Below, one piece after another: positions 1-44,399 of a stretch of 44,399 nt of DNA. The stretch is from a virus. The notes beneath the pieces were generated by a model. The model was not told the DNA's origin, made no database searches, and was given only the letters and a program-made list of their open reading frames with translations. The DNA lies in the IMG/VR virus record IMGVR_UViG_3300018411_000035, positions 1 to 44,399 of that record, one strand, 5' to 3'. A program made the translations under genes and the position numbers. Each line of letters opens with the position of its first letter. Within the stretch, counting starts at the first letter, position 1.

Positions 1-68
1 ACTGTATACATAGTATGGCATGATGTGTGTACGTGTTGTATAGTTGGATTTGTTTGCAAATGAGGGTT

Positions 69-205
69 CTCACCACTCTACCATGTCCTTCCAGTTCACC
101 CATGGGCATCACGTTCGTAGAACGTCAGCATCTTGTTGCCCCCTGGGTAACAATTAAGTACCTCGCTATGCTAGGGTAGGACAGTGTGAGTATGATGATG
201 ATACT
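69..205. ncRNA. Hairpin-rich non-coding segment, possible structured RNA or terminal control region
   Basis: No convincing gene lies in the first 300 bases, but the stretch is densely self-complementary. Seen directly: ACGTTC-GTA-GAACGT (111-125), a 9-bp stem TTGTTGCCC/GGGTAACAA with a CCT loop (133-153, one G-U pair), AGTAT/ATACT (189-205), and a possible closing helix of 69-77 with 183-190 (one bulged C) that would enclose the first two hairpins. The segment is also less AT-rich than the genes. It could be a non-coding RNA, an origin or packaging signal, or a leader; the strand is unknown. Confidence 0.3.
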
Positions 206-300
206 TACTGTTTCACTACCTCATTAAAATGCTACAATCACAATGTGACACGTATCACATACAGTTCAGAGTAGTGTTCAATAGTGTTCATTGTATTATT

Positions 301-318
301 TAAATCCTTTCGGATTTA
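301..318. other. Perfect 7-bp hairpin TAAATCC-tttc-GGATTTA
   Basis: The stem TAAATCC/GGATTTA with a TTTC loop lies just before a GGAGGTGAT ribosome-binding-like site. It is not followed by a T run, so it is unlikely to be a strong intrinsic terminator. A similar hairpin (AAGTCC-gaaa-GGACTT) occurs near 21970 in the convergent junction. Confidence 0.35.
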
Positions 319-329
319 TAGGAGGTGAT

Positions 330-470
330 ATGTTCTTTCATTACATCAAATCAGTAAGAATATACCTATTTTCCTGCGTGGGAAATATGGTCAGCTTAAA
401 TTACCCCCCGATACCAATTATCAATCTGTTAAAAATAACGGAGGTCTGTTATCAATATTATAAAATATAA
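330..470 (+). CDS. Possible 46-residue small protein in the left non-coding region
   Basis: An ATG at 330 follows GGAGGTGAT closely and opens a 46-codon frame ending at TAA 468-470. The product begins MFFHYIKSVRIYLF and is mildly hydrophobic, with no recognised motif. It lies upstream of the good forward promoter at 550, so it would need another promoter. Its composition is unremarkable and the spacing from GGAGG to ATG is only about four bases. It may equally be a chance frame behind a ribosome-binding-like sequence. Confidence 0.18.
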   Translation: MFFHYIKSVRIYLFSCVGNMVSLNYPPIPIINLLKITEVCYQYYKI

Positions 471-549
471 AAAACAACGAGGGAGGGAGTAAAACGGAGG
501 TAATGCAAGTTGATACAGTATAATCATCCTAAATGACGGATTATGACAC

Positions 550-578
550 TTGACACAACTGTTTTGAAGTGGTATACT
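550..578 (+). promoter_or_regulatory. Forward sigma-70-type promoter
   Basis: TTGACA at 550-555 is separated by exactly 17 bases from TATACT at 573-578, a near-consensus vegetative promoter. Transcription would start near 585 and run into the rightward virion module, whose first clear gene starts at 816, leaving a leader of about 230 bases. No phage RNA polymerase is seen, so use by host RNA polymerase is expected. Confidence 0.75.
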
Positions 579-815
579 TTATTTAGGGTTAACGGTCGGA
601 TTCTCCTCCCTTATAACTCCTAAATGTCTTTTCGCTTCGCTTCAAGAGTTTTTACTTACCTTCAATGGATAAGTCTATTCTTTTATCAAAAGTAATCAAA
701 ACATAGCAAATCAGATAAATCTTTAAATAAGAAATGACCGATAACAGTATAAGTATTTTACTGAACTGATGTATACAGAATAATGGTCGGAACGACCGAT
801 AATAGGAGGTAACAA
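579..815 (+). other. Untranslated leader of the forward module
   Basis: No supported gene is seen here. The stretch holds a short hairpin GGTCG-gaa-CGACC at 784-796 immediately before the AGGAGG site of the first gene. The GGTCGGA sequence also occurs near 592. A 98-codon minus-strand frame overlaps this leader and runs antisense into the first gene; it is not supported by a ribosome binding site and is treated as a shadow. Confidence 0.4.
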
Positions 816-1112
816 ATGGACTATATAAAACTACTAACATTACTAGCTTTTCTAAATTCATTAATTGTATTTGATATGATAATCTTTTATAAACTACGCA
901 AAAAGAAAGACAAGCCACTAACAGAAACACAATATAACGATTCTCCACTAGTAGAAGAATATGAGGAAGAATACATAGATGAATTTGATGAAAGAATACA
1001 GGAATTAAAAAGTGAAATAGTTACTAAACGTAACGAAGGTAGCTTTGAAGTTAACCAAGCTGAAATCATAACAGAGGAATATGAACAAGAATTATATAAG
1101 AGCGTAATGTAA
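816..1112 (+). CDS. Small single-pass membrane protein, unknown function
   Basis: First clear gene of the forward module: ATG after AGGAGGTAACAA. The 98-residue product has a hydrophobic N-terminal segment (about residues 5-25) followed by a KLRKKK stop-transfer-like patch and a long, very acidic, Glu-rich cytoplasmic-type tail. It therefore looks like an N-terminally anchored membrane protein with a charged soluble tail, possibly coiled. No family is recognised. Its place directly after the promoter and before the terminase genes suggests an early or accessory role in the virion operon, but this is only positional. Confidence 0.6.
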   Translation: MDYIKLLTLLAFLNSLIVFDMIIFYKLRKKKDKPLTETQYNDSPLVEEYEEEYIDEFDERIQELKSEIVTKRNEGSFEVNQAEIITEEYEQELYKSVM

Positions 1113-1113
1113 T

Positions 1114-1380
1114 ATGGGGAGAATAAAGAACTGGGGTATTAATACTCTATTAAGACAGATATACGAGGTTGAGAAGATATACAAGAATATAGCCGATAAC
1201 ACTATACCTGAGGAAGATGATGAATATTTCCATGATTTGAAACTACATATAGAATTAGGTGTTTGCATAGAATGTGGACAATCTGTTTCTAAGATTCCTT
1301 TCAGAACAGAAGATGAAAAGAATGAATATTCCATATCGGCACTATGTAGTGACTGTCAGCGTAAATACTTTGGTAAATAG
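1114..1380 (+). CDS. Small protein with a two-CxxC zinc site, unknown function
   Basis: The 88-residue product starts one base after the previous stop, so translation is probably coupled. Near the C terminus are CIECG (about residues 51-55) and CSDC (about 79-82), an arrangement expected to hold one zinc ion in a ribbon or knuckle. The N-terminal part is helical in appearance and charged. A perfect stem-loop terminator follows immediately. No specific function can be given; short zinc-ribbon proteins are common near phage terminase genes. Confidence 0.6.
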   Translation: MGRIKNWGINTLLRQIYEVEKIYKNIADNTIPEEDDEYFHDLKLHIELGVCIECGQSVSKIPFRTEDEKNEYSISALCSDCQRKYFGK

Positions 1381-1383
1381 AAA

Positions 1384-1420
1384 AAGCTAATGAGGGGACA
1401 TTAGCTAATTTCTTTTTATA
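1384..1420 (+). terminator. Rho-independent terminator
   Basis: The stem AGCTAATG (1385-1392)/CATTAGCT (1399-1406) with an AGGGGA loop is followed by AATTTCTTTTTA. It separates the two small leading genes from the terminase genes, implying either a second promoter before the small terminase or partial read-through. Confidence 0.7.
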
Positions 1421-1537
1421 TATAAGCACACACTAAGAATAAAACTAATTACACGTGAAGTTTGGTATTTGCTGAGATTTTATTATAGTATTATTATAAC
1501 CATAAGTAAAATAAATATACAGATTGGAAGTGATTAT

Positions 1538-1990
1538 TTGGATGAAATAATGAAGTATGAAAGTATAATTGAACAGTTAAAGCCTGAACAGGTTAGGTAT
1601 GCTAATTTAAAAGCAACTACTACTCTATCTCAAAGGAAGATAGCAGAGCAAATAGGTGTGCATTATAACACTATAACTAACTGGAATAAAGACCCTCTAA
1701 TAGCACAAGCAATCAGATGTGAGATAGAATGTGTAAAACAGGATAACGCACTTAAGGTACAGCAATTAATGCAACATATGCTTAAAGAAGCTATTACTAT
1801 TCTAACAGATAAAGAATCTAGTAGAGGTGTTAAATCTCAAATGATAGGTCAGCTATTTACAGCAGTAGGTAAATACGCAGGACTTGAACCTGCAAAACAA
1901 GTTAACAAAGAAATCAAGGTTACTAAGACATTTGAACAGTTAATTAGTGAAGTAGAGAATGTTGAAGATGTAGATTACGAGGTGGAATAA
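1538..1990 (+). CDS. terS: Small terminase subunit
   Basis: DNA-recognition subunit of the packaging motor. I place the start at TTG 1538 (product begins MDEIMKYES) because GGAAGTGAT lies just upstream; the frame is open back to 1469 but has no ribosome binding site there. The roughly 150-residue protein has a clear N-terminal helix-turn-helix (LSQRKIAEQIGVHYNTITNW, about residues 31-50), then a helical oligomerisation region and an acidic C-terminal tail. Its position just before the large terminase supports the call. The function is inferred from the HTH and from gene order. Confidence 0.75.
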   Translation: MDEIMKYESIIEQLKPEQVRYANLKATTTLSQRKIAEQIGVHYNTITNWNKDPLIAQAIRCEIECVKQDNALKVQQLMQHMLKEAITILTDKESSRGVKSQMIGQLFTAVGKYAGLEPAKQVNKEIKVTKTFEQLISEVENVEDVDYEVE

Positions 1991-1991
1991 T

Positions 1992-2216
1992 ATGATATTT
2001 CAAAAATGGTTTGCAAACGACACTAAACAATTCAGCATATCATATCATAGAAAGAGTTGGAAGAAAGTAGGAAATAAGCCTAGAATTAATTTCTTTACAA
2101 ATGGTGCTTTAAAAGATAAAAAAGCAACTTGTCTTGATATTAATTTAATTATAGGTTATACAATATTTAATTATACTAATTTCAATTTTAGAGGTAAAAA
2201 GATATGCCGAAATTAG
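1992..2216 (+). CDS. Small basic protein between terminase genes, unknown
   Basis: The 74-residue product starts at an ATG two bases after the small terminase stop, with GAGGTGG overlapping the end of that gene, and its end overlaps the start of the large terminase. It is rich in Lys, Asn and Phe and has no recognisable domain. It could be a real small packaging or morphogenesis accessory protein, or a fortuitous open frame in an intergenic gap. The good ribosome binding site and tight packing favour a gene. Confidence 0.5.
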   Translation: MIFQKWFANDTKQFSISYHRKSWKKVGNKPRINFFTNGALKDKKATCLDINLIIGYTIFNYTNFNFRGKKICRN

Positions 2217-4024
2217 ACCACTTACTATATCCACTAGAGGAAAAAGAGAAATATAAAACACCACCTAAAGGATTAAACAAGACACAAGAATTGTTGTGGA
2301 GAATACAAAATGATACTATATGGTATGCAGAGAAGTTCTTAAAGATAAGGGATAAGAACGCAAAACTAGTACCATTTGCATTTAATGATGCACAGCTTAT
2401 AATGGAGCGTATTGATAGGTATTGCATAGAGAATAACATATTAAGACGTTATATTATACTAAAGGCTAGACAGATGGGTCTTAGTACCTATACAGAAGGT
2501 AAGATGTATCACGATACAACTACTAATACCTTCAAGAATACAATGATAATTACCCAAGAAGATACAGCTACTCAGAACCTATTCAATATGGCAAAACTAT
2601 TCTATGATGAAATGCCTATGGAATTAAAGCCTATGCGTAAAACCTCTAATGAAAGAGCACTTACCTTTGAAAATCCCACACTAAATGCAGAAGAAAAACT
2701 TAAAAACCCTGGTCTTAGAAGTAAGTATTCAGTTGCAACTGCAAATGCTGTTGAAGTTGGTAGGTCATTTACCATCCATAATCTACATGCATCAGAGGTT
2801 GCGTTTTGGGCAAAGCCTGAAATAACAATGACTGGTCTTATGCAGGCAATAGCTGATAATATGGACACATTAGTTATATTAGAATCAACTGCTAATGGTG
2901 TTGGTGGGTACTTTTATAAGATGTGGCAAGAAGCTATTAGAGGTGAGAATGACTTTGTACCAGTATTTCTACCATGGTTTACTGATAAGAATTATACTAG
3001 ACCTTTCAAATCAGTGAAAGATAAAGAGGTATTTACTGAACTGGTAAATGCAATGTATGTAAATGATAAGGGTGAAGAAATACACACTTATTACTGGTCT
3101 TTAATGAATGATTTTGGTGTTACATTAGAACAAATCAATTGGTACGATTATACTAAGAGAAATAAGTGTCAGAACAGTGATGATATTATGAAACAAGAAT
3201 ATCCATCTACTCCTGATGAAGCATTTATATCTACTGGTAGACCTGTATTTAATGGTAGAGCACTTACCAAATACAAGAAACATACAAAAGAACCTATAAA
3301 GGTAGGTAATTTAGTAGTTAGTAATGGTGAAATAGTGTTTATAGATGACCCTAAGGGATTTATTAAGATATGGAAAGAACCTAGTAAGGATATGTTTTAT
3401 TCTGTAGGTGCTGACGTTGCAGAGGGACTAGCAAAGGGTGACTTTTCATCTGCTCATGTAGGTGATACTAATTTTGAAGTAGTTGCTACTTGGCATGGAC
3501 ATATAGACCCTGATTTATATGGTGAAGAACTAGTTAAACTTGCTAGATATTATAACAATGCATATCTAGGAATAGAAAACAATAACCATGGATTAACTAC
3601 ATTACACAAAGTAAAGAATTTAGAATACTGGAATATCTACTACACCAAGAATTACGACAAACTAACAGAAAAGATAACTCAGAAAATGGGTTGGAGTACA
3701 ACTGTTAGAACTAAACCACTGATGATAGACAAGTTGGCAGAATATATTAGAGAGTTTTATATTGGTATATTTGATGATTTGACTGTAAGTGAATTATTAA
3801 CGTATATTAGGGAAGAAAATGGTTCTACTAATGCACAAGAAGGATGCCATGATGATACGGTTATGTCATTAGCTATCTTGTTACAAATGATGTTAGAAGG
3901 TAGGGGGCAAGACTATACACCTGAACAACCATTTGACGAATACTCGCCTAAAAACAGGCAAAGAGTTAAGGAAGTTATTGACCCACTATTTGAAAAAGAA
4001 GAAAACGTTGAATATTCAGAATAA
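2204..4024 (+). CDS. terL: Large terminase subunit (ATPase and nuclease)
   Basis: Motor ATPase and headful or terminal nuclease that packages DNA through the portal. The start is ATG after AGAGGTAAAAAG. The 606-residue protein shows a modified Walker A, ARQMGLST (88-95), and a Walker B ending in LVILES with catalytic Glu at about 227. It also carries the C-terminal RNase H-like nuclease acidic residues: GADVAEG (about 401), GIENNNHG, and a final HDDTV near residue 547. These are the standard TerL motifs in order. It lies between small terminase and portal, as in most tailed phages. Confidence 0.93.
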   Translation: MPKLDHLLYPLEEKEKYKTPPKGLNKTQELLWRIQNDTIWYAEKFLKIRDKNAKLVPFAFNDAQLIMERIDRYCIENNILRRYIILKARQMGLSTYTEGKMYHDTTTNTFKNTMIITQEDTATQNLFNMAKLFYDEMPMELKPMRKTSNERALTFENPTLNAEEKLKNPGLRSKYSVATANAVEVGRSFTIHNLHASEVAFWAKPEITMTGLMQAIADNMDTLVILESTANGVGGYFYKMWQEAIRGENDFVPVFLPWFTDKNYTRPFKSVKDKEVFTELVNAMYVNDKGEEIHTYYWSLMNDFGVTLEQINWYDYTKRNKCQNSDDIMKQEYPSTPDEAFISTGRPVFNGRALTKYKKHTKEPIKVGNLVVSNGEIVFIDDPKGFIKIWKEPSKDMFYSVGADVAEGLAKGDFSSAHVGDTNFEVVATWHGHIDPDLYGEELVKLARYYNNAYLGIENNNHGLTTLHKVKNLEYWNIYYTKNYDKLTEKITQKMGWSTTVRTKPLMIDKLAEYIREFYIGIFDDLTVSELLTYIREENGSTNAQEGCHDDTVMSLAILLQMMLEGRGQDYTPEQPFDEYSPKNRQRVKEVIDPLFEKEENVEYSE

Positions 4025-4035
4025 GGAGGTAGAAA

Positions 4036-6096
4036 ATGGGGTTATTTAATAAAAAGAAACAGAAAGAACCAGTGGCACATCAGTACGAACCCACACAAGA
4101 AGAAATAAAGATTTCTGAACTGTCTTATAATAGGTTTAAAGACAGTATGGTGGCTAAGGCTGAACACACTAAGAAATGGAAAGAGTGTTATGATAATTAC
4201 TTTGGTAACTTAGATAATAAGAATAGACCAATTTACAAATCAGATGTTATTGTTAATCATATATTTAAGACAATAGAAACTATTAGACCTATAATGATTG
4301 ATAATAACCCAAGATTTATTGCACTTGCTAGAACTGAGGAAGGTATACCAAAATCAGAGGTAATACAAAAATCCCTTGATTATGAATGGGATAGAGAAAA
4401 AATGAGAATTAAACTACCACAATCTTTATTACCAACATTGATAGCAGGAACAGCAATATTCTTCTTATCGTGGGATGGTAAAGATGGAAAGTTTGGTAAC
4501 GTTAAATCTCAACTAATAGACCCATTTAATTTTTATCCTGACCCACTTGCTTATAGTATGGAAAGTGCAGAATATGTTATATATGCTACATACAAGCATT
4601 TCAATCAATTAAAACGCAAATATCCTACTAAAGCATCTGCTATTACTGGTGCTCAAGTAAAGTACAGTGAACTTGTACAAGATAGAGATAAACACGCAGT
4701 TAAACAAAACAACCAAGTTCTTGTTCTTGAAATGTGGTGTAAGGATTATACTACTGTTGAAGAAGAATTTGAAGAAGAAGGAGTGTATAAGAAAAAGGTA
4801 AGTTCTAAATACCCTAAAGGTAGAGTTATTACAACTGCTCCTGAACTGAATTTAGTATTAGAAGATAAGCCAAATCCTTATAAGCATGGTAAATTCCCTT
4901 TCACACTTATGAAAGACTATGATGTACCATTTGAGTTTTGGGGTAGAGGTGATGTTGAGCAATTAATATCTCCACAAAAGTATGTAAATGAGTTAAATAA
5001 CCAAATAACTGACAATGCCAAGAATACTGGTAACATGCAATGGATTATAGATAATAACGCAGGTATAGCTAAGGGTACACTTGTTAATAGACCAGGACTT
5101 ATTGTTAGAAAAAACCCAGGAACAGAAGTACGTAGGGATGCACCACCTCCAATGCCTGCTTACATTAATGAAAAAATACAAGAGTGGAAAACAGATATAC
5201 AGACAATATCAGGAGTACACGAAACACTTGCAGGAGAAAGAGCACCAGGAGTACAAGCAGGTAATGCTATTATGGCACTTCAAGAAGCTAGTCAGACTAG
5301 AATAAGACTTAAAGTTAAAATGATGGAAGAAGGATTATCTGAACTGGCTACGCTTTGGTATGAAATGATACAACAGTTTTGGAAATTAGATAGATTTGTA
5401 AGAGTTGTTAATGAAGATGGTGGTTATGATTTAAGTCAGATAAAGACTGATGATTTAGATAATGACTATGATATTAAAGTAACAGCAGGTAGTACAATGC
5501 CATCTAACAAATCAGCTAAACTTGATTTAATGATTAGGCTTGCACAAACAATGGGTGAAGATGGATTACCTATGGTTGATAGAAAGAGCGTACTTCAATT
5601 CGTTGATATGGCAGGTAAACAAGAAATGCTACAACGTATGGAAGAAATTAAACAAGGTGCTCAGCAACAAGCACAAGCACAGCAACAACAAGAAATGCAG
5701 GCACAACAACAACAGGCTATGTTTGAACAAATCGTACAAGTTGTACAGGAACTACAAGGTGAAGTTCAAAAGCTATCTAATGAGGTTGCTAAGATAGAAC
5801 AAGAGAAAGAAGCTGAGGAACAAGAAAATGCAGTTCAAGAAAGAGAAAACAAGGCTTATGAGAAAGGTTTAAAAGAAATACCACCTGATATAGATGAAGA
5901 AAAAAGAATGGCTATGGAAATTATGAGGGAAAAAGAAGGTGCAGTACCACAAGAAGATGACGATTTTACAAATAGCCTAAATAATGGTATAATACCTGAT
6001 GAAGCGTTAGAAGAACTAATGTCACTTCCACCTGAGGAATTACAAGCACTTCTTGAACAATACCCTGAATTAGAACAATTCATACAACAACAATAG
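4036..6096 (+). CDS. Portal protein
   Basis: Dodecameric ring at the capsid vertex through which DNA enters and to which the neck attaches. The 686-residue product starts at ATG after AAGGAGGTAGAAA, directly after the large terminase. Its size, its position and an HAPGVQAGNAIMALQEAS-like helical region (around residues 400-430) fit podovirus portals of the P22-like type. The last 150 residues are unusual: a Gln-rich coiled coil (QQQAQAQQQQ and similar) and then a very acidic tail. This could form the long barrel inside the capsid. No catalytic motif is expected. Assignment rests mainly on order and length. Confidence 0.85.
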   Translation: MGLFNKKKQKEPVAHQYEPTQEEIKISELSYNRFKDSMVAKAEHTKKWKECYDNYFGNLDNKNRPIYKSDVIVNHIFKTIETIRPIMIDNNPRFIALARTEEGIPKSEVIQKSLDYEWDREKMRIKLPQSLLPTLIAGTAIFFLSWDGKDGKFGNVKSQLIDPFNFYPDPLAYSMESAEYVIYATYKHFNQLKRKYPTKASAITGAQVKYSELVQDRDKHAVKQNNQVLVLEMWCKDYTTVEEEFEEEGVYKKKVSSKYPKGRVITTAPELNLVLEDKPNPYKHGKFPFTLMKDYDVPFEFWGRGDVEQLISPQKYVNELNNQITDNAKNTGNMQWIIDNNAGIAKGTLVNRPGLIVRKNPGTEVRRDAPPPMPAYINEKIQEWKTDIQTISGVHETLAGERAPGVQAGNAIMALQEASQTRIRLKVKMMEEGLSELATLWYEMIQQFWKLDRFVRVVNEDGGYDLSQIKTDDLDNDYDIKVTAGSTMPSNKSAKLDLMIRLAQTMGEDGLPMVDRKSVLQFVDMAGKQEMLQRMEEIKQGAQQQAQAQQQQEMQAQQQQAMFEQIVQVVQELQGEVQKLSNEVAKIEQEKEAEEQENAVQERENKAYEKGLKEIPPDIDEEKRMAMEIMREKEGAVPQEDDDFTNSLNNGIIPDEALEELMSLPPEELQALLEQYPELEQFIQQQ

Positions 6097-6131
6097 ACCA
6101 ATCCGTATAGGAAGTCTAAGGAGGTAATAAT

Positions 6132-6953
6132 TTGGATAAAGAATTTTTTGACCAAGCATATCAATCTGAATATGAAACAGTTGAAGTTGAACCTACTGAT
6201 GTAGATAATCCACAACCTGTTGATAATGATATTGATAACACTGGTGAGGTAGTAGAAACTGAGAAACAAACAGAGCAAGAACATGTAGATGTTCAGAAGT
6301 ATAACATTGATGGTGAGGAGTTTACGCTTGAACAGATAAAAGAGTGGAAACTAGGTAATATGCGACAAGCAGACTACTCTAGGAAAACACAAGAAGTAGC
6401 CAAACAAAGAAAAGAAGTAGAAGAAGCTGTTAAGTTATATGAATACATCAAAGAGAACCCTGATGTTGCTACTGCACTACGTGATGTAGATTACAGTGGT
6501 AATGTAGATGATAAGTTAAAATCACTTACACCTGAGCAACAAAGAGTTCAGGAATTAGAGTACAAGCTTGCAGAGAAAGAATTAGATGAAACTATTAGTA
6601 ATCTAAAATCTAAATACCCTGACTTTAATGAAGTTGAGGTAATGCAAGAATGTGATAAAAGAAAGATATTTGATTTGGAGTTTGTATATGGTGCTATGAA
6701 AGGTTTAAAACCTACAGAGCAAGTAGATGTAGAAGCTATTAGAAAACAAGCTATTGAAGAAGCTAAACAGCAACTAATGGCTGAATTGAAAGCTAATACA
6801 GATAGTACAACTACAATCATAACAACAGAGAGTGGACAGGCAATTCAGGTACAACCTGGTGACAATTTAACTCCACAAGAAAAAACCTTTTGTGATAAAA
6901 GGGGCTATGATTACAATGAATACGCTCAATGGAAATCCATTGGTAGTAGATAA
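6132..6953 (+). CDS. Capsid scaffolding protein
   Basis: The start is TTG 6132 after AAGGAGGTAATAA. The 273-residue product is highly charged and helical, with an acidic N terminus, an Arg/Lys/Glu-rich central coiled coil and a short C-terminal segment (DKRGYDYNEYAQW), the usual make-up of a scaffolding protein placed between portal and major capsid genes. It would direct assembly of the procapsid and then leave or be degraded. No protease catalytic motif is visible. The function is inferred from composition and synteny. Confidence 0.75.
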   Translation: MDKEFFDQAYQSEYETVEVEPTDVDNPQPVDNDIDNTGEVVETEKQTEQEHVDVQKYNIDGEEFTLEQIKEWKLGNMRQADYSRKTQEVAKQRKEVEEAVKLYEYIKENPDVATALRDVDYSGNVDDKLKSLTPEQQRVQELEYKLAEKELDETISNLKSKYPDFNEVEVMQECDKRKIFDLEFVYGAMKGLKPTEQVDVEAIRKQAIEEAKQQLMAELKANTDSTTTIITTESGQAIQVQPGDNLTPQEKTFCDKRGYDYNEYAQWKSIGSR

Positions 6954-6982
6954 ATAAAAATAAAATGAAGAGGTGAATATAA

Positions 6983-7933
6983 ATGCCAGTAACTCCAATA
7001 ACAGGAAATACACATATTAGTGATAGTTTTGGTAAATTACTAGAGCCAGGACTAAGAAAAATATTCTTTGAAACATATGATGAGTTGCCTGAACAATATT
7101 CTAAAATATACAAGGTTAACAAATCAACTAAAGCAAAAGAAACAGATTATGGATTAGGAGCATTTGGTGATTGGACTGAAAGAGCATCTGAAACAGATTC
7201 AGTTGCATACCAAAAGTTAAATCCAGGTTTAGAAAGAACTTACACACATAAAGCATTTACACAAGGATTTATGATTGGTAGAGAACTTTATGATGATGAA
7301 CAATACAGACAAATAGACAAATTCCCTAAAGCTATGGCTAGAGCAGGTAGAGCAAAAGTAGAAAAAGATGCTATGGCTCCACTTATAAATGGATTTAGTG
7401 CTGATGTTGGTGGCGTAGGTGCTTCTGCTATATATGATGGTAAAGCATTATTCGCAGTAGACCATCCACTTGTAGATAGTGCAGATGTATGTTCTAACTT
7501 AGCAACTGGTGTATTAAATCAAGATAACTTAGAAAAAGCTATCATGTTAATGAGAAAAACTAAAGATGAAGCAGGTAATTTAATAGTATTAACACCTGAC
7601 ACATTAGTAGTACCACCTGCATTAGAATATGATGCTAGAGTATTATTAGAATCAACAGCAGTACCAGGAAGTAATAACAATGATGTGAATGTAATTAAAG
7701 GTGCATTGAATCTAATTGTTATGGATTACATTGGAACAGCTAATGGTGGTTCTGATACAGCTTGGTTCATCATGGATAGCAAAAGACACGAACTTAACTT
7801 CTTTTGGAGAGTTAAGCCTGAGTTCAAATGGGACGAAGATTTCGATACATTCGTTGCTAAGTACAGAGGATATATGAGATACAGCTTCGGTGTTTCTGAT
7901 TTCAGAGGATTAGTAGGTTCTACTGGTCTATAA
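6983..7933 (+). CDS. Major capsid protein
   Basis: Main shell subunit, expected to have the HK97 fold. The 316-residue product begins at ATG after AGAGGTGAATATA. It follows the scaffold gene and is followed by a strong terminator, consistent with high expression. The TDYGLGAFGDW...AYQKLNPG region and the conserved late LVVPPALEYDARVLL and DSKRHELNFFW segments resemble Mu-F-like/HK97-type phage capsid proteins. No N-terminal delta domain is obvious, in keeping with a separate scaffold. Confidence comes from position, length and these segments. Confidence 0.85.
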   Translation: MPVTPITGNTHISDSFGKLLEPGLRKIFFETYDELPEQYSKIYKVNKSTKAKETDYGLGAFGDWTERASETDSVAYQKLNPGLERTYTHKAFTQGFMIGRELYDDEQYRQIDKFPKAMARAGRAKVEKDAMAPLINGFSADVGGVGASAIYDGKALFAVDHPLVDSADVCSNLATGVLNQDNLEKAIMLMRKTKDEAGNLIVLTPDTLVVPPALEYDARVLLESTAVPGSNNNDVNVIKGALNLIVMDYIGTANGGSDTAWFIMDSKRHELNFFWRVKPEFKWDEDFDTFVAKYRGYMRYSFGVSDFRGLVGSTGL

Positions 7934-7942
7934 TAAACTACT

Positions 7943-7976
7943 AAGGGTAGGGCAAATTAACTGCCCTCCCTTTTTT
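7943..7976 (+). terminator. Rho-independent terminator after the capsid gene
   Basis: AGGGTAGGGCA pairs with TGCCCTCCCT across an AATTAAC loop (one bulged T), followed by TTTTTT. It would set a high ratio of capsid to downstream tail transcripts, as often seen behind major capsid genes. Confidence 0.85.
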
Positions 7977-7994
7977 AATGTATAGGAGGTAATT

Positions 7995-8276
7995 ATGGAT
8001 AATAATTGGTTAAATCAAGTAGAAATGCCTATTAATAAAGAAGGTAAAACACAATATCAAATACTGATGACACTTATGAGTATAGAAAGACTGTTAAATG
8101 AACTACTACCAAAAGAAGAACAAAAAGCAGTTGAGGAATGTACAGTAACAGAAATCACATCAATAGATTATACTGATATGACAAAAGAACAGTTACTAGA
8201 GGAATGTGAGAAACAAGGATTAAAAGTAACTAGCAGAGATAGCAGAACTAAACTAATTGAAAAACTTTCAGAATAG
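7995..8276 (+). CDS. Small protein with C-terminal SAP/HeH-like motif
   Basis: The 93-residue product starts at ATG after TATAGGAGGTAATT. The last 35 residues (MTKEQLLEECEKQGLKVTSR followed by KLIEKLSE) match the helix-extension-helix pattern of SAP/HeH/LEM-like domains often found in small proteins beside phage head genes. Family knowledge suggests a head-completion or DNA-associated role. The N-terminal half is helical and unremarkable. The exact function is unknown. Confidence 0.65.
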   Translation: MDNNWLNQVEMPINKEGKTQYQILMTLMSIERLLNELLPKEEQKAVEECTVTEITSIDYTDMTKEQLLEECEKQGLKVTSRDSRTKLIEKLSE

Positions 8277-8287
8277 AAGGTGATTAG

Positions 8288-8728
8288 ATGACGCTAAATG
8301 ATTTAATAATAAGGGTTAGAAGTTATGCTAGAGATACTAGTGGTAGTATTTTTACAAAGGCAGATGTGGTTAATTATATTAATGAAGGTATTGATAGGAT
8401 GAAAATTATACCACAACTTACTGGAATGACTTACTTAGTTGCACTAACAGATGTAGCTATGTTACTACCACGACAATATCGTTATTTACTTGCTGTATAT
8501 TCTGCTAGTAGATGTATGTTTCAAGATGAACAAGATAGTAGGTCTAGTACACTTATGAATGAGTTTGAAACAAAGCTAGAAGAACTTAGAAGTAAGATAG
8601 AGAATGGTGAAATAGTAATAACTGATATAAATGGACTTCCGATAACAGTTACTTATGAAACGGATTATGTTGTTAATGAATACTTTGATATAGATAGTGA
8701 TGATGATGATGAAAATATACTTGATTAG
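8288..8728 (+). CDS. Head-to-tail adaptor (connector) protein
   Basis: The 146-residue, mainly helical protein has the N-terminal pattern TLNDLIIRVRSYARD...FTKADVVNYINEGIDRM, characteristic of phage adaptor proteins of the gp4/gp6-like group that bind under the portal. It starts at ATG after AGAAGGTGATTAG. The C-terminal tail is strikingly acidic (DIDSDDDDENILD). It lies between the capsid gene and the tail-hub gene, the expected position. The call rests on this helical motif and order, not on a catalytic signature. Confidence 0.7.
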   Translation: MTLNDLIIRVRSYARDTSGSIFTKADVVNYINEGIDRMKIIPQLTGMTYLVALTDVAMLLPRQYRYLLAVYSASRCMFQDEQDSRSSTLMNEFETKLEELRSKIENGEIVITDINGLPITVTYETDYVVNEYFDIDSDDDDENILD

Positions 8729-8739
8729 GAGGTGATTAT

Positions 8740-10530
8740 GTGCCTTATATACAACGAAATATGCCTGCACCACCTAAGACATTATCGTGGGCAATTAATA
8801 GTTTTGAGGGTGGTCTAAACAATGCTCTATCCGAAATACTGATACAAGATAATCAAGCTACAGATATATGCAATCTTGATTTTACAGATGATGCAGTTAT
8901 TGAGAGTAGAGGTGGATTTAAAGTAACAAATACACTACCAGTTGCAGGTAACATTACTTTTATGGATATGTTTAATCCTACATATGCTGATGTGAAGAAA
9001 ATAGCAATATGTAATGGTGATTTATATGTAGATAATGTTAACATACTTGCAAGTAAAAATATAACAACTGGTACTCAGTTCAATGATAAGTATTATCTTA
9101 TAAATGGTACAGAAATATATGTATTAGGTAAGTTCCCACAAGAACTTAGTGCACACATAAAACCTTGGGGTACACCAATACCTGACGAAGTTGTATTAAA
9201 GGTAGTAACGCCACCTGAGGGGTACGTCCCACTAGATAATACAAATCAAATAGGTATGTACCACTATGATTACGATAATATGACTTGTTGGTATGAACCT
9301 TGTCAGAACGAATTAGATGATGAATTTAAAGGTAAGAATGTATTTCCAACATCACCTACATTAATTACTGTTCATTCAGAAAGATTGATTATTATAAGTG
9401 ATTTGGATGACCCTGGTTCAATATACATTTCAGATATAAATGGTGCCTTCTATTATCCTGCTAGTTTAGGTCTGCACATACCTCCAAAGGGAGATAGGAT
9501 AGTTGGGATGACAGTATTTACTGATAGTGTAGTTGTGGGAACTAATAAAGAGCTATATGCAATATATGGTGAAACAAACAGAGATACTGTAGGTATGCAA
9601 TATACAATGAAAAAGATAAATACACATACTGGTTTTAAAAACAACACATCAATCCATCCAATGCATAACAACCTTGTCTACGTAGGTGCAGATAGCAATA
9701 TATACTCAATGTATACTACAAAGACAGATGTTAGTGTCTTAATGACTAATATATTAAACAGAACAGTAGACCTCGAAAAACACCCAATAAACGCTACTGT
9801 TGATATGTTAAACAAATCAACTACTGCATTTTGTAATGATAAATATTATGTACTTATTCCTGATTTGAAAATCATACTAGTTTATTCATATAGGTATATG
9901 GCTTGGACTGTATATAGAACAGTATTAAATATACAAACAATGCATACGTATAGCAATGATATTGTGTTTGCTGATAATGGTGGCAAGATGTATATATTAG
10001 ACAAACAAACATACCATGACGATAGTAATCCATTTGCAACGTATTGGCACAGTAAGAGGTTTTCATTTGGTGATAACACTATATATAAGAAATACAAAGA
10101 AATGTATGTTGTTGCACACACCTTTGATGATATACGTTCAGATATAAAGACTACTTATGAAGTAGACTATGTAGATATAAAACAACAGTCAGTAATAACA
10201 AATCAGATAAGTAAGTGGGGTATAACTGGTTTTGGTGAAAGATTTATAACTAGAAACATTGCTCCATCATTCCCAATAACAATAGGTCAAAGAGGAAGAT
10301 ATATTAAATTCATACTGTATAACGGATACTTTGTAGATGCAGTATTTGCAACATATACAGATATGGATAGTGCAGAAAAAGAGAACCAAGCTTGTTACTA
10401 TGTTACTGAAAATGATACGTATTATTTCTATGATACAGGTACGTTAATAGAGTTAGCACATGAACAGGTAAAACAACCAATGAAAATATATAGCGTTAGT
10501 GGAACATATCAAATGAAAGGAAGGAGATAA
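8740..10530 (+). CDS. Tail hub/nozzle or stabilisation protein with beta-propeller-like repeats
   Basis: The start is GTG 8740 behind GGAGGTGATTAT; the nearby ATG is out of frame. The 596-residue product opens with INSFEGGLNNALSEILI...NQATDICNLDF and a SRGGFK segment, a signature of Firmicutes podovirus structural proteins thought to close or extend the short tail. The middle consists of beta-strand repeats (ERLIIISDLDDPGSIYISD, VVVGTNKELYAIYG, NDIVFADNGGKMYIL) that look like propeller blades. It is probably part of the tail tube or nozzle. The fold is inferred from the repeat pattern. Confidence 0.6.
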   Translation: MPYIQRNMPAPPKTLSWAINSFEGGLNNALSEILIQDNQATDICNLDFTDDAVIESRGGFKVTNTLPVAGNITFMDMFNPTYADVKKIAICNGDLYVDNVNILASKNITTGTQFNDKYYLINGTEIYVLGKFPQELSAHIKPWGTPIPDEVVLKVVTPPEGYVPLDNTNQIGMYHYDYDNMTCWYEPCQNELDDEFKGKNVFPTSPTLITVHSERLIIISDLDDPGSIYISDINGAFYYPASLGLHIPPKGDRIVGMTVFTDSVVVGTNKELYAIYGETNRDTVGMQYTMKKINTHTGFKNNTSIHPMHNNLVYVGADSNIYSMYTTKTDVSVLMTNILNRTVDLEKHPINATVDMLNKSTTAFCNDKYYVLIPDLKIILVYSYRYMAWTVYRTVLNIQTMHTYSNDIVFADNGGKMYILDKQTYHDDSNPFATYWHSKRFSFGDNTIYKKYKEMYVVAHTFDDIRSDIKTTYEVDYVDIKQQSVITNQISKWGITGFGERFITRNIAPSFPITIGQRGRYIKFILYNGYFVDAVFATYTDMDSAEKENQACYYVTENDTYYFYDTGTLIELAHEQVKQPMKIYSVSGTYQMKGRR

Positions 10531-10533
10531 TAA

Positions 10534-12204
10534 ATGGCTATAAATGAATTAAACATATCATACCCTGATTTTGTACTAAATACAACAATAGACCCTGAAC
10601 AGTTTGATACCAATAATGCTGAGATAGTTAATAAAATTAATGAACTGTTAAATACATTACATTCTATCGAAGGTGCTAGAGAAATAGTTGCTGATACTAT
10701 TGTTGGTGTTAGTGCCAGTACAGACTTACAATCAATGTTAGTAGCATTAAAGACATATGTAGATACTGGTGATGCTACGTTACTTATAGCAATAAATGCA
10801 AATAATACTGCAATAACAAATTTACAAACAAATAAAGCAGATAAAACGAATATTTACCTTCGCACAGAAGTTTATAATAGAACAGAATCAGATACAAGAC
10901 TAAATACACATAAAACGTCAAATGACCATGATAGTAGATACTATACTAAAGATGAACTAGCAACTAATGTATTAAAGATAACTAATCCAGGTATTAATGT
11001 TAATGTAAAAGACTATTCTACAATTGCAACAGCAGGACAAACTGTATTTACATTACCTAGTGGTGTTTATAGCAAGGTTACTGATTTGTTAGAAGTATTT
11101 TATAAAGGTTCAAAGTTAGCAATAACATCAAATTATAAAATAAATAATGATACACAGTTTGAATTAGTAGGTTGGTCAGCAGAAGCAGGTGCAGAGGTAG
11201 TTGCACAAGTACAAGCTAAAGTGTGGAATACACAAGACTTAGTTAGTGGTAGGCAATTACAAGATGGCACTGTTGATTTAGTTAAATTGAACGTAGAAAC
11301 GCAAGATAAAATAATTAGTATAGATACAAAAGCAAGTAATGAGGATTTAGATAATTTAGAGATAAATGTTAGTGAACAATTGGCACAAAGCATGACGTTT
11401 GAAACAGCCATAGGAACACCTACAGCAATAACTTTAACATTGCCAACATTAATGAATGGATATGCAAAAACTTTTATAGCAAGTGCTAATAATAATGGAA
11501 ATGCTACAACAATAAATGGTATACCATTATATAAGCCAAGCACAATTATAGCTCCTAAACTTATAACAGGAAAAGCTTATACTGTATGGTATAACCTATC
11601 GGGTAATTGTTTTTTTATCAAAGCTAGTGCCACAGGAACTGTAACCTCTGACAAGGTACTAGCAGGAGAAACTTATAGTACAGAGGAAGATACTGATTTA
11701 GTAGGAACAGCACCAGGAAAGTCAGCACAAACCTTTACACCTGGTACAACTAATCAAACTATTGCAAGTGGTCAATTTATAATTGGAACACAGACAATAT
11801 TAGGTAGTGCTAATTTGATAGCTAGTAATATTAAAAATGGTGTAAATATATTTGGAGTAAATGGAATCATGATTCCACTTACAACCGAAAAAAAGTTTGC
11901 AAGTGGTCAAGTTTCGGTAACAGGTACAACAATGTCAATAAGGGGATTAGCTTTTACACCATCCAAAGTAATGGTTACGATTCTTTGGAATCCTGGTGCA
12001 GGAGATAGAATGTTGAATGTTATGATTTCAAATTCTAATGATTTGTATTACAACGATAGTGGTTCTTTAGCAAACAACTTTTATGCTTTTAGCAACCAAG
12101 CTTCAACAGATTCGAGAAATCAAATTGTATCAGGTGGATTTGATGCGTATTTGATTTATTCTACTGGAAGTGGTGGAGTTTTAAAATATTGGGCGTACGA
12201 ATAG
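10534..12204 (+). CDS. Tail fibre or appendage protein
   Basis: The 556-residue product starts at ATG behind AAGGAGATAATAA. An N-terminal attachment-like region is followed by heptad-like coiled repeats (NNTAITNLQTNKADK) and a DHDSRYYTKDEL motif typical of trimeric fibre shafts. Then comes a beta-rich region (AGQTVFTLPSG) and a SGRQLQDGTVDLVKLN hinge seen in many phage fibres. The C-terminal 200 residues are Thr/Ser/Gly-rich beta repeats, likely a receptor-contacting tip. It forms a unit with the next two small genes. Confidence 0.7.
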   Translation: MAINELNISYPDFVLNTTIDPEQFDTNNAEIVNKINELLNTLHSIEGAREIVADTIVGVSASTDLQSMLVALKTYVDTGDATLLIAINANNTAITNLQTNKADKTNIYLRTEVYNRTESDTRLNTHKTSNDHDSRYYTKDELATNVLKITNPGINVNVKDYSTIATAGQTVFTLPSGVYSKVTDLLEVFYKGSKLAITSNYKINNDTQFELVGWSAEAGAEVVAQVQAKVWNTQDLVSGRQLQDGTVDLVKLNVETQDKIISIDTKASNEDLDNLEINVSEQLAQSMTFETAIGTPTAITLTLPTLMNGYAKTFIASANNNGNATTINGIPLYKPSTIIAPKLITGKAYTVWYNLSGNCFFIKASATGTVTSDKVLAGETYSTEEDTDLVGTAPGKSAQTFTPGTTNQTIASGQFIIGTQTILGSANLIASNIKNGVNIFGVNGIMIPLTTEKKFASGQVSVTGTTMSIRGLAFTPSKVMVTILWNPGAGDRMLNVMISNSNDLYYNDSGSLANNFYAFSNQASTDSRNQIVSGGFDAYLIYSTGSGGVLKYWAYE

Positions 12205-12221
12205 AGGAGGTATTAAGATAT

Positions 12222-12494
12222 ATGAACACATTAATAATTTATGATAATCAAGGTCAAATATTTTCAAAAATAGAAGGTTTTTATGATATTCCTAATGGTG
12301 GAATACAGTTCTTAGAAATAGAAATGCCACAAGGAAAAATAGTAAAAGGTGTAGACACAACAATAGTACCACATCAAGCTATTTTAGAAGATGCTCCACC
12401 TACAGAAGTATATACATTAAAGCAAGAACTTGCACAAACAAATGCAGACTTACTAGGTTTAATGGATTATTTAGGTCAACAAGGTTTATTATAA
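12222..12494 (+). CDS. Small tail-fibre-associated protein
   Basis: I choose ATG 12222 (MNTLIIYDNQG) behind AGAGGAGGTATT; the frame is open upstream to 12189, but that would overlap the fibre gene without a ribosome binding site. The 90-residue product has a beta-type N-terminal half and a C-terminal helix (TLKQELAQTNADLLGLMDYL). Such short proteins directly after fibre genes are common in Firmicutes phages and are probably baseplate/fibre accessories. No specific function can be claimed. Confidence 0.6.
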   Translation: MNTLIIYDNQGQIFSKIEGFYDIPNGGIQFLEIEMPQGKIVKGVDTTIVPHQAILEDAPPTEVYTLKQELAQTNADLLGLMDYLGQQGLL

Positions 12495-12508
12495 GGGAGG
12501 TAATATAA

Positions 12509-12730
12509 ATGGCAATATTAAGTTTTAGAGTATCAACATATGCAAGAAATGTATATCTTTATGGGAATACAAGACTTTCAGATATATCAACAAGTCCTGA
12601 CGATTATAGAACAGCAACAATGAAATATGGGGCAATAAATTTTTCAAGATTGCAAATAGATAATGCACTTGCACAAGGTTGGATTACACAAGAAGAGTAT
12701 GACGAAACAATAGGCTATATTGTTTCATAA
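12509..12730 (+). CDS. Small XkdX-like protein
   Basis: The 73-residue product starts at ATG behind AAGGGAGGTAATATA. The C-terminal pattern INNALAQGWITQEEYDETIG-like (here DNALAQGWITQEEYDETIG) resembles the short XkdX family found after tail-fibre genes in Firmicutes phages. The role of that family is unknown. The gene stop lies within a 26-bp sequence that is repeated after the next fibre gene. Confidence 0.55.
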   Translation: MAILSFRVSTYARNVYLYGNTRLSDISTSPDDYRTATMKYGAINFSRLQIDNALAQGWITQEEYDETIGYIVS

Positions 12731-12749
12731 TCGGTTAAAAGCACGACAC
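12724..12749 (+). repeat. Direct repeat, left copy, flanking the second fibre gene
   Basis: TTCATAATCGGTTAAAAG followed by CACGACAC. The first 18 bases are identical to those at 14107, and five of the next seven also match (CGACA). The copy spans the stop codon of the small XkdX-like gene. Confidence 0.85.
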
Positions 12750-12795
12750 AACCAAACAAAAGCAATTTGTTATCTTAATTCAAAGGAGGTAAAAC

Positions 12796-14106
12796 ATGGG
12801 AAAACCTAAGATTATAGAAGAAATAGATACACTTAAATCAAATCAGATAAACTTAACAAATACAACAAGCGAACATACGTCGCAATTGGCTCAAAACATG
12901 AATTTAGGCAGAATAACAAAACTTAATCATAATTTTAGTAATAAAGCGAATGGCAATATAACTGAAATAGATAGCAAACAAGTATTCGGAATATATAATA
13001 ATGCTGGAAATACAAGCGGATTAGCAATATCAAACGGAAAAATGGTACATGGTTTACCAACACTTAATAATAGTGCTGGATATTTAGAGATAGCACTTGA
13101 TAGCAAAGTAACTCGCATGGGTGCAACCTTTATATTTCCCGATACAAGTAATCCAGGATATGTAACTCTCGCTACTTTTGCTAAGTCAATAGTAGATGAA
13201 GTTGTAAATAAAGGTAATTCGATTCCCGATGCAGGAATACACGTTACCGTTACACCAACTTATATAAGCACTATTGTTTATAAAGGCACTGGTTCAACAA
13301 GCTTAGGAGTTGTATACTTTGATGTTCCGCTAACTGCAAATAGAGCATATAACATTGAACTTTTTGTTGATGGTCAAGATTTATATGTGATTATGCCCGA
13401 TGGTTCAATCTCTGTAAAATTTTCAAATAGTGAAATTGAATCTTTATCAAGTAAATATGCTACGTTTGAATTATACGAGGTTGATTCAACACGAATACCA
13501 GCGGAAATAGTTAATTTGTGGGCAGATGATAGATTATCACTAAAAAATGGAAATAATATTACTGGATTTGAACTTGTTAAAGCATTAAACACATTGTTAA
13601 CTGTAGATAGAGATGGTGTAACAAAAACTGTTACAGACTTAAATAATGCAGATAAGTCGGGGAAATATCAATGTGGACAAAATACTATAAATGCACCAAG
13701 TACATCATCATTACATTTTGATGTAATCAAAGCAAACTCAAATTATATTTTGCAATACGCATGGCAAATGAGTGATAGTTCGTTTAAGTATATGCGTATA
13801 AAAAATAACGGAACATGGGGAAGTTGGATAGCTTGTATAGAAAGCTCTAATCGACTACTCACTACTGACAGTAGCGGAAATGCTAATCTTATAACAGACT
13901 TTAACAATGCTACTAAAACTGGGTTTTATCAATGTAACTCAGGTGCTAGTAACGCTCCGTCAGCTAGTGCTCAACTTATAGAAGTTATTTCAGCTAATTC
14001 GTTATATAAATTACAGTACGCTTGGCAAATGACAGACCCTTCAATAAAATATAGACGACATATGAATAACGGAACATGGGGAAGTTGGGTTACTTGTACA
14101 GAATAA
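12796..14106 (+). CDS. Tail fibre/receptor-binding protein with two pyocin-knob-like repeats
   Basis: The 436-residue product starts at ATG behind AAAGGAGGTAAAAC. The N-terminal part is helical, then comes a long beta-rich middle (concanavalin/LamG-like in appearance) and two related C-terminal modules of about 80 residues. In each, TDLNNADKSGKYQC or TDFNNATKTGFYQC is followed by LQYAWQM and NNGTWGSWIAC or NNGTWGSWVTC. This W-G-S-W pattern is typical of pyocin-knob domains at phage fibre tips. The gene is bracketed by direct repeats at 12724 and 14107, suggesting a swappable host-range cassette. Confidence 0.7.
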   Translation: MGKPKIIEEIDTLKSNQINLTNTTSEHTSQLAQNMNLGRITKLNHNFSNKANGNITEIDSKQVFGIYNNAGNTSGLAISNGKMVHGLPTLNNSAGYLEIALDSKVTRMGATFIFPDTSNPGYVTLATFAKSIVDEVVNKGNSIPDAGIHVTVTPTYISTIVYKGTGSTSLGVVYFDVPLTANRAYNIELFVDGQDLYVIMPDGSISVKFSNSEIESLSSKYATFELYEVDSTRIPAEIVNLWADDRLSLKNGNNITGFELVKALNTLLTVDRDGVTKTVTDLNNADKSGKYQCGQNTINAPSTSSLHFDVIKANSNYILQYAWQMSDSSFKYMRIKNNGTWGSWIACIESSNRLLTTDSSGNANLITDFNNATKTGFYQCNSGASNAPSASAQLIEVISANSLYKLQYAWQMTDPSIKYRRHMNNGTWGSWVTCTE

Positions 14107-14132
14107 TTCATAATCGGTTAAAAGTGCGACAT
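14107..14132 (+). repeat. Direct repeat, right copy, flanking the second fibre gene
   Basis: TTCATAATCGGTTAAAAG followed by TGCGACAT, immediately after the fibre stop codon. It matches the copy at 12724 over 18 uninterrupted bases and then imperfectly. Both copies sit just after a stop codon, so the segment between them contains one whole gene with its own ribosome binding site. Confidence 0.85.
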
Positions 14133-14147
14133 AAATAAAATTAATAT

Positions 14148-14167
14148 GGTGGCTGAAATATGCCACC
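14148..14167 (+). terminator. Possible weak terminator hairpin
   Basis: GGTGGC/GCCACC stem with a TGAAATAT loop, followed by TATAATTCT rather than a clean T run. It lies between the second fibre gene and the amidase, so it may be a partial terminator or an mRNA-stability hairpin. Confidence 0.35.
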
Positions 14168-14190
14168 TATAATTCTAAGGGGGTAAATGA

Positions 14191-14916
14191 ATGTTAGAAC
14201 ATATTGGTGTAAATGATGGTCATACAATAACTGGTGCAGGTAGTGGTGCAATAGGTAGAATAAATGAAAGCATTGAAACTAGAAAAGTAGGTAATATTGT
14301 TAGAAAACTATTATCTGATATGAATTATAAAGTATCTAATTGTACAGTAGATTATGCTAACAGTTCAAATGAAGCACTTAATCTAATAGTACAACAAGCA
14401 AATAGGCAAGATTTAGATATGTTTATCAGTATACATTTTAATGCTAGTGGTGGTAGGGGTGTTGAAGCATATACTTACGAAGGTAGACAATATGAAGATG
14501 CGGTGAATGTATGTAAAAACATATCTTCATTAGGTTTTGTTAATAGAGGTGTTAAGTCAGGAACAGGGTTATATGTAGTTAGAAAAACATCAGCTAAATC
14601 AATACTAATAGAAGTATGTTTTGTAGACAGTTCAGATGTAGATACATATTTAAAAGTAGGTGCATATGCTGTTGCTAAAGCTATTGTAGAAGGTATTACT
14701 GGTAAGAAGGTAGTAGAGAAATCTAAATTCCCACTTCCACTTAAAATGAAATTTGATTGTCCTGCTGTTAGAATAAATGGTAATACTATTGAACTGATTA
14801 AATACTTTTATAAAGATGAATTAATAACTGCTATTGGAGAATTAAATGACACTTATGTGGTTAGTGTAAATGGCATTACTGGATGCATATATAAAAGTGC
14901 AACGACAAATAGGTAG
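14191..14916 (+). CDS. N-acetylmuramoyl-L-alanine amidase (endolysin)
   Basis: The enzyme cleaves the bond between muramic acid and L-Ala in peptidoglycan. The 241-residue product starts at ATG behind AAGGGGGTAAATGA. The Amidase_3-type zinc ligands are visible: NDGH (His11), the Glu of RINESIETR (Glu26), and ISIHFNA (His82). The catalytic Glu is in ILIEVCFVD (Glu141). Residues after about 170 form a short separate domain, probably cell-wall binding. It could be the endolysin or a virion-associated lysin; the holin-like genes lie about 6.5 kb downstream, so both uses are possible. Confidence 0.88.
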   Translation: MLEHIGVNDGHTITGAGSGAIGRINESIETRKVGNIVRKLLSDMNYKVSNCTVDYANSSNEALNLIVQQANRQDLDMFISIHFNASGGRGVEAYTYEGRQYEDAVNVCKNISSLGFVNRGVKSGTGLYVVRKTSAKSILIEVCFVDSSDVDTYLKVGAYAVAKAIVEGITGKKVVEKSKFPLPLKMKFDCPAVRINGNTIELIKYFYKDELITAIGELNDTYVVSVNGITGCIYKSATTNR

Positions 14917-14964
14917 TTTGTCATAATTCATAAATAATGGTAATATAATGGTGAGGTGAAGATA

Positions 14965-16455
14965 TTGGCGTATAATGATTTGGTAACTCAATTTTTAAAT
15001 GCTAAAGCAAACGGAGATACAGCAACAGTAGCTAGTTTACAACAACAAGCTAGTTCAAATAGTACAGTAAATACACAGGCATCAGCTAGTGCAGACATGC
15101 AAACTGTAAGAGAAAATTTCTTAAATGCAAAAGCAAATGGTACAAGTACAGCAGGTATGAGTGAAGCATATCAAACTGCACAAAGTGCGTATAACAATGC
15201 AGGACAACCTGTAGTACCACCAGTACAAAAAACACAAGCACCTGCTTTTGATATGAATAATTTTATGAACAATTATATGAACTATATGAAAGGTTCATTT
15301 GATAGTGCCAAAGTTGGAGAAACTGCTCTTGCAAATAACAAGATGCAACAAGACTTAATAGCACAAGAAGCAGAAAAAAGACAAGGTGAAAAGAACTATA
15401 CAGATACATTAAATACTATAAACAACGAAACATACAATGCAAGTGAAAATGCTAAAGTAAGAGGTATGGAAAGAGGTATTAATTACTCAGCACAACAAGC
15501 AGGTGTAGAAGCAGGTATAGCTAGTAGAAATATTACTAACAAGCAACAAGCACAAGAAGTTAGGGATTTAAGACTAGGAACTATACGTGATAAAATAAAT
15601 GCAATCAAATCAGGTAATTTAGCTGAAATACAAGCAATTGAAGCTAATTATAATGCTAAACTACAAGAATCTATGGGTAATGCATACATGAAGGGTACTG
15701 AGAGAGCATGGGGTGTTGAAGATAGAAACTTAGGATTTGAACATGACTATAACATGGCTGACCTAAATCAATCGTACACTAAAGAGAATATGGCTATTGG
15801 ACAAGGTTACGACTTAGATAAAATAAAAGCTAATCAAGAGAATACGTTAACAAACATGGGAATACAACAAAAGTATGACCTAGAAAAGATAGATGTAAAT
15901 AATACTAATGATGTTGCTAAACTGGACAAGATGTTTGAACAAGACTTAGCTAAAATGGAAATAGACCAAACATATAAGAAAGAACTTCAAAACATGGATT
16001 ATACGTTTAAGAAAGAGTTCTTAAAACTAGAAACAAATGAGAAGAAGAACTTAATGGCATTTGATACTGAACAACAAAAGGTAATTATGGCACTAGACCA
16101 AAAATATAAGATGTCTATAATAGGTGCTCAAAACGCAGGTGATATGGCTCAATTACAAGCTAAATATAAGATGGAATCTAGTAGTGCAATGAGAGATATA
16201 ATGAGTTCTATTATAATGAATGACCCTAACTTTACTGCATATCCTTCAACAGCAGAACAAGGTAAGATGATGACTGATTTACTTGGTGTTGTTGGTGGTA
16301 ATATAACTGTAGACCAGTTCGTAAATCAAAACTATAAAAACCTACCATCTTCTAAGAAAGAAGAAACAAAAGCTAGGGTTGCAAATGCAATTAGTTTAAA
16401 ATCAAAACTATGGGCAGATTACGAAAAGCAAACAGGACACATTAAGACTAAATAA
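14965..16455 (+). CDS. Internal virion protein, helical, Gln/Ala/Asn-rich
   Basis: I choose TTG 14965 (product begins MAYNDLVTQFLNAKANG) behind GAGGTGAAG; an in-frame GTG at 14956 overlaps that site. The roughly 496-residue product has an N-terminal low-complexity part rich in Ala, Gln, Ser and Asn with two related NAKANG segments, then long amphipathic helices. There is no catalytic motif. Its place between the lysin and a 1599-residue protein matches podovirus internal (ejection) proteins that leave the capsid with the DNA. The function is inferred from order and composition. Confidence 0.55.
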   Translation: MAYNDLVTQFLNAKANGDTATVASLQQQASSNSTVNTQASASADMQTVRENFLNAKANGTSTAGMSEAYQTAQSAYNNAGQPVVPPVQKTQAPAFDMNNFMNNYMNYMKGSFDSAKVGETALANNKMQQDLIAQEAEKRQGEKNYTDTLNTINNETYNASENAKVRGMERGINYSAQQAGVEAGIASRNITNKQQAQEVRDLRLGTIRDKINAIKSGNLAEIQAIEANYNAKLQESMGNAYMKGTERAWGVEDRNLGFEHDYNMADLNQSYTKENMAIGQGYDLDKIKANQENTLTNMGIQQKYDLEKIDVNNTNDVAKLDKMFEQDLAKMEIDQTYKKELQNMDYTFKKEFLKLETNEKKNLMAFDTEQQKVIMALDQKYKMSIIGAQNAGDMAQLQAKYKMESSSAMRDIMSSIIMNDPNFTAYPSTAEQGKMMTDLLGVVGGNITVDQFVNQNYKNLPSSKKEETKARVANAISLKSKLWADYEKQTGHIKTK

Positions 16456-16469
16456 TAGGAGGTAGAGAA

Positions 16470-19400
16470 GTGGCTTACTATAATGAAGATGAAGAAGAAA
16501 GAAATTATAGTGGATATAAGGGGATTTATTCCCCTTCTACTTCTATTGGTAGAAAGTTCGCAGAGAAATCACGTTATGATGGTATGGTTGCTCAGATGGA
16601 TGAAGAAACCAAAAGACGGTATGTAAATGACCAAGATTATAGATATGAAGTAGATAAAAGCTTTGGATTTAAACAACAATATAACAACCCTGTATTTCAA
16701 GATGAAAGATACACGCAATCAGCTTCTCAAGGCAATAACAGAGGTGCACTTGCTAAGGTAATAGATTTCATATCAACAGGAAACTATATGTCAGCAGGTT
16801 TTGCTACTGGTGTTGTTAAAGGTGAAGGATTAGGTGGTTCATTAAAAAGAGCAGGACAAGGTATACTTGCAGGTTTCACTGGTAATGATGAACATTCATA
16901 TACTTATTCTGATGTGATAAAGGAAGCAGGTTATGAGAAGGAAGAAAACAAGGATGGTAAATGGTACAATCCTGCTACATGGAGTGGTAAGAATACAGCT
17001 ATTAACTTAGCAGGTTTTGCAGGTGATGTACTATTAGACCCAACTACATATTTAGGTATTGGTCTTGCTGATGATGTTGCTAAAGGTACTGGTAAGGTTG
17101 TTAAAGGTGCTGTTGCAGGTGCAGACGACATAGTAACTAAGTCAGGTGGTAAGAGTGTTATTAAGGCAATGACACAGGATGATGCTGTTAAAGTATTCAA
17201 ATCACTAAAGGGTGATAACTTTATTCCACAAGCAGATGAAGTAGCTGAACTGATTAGAAGAACTAATAAAACTAGAGGTATTAGAGAAGTACAACCTATA
17301 ACTGCATTTGGTAAAGAAGTCATATCAGGTGATACAATGAGTAAACTTAGAAATCCAATAAGAGAATTAGGTGATAAAACAATTGCACCATATACTCAGA
17401 AGGTAGCTGATTTTCTAAAGCACTCTAAATTATCTACAAAAGGTGATTTAATTGATATGGCACGTACAAGTCCTACTGGATTAAAACAATACTTTGACTT
17501 TGCAGAAGAAGCAGGTAAACATGGATTAACTCATTCACAAGCACTTGTAAAGGCAGGAGAACGTTTTAATACATACAATGGTCTTGATGATGAAACAAAC
17601 TCACTAGTTGTTAAACTCATGGAAGATAAAAAGTTGTTTGATAAAATAGGTAACAAATACAAAACACAAGTTACTTCAAAAGCAGAACAACAAGTAGCCA
17701 GTGTAGTTAATAATCAAACTGATGATGTATTAGATACCCAAATCAAAGAAGCTAGAGAATTAGTTGATAAAAAGCCAACACTAGAACAAATAAAAGAACA
17801 CAAGGTACGTAACTTCCAAGAAGGATGGGGCACTCCAAATAAAGAAAGCATACCTGATACTGCAAAAGTAGTCAGTATAGATAACACAGGAACGCAAGAA
17901 TTAAAGAATGGCAAAGTAGTTAGTAAAAAACTATCTGTTGATAAAAGTAAACGTACATTGCCTAACCCATATGATTATAGTGATGCTATTTCAAATACAG
18001 ATAAGGTTGCAAAACAATACAAGGTAGATTTTATACCACAAATAGATGATACTAGAATAGCTGAAACTGGTAGTTTGTATTTAAAAGGAACAGATATGCC
18101 AGTTGATTTTATGAAACCAAACTATTTAGAAGGTGCTAATATATCTGAACTGAAAGATATAGCTAAAAAGATGCGTGTTAAGAATTATAGTAAATACACT
18201 ACAGCTAATAAAGATGAACTAGCAAAAGGTATTAGAGAAATGTTTGAGCCACAAAAATATGTAAAAGAAGCTAGATTAAAAAGTGGTATATTAGAGCGTT
18301 TTAATATTGACCCAACTGATACTAAGAACGCAATTACATCTTTAAATACAGAGAGTAAGCGTAGATTAATTAATGACATTGTTAAGCAAGATGAATACAT
18401 GAATAATATATTTAAACACATGGCTAATAAAGGAGAACTATCAACTGAACATCTATCAGAAAAACAAATGAATACATTTATCAAGAAGTATTTTGATGGT
18501 GATTTAAAACACTTCGTATCTACATCACATCAGTTAAATAAGAATTATCCTAAAATAGCAACTGTAATAGGTGAAGAATTTGGTAGTCGTGAAACCTTAA
18601 CTGCTAGTGAGAAAGCACTACGTATGGACAAGGTATGGGATTACATTAATAACCCTAAATTGCTAGATAAAAAGTATAATCAACTTGAACTGAAAAACTC
18701 ATTTGGAACTAGAGGACTTGATGCAGATGTTGCAATGGATGTTGATAGAGTTCTTAGTGAAAAGATTGTAGAGGTTGATGGTAGAATACTATCAGAAGGT
18801 AGAACCACTGCACCATATGTAGACGATATAGAAAATCAAATCACTAAACAGAATAAGAATTTACAAGACTTTGAAGGTTCTAGGTTTACACAAAGAGATA
18901 TATATGATGGTACTGATGTAAAAGAGTTAATGAATAAACCTGTTAAAAGAATGATTGATGAAAGTTATTTTGATGATGCTATTGGTAAGAAACAACTAGA
19001 TGAATTAGATAGTCTTATCAAGAAGAACAATGGTAATATTCCTGCTTCACTTGCTAGTAAAATGGCTATAGCTGAAACTACAGGTAAAAAGATTACTAGT
19101 GAAGAACTTGCTAGTATTATAAAAGCACCTAAAGTAAAGAAAGAAATAGACATAGAAAGACTTGATGAATTTTTAGGACTTACTGGTGACGTATCTAAGA
19201 GAGCAGAAGAATTAAATACACTTCCATCTGATATGCAAAAGAAGATAGTAAAGCCTAGTGAGGAAGTTGTAGATGCAGTTAAAACTGTAAGAAGTTTAGA
19301 ACCTGAAAAATACAACACAGTAACCAATGCTATTAAAAATGCACAGAAAGACATTGATAATATTGCACAAGTAGAAAGTGTAGTAACTAAAGCAGATGAT

Positions 19401-21269
19401 GTTGTAGACATAGAAAGAACATTAACTGATACAGAAAAAAAAGCATATGATATAGCTAGTGAATTACGTGAAGAAATGAGAAACATAGGACAAAGAGAGG
19501 TTGCTATTGGTAAATTAAGTGAGAAGAAATATAAGGCAATGATGGATGACTACATGGCTCATGTAATGACACCACAAGCACAAGGCTCATGGGAGAACTT
19601 AAAGAAAACAAATCCTGATATGTATAACTTAATGCAGGCAGGTAATAAGGGCAACAAACATAATATTACTAGAACGTTTGCTAAAGGTAGTACATTACCT
19701 GATGGATATGTTCTTAAAACTGGTAGTATAGAAGAAATAAACGAGCATATGGCTCAATACATCAATGGTAATAAAATGTTTGCAGATAAGGTTAGTGATA
19801 TATATTTAGCACGTATGACAGCACATCAGAATGTTATGTATGATTATAAACTAGCTGACGATATAGTTGGTAAGTTTGGTATTAAAGTAAAACCAGGAGA
19901 AACACTTGGTAAGGGCGAAGCAGGTATTATCAAGACTGCTGATATAAAGAACGCACTAAACAAAATACCTGATGCTAAAAAAGCAGAAGTATATGCAAAG
20001 CTTGGTATAGAGGAAGGTTATTTTAATAGCACATATAAGTCATTTATGAATTTAACACCTTCACAAGTAGCTTATCTATCTAAATCCAAATCAGTACCAG
20101 TATACAAAGTTAGTAAAGTAATGGCTGATAAAGCTGATAGCCTTGCTAAAACACAATTTGCTACTGATTTGAACGTACTAGTAAAGACGTATGATAAATT
20201 CCTTACTCTATGGAAAACAAATGTAACAGCAACAAGACCAGGATTCCATTTTAGAAACGCACAATCTAATGCATTTCAGAATTACTTAGATGTTGGTGTT
20301 AGAGCATATGACCCTGCGTTCAACAAGAAGATGCTTGATATAGCAAGTGGTAAAGAAGGTTTCCATACAATACTAGGTAAGAAAATGTCCTACAAAGAGA
20401 TACAGGAAAAAGCAGTTCAACATGGTGTTCTTGATAATGGTTTCTTTGAGAAAGAATTAGCCAATGATGCAATAACTGCACTTGATGGTAAAATCAATCC
20501 TAAATATAATCCTCTAAATGCCAAAGAGTTTGGTGTATATAAGGCAGGTAGAAAGTTAGGTAATAAGGTTGAAAACCAAGCTAGACTTGCAAATTTTGTA
20601 GCTAACCTAGAAAGAGGTAAAGGATTCCAAGAAGCAAGTGAACACGTTAATAAATTCCTATTTGATTATTCTGATTTAGCTCCAATTGAACAAAACGTTA
20701 TGAAGCGTCTAGTTCCTTTTTATACATGGCTTAGAAAGAATGTACCACTTCAAGCTGAAATGATAACATCTGCACCACAAAAGTATCTGCCATTTGTTAA
20801 AGCAATCAACATGCTTAATAAAGGCAAGGGTGATATGCCTGACTACGCTAAGGACTGGGTTCAATTACCTTATACAACTAAAGATAAAGATGGTAAGGAA
20901 TATAACATCATGTGGAATAACTCATTGCCATACAATGACCTTAGTAAAGTCACATCAGCAAAAGATATGTGGGGAGGTATAACGCCATTCATCAAGATTC
21001 CAGTTGAACTGATTGCAGGTAAAAATATTTTCTTTGACCAAGACATTAAAGGTGAACGTGGTGAATATTTAAAAGACCAAATACCAGGTAGATATGAAGC
21101 AAAGAAAATGGCAGAAGCAACTGGTGGTAAGAAAGCAGTAGCAATATCAGATTATACAGTTGGAAGTGGTCTTAAAACTATGGAAACAGAAAAGAGTAGA
21201 AAGAGTTCAAGTGGAGATAAGTTTAGTTCAATCTATAAGAGGTATTTAAAAGAAAAGGCTAATAAATAA
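16470..21269 (+). CDS. Very large internal virion (ejection) protein
   Basis: The largest gene: 1599 residues from GTG 16470 behind AATAGGAGGTAGAGAA. After a polar N terminus there are Gly/Ala-rich, weakly hydrophobic stretches (about residues 90-240), perhaps able to insert in membranes. Long helical charged regions follow. The C-terminal third contains the segment TATRPGFHFRNAQSNAFQN and, further on, FLFDYSDLAPIEQNVMKRL then PFYTWLRKN. That region resembles C-terminal parts of large polyvalent or internal virion proteins of other phages. It likely forms an ejection channel or core; no lytic catalytic motif was recognised. Confidence 0.6.
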   Translation: MAYYNEDEEERNYSGYKGIYSPSTSIGRKFAEKSRYDGMVAQMDEETKRRYVNDQDYRYEVDKSFGFKQQYNNPVFQDERYTQSASQGNNRGALAKVIDFISTGNYMSAGFATGVVKGEGLGGSLKRAGQGILAGFTGNDEHSYTYSDVIKEAGYEKEENKDGKWYNPATWSGKNTAINLAGFAGDVLLDPTTYLGIGLADDVAKGTGKVVKGAVAGADDIVTKSGGKSVIKAMTQDDAVKVFKSLKGDNFIPQADEVAELIRRTNKTRGIREVQPITAFGKEVISGDTMSKLRNPIRELGDKTIAPYTQKVADFLKHSKLSTKGDLIDMARTSPTGLKQYFDFAEEAGKHGLTHSQALVKAGERFNTYNGLDDETNSLVVKLMEDKKLFDKIGNKYKTQVTSKAEQQVASVVNNQTDDVLDTQIKEARELVDKKPTLEQIKEHKVRNFQEGWGTPNKESIPDTAKVVSIDNTGTQELKNGKVVSKKLSVDKSKRTLPNPYDYSDAISNTDKVAKQYKVDFIPQIDDTRIAETGSLYLKGTDMPVDFMKPNYLEGANISELKDIAKKMRVKNYSKYTTANKDELAKGIREMFEPQKYVKEARLKSGILERFNIDPTDTKNAITSLNTESKRRLINDIVKQDEYMNNIFKHMANKGELSTEHLSEKQMNTFIKKYFDGDLKHFVSTSHQLNKNYPKIATVIGEEFGSRETLTASEKALRMDKVWDYINNPKLLDKKYNQLELKNSFGTRGLDADVAMDVDRVLSEKIVEVDGRILSEGRTTAPYVDDIENQITKQNKNLQDFEGSRFTQRDIYDGTDVKELMNKPVKRMIDESYFDDAIGKKQLDELDSLIKKNNGNIPASLASKMAIAETTGKKITSEELASIIKAPKVKKEIDIERLDEFLGLTGDVSKRAEELNTLPSDMQKKIVKPSEEVVDAVKTVRSLEPEKYNTVTNAIKNAQKDIDNIAQVESVVTKADDVVDIERTLTDTEKKAYDIASELREEMRNIGQREVAIGKLSEKKYKAMMDDYMAHVMTPQAQGSWENLKKTNPDMYNLMQAGNKGNKHNITRTFAKGSTLPDGYVLKTGSIEEINEHMAQYINGNKMFADKVSDIYLARMTAHQNVMYDYKLADDIVGKFGIKVKPGETLGKGEAGIIKTADIKNALNKIPDAKKAEVYAKLGIEEGYFNSTYKSFMNLTPSQVAYLSKSKSVPVYKVSKVMADKADSLAKTQFATDLNVLVKTYDKFLTLWKTNVTATRPGFHFRNAQSNAFQNYLDVGVRAYDPAFNKKMLDIASGKEGFHTILGKKMSYKEIQEKAVQHGVLDNGFFEKELANDAITALDGKINPKYNPLNAKEFGVYKAGRKLGNKVENQARLANFVANLERGKGFQEASEHVNKFLFDYSDLAPIEQNVMKRLVPFYTWLRKNVPLQAEMITSAPQKYLPFVKAINMLNKGKGDMPDYAKDWVQLPYTTKDKDGKEYNIMWNNSLPYNDLSKVTSAKDMWGGITPFIKIPVELIAGKNIFFDQDIKGERGEYLKDQIPGRYEAKKMAEATGGKKAVAISDYTVGSGLKTMETEKSRKSSSGDKFSSIYKRYLKEKANK

Positions 21270-21282
21270 GCCATGTATACTG

Positions 21283-21346
21283 TTTTAAGAGTAATTAGGG
21301 TAGTAGGAAGGTAAATACATTACCATTACCTTAAACGCTCTTAAAA
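21283..21346. other. Two nested hairpins before the lysis genes
   Basis: The outer stem TTTTAAGAG (21283-21291)/CTCTTAAAA (21338-21346) encloses the inner stem AAGGTAA (21308-21314)/TTACCTT (21326-21332). No T run follows. Both stems are perfect. The element sits in the 100-base gap between the giant virion gene and the first lysis gene and may stabilise or attenuate the lysis transcript. Confidence 0.5.
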
Positions 21347-21377
21347 TGGACATAGTGAGCATACAGGGGGTATGTAT

Positions 21378-21554
21378 ATGCAATACGAAGATACAATATA
21401 TGAACAAGTAAAAGACCATGATAAGAGAATAGTAAAATTAGAAAGGAATAGTGATGTGCTAGGAAATAAAGTTGATACCACAAACAAAATATTAATGGGT
21501 ATACTAATGGCAATTCTTTTATTCGTAGTAAACAGTATTCTAGGAAGAATGTAG
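21378..21554 (+). CDS. XhlA-like lysis accessory membrane protein
   Basis: I choose ATG 21378 because CAGGGGGT lies seven bases upstream; an ATG two codons earlier abuts that site. The 58-residue product has a helical N-terminal half (YEQVKDHDKRIVKLERN, then VDTTNK) and a C-terminal hydrophobic segment (ILMGILMAILLFVVNSIL), the layout of the hemolysin XhlA family that helps holins. It is followed four bases after its stop region by a holin gene. The call is from topology and position. Confidence 0.7.
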   Translation: MQYEDTIYEQVKDHDKRIVKLERNSDVLGNKVDTTNKILMGILMAILLFVVNSILGRM

Positions 21555-21565
21555 GAGGTGTGAAT

Positions 21566-21769
21566 ATGCAAATCAGAGAAAGATTTAGAAATAAACTATG
21601 GGTAATGGGTGTGATTTCTTTTATAACGTTATTAGCTAAAACATATAACTTATTTGAAATACCTGCTGATTTTGATGTATTAGTTGATTTGTTCTTGGGT
21701 ATATTAACAGGGGCAGGTATCTTGATTGAACCAACATCACCTGGGTTTAAAGACAGAATAGATATGTAA
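21566..21769 (+). CDS. Holin, phi-LC3 type
   Basis: Small membrane protein that would open the cytoplasmic membrane for the amidase. I choose ATG 21566 behind AGGAGGTG (a GTG two codons earlier overlaps the binding site). The 68-residue product has two hydrophobic segments (about residues 12-25 and 39-56). It also has the ILIEPTSPGFKD ending typical of the phi-LC3/phage_holin_1 family (usually TDPTTxGLxDS). It is the last gene of the forward module, before a terminator. Confidence 0.82.
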   Translation: MQIRERFRNKLWVMGVISFITLLAKTYNLFEIPADFDVLVDLFLGILTGAGILIEPTSPGFKDRIDM

Positions 21770-21775
21770 ACAAGA

Positions 21776-21803
21776 AAAGACACCCATTACAGGTGTCTTT
21801 CTT
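21776..21803 (+). terminator. Rho-independent terminator at the end of the forward module
   Basis: The 9-bp stem AAAGACACC (21776-21784)/GGTGTCTTT (21792-21800) is followed by a T-rich stretch. It ends transcription of the virion and lysis genes; the A run on its left side would also make it work on the opposite strand. Confidence 0.85.
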
Positions 21804-22168
21804 TATATTATCTTATTATACCAGGAGGGATATAATGGCTTACGTATGATACTAGTTGATACTGATATAAAAACATTTAAGCTTTTTCAAGCTTAGTGGA
21901 AAGTAGTTATTTAATACATTCAGTTCAGTAAGTTTATTGATTTGATGTATATAACCAACTCATTACCATAAGTCCGAAAGGACTTAAAGTGTTTTGTCAA
22001 TCAGTATCAACTAGTTGACTACGTATGTATTCTGTATATATATGATACCATGTTTTAACTAGCCTTGTCAAGCTTCAAAATTGGCACTTTTGTCTTGATT
22101 TTAGTATATTATCTTTCTCTAGCTAATTATTTCGCACTTTCTCATAGAAATACAAAATACATAGTTTT
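21804..22168. repeat. Convergent junction with a long inverted repeat (21841-22025)
   Basis: No supported gene. Arms at 21841-21866 and 22000-22025 match as an inverted repeat at 22 of 26 positions: TACGTA, four unmatched bases, then a perfect 16-bp ACTAGTTGATACTGAT. AAAAAC/GTTTT extends the pairing inward. Between the arms are AAGTCC-gaaa-GGACTT (21970-21985) and a duplicated AAGCTT. Just before the left arm is AGGAGGGATATA with ATG GCT TAC GTA TGA, a four-codon frame. This may be a bidirectional terminator, a replication origin or a recombination site. Confidence 0.7.
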
Positions 22169-22595
22169 CTACCAGTTATTGTAGTCTACTGGATATATTT
22201 TGATGACAACTCTTGGATTATCGCTGTCATATAACACCTTATTGATTCTAGTCATACAATAATAGTCATTATTAAAGAATATTCCTTGAAGTGCATCCAT
22301 CAGTATTTTAAGTGTATTATGACTATCACGTACTCTTCTATCTGAAAAGTAGAAATCCATATCAACATAAAACCATACAGACTTCTTATCTTTTAACCAT
22401 CCTTGTTTGTGCATTTCTTCTATACATATTGTTCTGCTATCTGCAAACCATTTTTGTGCTTTAGTAGTAAGTCGTCTAGTCTTACCATAATACATATGAT
22501 TTACACTAGGGAGGAATTGAGAGAGTAACATTTACAACTTGGTTGGGATATAGTGGTTTGTCCCTATATAAGTCTATTACCTTCTCCTTAGCCAT
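22169..22595 (-). CDS. rusA: RusA-type Holliday-junction resolvase, interrupted by a +1 frame change at CCC-TAG
   Basis: Would cut four-way junctions in replicating or recombining phage DNA. Frame 1 starts at ATG 22595, overlapping the MazG stop (TAATG), and reads 29 codons to ...NVTLSIPP before TAG at 22508-22506. The rest of the family continues in the +1 frame as SVNHMYYGKTRR down to 22169. Joined across the skipped T, the protein would be about 141 residues with the family start IPPSVNHMY and acidic DMDFYFSD and DALQGIFFNND motifs. CCC-TAG is a plausible +1 slip site. The downstream frame alone has an ATG at 22531 but no ribosome binding site. Confidence 0.75.
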
Positions 22596-22924
22596 TATTC
22601 ATCAGTCCTGTTTATACTTTTATCTGAACTGAATCCTTCAGGATAACGTGCTTTTAGTTTGTCTATGTTTCTTTGTGCTATGTGTTCTAGTGTACAGTCC
22701 AATGCGTTTGCACTAATAGCTAAATACCATAACACATCACCTAATTCTTTTTCTAATTTATCTATATCTAACTCGTGACCTTGAAATAGGCTTTTCTTCA
22801 TTATGTCTATTGCTTCTCCTGCTTCACCATTCAAACCCATAAGACCATTTAGTAATCTACTTGCAATACTAATTGTATCATCATCTGTTCTCAGTGCTAA
22901 TTGTTGGTATTCGTTTAGTTTCAT
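22595..22924 (-). CDS. mazG: MazG-like nucleotide pyrophosphohydrolase
   Basis: Hydrolyses (d)NTPs to monophosphates and pyrophosphate, or alarmone-type nucleotides in some family members. The 109-residue product starts at ATG behind GGGGGAGTTAGC. The metal-binding EXXE-12..28-EXXD motif is intact: Glu34-x2-Glu37 in GLNGEAGEAID and Glu60-x2-Asp63 in KELGDVLWYLA. The C-terminal NIDKLKARYPEGF is also typical. It is a single-domain phage type. Its stop codon overlaps the start of the resolvase gene, implying translational coupling. Confidence 0.9.
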   Translation of the reverse strand: MKLNEYQQLALRTDDDTISIASRLLNGLMGLNGEAGEAIDIMKKSLFQGHELDIDKLEKELGDVLWYLAISANALDCTLEHIAQRNIDKLKARYPEGFSSDKSINRTDE

Positions 22925-22941
22925 GCTAACTCCCCCTAATC

Positions 22942-23268
22942 CTAAGCTGATTTGATAACTACGTTGCTATCACTATCCCAAGTCCACCATTCACATCCAC
23001 CAAACATATCAAGTATAGTATATGTGTAATTAACTATTGCTTCTACTAGAGTGCGTTTAGTTTTATGTGAACGTTCTCTACTTGTTTTAGTTACCTTAAA
23101 TAGTTTATCAAAGTTTTTAAATACCACCTCAGAAATATTATATTCTATAATCTTATCATATATTTCGTCTAGTGTTCTTGTATATATTGACCAGTTAAAT
23201 GCCCCTTTGTACGTAAAACTACATATATTTATTGTACACGTATTGTGTTTAATACAGTAGTGCTTCAT
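22942..23268 (-). CDS. Unknown 108-residue protein
   Basis: Starts at ATG with AGGGGG eight bases upstream. The product is basic, with Cys/His residues at the N terminus (HYCIKHNTCTINIC) and a CEWWTWDS segment near the C terminus. The middle (KVTKTSRERSHKTKRTLVEA) is strongly positive and might bind nucleic acid. I do not recognise a family. It lies between the RecB/Cas4-like nuclease and MazG, a replication and nucleotide-metabolism setting. Confidence 0.6.
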   Translation of the reverse strand: MKHYCIKHNTCTINICSFTYKGAFNWSIYTRTLDEIYDKIIEYNISEVVFKNFDKLFKVTKTSRERSHKTKRTLVEAIVNYTYTILDMFGGCEWWTWDSDSNVVIKSA

Positions 23269-23280
23269 TCCCCTTGCCCC

Positions 23281-24243
23281 CTAGTTTTTCCAACGTTGAA
23301 CTAGCTTTCCTTCGCAATGACCTCCACGCTTTAGCGTACACATATGTTCGCAATACCAAGGACTTAATGCGTGTGGTATACTGAATTTTCCATTGCTAAC
23401 TTGGGTAAATATACTTATTATTTCATCAATAGCCTTTGACAGACTAATATAATAGTTGGTTTTTCCAACTGTACATACATACGTATCTTCTGTTAATTTA
23501 GTATAGATGCGTTCCTTACCTTCTTTAGTGAATAATAGGACAAACCTATTGACATCAATACCTAGATTTTGCTGAATTGAATAAATATATAAAGGTACTT
23601 GTAAATCTTCTTTTAGCTTCTTTCCTACATGAACCTTACCAGTCTTATAATCGACTATGTCATATGTTCCATCTTCATTTAGATTTATCCTATCAAATGT
23701 AATTCTTATTTTAGGCAAATCAGGATGAATTGTAGTAAACAGAGTATCTTCTGTTTTATGTGGTCTTGGCATTGTACTTTCCATATTGAAGTAGTTATCA
23801 ATACTAGTCATTGCTCCTTGGTACTCACGCTTTCTAAAATCTTCGGTATCAAGTAATCTTTGATAGTTTTCAAAATCTTCTAGTGTTTTAGTACCAAACC
23901 AATCAGTAAATTCCTTTATCATTGCTGATTTATCAATTTGGTTTAGTGAAGCTTGTTCAAATAAATCATGTAGTTTTATACCTATTTCAGCATATATACT
24001 GTTTGGTGGCTCTACTTTGTCAATAGCTAGTAGTTTAAATGCATGTGGACATACTTTATATGTTTCAATATAAGAACGCCTTACGAACTCCAAGTCTACC
24101 TTGGTATCTTCTACTCCATTACATGGCTTACATTTAAACTGATTTGTTAAACTACAATCATCACATAAGTGAACGCCACATTTGATGCATTTTGCAGGAT
24201 ATGGTTCTCCTGTTAAATCTACTCCACAAATTGCACATTTCAT
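23281..24243 (-). CDS. RecB/Cas4-like PD-(D/E)XK nuclease with N-terminal zinc domain
   Basis: Predicted Fe-S-containing exonuclease or helicase-linked nuclease. I choose ATG 24243 (MKCAICGVDL) behind AAAGGGGGTGAG. Residues 3-41 hold four CxxC pairs (3/6, 19/22, 27/30, 38/41), a two-zinc treble-clef-like domain. The nuclease follows: the YKVCPHAFK cysteine, an IGIKLHDLF histidine, FDRIN, then DIVDYKTGK and QVPLYIYS. The C-terminal CEHMCTLKRGGHC would complete an iron-sulphur site as in Cas4/AddB. It is about 320 residues and lies downstream of the polymerase. Confidence 0.82.
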   Translation of the reverse strand: MKCAICGVDLTGEPYPAKCIKCGVHLCDDCSLTNQFKCKPCNGVEDTKVDLEFVRRSYIETYKVCPHAFKLLAIDKVEPPNSIYAEIGIKLHDLFEQASLNQIDKSAMIKEFTDWFGTKTLEDFENYQRLLDTEDFRKREYQGAMTSIDNYFNMESTMPRPHKTEDTLFTTIHPDLPKIRITFDRINLNEDGTYDIVDYKTGKVHVGKKLKEDLQVPLYIYSIQQNLGIDVNRFVLLFTKEGKERIYTKLTEDTYVCTVGKTNYYISLSKAIDEIISIFTQVSNGKFSIPHALSPWYCEHMCTLKRGGHCEGKLVQRWKN

Positions 24244-24395
24244 TATCTCACCCCCTTTCATATTTATATAGAAAGGCATTTAGTTGTACAATATGAAATT
24301 TGTATCGGAGGTGTCACCACCACCTTTTTATAATTTATATTCTAAATGCCCTTTTATATAAATACTAGGACACCTATTTCTAAGTGCCCTAATAA
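24244..24395 (-). other. Structured leader of the nuclease gene
   Basis: This 150-base gap can form a long-range stem: + strand AAGGCATTTAG at 24273-24283 pairs with CTAAATGCCCTT at 24342-24353, with one bulged base. It encloses the smaller stem AGGTG/CACCT (309-313 with 321-325 of the 24-kb row). A further imperfect stem AGGACAC/GTGCCCT lies at about 24368-24391, directly after the polymerase stop. No clean U run is present. It is possibly a processing or regulatory structure. Confidence 0.4.
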
Positions 24396-27300
24396 TTAAG
24401 ATAATTTTTCTATTATTTCTACGCTATCTATTATGCAATCATTTCCTGAACGTTTACCTCTTACCATTATAATGTTACCACATTCTAACTTCTCAGACAA
24501 GCCTAAGCTTTTATCTGCCCACGTTCTACTAAAGGCAATACATTTCATATTTCCTTGTTGATTTGATATAGTTATAAAAGCCATTTCGTTACCATTCTTA
24601 TCATAAAATACTCTCACATCACTAACTATACCTGCTACTAAACACTTAGAGTTATCTTGGTGTTCTTGTAGTGATTTGAAAGCATATTTGTCTAGTGGAT
24701 GTGAAGATAGATATACACCTAGTGCTTCTTTTTCCCACGCTAGTTTGTCGAACTCCCTGAGTGGACATTCATGCTCTTGTTTTATCTGAGTTTTTGTTCT
24801 AAGATACTGGTCAAGTTGGTGCATAATGTATTGTCTATCAGAGTGCTCAAAGTCAAACACTCCTGCTTTGATAAGGGATTCGATAACATTTTTTTTGATA
24901 AGTGATTTGTTTCTGCGTTCCAACAAATCTTGTAATGATTTAATAGGTCGAATGTCTTTAATACCCCTGATAGCAGAGTCACCGACATTGGTAATTGAAG
25001 TAAGTCGGTACATGATACCCTCAGGTGTAGGTATAAAATCACCTTCTGATTCGTTGATGTTAGGTGGTAACACTTTAATACCTCTCCTTTTACATTCTGC
25101 AATAAACTCACCTACCTTATCTTGGTCATCACCTTTCTTTGTTAATATAGCAGAGTAGAAACATTCAGGATAGTAATATTTAAGGTAACCTTCTTGAAAT
25201 GCTATTCTACCATAAGTAGTAGCATGACTTTTATTAAATCCATACCCACCATCAACTGCATTTTCAATGTCTGCCCATATTTCAGCTATCTCTGCTTCTG
25301 TTTTTAGTATTCCTACTTTTCTGCAATCTTCAAAAAACTTATTACGCGTTTCTACGTCATTACGTATATCTTTATTCTTACGTAGCTTCTTGTCTGCATA
25401 TGCCAAATCCCAACTTGCAAGTACATGTGCATCTAGCATATATTGTTCTTGATATACATAGTCACCATAGGTTTCTGACATATACCATTCTCTTTCAGGT
25501 ATTACTGACCACTCTATTTCTCCACTTCTTCTTCTAAAGTAGCTAGTACCAGTACCAGGTCTAATAAGAGCATTGATAGCTATTACATCCCTAAAGTTAC
25601 CTGGTGATTGCTGTTTAACTCTTTGTGCTTGTTCCTCTAATTGGAATACACCTTTAACATCACCACTAGCTAACATAGCAAGTATGTTCTTATCTTCATA
25701 ATCTATCTTAGTCAAATCAATATCTATACCATGAACTGTCTTAACATTTTTAAGTGCAAGGTCTAATGTTTCTAACGTACTAAGTCCTAATATATCAAAT
25801 TTGAAGTGTCCAAGCTCATGTAAGTCATCCATATCAAAACACACAACTCTTTTAATACGTTTGCCTTGCATATTATTTATCACTTTAACAGGAAGAACAT
25901 CAGATAGCTTGTTCCATATTATAATACCACCTGCGTGCATTGATGTATGAGATACGCTACCTTGTAGTCTTTGTATTGCTGTCCATTCATCAGGGTATCT
26001 TTTGATTGCATCAATGTATGGTTTATTCTGTAAACATTGTTCCCATGTTAAAAATGGGTCGGTTGGTAGTAATGATGATATGAGTTTAATATCTCTTTCA
26101 CTATGACCAAAACATTGTAGTATTCTTCTAGTAATTGCTCTAGGTGCAAATGTACCGAATGAAGCTATACGACCAACATTCTCCCAACCATAGGCTTCTC
26201 CTAACAGTTCAAATACTGCATCTATATCTGAGAAATCACTATCTATATCAGGCTCTCTACCTTTGGCAAGGAAACGTTCAAATATAAGACCATACTCTCT
26301 AGGTTCAACCCTGGTAATATCCATTGCATAGCAACTCTTACTGCCTGCACCTGACCCTCTACCATCACCTACTAGTATTTTAGCTTCTCTTGCTCTCTTA
26401 ATATAATCTTCAACTATTAAAAAATAGTCTGCATATCCTTCTTCTGTTATAACCTCTATTTCTTGTTGAAGTGAGTTCCTATAATCATTATCATCTATCT
26501 TTTCATCCTTCTTCTTCTCATAACCACTCCATACATTGTCTTTAAACGTCTGTATTGGGTCATTTGAGAAGGGATACTTCGGTAGGTAATGTCCAGTAGG
26601 TATTTCTGCATTACACTTGTTAGAAACGACTACAGTGTTATTTAAAGCACGTTCTACATCTTCATCTGATATGTAATCAAAACCTGCTTTCATTTCTTCT
26701 CTAGTTTTAAACCAAAAATCTGTAGTGGTAAATTTAAATCTCTTTTCATCCGTCATCTTCTTTTGAGTAGATAATGCTAATAGAACTTCATGTACTTTAT
26801 GGTCATCTTTTAGAATATAATGAACGTCATTGGTTGCAATCAGTTCAACGTTAAATTCTTTCGCTAGATAGACTAGCATCTTATTTACTATTCTCTGCTC
26901 AGGAATACTGTTAGGTTGTATTTCTAAATAGAAATCCTCACCAAACAATTGTTTGAAAGTATTTATCCACGTTTTAGCTGTTTTAACATCACCATTCATA
27001 ATTGATTGTGGAATGATATTAGCTAAACATGCTGATGTACATATAAGTCCTTCGTGAAATTCCATCAAATCATATATAGTGATTTGTTGTCTATAATAGA
27101 ACCTATCTTCTGTATATGCTCTTTCTTGTAGTTTGAATAGATTAACTATACCTTGATAATTCTTAGCTAGTAACGCTATATGACCATATTGTGGTTTACC
27201 ATTCTCGTCATATCCTTGTGTGAAATAGAACTCACACCCTTTAATAACCTTAACACCATGCTTTTCTTGTAGCTTCTGTGCTTTCCACAATGCATACAAT

Positions 27301-27442
27301 GTTGAGTGGTCAGTTATGGCTACAGCAGGTTGTCCAAGTTCTTTGGTCTTTAATATTAATTCCTCTAACTTACACATTCCATCCAATGGACTATATTCAG
27401 CTACGTATGAACGTGAAGATGTATAAAATCCTCTTTGCTCAT
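24396..27442 (-). CDS. dnaE: DNA polymerase III alpha subunit (DnaE type), with a frame break in the first codons
   Basis: Replicative polymerase. The expected start is ATG 27442 behind AAGGGGGTGG, reading MSKEDFIHLHVHT and then TAG (27403-27401). The rest of the protein, from AEYSPLDGMCKL, is in another frame that runs unbroken for about 1000 residues to 24396. Removing bases 27400-27404 would give the canonical PHP start HLHVHTEYSPLDG. Later motifs are normal: VGDGRGSGAGS, PDIDSDFSD with catalytic Asp, KFDILGLS, a helix-hairpin-helix region and a C-terminal OB domain. A GTG at 27452 opens the long frame but overlaps the ribosome binding site and lacks the PHP motif. Confidence 0.92.
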
Positions 27443-27462
27443 ATAAAACCACCCCCTTGATT

Positions 27463-27645
27463 TTACTCTATTGATTCTCTGTTCTGATTAATACCAATTG
27501 CTTTCTCTTTTACTTCTGATGGTACACATTGTGGACAATACTTCTTATCATCAACATCTACATATAAATCATTATGTGCAAAATTACAATTGCTACAATA
27601 CCACGCAAGTCCTGTAGGAATGTTTATTCTAAATATCTTATCCAC
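27463..27645 (-). CDS. Small zinc-ribbon protein
   Basis: The 60-residue product has two CxxC pairs, CSNC (about residues 18-21) and CPQC (about 37-40), separated by 15 residues, a simple zinc ribbon. It lies immediately upstream of the DNA polymerase gene in the same direction, 20 bases away. A nucleic-acid or protein-binding accessory role is plausible but unproven. No family name is offered. Confidence 0.6.
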
Positions 27646-27877
27646 GCTTGTCTACAATCATATCATAAGATAGATTCTTTTTGTAGCTATTAATTGCCCT
27701 AGTTGTACTAGGAGTTTTCCATCCACCATCATCAATCTCTATAATATTACCAAAGTGTGTTACTATTGCTGTGTTGAAATAATAATACCTGCGTACTCCA
27801 TTCTCCGATATTTCTAATCTATGATTGCCTATCTTTTTGTTTCTATCTGAATGGATAAGTTTTAATATAGTTATCAA
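27638..27877 (-). CDS. Unknown 79-residue protein
   Basis: The open frame overlaps the neighbouring genes at both ends. The only usable start seen is TTG 27877, inside the end of the preceding gene, with a weak GTGAAAAAGA upstream. The product has a basic beta-type core ([19 protein letters not shown]) and an aromatic, Gly-rich stretch. No domain is recognised. The start is uncertain. Confidence 0.45.
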
Positions 27878-28037
27878 TCTTTTTCACATCCAATATGTGT
27901 GACGTATTTGTTAGTATAAGCCATGCTATAAATATTTCCATTGCCCTTGGTGTTTGTTTGAATATCAATATTGATACAGCAGACATAAAACCTATTATAA
28001 TTGCGTTTGTTAATAAAATTATCTTACCTTTACTCAC
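27843..28037 (-). CDS. Small two-helix membrane protein
   Basis: The 64-residue product starts at ATG behind TAGGAGGGATAGC. It has two hydrophobic segments (about residues 5-25 and 33-48) joined by a short polar loop with TPRAME, and a short charged C terminus. The function is unknown. A membrane protein inside the nucleotide and replication gene block is of the kind often carried as host-take-over genes, but this is inference only. Confidence 0.55.
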
Positions 28038-28047
28038 GCTATCCCTC

Positions 28048-28434
28048 CTAACTTATTATAAACGCTATTCCTGCGTTCTTTATTAGTTTTGAACATATAC
28101 TACATGGTATTGCTTTTATCTGTTTACCATCTTCTTCACCATATAGATATAGTGTACTGTCTATCATATCTTTTCTTGAAGCAGATATAATTGCGTTCAT
28201 TTCAGCATGTACAGCTTCACATAATTCATATCTAGTACCATGTTCTATATTAATTCTTTTACATGCATTTGTATCTGAACAATTTATGGAATCTCTAGGA
28301 CTACCATTATAACCTGTTGATATGATTTCATCATTCTTAACTATAACTGCTCCGTATTGTCTACGTAAGCATGTACTTCTTTTAGATATTGCTTTTGCTA
28401 TGTTTAAATAATATTCATCCTTACTTATCCTCAT
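28048..28434 (-). CDS. dCMP deaminase
   Basis: Converts dCMP to dUMP, the precursor for dTMP synthesis. The 128-residue product starts at ATG behind GGAGGAGC. The zinc-dependent deaminase motifs are complete: HAEMN with His76 and catalytic Glu78, and PCSIC with Cys111 and Cys114. GYNGSPRDSINC is the usual substrate-side loop with an extra cysteine. It would feed the ThyX-like and FolD genes 3-4 kb upstream in the same transcript. Confidence 0.92.
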   Translation of the reverse strand: MRISKDEYYLNIAKAISKRSTCLRRQYGAVIVKNDEIISTGYNGSPRDSINCSDTNACKRINIEHGTRYELCEAVHAEMNAIISASRKDMIDSTLYLYGEEDGKQIKAIPCSICSKLIKNAGIAFIIS

Positions 28435-28447
28435 ATGCTCCTCCTGT

Positions 28448-29077
28448 TTACATTTTATTTATTTCAGAAAGACTTGTTATTCTTTTACTTATATCTTCTA
28501 ATTTATTTTTAATAGTTTGTGTATCTCTAACTGTAGATTCGCTATATTCCCTTTCATATTCTTGTAGTGTTGTAGTTAGATATTCTTTCAAATCACTTAA
28601 TGTTTTATATATTTCCTCATTGTTCTTATAAAATATATCACTACCATATTGTTCTTCTAGTTCTTTAATACAATTGATTGTTGCTAGAAATACTCCTTCA
28701 AACTTATAACCACGTATTTCATTTGAGTATTTATATTTCTTATAGTTTATCCTATAATACAAACCTTCGCAATCATATAATAATGCTTGTAGTGTATTTT
28801 GTATGTTTGATTTCATAATGTATATAAATATACTTTCTTTAAACCTTTCATATTCTTCTTCTTTATCTGTCCTGCGTGTTTCTTTTAGTTGTTTTGGTAA
28901 TTTTATTAAACTATATAATCCATATAATATCCACGTTGTTAATCCACCAAATACTATAACAAAAGTTCCAAGCTTATCAATTGCCTTACTAAAGAAGTTA
29001 TTTGGAACTAATAACATTGTACAAATTCCAAGTACAAAATTAGCTAAACAATAAATCAAAATATAAACTATACTCAT
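28448..29077 (-). CDS. Membrane-anchored coiled-coil protein, unknown
   Basis: The 209-residue product starts at ATG behind AAAGGGGGAACGGTA. Two N-terminal hydrophobic segments (about residues 3-24 and 34-56) precede a long, charged, helical region (LKETRRTDKEEEYERFKESI onward). The layout suggests an inner-membrane hairpin with a large cytoplasmic helical domain. No family is recognised. A Rho-independent terminator lies immediately upstream, so this gene begins a new transcriptional segment or relies on read-through. Confidence 0.55.
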   Translation of the reverse strand: MSIVYILIYCLANFVLGICTMLLVPNNFFSKAIDKLGTFVIVFGGLTTWILYGLYSLIKLPKQLKETRRTDKEEEYERFKESIFIYIMKSNIQNTLQALLYDCEGLYYRINYKKYKYSNEIRGYKFEGVFLATINCIKELEEQYGSDIFYKNNEEIYKTLSDLKEYLTTTLQEYEREYSESTVRDTQTIKNKLEDISKRITSLSEINKM

Positions 29078-29105
29078 TACCGTTCCCCCTTTATTATTGA
29101 TATGT

Positions 29106-29128
29106 AAAAAGTCCCATAGTAGGGACTT
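29106..29128 (-). terminator. Rho-independent terminator (leftward)
   Basis: On the - strand AAGTCCC/GGGACTT with a short loop is followed by TTTTTACAT. It lies just after the stop codon of the Nmad1-like gene. The same TTTTACAT tail follows the terminators at 35671 and 41479, suggesting a common origin. Confidence 0.8.
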
Positions 29129-29134
29129 GGCTTG

Positions 29135-29569
29135 TTATTCTTTTATATCTACAAACTTGATTTGAACATCATCACCATACTTTTCTTTAAGCATTTCAAT
29201 TAGTTCTATTTTGGCTTGTTCAGTTGACGTGTATATTTCTTCACACCCTTCACATGAACAGTTCTCCATTGTTTGCATTACTTCATCATATGCTTCATCT
29301 AGCTTTCTTTCCATTAGTTCCATGATTGAGTAAACAGCTAAATCTTTTAATGTATCTTCTAAGCTTTCATCTTGTATTTTTTGCTCATAGTCCTTATCTA
29401 GTAATGTTTTAAGTCTTTCTAATTTATCAGTTAATCTAATAGCTATTGCATGAGGATATTCTTCTCTTACCTTAGTAAAACTATCTCCATAGTCACCATT
29501 CTTTGCTATATATGTTTGTAGAAAGTCACCTACTATTTCCTTAAACAGCTCTACTTTTACTTCGCTCAT
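29135..29569 (-). CDS. Nmad1/DUF1599-like nucleotide-modification-associated protein
   Basis: The 144-residue product starts at ATG behind TGGGGGTTTAATTA, overlapping the end of the primase gene. The core KNGDYGDSFTKVREEY...RLTDKLERLKTLL...DESLEDTLKDLAVYSI matches the small phage family linked to nucleotide modification (Nmad1/DUF1599), which has a MazG-like all-helical look. The C-terminal 50 residues add a CSCEGC cluster that could bind a metal. The biochemical role of the family is not firmly established. Confidence 0.75.
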   Translation of the reverse strand: MSEVKVELFKEIVGDFLQTYIAKNGDYGDSFTKVREEYPHAIAIRLTDKLERLKTLLDKDYEQKIQDESLEDTLKDLAVYSIMELMERKLDEAYDEVMQTMENCSCEGCEEIYTSTEQAKIELIEMLKEKYGDDVQIKFVDIKE

Positions 29570-30575
29570 TAATTAAACCCCCAAAATTGGTGTAGTACAC
29601 CTTATTATTGTATTTTTCTGCCATTGTCATACAAGAACCAGGGTCATCACCCTCGTCAAACTCAATGCAGTATACGTCGAACTTATATTTAGTTCTGTTT
29701 ATTATCTTATTTGTACATGCTCTACCTGCATCATCACCATCATATGCTGTGATAATAGTTGTACATACTTTTAATAAAGCTTTTTCTTGCTCGTCAGTTA
29801 GATGTGCTCCAAATGTTGCGACTACATTATATATTCCTTGCTCATAGCAATTCCACACATCAAATATACCTTCTACCAATACAACTTCATCTATGTTATG
29901 TTCGTTAATATAATTCATACAATTATCAAAATTATATAATATATATCCACTTTCAAATCCTTGATGCGACCATTTCTGTATATCGTTACTTTTAATTCTA
30001 CGTAGTGATATGCCGATTTGAACATCTTTAAAGTATATTGGTATTAGTATTCTACTTCTAAGCGTATATGGCTCATTATCGTTGTTATATGCAACTATTT
30101 CATCAACGTATCTAGCACCAAAATATTCTAATGTTTCAGGTTTAAAATGTCTAAATTTCTTTATTGGTTTCAGTTCAGATGAAATGTAACTGTATTCTTT
30201 CAATTCGTACACCTTCTCCTTCATCAACTTCAACCATTCTTCACGTTCTTTTTCATTCTCAGTCTTAATATGTGTAAGTTCTAATTCGTTTATGTCTACA
30301 TTGAATATTTCAGCTACCTTCATAATAGCCTGTGGGAATGATATCCCCTCTAGTTTTGATACTAATTCATAGGCATCACCTCCTCCACAATCACCTGTAT
30401 GACAGTACCACAAATCTGTTTCTGTATTATATACAAAACCAGTTGGGTTATTACCATCATGTATTTTACAGCACGCTCTGATGTATTTACCATGATGGTT
30501 TATGTTCTTAAAGTCATAATACCTAAGTAAGTATTCTTGGTCTATAAAAGGTTTTATTACATCAGTAGCATACAT
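29541..30575 (-). CDS. DnaG-type DNA primase
   Basis: Makes RNA primers for the phage replisome. The 344-residue product starts at ATG behind GTAGGTGATTAA. The N-terminal CHC2-type zinc finger is visible (ACCKIHDGNNPTGF, then WYCHTGDCGGGDAYE; Cys35/36, His39, Cys58, Cys63). The TOPRIM domain follows: VVLVEGIFD with catalytic Glu and, further on, TAYDGDDAG. It is shorter than bacterial DnaG and lacks a recognisable helicase-binding C terminus, as usual for phage primases working with a separate DnaB-type helicase, present here at 33507-34901. Confidence 0.92.
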   Translation of the reverse strand: MYATDVIKPFIDQEYLLRYYDFKNINHHGKYIRACCKIHDGNNPTGFVYNTETDLWYCHTGDCGGGDAYELVSKLEGISFPQAIMKVAEIFNVDINELELTHIKTENEKEREEWLKLMKEKVYELKEYSYISSELKPIKKFRHFKPETLEYFGARYVDEIVAYNNDNEPYTLRSRILIPIYFKDVQIGISLRRIKSNDIQKWSHQGFESGYILYNFDNCMNYINEHNIDEVVLVEGIFDVWNCYEQGIYNVVATFGAHLTDEQEKALLKVCTTIITAYDGDDAGRACTNKIINRTKYKFDVYCIEFDEGDDPGSCMTMAEKYNNKVYYTNFGGLINERSKSRAV

Positions 30576-30583
30576 TTAATCAC

Positions 30584-30778
30584 CTACTTTGTCATTTTGT
30601 TATCTTCATAAGTACGTAATATAATTCCAAACAAGAAAAATGCAACTGCAAAGCACCATGTTGGACTTACATACTCTTTTGTTATTAGACTTGTAATTCC
30701 TTCATTTATTGTCATTGCTATTAATACCCATAGACCTATTCTATATACATCTAATTTTTTTAACATTTTCTTTAACAT
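30584..30778 (-). CDS. Small two-helix membrane protein
   Basis: The 64-residue product starts at ATG behind GGGGGAATAGTAG. A basic N terminus (MLKKMLKKLDVYR) is followed by two hydrophobic segments (about residues 13-24 and 40-54). It is unrelated at sequence level to the other small membrane proteins here. Function unknown. Confidence 0.5.
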   Translation of the reverse strand: MLKKMLKKLDVYRIGLWVLIAMTINEGITSLITKEYVSPTWCFAVAFFLFGIILRTYEDNKMTK

Positions 30779-30781
30779 CTA

Positions 30782-31069
30782 CTATTCCCCCTTTTTTAAT
30801 TTCTCTTTAAATTCATCTGTTGGTATAAAAGGCACGCTATTATAACTACATGCGTCTGCAAGTACTCGGCGTGCACCTTCTATGTTAGTTGGGTTTTTAA
30901 TTGTAAATTCATGTAATCCTTTGTCATAACAATATATACAGTTAATAACACATCCCTTAGCTTCATATCCAAAAATACTTGGACAATATGGGTTACGTCT
31001 TATTCTTTCCACTATATATTTATTATACTTTTGTAAATATTTATTTGCTATTACCTCTGCTATCCTCAT
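30782..31069 (-). CDS. Small Cys-rich protein, paralogue of the 41165-41446 gene
   Basis: The 95-residue product starts at ATG behind GGAGGGCAAT. The N-terminal RIAEVIANKYLQKYNKYIVER helix is followed by four Cys (YCPSIFGYEAKGCVINCIYC), likely a single zinc site, and a C-terminal FIPTDEFKEKL. The 41165-41446 product has the same order (TIAEVILNRYLKEYNEEMIDR, GCATTFGYKTQCEGNCREC, EYNPTEEGKRLF), so the two genes are duplicates. Role unknown; one copy sits in the ubiquitin-like cassette and one in the nucleotide-metabolism block. Confidence 0.6.
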   Translation of the reverse strand: MRIAEVIANKYLQKYNKYIVERIRRNPYCPSIFGYEAKGCVINCIYCYDKGLHEFTIKNPTNIEGARRVLADACSYNSVPFIPTDEFKEKLKKGE

Positions 31070-31087
31070 ATTGCCCTCCTATTTATA

Positions 31088-31687
31088 TTAATTATTTAAC
31101 ACTAGTTCTTCAAACATTGGTAGTGTTTCTACGTAGTTACAGAACTTAACCCATTCTTCTAACTTGTGTGTTTTTCTTTGATTATATATTGTTTTTAACT
31201 GTAAGTAGTTAGTTGTAACCCTAGCAGATAACATAAGACCACTTGGTATGTTAGCTACTATCTTTACAAATATTTGTTTCTTCCACACTGGGTCTGTTTC
31301 ATCATTATATTGTTTTATCAAATCAGTTAATAGTTTTATAATAGATTTATCTACCTCAGGAGTACATTGTCCTGCTATATCCATCTTTGTTATTCTATGC
31401 ATTGTACTTTGTGAACTAACTGTATCAAAGAAATGGTATCTTTTGATTTGTTGCCATATATATTGTGGCAACGTTAAGTCCATTTGAACTATTATACCTT
31501 TTAGATAACAGTCGTGTCCAGTACCAGGTATACAACTACCTAATGCACTTTGTCTAGGTGTTATAGCAGATGTTAATTCTTCTATATTTGTTGACATAGG
31601 GAATTTAGATGCTCTTATGCTTTCTGCTAATCCAAATACATCTACATTTTCAATTCTTATATTTGATGATATGAAATTTAACGCCAT
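31088..31687 (-). CDS. ThyX-like protein (putative flavin-dependent thymidylate synthase)
   Basis: The 199-residue product starts at ATG behind AGGAGGTATATAG, touching the FolD stop. Motifs suggestive of the ThyX fold are the strand LKGIIVQMDLTLP, the segment IKRYHFFDTVSSQSTMHRI (83-99), and IPSGLMLSARVTTNYLQLKT then YNQRKTHKLEEW. ThyX enzymes carry RHRx7S here; this protein has RYH with serines at 91, 92 and 94, so it is divergent and its activity is uncertain. FolD directly upstream and dCMP deaminase downstream give exactly the pathway context expected for dTMP synthesis. The call combines motif resemblance with that context. Confidence 0.55.
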   Translation of the reverse strand: MALNFISSNIRIENVDVFGLAESIRASKFPMSTNIEELTSAITPRQSALGSCIPGTGHDCYLKGIIVQMDLTLPQYIWQQIKRYHFFDTVSSQSTMHRITKMDIAGQCTPEVDKSIIKLLTDLIKQYNDETDPVWKKQIFVKIVANIPSGLMLSARVTTNYLQLKTIYNQRKTHKLEEWVKFCNYVETLPMFEELVLNN

Positions 31688-32536
31688 CTATATACCTCCT
31701 TGTTTTTCATAAGCTAATAATAAGTTTTCTGCTAAACTTGCCACTGTCATTAATCCAACTCCACCAGGTACAGTGGTATATTTTATATTCAGTTCATCTA
31801 ACATAGGATAATCTGATTTCTTAATATCTCCCTCTATCTTGCCATCTATTTCATTAATACCTACATCTATTATTATTTCAGGAGTATAACTAGACATTAT
31901 TTCTATCTTCTTTAGTCTTTCTGCTGTTAATAAGTCCTGTTTTCCTACTGCACTAATAATTAATTGTGGTTGCATGTTGTATACGTATGCAGGTGCAGAG
32001 AATGGAGTTTTAGAATGTATCTGAACTGTTGTAGCATCATTTTCTAATAGTAAATTATACATTGGCTTTCCAACTATATCACTTCTACCTATTATCATAG
32101 CATGTTTACCACTAGGTTCAAATTCTAATTCTTTTAGTATTGTCATTATGCCTTTTGGTGTACATGGTGTAAACTCTGTAAACTTACTTAACCCATCAAC
32201 GTCTTTCAACGGAGTTATTGAATTTAATACATTCTTTTCATTAATATGAGAAGGTAATGGTAATTGTACCAATATACCATGAACACTATCGTCAGCGTTA
32301 AACATGTTTATCATTTCAACAAGTTCATCTTCTTCAACATCATTTTCTAGTCCTATTGTAAAACTAGCCATACCACATTCTGCTATGAACTTCTCTTTGT
32401 TCTTTACATACTTGTGAGAAGCTATATTATCACCAACTATTATAGTTGCTAACTGTGGTACTGCTTGTAGTTTTCCTACTTGTTCCTTTAACTTTACCTT
32501 AATACGTTCTTGCATTGCCTTACAATTTATTCCCAT
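31688..32536 (-). CDS. folD: FolD: methylenetetrahydrofolate dehydrogenase/cyclohydrolase
   Basis: Interconverts 5,10-methylene-THF, methenyl-THF and 10-formyl-THF with NAD(P). I choose ATG 32536 (MGINCK) behind GTGGAGGGTAAT; a GTG four codons upstream overlaps that site. The roughly 282-residue protein has all family motifs in order: SHKYVKNKEK with the catalytic Tyr and Lys, VHGILVQLPLP, PLKDVDG, PCTPKGI, the dinucleotide site IGRSDIVGKP, and PGGVGLMT. It is full length, without truncation. A folate enzyme is rare in a phage of this size and pairs naturally with the following ThyX-like gene. Confidence 0.95.
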   Translation of the reverse strand: MGINCKAMQERIKVKLKEQVGKLQAVPQLATIIVGDNIASHKYVKNKEKFIAECGMASFTIGLENDVEEDELVEMINMFNADDSVHGILVQLPLPSHINEKNVLNSITPLKDVDGLSKFTEFTPCTPKGIMTILKELEFEPSGKHAMIIGRSDIVGKPMYNLLLENDATTVQIHSKTPFSAPAYVYNMQPQLIISAVGKQDLLTAERLKKIEIMSSYTPEIIIDVGINEIDGKIEGDIKKSDYPMLDELNIKYTTVPGGVGLMTVASLAENLLLAYEKQGGI

Positions 32537-32712
32537 ATTACCCTCCACTTATCGTTTATATCTATAACTAATGGTACAGGATTTTTACCTATACTCATAA
32601 TTATGCCATCTACTATCTTGTATTTTGCTCCATCTTGTTTTACCAGTGTTGATTCTTTATCTTTTCTTCTAGTTATTAATGTTAGTGCTTCTATTATACT
32701 AAGACCAGTCAC
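32527..32712 (-). CDS. Unknown 61-residue protein
   Basis: Starts at GTG 32712 behind AGGTGAAGAATA, which is inside the end of the previous gene, and overlaps the start of folD by ten bases. The product has an N-terminal helix, a basic RRKDKE patch and beta strands ending in WRVIWE. No family is recognised. Tight overlaps on both sides and a good ribosome binding site support it as a real gene translated in series. Confidence 0.5.
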   Translation of the reverse strand: MTGLSIIEALTLITRRKDKESTLVKQDGAKYKIVDGIIMSIGKNPVPLVIDINDKWRVIWE

Positions 32713-32963
32713 TATTCTTCACCTGGCTTTCTTAGTGTTATATAACCACTTCTAATATTTTCTTTCAATGCGTTTTCTGATATTCTTGTCATAATTGGAT
32801 TACCTGATTGAATATCTAAACCTTGCACTCTATATCCACCAAATTTGGTTTTAAATAATATTACATTTTTTAATCCATAGTATGGACTTATACAACATAC
32901 TTGTGGAATATATATCATTTTTCTAGTTGACCTTACCATTACCTTAAAGCCTTTTTCCTCCAC
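32712..32963 (-). CDS. Unknown 83-residue protein
   Basis: Starts at GTG 32963 behind AAGGGGGTAAAACA. It is beta-rich in appearance (KVMVRSTRKMIYIPQVCCIS, then GYRVQGLDIQ) and basic at both ends. No motif is recognised. It belongs to a run of four small unknown genes between helicase and folD. Confidence 0.5.
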   Translation of the reverse strand: MEEKGFKVMVRSTRKMIYIPQVCCISPYYGLKNVILFKTKFGGYRVQGLDIQSGNPIMTRISENALKENIRSGYITLRKPGEE

Positions 32964-32986
32964 TGTTTTACCCCCTTAAAACAAAT

Positions 32987-33217
32987 TTACTTTATAATAT
33001 AACTACCTTTTTCTATATAATCAACTATTGTCTTTTTGTCTTTCTTTGCTATTTTTGGCTCGCCATAGTCGTTTATATATTGCATTGCAAAACTATTTTC
33101 TCCTGTTCTAAATGTTATAAAAGTTATTTCATTCCACGTAGTATTAACAGCAAATACATCAGGAAGTGTAATAACTTCTCTTGTACTGACTAATTTTATT
33201 TGTACTGGTGAATACAT
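32987..33217 (-). CDS. Unknown 76-residue protein
   Basis: I choose ATG 33217 (MYSPVQIKLVST) behind ATGGAGGTGTAGCA; the frame is open further upstream but without a binding site and into the neighbouring gene. The product is beta-rich (REVITLPDVFAVNTTWNEI, TGENSFAMQYIND) with a basic C terminus. No family is recognised. Confidence 0.55.
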   Translation of the reverse strand: MYSPVQIKLVSTREVITLPDVFAVNTTWNEITFITFRTGENSFAMQYINDYGEPKIAKKDKKTIVDYIEKGSYIIK

Positions 33218-33260
33218 TGCTACACCTCCATTATTATTTACAGTTCTTTTAAATTGTAAA

Positions 33261-33452
33261 TTATTTGATATAAACAAATGACAATATCGAACCGTCACCA
33301 CTCGGACTATATTCAGAATGAATTTTCTTTATAATGTTATTAGGATATTCTTTTTTTATATCTTCTACTTTTAGCTCGCAAGCTTCTCCATATTTATTTA
33401 TAACAACAACATATTCATCTGTTAAAATATCTACATAATCATATAATCTCAT
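33261..33452 (-). CDS. Unknown 63-residue protein
   Basis: Starts at ATG behind AAGGAGGCTTATT. The product is beta-rich (LYDYVDILTDEYVVVINKYG) and then basic. The GDYIKF/VDILTDEYVVV style resembles small SH3-like barrel proteins frequent in phage early regions, but the resemblance is weak. Function unknown. Confidence 0.5.
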   Translation of the reverse strand: MRLYDYVDILTDEYVVVINKYGEACELKVEDIKKEYPNNIIKKIHSEYSPSGDGSILSFVYIK

Positions 33453-33506
33453 AATAAGCCTCCTTAATTGTTTGGCTAATATATCACTATTTACTTATAA
33501 TGCATA

Positions 33507-34901
33507 TCAGATGCACTCCGTCATCCTAGTTATCTCACCATCAAATTGAATATTAATAGGTGGACAATCACACGCACCATTACGTTGAAACTTAATTCTT
33601 GCCTGCATATTACCAAGTCTACCACCTTCAAGTGCTACTGTTTCTATATCTTTCTTAGCTAAGAATACTAACTTAGAACATAGTTGTAAGATTCTATCTG
33701 AACCTGCTATATCTCCTTCATCCATATCTTCTGCACTCTGACCAACATCATTTCTATTAGCCTGAACTGCTGAGTATATAGGAATATCAAGTATACCTGC
33801 AAGGTCTTTTAATTGAGTTGCTATAAGTCCTAGTTCTTGATACTCTTTTGTAAACTTTAGATTTCCTGCACTACTAGCAGGTAGTTTTAAATAATCAAAG
33901 AATAATGCCACTATACCATGTTTTGCTTTATATTGTCTTGTAAGTGATACTATTTTATTAGCATCAAAGTTAGGCATATAGATATGATGGAAGTTACCAC
34001 TATTAATCAGTTCAGTTGCTACTTTCATACGTTCTAACTTGTCTGCTTTTGTACCATATTCTGTATCCATTACAAATCTACCTGATGATAGTTCATCTAA
34101 TGGTATACCTGATAACATAGCAAGTATTCTATCTTCATTTTCTTCATCACGCATTTCAGTATTAATATATAATATTGGTAGCTTGTCTACAATTGATATG
34201 TTCTTTGCCCAATTAGTAAGGATAACTGATTTACCCATCTTTGCTCTAGCACATACAAACATCAAATCACCACCATGCATACCACCAGTCATTTTATCAA
34301 ACTGATAGAAGTGGGTTTCGAGTCCTCCTATTTCCATAGGGTTCTCTGCACGTTTAGCCATTCTTTCTTCTAGGCTAGTACCCATTTTATGAACCTCTTG
34401 AACATTACTTTCACGTACAGATATATCATCTAACTTTTCCTGAACTGTTGTAATCAACTCCGTTGGGTTGAGAACCCTAGCTTTATCGTCTAGCATTTCT
34501 TCTAGCACTTCAATAGAAATATTACATAATTCTCTACGTGTATATGTTTGTTTTAACTTCTTAACGTATATGTCTAAATTTCTTTCCTTTTCCTCTGTCT
34601 TAGTTAGTGTTGTCAGATAATCAAGTCCACCTATTTCCTTTATACTCTCCTTAGCCTTGTCATTTGTTAATACTTCCATGACTGCTATTGGTGTAGGTTC
34701 TTGATTTGTTTCATATAAGTATTGCATAGAAAGATATATGTACCTATGTGCATCTATACTGAAATGCTCAGGCTTTAATCCTTTATTCTCGCACTCTGTT
34801 ATATTATCAGTGTTTTTCAAACAGATACTTATAATTGCCCTCTCTGACCCTGGACTTCTCACCTGTTCCAATATTTTTGTTTTTGTTTCTGTTGTGTTCA
34901 T
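33507..34901 (-). CDS. dnaB: DnaB-type replicative helicase
   Basis: Hexameric 5'-3' helicase for the phage fork. I choose ATG 34901 (MNTTETKTKILEQVRSPGSE) behind TGGGGGAGTTGAAG; the frame is open upstream inside the preceding gene. The 464-residue product has the N-terminal helical DnaB domain, then a RecA-type ATPase with Walker A CARAKMGKS, a LPILYINTEMRDEE segment, Walker B LVALFFDYL-like (IVALFFDYLKLP), and an IYSAVQANR sensor motif. The primase, SSB and PolIII-alpha genes are on the same strand, giving a full replisome. It overlaps the preceding gene by about 95 bases. Confidence 0.92.
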   Translation of the reverse strand: MNTTETKTKILEQVRSPGSERAIISICLKNTDNITECENKGLKPEHFSIDAHRYIYLSMQYLYETNQEPTPIAVMEVLTNDKAKESIKEIGGLDYLTTLTKTEEKERNLDIYVKKLKQTYTRRELCNISIEVLEEMLDDKARVLNPTELITTVQEKLDDISVRESNVQEVHKMGTSLEERMAKRAENPMEIGGLETHFYQFDKMTGGMHGGDLMFVCARAKMGKSVILTNWAKNISIVDKLPILYINTEMRDEENEDRILAMLSGIPLDELSSGRFVMDTEYGTKADKLERMKVATELINSGNFHHIYMPNFDANKIVSLTRQYKAKHGIVALFFDYLKLPASSAGNLKFTKEYQELGLIATQLKDLAGILDIPIYSAVQANRNDVGQSAEDMDEGDIAGSDRILQLCSKLVFLAKKDIETVALEGGRLGNMQARIKFQRNGACDCPPINIQFDGEITRMTECI

Positions 34902-35220
34902 TAACTTCAACTCCCCCAAAGTTTTTATTATTAGAGATACTTTGTTTGTATCTTTCAATAACTTCATCACGTTGTTTACCTTCACGTATTTCTTTTAGTT
35001 TATCATCTATTACAAATTTAACCAACGCCATTGAATTTGGGTGAGCACTGTCTACATCTATTAGATAATCTATTACTTCTATTATCTCGTCTTTGCTATA
35101 TTTTTCTAATAGCTGTTTAGTTAATGATATGTTGATACTTATGGATTTACCTGAAAACTGTAATTTAGCCTTACCTATGAAATACATTGCTATCTCTTTT
35201 GCAACAGTTGCATCTACCAT
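34807..35220 (-). CDS. Unknown protein before the helicase, possible loader
   Basis: The 137-residue product starts at ATG behind GGAGGTTGTTGGCAA and overlaps the helicase start. The first 85 residues are helical (VAKEIAMYFIGKAKLQF, LLEKYSKDEIIEVIDYLID), and the last 35 are polar, Asn-rich and basic. Genes in this position and of this form are sometimes helicase loaders or DnaD-like replication organisers. I see no specific motif, so that is only a suggestion from context. Confidence 0.6.
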   Translation of the reverse strand: MVDATVAKEIAMYFIGKAKLQFSGKSISINISLTKQLLEKYSKDEIIEVIDYLIDVDSAHPNSMALVKFVIDDKLKEIREGKQRDEVIERYKQSISNNKNFGGVEVNEHNRNKNKNIGTGEKSRVREGNYKYLFEKH

Positions 35221-35435
35221 TTGCCAACAACCTCCAATACGTTTATATCCCTTCTATATATCGAATCAGAAATAGTCTTTATTCTTGTTGTTTCATATTT
35301 GATTATATTGGTTCTATTACCTATCCACTGTATAATACATTCTTTATCATTTATTTTAATTGCCTTACGTATTGTTTTGTCATTTAGTATTCTATCCTTA
35401 AGGTCAAAGTTGAATTTAATGTAATCACCTACCAT
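35214..35435 (-). CDS. Unknown small protein, QWI family
   Basis: The 73-residue product starts at ATG behind GAGGTGATATAAGTAA. It contains DKECIIQWIGN, similar to MIQWIQKDGTPKW in the 43297-43506 product and VQWIDENIKPRW in the next gene. It is probably a member of a small beta-rich family present in at least three or four copies. Function unknown. Confidence 0.5.
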   Translation of the reverse strand: MVGDYIKFNFDLKDRILNDKTIRKAIKINDKECIIQWIGNRTNIIKYETTRIKTISDSIYRRDINVLEVVGKW

Positions 35436-35629
35436 TTACTTATATCACCTCTCACTATTTTTGTATCTGAACTGTTAACTATGCCTTTTGCACCATCTAC
35501 AGTGTCCGTTGTCCACCTTGGCTTTATATTTTCATCTATCCATTGCACCCTAACTTTTTCACGTTCCTCTTGTATTACTTTATATACTAAAAACTTATGG
35601 CTATTAAAGTAAAATCTACACCATTTCAC
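35429..35629 (-). CDS. Unknown small protein, QWI family
   Basis: The frame is open to 35689, but a terminator hairpin occupies 35671-35687, so I place the start at GTG 35629 (product begins with VKWCRFYFNSHKF) with AAAGGTG further upstream. The 66-residue product contains KVRVQWIDENIKPRWTT, like the 43297-43506 product. The start is uncertain. Function unknown. Confidence 0.45.
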   Translation of the reverse strand: MKWCRFYFNSHKFLVYKVIQEEREKVRVQWIDENIKPRWTTDTVDGAKGIVNSSDTKIVRGDISKW

Positions 35630-35666
35630 GCCTATGTTATCACACCTTTCAATTGTATTTATATGT

Positions 35667-35687
35667 AAAAGCAGGGAGTTACCCTGC
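35667..35687 (-). terminator. Rho-independent terminator after the SSB gene
   Basis: On the - strand GCAGGG/CCCTGC with a TAACT loop is followed by TTTTACAT. It sits 24 bases after the SSB stop codon and has the same tail as the terminators near 29106 and 41479. Confidence 0.8.
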
Positions 35688-35710
35688 ATATATTGTGGAG
35701 ATATTATGAC

Positions 35711-36319
35711 CTAGATTTCTATTTCTTCATCATCACCATTTGATTCTGAATTGTTACTCTTGCCATTGATGATTTCTAATATTTGCTCCCTAGTTGGATT
35801 CTTCAAATCAACTTTAAGATTTAATTTACCTTCTAATAACTTAGTTTCTTCTGCTGTTAATGGTACAGCAGGTAATGGTATTATAGTGTACTTAGTATTC
35901 TTCTTAGTACCAGTTCTAGTAATCTTTAAATCAAAGTTTTGTAAGTCACCCATTGCTTCTCTATATCCAAGTAGAGTTTCAAAGAACTCATTACCTTGTT
36001 CTAACAGTTCAAGTTTAGATGTTTCACCTTGCTTCATTGCTCTGTTGATTATATGAATAGTGTGTTTCTTACTGTTACCAAATGGTTTTGTTTTAAGTCC
36101 TGCATCCCTAGCTTCTTTGTTCGCTTCGCAACAAGGACAACCATTCTTCTCACCTATACATATTACACTTCTACCTACTGAATTTGCCCAATGTGTCCAT
36201 CTTGATAATGGTTCATCATCAGCTATTCTGACTATTGCAGATTCACCTGCTCCTAATTTAAAAAACCCTAATTTACCTTCTCCTGAATTATCGTTTCCTT
36301 TAACATCTGTCCAACTAAT
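35711..36319 (-). CDS. ssb: Phage single-stranded DNA-binding protein lacking a standard start codon
   Basis: Coats single-stranded DNA at the fork. The frame is open from 36340 (after TAG) to 35711 and contains an OB-type region with a gp32-like metal site (RWTHWANSVGRSVICIG, then CPCCEANKEA). It ends in the acidic tail DDEEIEI typical of phage SSBs. There is no ATG, GTG or TTG before the internal ATG at 36037, which would remove the metal site. GAGGG at 36332-36328 lies eight bases before an ATT at 36319 (ISWTDVKG), a conceivable rare start, used here. The HNH gene lies directly upstream and probably disrupted the 5' end. Confidence 0.72.
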   Translation of the reverse strand: MSWTDVKGNDNSGEGKLGFFKLGAGESAIVRIADDEPLSRWTHWANSVGRSVICIGEKNGCPCCEANKEARDAGLKTKPFGNSKKHTIHIINRAMKQGETSKLELLEQGNEFFETLLGYREAMGDLQNFDLKITRTGTKKNTKYTIIPLPAVPLTAEETKLLEGKLNLKVDLKNPTREQILEIINGKSNNSESNGDDEEIEI

Positions 36320-36320
36320 T

Positions 36321-36809
36321 TTAATTACCCTCTTTCTTATCTATTCTATTTTGACAATTTTCTTTTTGTGTACATATTCTTAAATTTATCTTTCTATTAT
36401 CTAGTACATTATGGTTGATATGGTCAATTACCATATTATCATGTGGATTCATAATGTATCTATGTAGTGCTAATCTTTTTCCACCATTTGTTATTTCTTT
36501 TACATCTTTTGAATTAACACTTACTACGTATATTCTTTCTGTATGAGAATACCATTTTAATTTTGAAACTCGTTCTATATCTTCAATATCTATTAATGTT
36601 CTGCAAGTTTCATTTCCATGCATATTATATAATATTATTTCAGCATAATCATCTTTTATTACAATTTCATTTTTGTCCTTTCTAGTTCTATTAAATATTC
36701 TTCCATGTCTATGCATTTGCAAATAATGCTTGCCACATAATGCTTGTTCGCCTTTAAAACGTTGAACCTTATTTGTACTTCCACATATTTCACACTTTCC
36801 ATTTTTCAC
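36321..36809 (-). CDS. HNH homing-type endonuclease
   Basis: I choose GTG 36809 (MKNGKCEICGS) behind AAGAGGTGATATTT. The roughly 162-residue product has an N-terminal zinc motif (CEICG, then CGKHY) and the HNH core HRYIMNPHDNMVIDHINHN followed by LDNRKINLRIC and ENCQNR, typical of free-standing or intron-encoded phage HNH enzymes. It ends inside the opening of the SSB frame. It is probably a selfish element inserted at the SSB start. Flanking non-coding sequence is too short for a normal group I intron. Confidence 0.88.
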   Translation of the reverse strand: MKNGKCEICGSTNKVQRFKGEQALCGKHYLQMHRHGRIFNRTRKDKNEIVIKDDYAEIILYNMHGNETCRTLIDIEDIERVSKLKWYSHTERIYVVSVNSKDVKEITNGGKRLALHRYIMNPHDNMVIDHINHNVLDNRKINLRICTQKENCQNRIDKKEGN

Positions 36810-36860
36810 AAATATCACCTCTTGATTATATTATATCACAATTGGCAATATTTATCTACG

Positions 36861-36884
36861 TCATTTTACATATGCCTTAATCAT
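36861..36884 (-). other. Orphan ribosome binding site and short start frame upstream of the HNH gene
   Basis: On the - strand AAAGGTGG is followed eight bases later by ATG ATT AAG GCA TAT GTA AAA TGA (MIKAYVK). An in-frame ATG ten codons earlier exists. ATG-ATT-AAG resembles GTA-ATT-AAA at the broken SSB start (VIK-ISWTDVKG), so this may be the original SSB initiation region, separated from its gene by the HNH insertion. Confidence 0.35.
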
Positions 36885-36953
36885 ATGAGATACCACCTTT
36901 CGTTTTTTATTCATTATTCTTCGTTTATATATTAATAACATCATAGATGTTTA

Positions 36954-37154
36954 CTAATCAAGTACATTGTCCATTTCGTCTGATACATAATCAATACTGT
37001 TACATATTGTTAAACTATCTTCATCACTATCATATACTCCGTCAACATATCTATCAAAAACACAACCATTACACGACCTACTCTTACACCATTCTCTTTT
37101 ATTTTTAGCAAGTGTTTGGAAAGACTGTAATATTGCTTTTTCTGCATCTGTCAT
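36954..37154 (-). CDS. Small Cys-containing protein, unknown
   Basis: The 66-residue product starts at ATG overlapping the end of the preceding gene (ATGA-type overlap). It has an N-terminal helix, a C-x5-C-x2-C cluster (WCKSRSCNGCVF) that may bind zinc or iron-sulphur, and a strongly acidic C-terminal half. The neighbouring gene has a similar CKISYCHNC cluster, so the pair may be distant paralogues. Function unknown. Confidence 0.5.
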   Translation of the reverse strand: MTDAEKAILQSFQTLAKNKREWCKSRSCNGCVFDRYVDGVYDSDEDSLTICNSIDYVSDEMDNVLD

Positions 37155-37339
37155 TCTTTATCACTTCTTTCTTTAATATAATCTTTATATTCTTTTCCAT
37201 ATCTTACACAATAAGCACTTGGCATTGGTGTTTTGAATAGCTTTTTCAATATACAATTATGACAATAACTGATTTTGCATATTGCTTTTACATTTTTACC
37301 TAGTGCTATTTTTTCTGATTTTGTATAAGGAAGTGTCAT
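37151..37339 (-). CDS. Small basic Cys-containing protein, unknown
   Basis: The 62-residue product starts at ATG behind GTAGGAGGTGTTTAA, just after the E1-like gene. CKISYCHNC in the middle and a further Cys (AYCVRYG) could form a metal site. It is basic and shares the helix-then-Cys-cluster layout of the next gene. No family is recognised. Confidence 0.5.
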   Translation of the reverse strand: MTLPYTKSEKIALGKNVKAICKISYCHNCILKKLFKTPMPSAYCVRYGKEYKDYIKERSDKE

Positions 37340-37350
37340 TTAAACACCTC

Positions 37351-38019
37351 CTACCATCTTTCCACTAAGTAGTTGTCACCTAACATATCATACAGTATTT
37401 CATTAGGTACTGCAATACCATTTGTCCAATTTATCATTTGCCTTACTGCTATACTTGCTGTAGTCATTGCAGATGTTACTACTGACTTAGATGTACCACA
37501 AGCTGATACTTCTGCTTGTTCATCAGTATATAGTGTACTTTCATATGATTTGATTTGTTTTAAATCCATAGGATTTACAGTATATATTCTACACATATCA
37601 AGTCCCATTCTAGTTTCAATAACTAGTTTAACTTTAGGTTGTAGTTTTAGTGCTTCTTTGAATATTTCTTCTCTTGAACTCATAGTGTCTGTTAGTACAA
37701 ATACTACACCTTCTAATAGTGTATCACCAGTTACTTTTTCATTGTGTGCAGTATAATTCATACCACCAAATCTTATTGCATTATCTATGTTAGCAGTTAC
37801 TTTTGGCATACCTATACTCTTAATTGTAAATGCTTGATTTGGAATGTTATGATTTTCTACTATATCAAAGTCCCACACATGTACATCTTTAACACCTAAT
37901 TTAGCTAACATCATTACTAACCATGAAGCAGTAGCACCACCACCCACAACATTTATAGGGTAGTTAAACGTTCTATTATCAAATATATCAAGTTGGCGAT
38001 TATAATTTATTTCTATCAT
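37351..38019 (-). CDS. E1/ThiF-like ubiquitin-like-protein activating enzyme
   Basis: Predicted to adenylate the C terminus of a ubiquitin-like protein and perhaps hold it as a thioester. The 222-residue Rossmann protein has the nucleotide loop VVGGGATAS (24-32), the acidic ribose/Mg site VWDFDIVENHN (48-58, Asp50/Asp52), the PNQ remainder of the usual N-x2-R-Q motif (60-62), Lys73, and Asp111 in LTDT. The arginine finger expected just before Gln62 is replaced by Asn61. Cys174 in SACGTSKS is a candidate catalytic Cys. It is the minimal ThiF length, without accessory domains. The E2-, JAB- and Ubl-like genes upstream make a conjugation role likely. Confidence 0.85.
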   Translation of the reverse strand: MIEINYNRQLDIFDNRTFNYPINVVGGGATASWLVMMLAKLGVKDVHVWDFDIVENHNIPNQAFTIKSIGMPKVTANIDNAIRFGGMNYTAHNEKVTGDTLLEGVVFVLTDTMSSREEIFKEALKLQPKVKLVIETRMGLDMCRIYTVNPMDLKQIKSYESTLYTDEQAEVSACGTSKSVVTSAMTTASIAVRQMINWTNGIAVPNEILYDMLGDNYLVERW

Positions 38020-38629
38020 TTTCTTCTCTCTCCTTCTGTTTCTTTAATTTCATATCTTCTCTGTATTTTATTTCTTTTTCATAACATATTGTGCATTTAG
38101 TAAAGCCTAACCTATCATTTGGCTTTACACACGTTACGCACAACCCATTATTTATTTTTTCATTATATCTTTTTTTCTGTATTTCACTATATCTGATGTG
38201 ACAACTTGTACAAAACAACTTGCCCTCTCTATCATTTGGCATTCCACATTCTGTACACAAGCCTTGTTCTTTTCTGTTTTGTCTTATTTTTGCTCTCGAA
38301 TTTCTTACGTATTCTTTTTGTTTTTCATGTTGTTTTTCTTTTTTAATATTATATTTCACAAAACATTCATTACATAATCGTTCTCCTGGTCTGTCGTTTT
38401 CCTTTTTACATTTCTTACATAATCCTTTTTCTTTTTCCTGTTTTTTTATTTTAGCTTTATTTGCACATTCACTACACAACACTTTGTTTTCTCTATCATT
38501 TGTTTTACCACAATTTACGCATAAGCCTTGTTCCCTTCTTTTATCTCTTAGTTTTGTTCTTGATTTTCTGTTTATTTCTTTTGTTATCTTATATGCTTTT
38601 TGAGGACTTCTGAATTTCGACATACCCAT
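38000..38629 (-). CDS. Protein with four zinc-knuckle repeats inside the Ubl cassette
   Basis: I choose ATG 38629 (MGMSKFRS) behind GAGGACTAAA. The roughly 209-residue, very basic protein has four copies of L-C-x2-C-x3-NDR-x5-C-x2-C (for example LCVNCGKTNDRENKVLCSEC), each with two CxxC pairs 11 residues apart, joined by Lys/Arg-rich helices. Similar modules occur in phage HNH-associated and DNA-binding proteins. Its end overlaps the E1-like start by 20 bases, implying coupled translation. It could be a nucleic-acid binder, a selfish-element remnant, or a zinc adaptor for conjugation; the sequence does not decide. Confidence 0.7.
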   Translation of the reverse strand: MGMSKFRSPQKAYKITKEINRKSRTKLRDKRREQGLCVNCGKTNDRENKVLCSECANKAKIKKQEKEKGLCKKCKKENDRPGERLCNECFVKYNIKKEKQHEKQKEYVRNSRAKIRQNRKEQGLCTECGMPNDREGKLFCTSCHIRYSEIQKKRYNEKINNGLCVTCVKPNDRLGFTKCTICYEKEIKYREDMKLKKQKEREENDRNKL

Positions 38630-38630
38630 T

Positions 38631-38858
38631 TTAGTCCTCAATTCCATCTACTATATCAAGTATTCTTATACCAAAAATTACTTGGTTAGTAGTGTATATG
38701 TTGTGACGTTTACGTTGTTGCTCTGTTGTGTTTTCTTCCAATACTTCTGATACTGTCTGAATATTAATATCTACCTTTTCTCTTTTGAACTTCTTTACTA
38801 TCTTATTAATCATAATCATGCCCACTTTCGTAGGCATATTATCTAAGTTAATATTCAT
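38631..38858 (-). CDS. Small helical protein in the Ubl cassette, unknown
   Basis: I choose ATG 38858 (MNINLDNMPTK) behind TGGGGGATGATGAA; a TTG five codons upstream overlaps that site. The 75-residue product is helical and mixed-charge with a Thr/Gln-rich middle (EENTTEQQRKRHN). It sits between the JAB-like and zinc-knuckle genes, so it may be a component of the same system. It does not look like a beta-grasp protein, and I do not recognise it. Confidence 0.55.
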   Translation of the reverse strand: MNINLDNMPTKVGMIMINKIVKKFKREKVDINIQTVSEVLEENTTEQQRKRHNIYTTNQVIFGIRILDIVDGIED

Positions 38859-38881
38859 TTCATCATCCCCCAATGATTTAT

Positions 38882-39796
38882 TTATCTTGGATATCTGTTC
38901 TTTGCAAACTCTACTATTCCTAGTGCTTCTTCAAATGTTGCTTCTAATTGTGAATTACATTCTGCATTTATAGCATCTATTATGTCATGTACAGCTAATA
39001 CTGCATTACTTTCTGATTTTACATTTGCTATTACCATCATTTCACTTTCTGAGAAGTATGCAGGTATTGTTGTTTCATTCCAAAAACTATCTTCTTCTAC
39101 CTTTATTTCCTTTTCTGTTCCCACTATTTTTAGTTGATGACTTGTGTTTTTTTTTGTATCTACATCATCTTCCCACCATCTTTTTCCATAACCATAGTGT
39201 CCACCTTGATAGCCATTTCCATATACTACTGTTCCGTACTTTTTTTCTGTTACCTTCTCTTTCATTTCAGCTTTAACTTCTTCTTCTAAATCTTTTGAGT
39301 ATGGTTTATATTCTGACCATTTTACATTCTCATATGTTAGATTACCTTTGAAGTCATATAAAGTAAATTCCATTTCTCCTGATTTGTTAGCTATTACACG
39401 TATAAACCAGTCATTGTGTTCTCCAAATGTTTTCATTTGACTATTATCTTGTGCAGAAGGAGAAACACCCATATTAACATGGCTGTGTCCCCATAGCTTT
39501 ATATTATTCCATATCTCTACACCATCATCTTGACTTAACAGTTCAGTAGCAAAATCACTTAATCCATCAGGTGTTATTTCACATGTTGCAGAATGAACTT
39601 CTTGTTTGAATAACATTACGTCTGTTATTAAGAATATATTATTTGCATATGCTTGAACTGTTCCAAGCCATCCAATCTCTTTATCGCAATGTCTTACATA
39701 ATAACTCATTTTCTCTAATGCTTTTGGTAGTATTTTGATTAATGGTTCTTGTATTGCTAGTATTTTTGTAACTACATTCATTCTTTCCTTAAACAT
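38882..39796 (-). CDS. JAB/JAMM-family metalloprotease (deubiquitinase-like)
   Basis: Zinc isopeptidase or processing protease. The start is ATG 39796 with GGAGG overlapping the E2-like stop. The JAMM motif is complete: Glu40 in DKEIGWLG, then HSH (104-106), seven residues, Ser114 and Asp117 in HSHVNMGVSPSAQD. This is the exact HSHx7SxxD metal-ligand pattern of eukaryotic Rpn11/AMSH and of the JAB proteins in bacterial E1/E2 operons. The C-terminal half (about 190-304) is unrelated, charged, with a Gly/Tyr-rich stretch (YGNGYQGGHYGYGK). It likely cuts the triple Ubl protein and/or removes it from targets. Confidence 0.9.
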   Translation of the reverse strand: MFKERMNVVTKILAIQEPLIKILPKALEKMSYYVRHCDKEIGWLGTVQAYANNIFLITDVMLFKQEVHSATCEITPDGLSDFATELLSQDDGVEIWNNIKLWGHSHVNMGVSPSAQDNSQMKTFGEHNDWFIRVIANKSGEMEFTLYDFKGNLTYENVKWSEYKPYSKDLEEEVKAEMKEKVTEKKYGTVVYGNGYQGGHYGYGKRWWEDDVDTKKNTSHQLKIVGTEKEIKVEEDSFWNETTIPAYFSESEMMVIANVKSESNAVLAVHDIIDAINAECNSQLEATFEEALGIVEFAKNRYPR

Positions 39797-39797
39797 A

Positions 39798-41042
39798 CTA
39801 TTTTACCTCCATGTATTGTATTCCTGCTACGTATCTACCTTCTTTAACTCGTCTAACCATTTCCACTTGAAGCTCTCTATTTCTTTCATCACTTACAAAC
39901 TCACCAGTATATTTTTGTCTTTCTAATGTATTACCTTCTTCATCTACTTCATCCCAATTTGTATAGCACTTACCTGCTCCATCATCTTCATTTATGCTTT
40001 CAAGGTAATTAACAAGTACATCTGCAAGCATTGCCCATTCTCTATTCATAATACATTCAGCTATTAGTGTTGATGCATTACCTAAGCAACCACTACCAGT
40101 TTCACTTACATGTGGATGATGACACGCTCCCCATACACTGTGTCTAATATTCTGTATATCTCTATTAAAGAATAGTGTTTGACCATTTTGTAATCTAACT
40201 TCTATTCTAAATCTTCCCATTCTAAATCTTTTAACACCTTTTTTAGTTCTAGCTTTAGCAAACAGTTCAACTGTATCTAATACTAAATCACCATTTTCAT
40301 TGAAGAATACTTCTTCTATTTTCTTATTGCTCTCCATTGCTTTAATTTCAGATATTAATTTAGCCTTAATACCTTCCATACCACTACCTAGACCTTCTAA
40401 TTGCTTTTCAAATGATATTGCATTTAGTGAGTATTGTTTTACTTTAGCCATATATTCTTCCATTCTTTGTTTTGCTTCTCTTAACTTGTTTTCAAGGTTT
40501 CTCTTATCACTTTCAATTGTACTCATTAAGTGGCTAACTGCTTTTTGTATACTTGCTTCTCTTTCTATTCTAATTGCTTCTTCTAACTTTTCACAATATC
40601 CATCTATACTTCCAAATAAATGTTCTACAAACTTGTCCATTATAATGTTAAACAATTCGATTTCCCCTAAACTCTCATATTCCCACATATCATATAAGAA
40701 GTTTAACACCTTGTTTTCTTCATCATATTCAGCTAATACAACTTCGCCATCACCAAATTGAATTGTTCCTTCACTTGGTACAAATAATGCATCACTATAG
40801 AATTGCTTTCCAAATGCAGTGTTGCTTTCTGAATAAATCATGTCATCTGTTTTGTGACTTCCCCATATCAATACTGATAACTTGTCTTTTCTTATTTCCT
40901 TACCTATTGGCAATCCTTCTCCATGATGTATTGCTATATTAATGTTCTCTTGCATAGCCTTTGATAATTGTTTAAACCTATCACCAAATATTCTAGTATA
41001 ATCCCTTGTGTCATTGTTAAATATTATTTTTACCTCTTTCAT
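39798..41042 (-). CDS. E2-like (Prok-E2/UBC-fold) conjugating protein with coiled-coil insertion
   Basis: Predicted to receive the Ubl as a thioester and pass it to a target. The 414-residue protein starts at ATG behind AAGGGAGAGATAATA. An N-terminal domain (1-145) is followed by a long coiled coil (about 150-245). The C-terminal domain carries HHPHV (308-312), GSGCLGN (316-322, candidate catalytic Cys319) and then REWAML and VLVNYLESINEDD. This mirrors the E2 order HPN...G.ICL...W.P...L...L. One base separates it from the JAB gene. The assignment is by motif only; the N-terminal region may be a second domain such as a substrate-binding part. Confidence 0.72.
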   Translation of the reverse strand: MKEVKIIFNNDTRDYTRIFGDRFKQLSKAMQENINIAIHHGEGLPIGKEIRKDKLSVLIWGSHKTDDMIYSESNTAFGKQFYSDALFVPSEGTIQFGDGEVVLAEYDEENKVLNFLYDMWEYESLGEIELFNIIMDKFVEHLFGSIDGYCEKLEEAIRIEREASIQKAVSHLMSTIESDKRNLENKLREAKQRMEEYMAKVKQYSLNAISFEKQLEGLGSGMEGIKAKLISEIKAMESNKKIEEVFFNENGDLVLDTVELFAKARTKKGVKRFRMGRFRIEVRLQNGQTLFFNRDIQNIRHSVWGACHHPHVSETGSGCLGNASTLIAECIMNREWAMLADVLVNYLESINEDDGAGKCYTNWDEVDEEGNTLERQKYTGEFVSDERNRELQVEMVRRVKEGRYVAGIQYMEVK

Positions 41043-41069
41043 TATTATCTCTCCCTTTATAATAGTATT

Positions 41070-41165
41070 TTAATTAATATTCCACTTGCTATTAGTACAA
41101 GTTTTTTTTTCTCTTGCCAATCCTGTTATTATCAATGCGTTGCTTATTAGTGTTAGTATGACCAT
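41070..41165 (-). CDS. Possible 31-residue membrane peptide
   Basis: ATG 41165 overlaps the stop codon of the preceding gene (TAATG), suggesting coupled translation. The product begins MVILTLISNALIITGLA, a single hydrophobic helix, then a short basic tail. A run of nine A bases lies inside the frame. It fills an otherwise empty gap between two cassette genes. It is too short for a family call. Confidence 0.35.
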   Translation of the reverse strand: MVILTLISNALIITGLAREKKTCTNSKWNIN

Positions 41166-41446
41166 TATCTAAATAACCTCTTACCTTCCTCTGTTGGATT
41201 GTATTCTATACCACAGTTTATACATAAAGCTTTTAATGCACCTGGCGTTCCTTCTTTTGTTTCTCTAAATTCTGATGGATTAAGTTCAAAACATTCCCTG
41301 CAATTACCTTCACATTGTGTTTTATAACCAAATGTAGTTGCACAACCATAACCACTATATAATCTATCTATCATTTCTTCATTATATTCTTTTAAATATC
41401 TATTTAATATCACCTCTGCTATCGTTAGTTTCTTTGGTTTTTTCAT
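41165..41446 (-). CDS. Small Cys-rich protein, paralogue of the 30782-31069 gene
   Basis: The 93-residue product starts at ATG behind TAGGAGGTATAGA. The TIAEVILNRYLKEYNEEMIDR helix precedes a Cys cluster (YGCATTFGYKTQCEGNCREC) that may bind zinc; two more Cys follow (ALCINCG). The order and spacing match the 30782-31069 product, so they are duplicates. It lies just after the terminator of the Ubl gene and before the E2-like gene, and may or may not belong to that system. Confidence 0.6.
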   Translation of the reverse strand: MKKPKKLTIAEVILNRYLKEYNEEMIDRLYSGYGCATTFGYKTQCEGNCRECFELNPSEFRETKEGTPGALKALCINCGIEYNPTEEGKRLFR

Positions 41447-41474
41447 TCTATACCTCCTATTTTATTTGATATGT

Positions 41475-41498
41475 AAAAGGAGAGCATTCCTGCTCTCC
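41475..41498 (-). terminator. Rho-independent terminator of the Ubl gene
   Basis: On the - strand the 8-bp stem GGAGAGCA/TGCTCTCC with a GGAA loop is followed by TTTTACAT. It lies a few bases after the Ubl stop codon and separates that gene from the E2/JAB/E1 genes. Confidence 0.88.
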
Positions 41499-41503
41499 AT
41501 ATA

Positions 41504-42136
41504 TTAGTTGTTTCCTTTAATCTGTTTAACTAATACTATTAACTTACTGTCTGCACCAATTACTGTATCAGTTGTTACTGAGTTTCCATCAAGTCTTACA
41601 TCATATCCAGTTGGGTCAATACTAGCTAATTCAAGTATAGCACCTACTGTTTGTGTACCCTCATATGTGAACTCACTTACTCCACCTGGAAGAATACCTA
41701 CTTTAATAGTGGATACGTTTCCTTTGATTTGTTTTACTAGAACTATTAACTTGCTATCAGCAGTAATTCTAGTATCAGCAGTTACAGTAGTTCCATCAAG
41801 TCTGATATCGTAGCCAGTTGCATCAAGTTCTGCCATATCAAGTAGTTCTTGTACTGTTAATGTACCATCAACTACATATTCTGTTACACCACCTGGTAAT
41901 ACACCAACTTTGATTGTTTGAACATTACCTTTAATTTGTTTAACTAATACTATTAATTTACTGTCTGCACCAATTACACTGTCTACTGCTACTGAAACAC
42001 CATCTAATCTTACATCATAACCACTTGCATCTAATCCTGCCATTTCTAATACCTTTGCTACTGTTGTACCTGCTTCTACTAAATATTCTGTAACTCCTCC
42101 TGGTAAAACTCCTACTTTAATTGTTTGATTTGTCAT
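41504..42136 (-). CDS. Triple tandem ubiquitin-like (beta-grasp) protein
   Basis: Starts at ATG behind AAAAGGAGAG. The 210-residue protein is three repeats with a 69-residue period: TIKVGVLPGGVTEY, then (T/A)...GYDVRLDG, then ADSKLIVLVKQIKGN. Units end at Gly70, Gly139 and Gly208; Gly208 is followed by two Asn. Strand-turn-strand, helix (TVAKVLEMAGL-like), strand order fits a ThiS/MoaD/ubiquitin-type beta-grasp fold. The E1-, E2- and JAB-like genes in the same strand suggest it is processed after KG and conjugated, like a poly-ubiquitin precursor. The repeats are nearly identical in their last 15 residues although their DNA differs at many silent sites. It has its own leader structure and terminator. 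Confidence 0.8.
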   Translation of the reverse strand: MTNQTIKVGVLPGGVTEYLVEAGTTVAKVLEMAGLDASGYDVRLDGVSVAVDSVIGADSKLIVLVKQIKGNVQTIKVGVLPGGVTEYVVDGTLTVQELLDMAELDATGYDIRLDGTTVTADTRITADSKLIVLVKQIKGNVSTIKVGILPGGVSEFTYEGTQTVGAILELASIDPTGYDVRLDGNSVTTDTVIGADSKLIVLVKQIKGNN

Positions 42137-42266
42137 AATAAAATCTCTCCTTTTAATTTAAATTATTTTTATTCATAGAGTGTGTGTCCCTCTATGTAAA
42201 TGAGCGAAGGTAACCAACCTTCACTCGGAGGGACTATAATGAAAGATATAATATATAGAAAAGGTA
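42137..42266 (-). promoter_or_regulatory. Structured leader of the Ubl gene with competing hairpins
   Basis: On the - strand, GTCCCTC (42234-42228) can pair with GAGGGAC (42192-42186), enclosing a 10-bp stem GAGTGAAGGT/ACCTTCGCTC. Alternatively CATAGAG (42196-42190) pairs with CTCTATG (42180-42174). The two outer options share bases 42190-42192, so they compete. The area is far less AT-rich than its surroundings. There is no long U run after the second stem, so it is a regulatory or processing leader rather than a clear terminator. No convincing promoter was identified. Confidence 0.55.
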
Positions 42267-42899
42267 TTAACGTGTAATACCTAATTCAGCTAGTAATTCT
42301 TCTTCTGATGTGTAAACTTTACCTGATGTTGGTTTTTCTTTCTTTTCCATTTCTTCAACATCTGCTACTATTTGTGCCTTTACACTTGCTATTGGGTCAA
42401 TCTGTTTTTCTTCTTTCTTTGGCACATCAGATAACTTATATTCACTATCAATTCCTTTACCTTCTAGTATATTATAGAATGAAAGTACATGATTTGTATA
42501 TAGTTTTTCATCATCTGTTTTAACTGCAAGTGATAATATCTTTTCTGTTTGCATGTTGATTAAGAATATAGTTCTATCTTCGTGTGTCACCTTTAGCAAC
42601 TTACCATTTCTAGTAATTAAGTAACCATTACTACCATTGTTTTCTGCTATTTCTTCTACTATTGCAGATACTTCATCATCATGCCTAGCACCTATTTCAA
42701 CTAGTGCGAATTTAGATTGGTGTTTATCTATATACCAACAACTACCATTTTTACCTGCTCCATTGCAATCATGTAAGCCATAGTTCTTTTCAAACTCAAT
42801 ACCTATTTGACCTTCATGCTCACTAACTATAACTGCAAATTCCTCTGTGTGTTTTGCTATTTCATCTAATACCCTTATTCTTCTTTTTAATAAACTCAT
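42267..42899 (-). CDS. Unknown protein with GHxCxGxG-CW barrel-like domain
   Basis: The 210-residue product starts at ATG behind GGAGGTAATTAGTAA. The N-terminal 75 residues contain GQIGIEFEKNYGLHDCNGAG, then GSCWYI and FALVEIG. This small barrel pattern recalls the Mib/HERC2-type domain, and the next gene has it too. The middle (NGKLLKV...IFLINMQTEK) also matches the neighbour's C-terminal half, so the two are paralogues. The C-terminal 50 residues are charged and helical, ending LLAELGITR. Function unknown; it directly precedes the Ubl leader. Confidence 0.6.
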   Translation of the reverse strand: MSLLKRRIRVLDEIAKHTEEFAVIVSEHEGQIGIEFEKNYGLHDCNGAGKNGSCWYIDKHQSKFALVEIGARHDDEVSAIVEEIAENNGSNGYLITRNGKLLKVTHEDRTIFLINMQTEKILSLAVKTDDEKLYTNHVLSFYNILEGKGIDSEYKLSDVPKKEEKQIDPIASVKAQIVADVEEMEKKEKPTSGKVYTSEEELLAELGITR

Positions 42900-42902
42900 T
42901 TA

Positions 42903-43313
42903 CTAATTACCTCCTATTATACCTTCTATAATACTTTTGTATTCTAGTTCTGTTTTTGTTTTCAAATCACCATATACAACCTTTTTATTACTTTGTATAG
43001 TTGCTATGTGTTTTTTCTTTTGTGTTTTTATTATAATCAATTTGCCATTAACAGCAATTGTTATTGCTCTGTTTTCTAATGCTTTTGCTAGTTTGTCTTT
43101 TGTGTCCTCTACTAGTTCAAGATATCTGAATGGTATACTCCAACAATAACCATGTTCACCTACTCCACTTCCCGAATGACCTCTTTCTATTCTTTGGTCA
43201 AACTGTACTGTTGCTTGTGTACTGCTCATGTATATTATAGTTCCTGTTTTATTTACTATATCATTATTTCTATCATATGCATACGTTGCAATTACTCTAT
43301 TTCCTATTTCCAT
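42903..43313 (-). CDS. Unknown protein, paralogue of the 42267-42899 product
   Basis: I choose ATG 43313 (MEIGNRVIATYAY) behind ATGGAGGTGGATGAAG. The roughly 136-residue product shares the barrel-like pattern (GTIIYMSSTQATVQF, then GHSGSGVGEHGYCWSIP and LELVED). It also shares the NGKLIIIKTQKKK second part with the 42267-42899 product but lacks its long tail. The family and function are not known to me. Such domains in eukaryotes occur in ubiquitin ligases, which is suggestive in this neighbourhood but weak. Confidence 0.55.
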   Translation of the reverse strand: MEIGNRVIATYAYDRNNDIVNKTGTIIYMSSTQATVQFDQRIERGHSGSGVGEHGYCWSIPFRYLELVEDTKDKLAKALENRAITIAVNGKLIIIKTQKKKHIATIQSNKKVVYGDLKTKTELEYKSIIEGIIGGN

Positions 43314-43506
43314 CTTCATCCACCTCCATCCATATTTTACCTCTTATATTTCTTATTGTTATTTCTTTATTCTTTTTAGTCCACTTTGGTGTTCCATCTT
43401 TTTGTATCCATTGTATCATAATATTTTCTTCATTGTGTTCATAAATTGTATGTATTCTTTCTGAACTTTCTCCTAGCTTAAATCTAATTGGTCTTATTGT
43501 TCTCAC
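43297..43506 (-). CDS. Unknown small protein, QWI family
   Basis: Starts at GTG 43506 with AAAGG close upstream. The 69-residue product has ERIHTIYEHNEENIMIQWIQ then DGTPKW, clearly related to the neighbouring 43507-43692 product (TIFTMFEHTEKRVMIQRYE then GKPHW) and more distantly to the two genes at 35214-35629. It is a small beta-rich paralogous family of unknown role. Confidence 0.5.
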   Translation of the reverse strand: MRTIRPIRFKLGESSERIHTIYEHNEENIMIQWIQKDGTPKWTKKNKEITIRNIRGKIWMEVDEDGNRK

Positions 43507-43692
43507 CTACCTTTCTTTTACTTCGTGCCACCATTTTGTTTGTATATTGCTTAACGCTTCTTCCTTGCCATATGTACTCCAATGTGGTTTTCCACCTTCA
43601 TATCTTTGTATCATTACTCTTTTTTCTGTATGTTCAAACATTGTAAATATTGTAATTCCTGTAGTATTTGTTTTAAAACTAACTGGTTTCAC
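43507..43692 (-). CDS. Unknown small protein, QWI family
   Basis: I choose GTG 43692 (product starts VKPVSFKTN) behind GGAGGGATATA; the frame is open upstream but overlaps the next gene. The 61-residue product contains MFEHTEKRVMIQRYEGGKPHW and WWHEVKE, related to the 43297-43506 product. It is probably the result of a tandem duplication. Function unknown. Confidence 0.5.
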   Translation of the reverse strand: MKPVSFKTNTTGITIFTMFEHTEKRVMIQRYEGGKPHWSTYGKEEALSNIQTKWWHEVKER

Positions 43693-43708
43693 TATATCCC
43701 TCCCCCAC

Positions 43709-44350
43709 TTATTCAGTTTTTGTTTGTTGCATGTTGAACATATTTTGTCCACCACTTAACATAGACATCATCATCATACTTTTCATATCTATATCTTTTC
43801 CCATAGCCATTAACATCATAGGATTTATTCCCCCGTTAGTACCACCCATTCCATTCATAGCCTGCATTAACATTAGTGACTTCATATCAAGACCTTCATT
43901 TTCTTTATCGTCTTTCATCATTAACATCATCATCATTGGGTTCATTCCATTCATTGCATTTCCAGTACCCATATTAAATAAGCAAGTAACCTTACTCCAA
44001 AATCCAAATCCAAATAGATTGATTTCCTTTAATAAATTACCTTTAGTTCCTAGTTTTATATTTACTGCTTGTAACGAACCATTATCTGCAACCTTTAACA
44101 CTTGATAGTAATTATTCTTAGCCTTTACTACATCACCTGGTGCAACATCTTGTGTTGGCATTATAAACATAAAGTCATTTGCATCTTCTACAACCATATC
44201 CATTTGATTCTCTATTTGTCCTGTGGTAGTATTGTATCTTACATATTCGTTTTCTGCTCTTTTAATAGCTATATCTCCACTCATAGTCAATGCTAATTCT
44301 CCATTTTTTATTGCTCCAAAATCTCCAAACATATTACTTAATCCTTTCAT
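43709..44350 (-). CDS. Methionine-rich protein, unknown
   Basis: First gene of the leftward module. The 213-residue product starts at ATG behind GGGAGAGG. Residues 1-115 look like a beta-rich domain (GELALTMSGDIAIKRAENEY, then VVKAKNNYYQVLKVADNG). The rest is extremely Met-rich and repetitive (NPMMMMLMMKDD, SLMLMQAMNGMGG, NPMMLMAMGKDIDMKSMMMM), with Gly/Asn spacers. That part might be an amphipathic, membrane-active or phase-separating tail. The family is not recognised. Being first in the operon it is likely made early. Confidence 0.6.
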   Translation of the reverse strand: MKGLSNMFGDFGAIKNGELALTMSGDIAIKRAENEYVRYNTTTGQIENQMDMVVEDANDFMFIMPTQDVAPGDVVKAKNNYYQVLKVADNGSLQAVNIKLGTKGNLLKEINLFGFGFWSKVTCLFNMGTGNAMNGMNPMMMMLMMKDDKENEGLDMKSLMLMQAMNGMGGTNGGINPMMLMAMGKDIDMKSMMMMSMLSGGQNMFNMQQTKTE

Positions 44351-44399
44351 TTCAACAACCTCTCCCTTTTTATTATTTTTTGATTCATCAGTTTTTCTA
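44351..44399. other. Short upstream region at the window end
   Basis: Only 49 bases, very AT-rich, with the ribosome binding site of the Met-rich gene (GGGAGAGG on the - strand). No promoter is recognised. If the genome is circular or terminally redundant, the leftward promoter would lie in the joined 1-300 region. Confidence 0.3.

Follow-up and report, generated by a model that had tools for sequence, protein, structure and literature searches.

Does a tailed phage encode a ubiquitin-type conjugation machine of its own? Ubiquitin-type conjugation in bacteria has been studied chiefly as an anti-phage weapon, and the machine has so far been known from cells, not from phages. The question is raised by a 44,399-base IMG/VR virus record (the window, that is, the whole stretch of DNA analysed), in which a first-pass annotation had recognized the signatures of a ubiquitin-like modifier (Ubl), a protein resembling E2, a protease of the JAB type and an E1-like enzyme. 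Our results indicate that these four genes probably constitute a complete phage-encoded ubiquitin-type conjugation cassette, which this phage shares with considerably more than a hundred viral sequences related to it. A complete and conserved phage-borne version would turn the anti-phage picture round, would offer a small, testable set of proteins with which to ask what a phage gains from protein tagging, and would add a new branch to the question of the origin of E2 enzymes.

The window belongs to a tailed phage (caudovirus): its + strand bears the terminase, portal and head protease/capsid genes, and DNA polymerase, exonuclease and HNH proteins are encoded on the − strand. The four cassette genes are all − strand genes and occupy the right-hand end of that arm of the contig, and Shine–Dalgarno-like sequences precede each of them. 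The open reading frames are where the initial reading had placed them, and its assignment of the four components held in profile, structure and synteny tests. The region comprises the following features:

41504..42136, − strand: tri-Ubl modifier, Pfam SAMP2 (2.5e-9) on 3 stretches, three beta-grasp repeats of ~67 aa
41479..41498, − strand: intrinsic terminator directly past the Ubl gene, hairpin GGAGAGCAGGAATGCTCTCC, then TTTT
41165..41446, − strand: small Cys-containing ORF between the Ubl and E2 genes (from the ORF list)
39798..41042, − strand: E2-like protein of 414 aa, UBC-like C-terminal domain with putative catalytic C319
38882..39796, − strand: JAB/JAMM metalloprotease, E40 and H104-x-H106-x7-S114-x2-D117
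38631..38873, − strand: small ORF between the JAB and zinc protein genes, function unassigned (from the ORF list)
38000..38647, − strand: Cys-rich zinc-ribbon-like protein in the JAB–E1 interval, repeated CxxC pairs, DZR_2 at 0.005 (below cut-off)
37351..38019, − strand: E1-like ThiF-fold adenylating enzyme of 222 aa, Pfam ThiF 4.4e-14, candidate thioester Cys174

No homolog of either small ORF or of the zinc-ribbon-like protein was found among the related cassette loci, and the latter is counted in the operon by position only.

The E1-like protein consists of a single ThiF domain that scores over the Pfam cut-off, and its family profile matched UBA5 in the PDB (2.8e-18), as well as ThiF, MoeB, Cap2 and BubCD. 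Residues G26, G28, S32, G42, D50, D52, N58, Q62, K73, D111, R116 and C174 are invariant in 85/85 sequences; the last of these is the cysteine that had been proposed as catalytic from the window alone. An ordinary ThiF/MoeB biosynthesis gene was rejected because E2 and JAB are co-inherited with it. The JAB protein likewise carries the perfect motif ascribed to it, HSHVNMGVSPSAQD, that is, HxHx7SxxD. Together with the upstream glutamate this forms the zinc site of JAB/JAMM proteases, and it is invariant in the 80–81 relatives compared (E40 in 80/80; H104, H106, S114 and D117 in 81/81). The window protein alone matched Pfam Prok-JAB below threshold (E 0.014), while the family profile found Rpn11, BRCC36 and JAMM1 in the PDB, the best match being Rpn11 at 4e-4.

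The modifier scores over the Pfam cut-off for SAMP2 (PF21965; 37.8 versus 27 bits, E 2.5e-9) and under that of the stricter NCBIfam SAMP2 equivalog (23 versus 70 bits). The PDB matches of its family profile include SAMP2 (4.5e-7), one of the SAMP2 chains being part of a complex with JAMM1. Checked against the possibility that the repeats are not beta-grasp at all, the proposed tandem beta-grasp architecture stands, the fold being of the SAMP2/ThiS type, but the number of repeats has to be corrected to three. Each is 67 residues long, with mutual identities of 69–72%; another phage (L048) has four tandem units.

Each repeat of the window Ubl ends in KQIKGN, and the whole protein in ...KGNN. Among 66 Ubl ORFs, 53 contain [KR]GN and 24 end exactly in KGN, most of the others ending in KGN followed by 1–3 residues; KGN/RGN occurs 10.7 times in every 1000 residues of Ubl sequence, versus 0.29 in other ORFs. 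These Lys-Gly-Asn unit ends are a feature absent from the first-pass annotation. Since nearly all units end in this way, the glycine is not terminal, one capping residue following it in most cases, and it has to be freed; going by position only, release by JAB would be the simplest and most obvious route. A terminator lies within 80 nt past the gene in 21/66 Ubl ORFs, including that of the window (41498–41479), versus 8/250 E2, JAB and E1 genes (Fisher 3e-10, uncorrected for the relatedness of the loci), a pattern consistent with larger amounts of the modifier than of the cassette enzymes. In one phage subclade the Ubl is without a C-terminal glycine while E1, E2 and JAB are intact (L005:3200-3436, L065:5121-5729); there the Ubl-like protein ends in ..KMDNALAA or carries a fused further domain.

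The E2-like protein has a disordered N-terminus, a long coiled coil (~146–219) and a UBC-like domain (~222–375) with the motif H309-P-H311 ... C319-L-G. Alone, it matched no E2 family in Pfam, and the full-length family profile drew coiled-coil noise from the PDB; the C-terminal domain alone worked. The nine best PDB matches of the domain profile are UBE2L3-type chains (E 0.022–0.04), with HPHvsssgnaCl aligned on HPNIDEKGQVCL, i.e. HPH...C on HPN...C, and one member of the family matches UQ_con at 3.3e-4. Confidence in the model of the full-length protein is confined to the C-terminal part. The domain modelled from 79 sequences (pLDDT 90.4, pTM 0.83) shows a helix, a beta-meander, the HPH motif, the predicted catalytic Cys and three helices, in that order. 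When it was compared with 350,542 PDB chains by Foldseek, the top four matches were E2 enzymes, at E 0.011–0.14 and with the distant TM scores of 0.3–0.4, and no match fell under 1e-3. Each of these matches is weak alone, and all of them point to the same cysteine. Thus the initial reading, which stood to fall if this protein lacked a UBC fold, survives in the form of a predicted UBC topology with the putative catalytic Cys past an HP(N/H) motif, the likeness to known E2s being distant.

Conservation in the family centres on the same motif: C319 is present in 82/82 sequences, G321 in 81/82, P310 in 78/82, H311 in 79/82 and H309 in 59/82 (window numbering), and with the domain profile the cysteine is found in 113/116 E2 domains from phage and genome loci. 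The proteins differ widely in length (166–1115 aa). Their catalytic domain is close to the C-terminus, and the cysteine is preceded by 220–750 residues of variable sequence. It is this variable arm that we therefore propose may pick the targets. Several loci (L015, L017, L020, L026, L045, L056, L086, L088, L094 and L095) have two E2-like genes, and in some second copies the CxG motif or the catalytic cysteine has been lost (L088:1429-2310, L094:10902-11867), like E2 variants.

How far the cassette behaves as a unit was assessed in relatives. Among annotated phages, tblastn with the window E1 found 35 records at 29–31% identity, including Flavobacterium psychrophilum phages (FpV4 and its kin), Xanthomonas and Erwinia jumbo phages, Dulem virus 41 and a human-gut phage. 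In these, Ubl, E2-like and JAB genes adjoin E1, JAB being missing in the Xanthomonas jumbo phage. The cassette is present in cultured isolates too, namely FpV4 and its Flavobacterium relatives and Xanthomonas PhiXhv, where its annotation is 'thiamine biosynthesis protein' only. In such records (KT876724, PP511520, PV764602) the E1, where it has an annotation, is called either 'ThiF family protein' or 'thiamine biosynthesis protein', and the E2, JAB and Ubl are called 'hypothetical'.

Single-sequence scans with the window E2 or E1 gave no close relative among viral contigs, so that an alignment of the phage E1s was needed; with it, 171 viral contigs of IMG/VR matched. Iterated profiles were applied to 85 loci, with 80 of the 171 relatives kept, and detected E1 in 85/85, JAB in 82/85, E2 in 75/85 and a Ubl in 57/85. 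An independent scan seeded with JAB gave 182 relatives, and those with more than 9 kb of sequence contained E1 in 61/61, E2 in 60/61 and a detectable Ubl in 40/61; in both sets some loci are closely related to one another, so that the counts do not represent independent events. The Ubl is undetected in about a third of loci. Two independent seeds thus lead to relatives that share the genes, which shows that the cassette is a unit, and the recurrence of the same four genes with invariant catalytic residues in dozens of distant phages shows that it is not a product of chance.

The initial placement of the cassette next to the replisome was borne out by the DNA polymerase and exonuclease genes of the window and by helicase- and primase-like genes conserved in its nearest relatives, where the genes of a DnaB-like helicase, a primase-like protein and a polymerase are kept beside the cassette. 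Across 36 viral loci, the neighbouring genes encode PhoH, SNF2 helicase, AAA ATPases, family A DNA polymerase, ribonucleotide reductase and thymidylate synthase. In 23 related loci (for example L110:10006-11142 and L005:6897-8231) the Ubl cassette is accompanied by a retron-type reverse transcriptase (PADLOC RT_II-A, 5.9e-50), the median distance between the two being 342 bp.

The gene order had been described at first as an unfamiliar one. This view has to be abandoned, since the PRTRC operons of large plasmids (ParB-E-C-F-B-A-ThiF), which in content resemble type 6d among the operons of Iyer et al. 2006, have C (Ubl), B (E2-like), A (JAB) and ThiF (E1) in the same order as the phage cassette, which is therefore not novel in this respect. 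Both have a small single-domain E1, and the two E1s are homologous (hhalign 6.7e-18). PRTRC_B and PRTRC_A align with the phage E2 and JAB profiles at only 0.045 and 0.081, yet on the catalytic motif, and comparison of the PRTRC Ubl with the phage Ubl profile gave no match. Two further likenesses are the end of PRTRC_C, ..TKG or ..AKG, which recalls the KG/N of the phage Ubls although PRTRC_C stops at KG itself, and the setting, the PRTRC operon adjoining the plasmid-maintenance gene ParB. The curated models did not recognize the phage genes: PRTRC_ThiF scored 31.3 bits on the window E1 against a cut-off of 144.75, the NCBIfam models of PRTRC_A, B, C, E and F matched none of the ten genes of the cassette region, and the ParB, E and F partners were not found among these ten genes with NCBIfam. 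Membership of PRTRC was rejected on these grounds. In the E1 tree the PRTRC sequences stand apart on a long branch, as a group with 100/100 support, and tblastn with the window E1 found no match in plasmids, which argues against a direct plasmid origin at that sensitivity.

The bacterial ISG15-like system Bil (BilABCD) also has Ubl, E2, JAB and E1 as separate genes, and its JAB matures the Ubl (PMC11354881). However, BilD combines inactive and active adenylation domains with a Cys domain and BilB has a CEHH motif (PMC11354881), whereas the window E1 has 222 aa and one ThiF domain, and in place of the CEHH spacing (Cys, +6 Glu, +8 His, +13 His) C319 is followed by T325, I327 and M332; membership was rejected on both counts. 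The E2s of CBASS Cap2 type resemble the phage E2 in their motif P-H-[VLI]-x5-6-C (E 0.022), but Cap2 is an E2+E1 fusion that conjugates the CD-NTase, whereas the phage genes are separate and the modifier is a tri-Ubl. The PADLOC E1–E2 models match the window E1 protein only, not the E2 protein, and type II CBASS was rejected for want of an E2–E1 fusion. BubCD is a JAB–E1 fusion, present in the PDB as one 458-aa chain; JAB and E1 being separate in the phage, Bub was rejected as well. The archaeal SAMP2/UbaA/JAMM1 system is similar in the fold and sequence type of the Ubl and in its JAMM1–SAMP2 pairing, but SAMP systems as known are without an E2 and have a free Gly-Gly end, whereas the phages have KG followed by Asn, plus an E2. 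The cassette would work like a Bil- or PRTRC-type Ubl conjugation system while belonging to neither by the criteria applied. In the literature searched, which was covered in part and does not prove priority, no description of a phage E1–E2–JAB–Ubl cassette was found.

From the four folds, the strict conservation of the catalytic residues, the repeated occurrence of the cassette as a unit, the KGN ends and the replication setting, all read from sequences and models, we infer each chemical step of conjugation and the choice of targets as follows. A tri-Ubl precursor would be made in excess from a transcript that stops at its own terminator, and JAB would cut past each Lys-Gly (KG/N) to give single Ubls with a free C-terminal glycine. 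With ATP, the small ThiF-type E1 would adenylate this glycine and then bind it as a thioester on Cys174. The Ubl would be handed to Cys319 of E2, whose UBC-like C-terminal domain would transfer it to target lysines, the targets being chosen by the long variable N-terminal/coiled-coil region, as no E3 is evident; JAB may also take the tag off. The most likely function is the reversible tagging of phage or host proteins in the replication phase, for host takeover or replisome regulation.

Other functions deserve to be weighed against this. Conjugation might be directed against competing phages, in a Bil-like tagging of the virion proteins of co-infecting phages that would amount to superinfection exclusion. 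Bil is reported to attach its Ubl to the tail fibre at the centre of the tail and so to prevent assembly (cited in PMC11364771), and some relatives have an adjoining retron-type reverse transcriptase, also a defence-type gene; but the cassette is placed in the replication module, its E1 and E2 are without Bil-specific features and the E2 domain has no match in the defence library, so that we consider this explanation unlikely. The same placement bears on virion maturation, in which the tag would be put on the phage's own head or tail proteins: although lambdoid phages have a Ubl/JAB pair among their tail-assembly genes (PMC1779556), the cassette belongs to the replication arm on the other strand and is distant from the window's structural genes, and such a role seems distinctly unlikely.

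Alternatively, the system may not serve conjugation. A ThiS/MoaD-like Ubl could be a sulfur donor for thio-modification, with E1 as its adenylyltransferase and JAB as its processing enzyme. Archaeal SAMPs serve both conjugation and sulfur transfer, the phage Ubl is of SAMP2/ThiS type, and the E1 is ThiF-sized and matched by NCBIfam ThiF models at 1e-13, far below their cut-off. Sulfur transfer has no need, however, of the Cys-bearing E2 found in 60/61 JAB-seeded loci with room for it, and no rhodanese, sulfurtransferase or thiamine gene occurs among the 25 commonest neighbour families; we regard this as very unlikely. Least probable of all is that JAB and Ubl antagonize or decoy a Ubl-conjugation defence of the host (CBASS Cap2, Bil), conjugation by the phage being secondary. 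Host systems with such chemistry exist (PMC10097602), but a decoy would need only Ubl and/or JAB, whereas the phages have retained a complete E1 and a complete E2 with their catalytic residues intact.

Reversible tagging in the replication phase being the preferred reading, it is tempting to go further and to see in these loci a widespread, previously undescribed class of phage ubiquitin-type systems, with a KG/N Ubl repeated in tandem as many as four times and an E2 whose variable arm does the targeting, which would re-programme proteins covalently during genome replication and would have been exchanged horizontally with Melainabacteria and Patescibacteria. We hold the chances of this broader proposal to be evenly balanced. 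A scan of genomes yielded 37 E1 loci, the best in Melainabacteria (47–51% identity) and others in Patescibacteria, Bacteroidota and Clostridia MAGs, with the cassette present in most. The E1 profile occurs in 12/117 genomes of the Melainabacteria class, 5/287 of the Saccharibacteria phylum and 5/341 of Clostridia, each group including its centre genome. Viruses and MAGs are interleaved in the E1 tree, 16 label changes being needed. The idea that the MAG hits are all mis-binned phages seems unlikely in view of three long contigs on which tRNA synthetase, ClpB-type AAA, FemAB and band 7 genes are neighbours; these neighbourhoods suggest that some of the MAG cassettes are truly bacterial.

Several minor observations may be added. 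The cassette occurs in ~10% of the sampled Melainabacteria-class genomes (L131 being one Melainabacteria locus) and in Patescibacteria with very small genomes, where the contigs that carry it are long (L129, L130, L103, L104), and in the Patescibacteria cassettes the N-terminal segments of E2 look membrane-spanning. In the window itself, the protein encoded at 43709-44350 has a very Met-rich C-terminus and is kept just upstream of the Ubl gene in two related loci (L006, L010; 42% identity). By eye, the replication arm contains paralogue-like pairs of small Cys-containing proteins (41165-41446 with 30782-31069, and 36954-37154 with 37151-37339), and 31688-32548 looks like FolD (methylene-tetrahydrofolate dehydrogenase/cyclohydrolase), a phage metabolic gene of an unusual kind.
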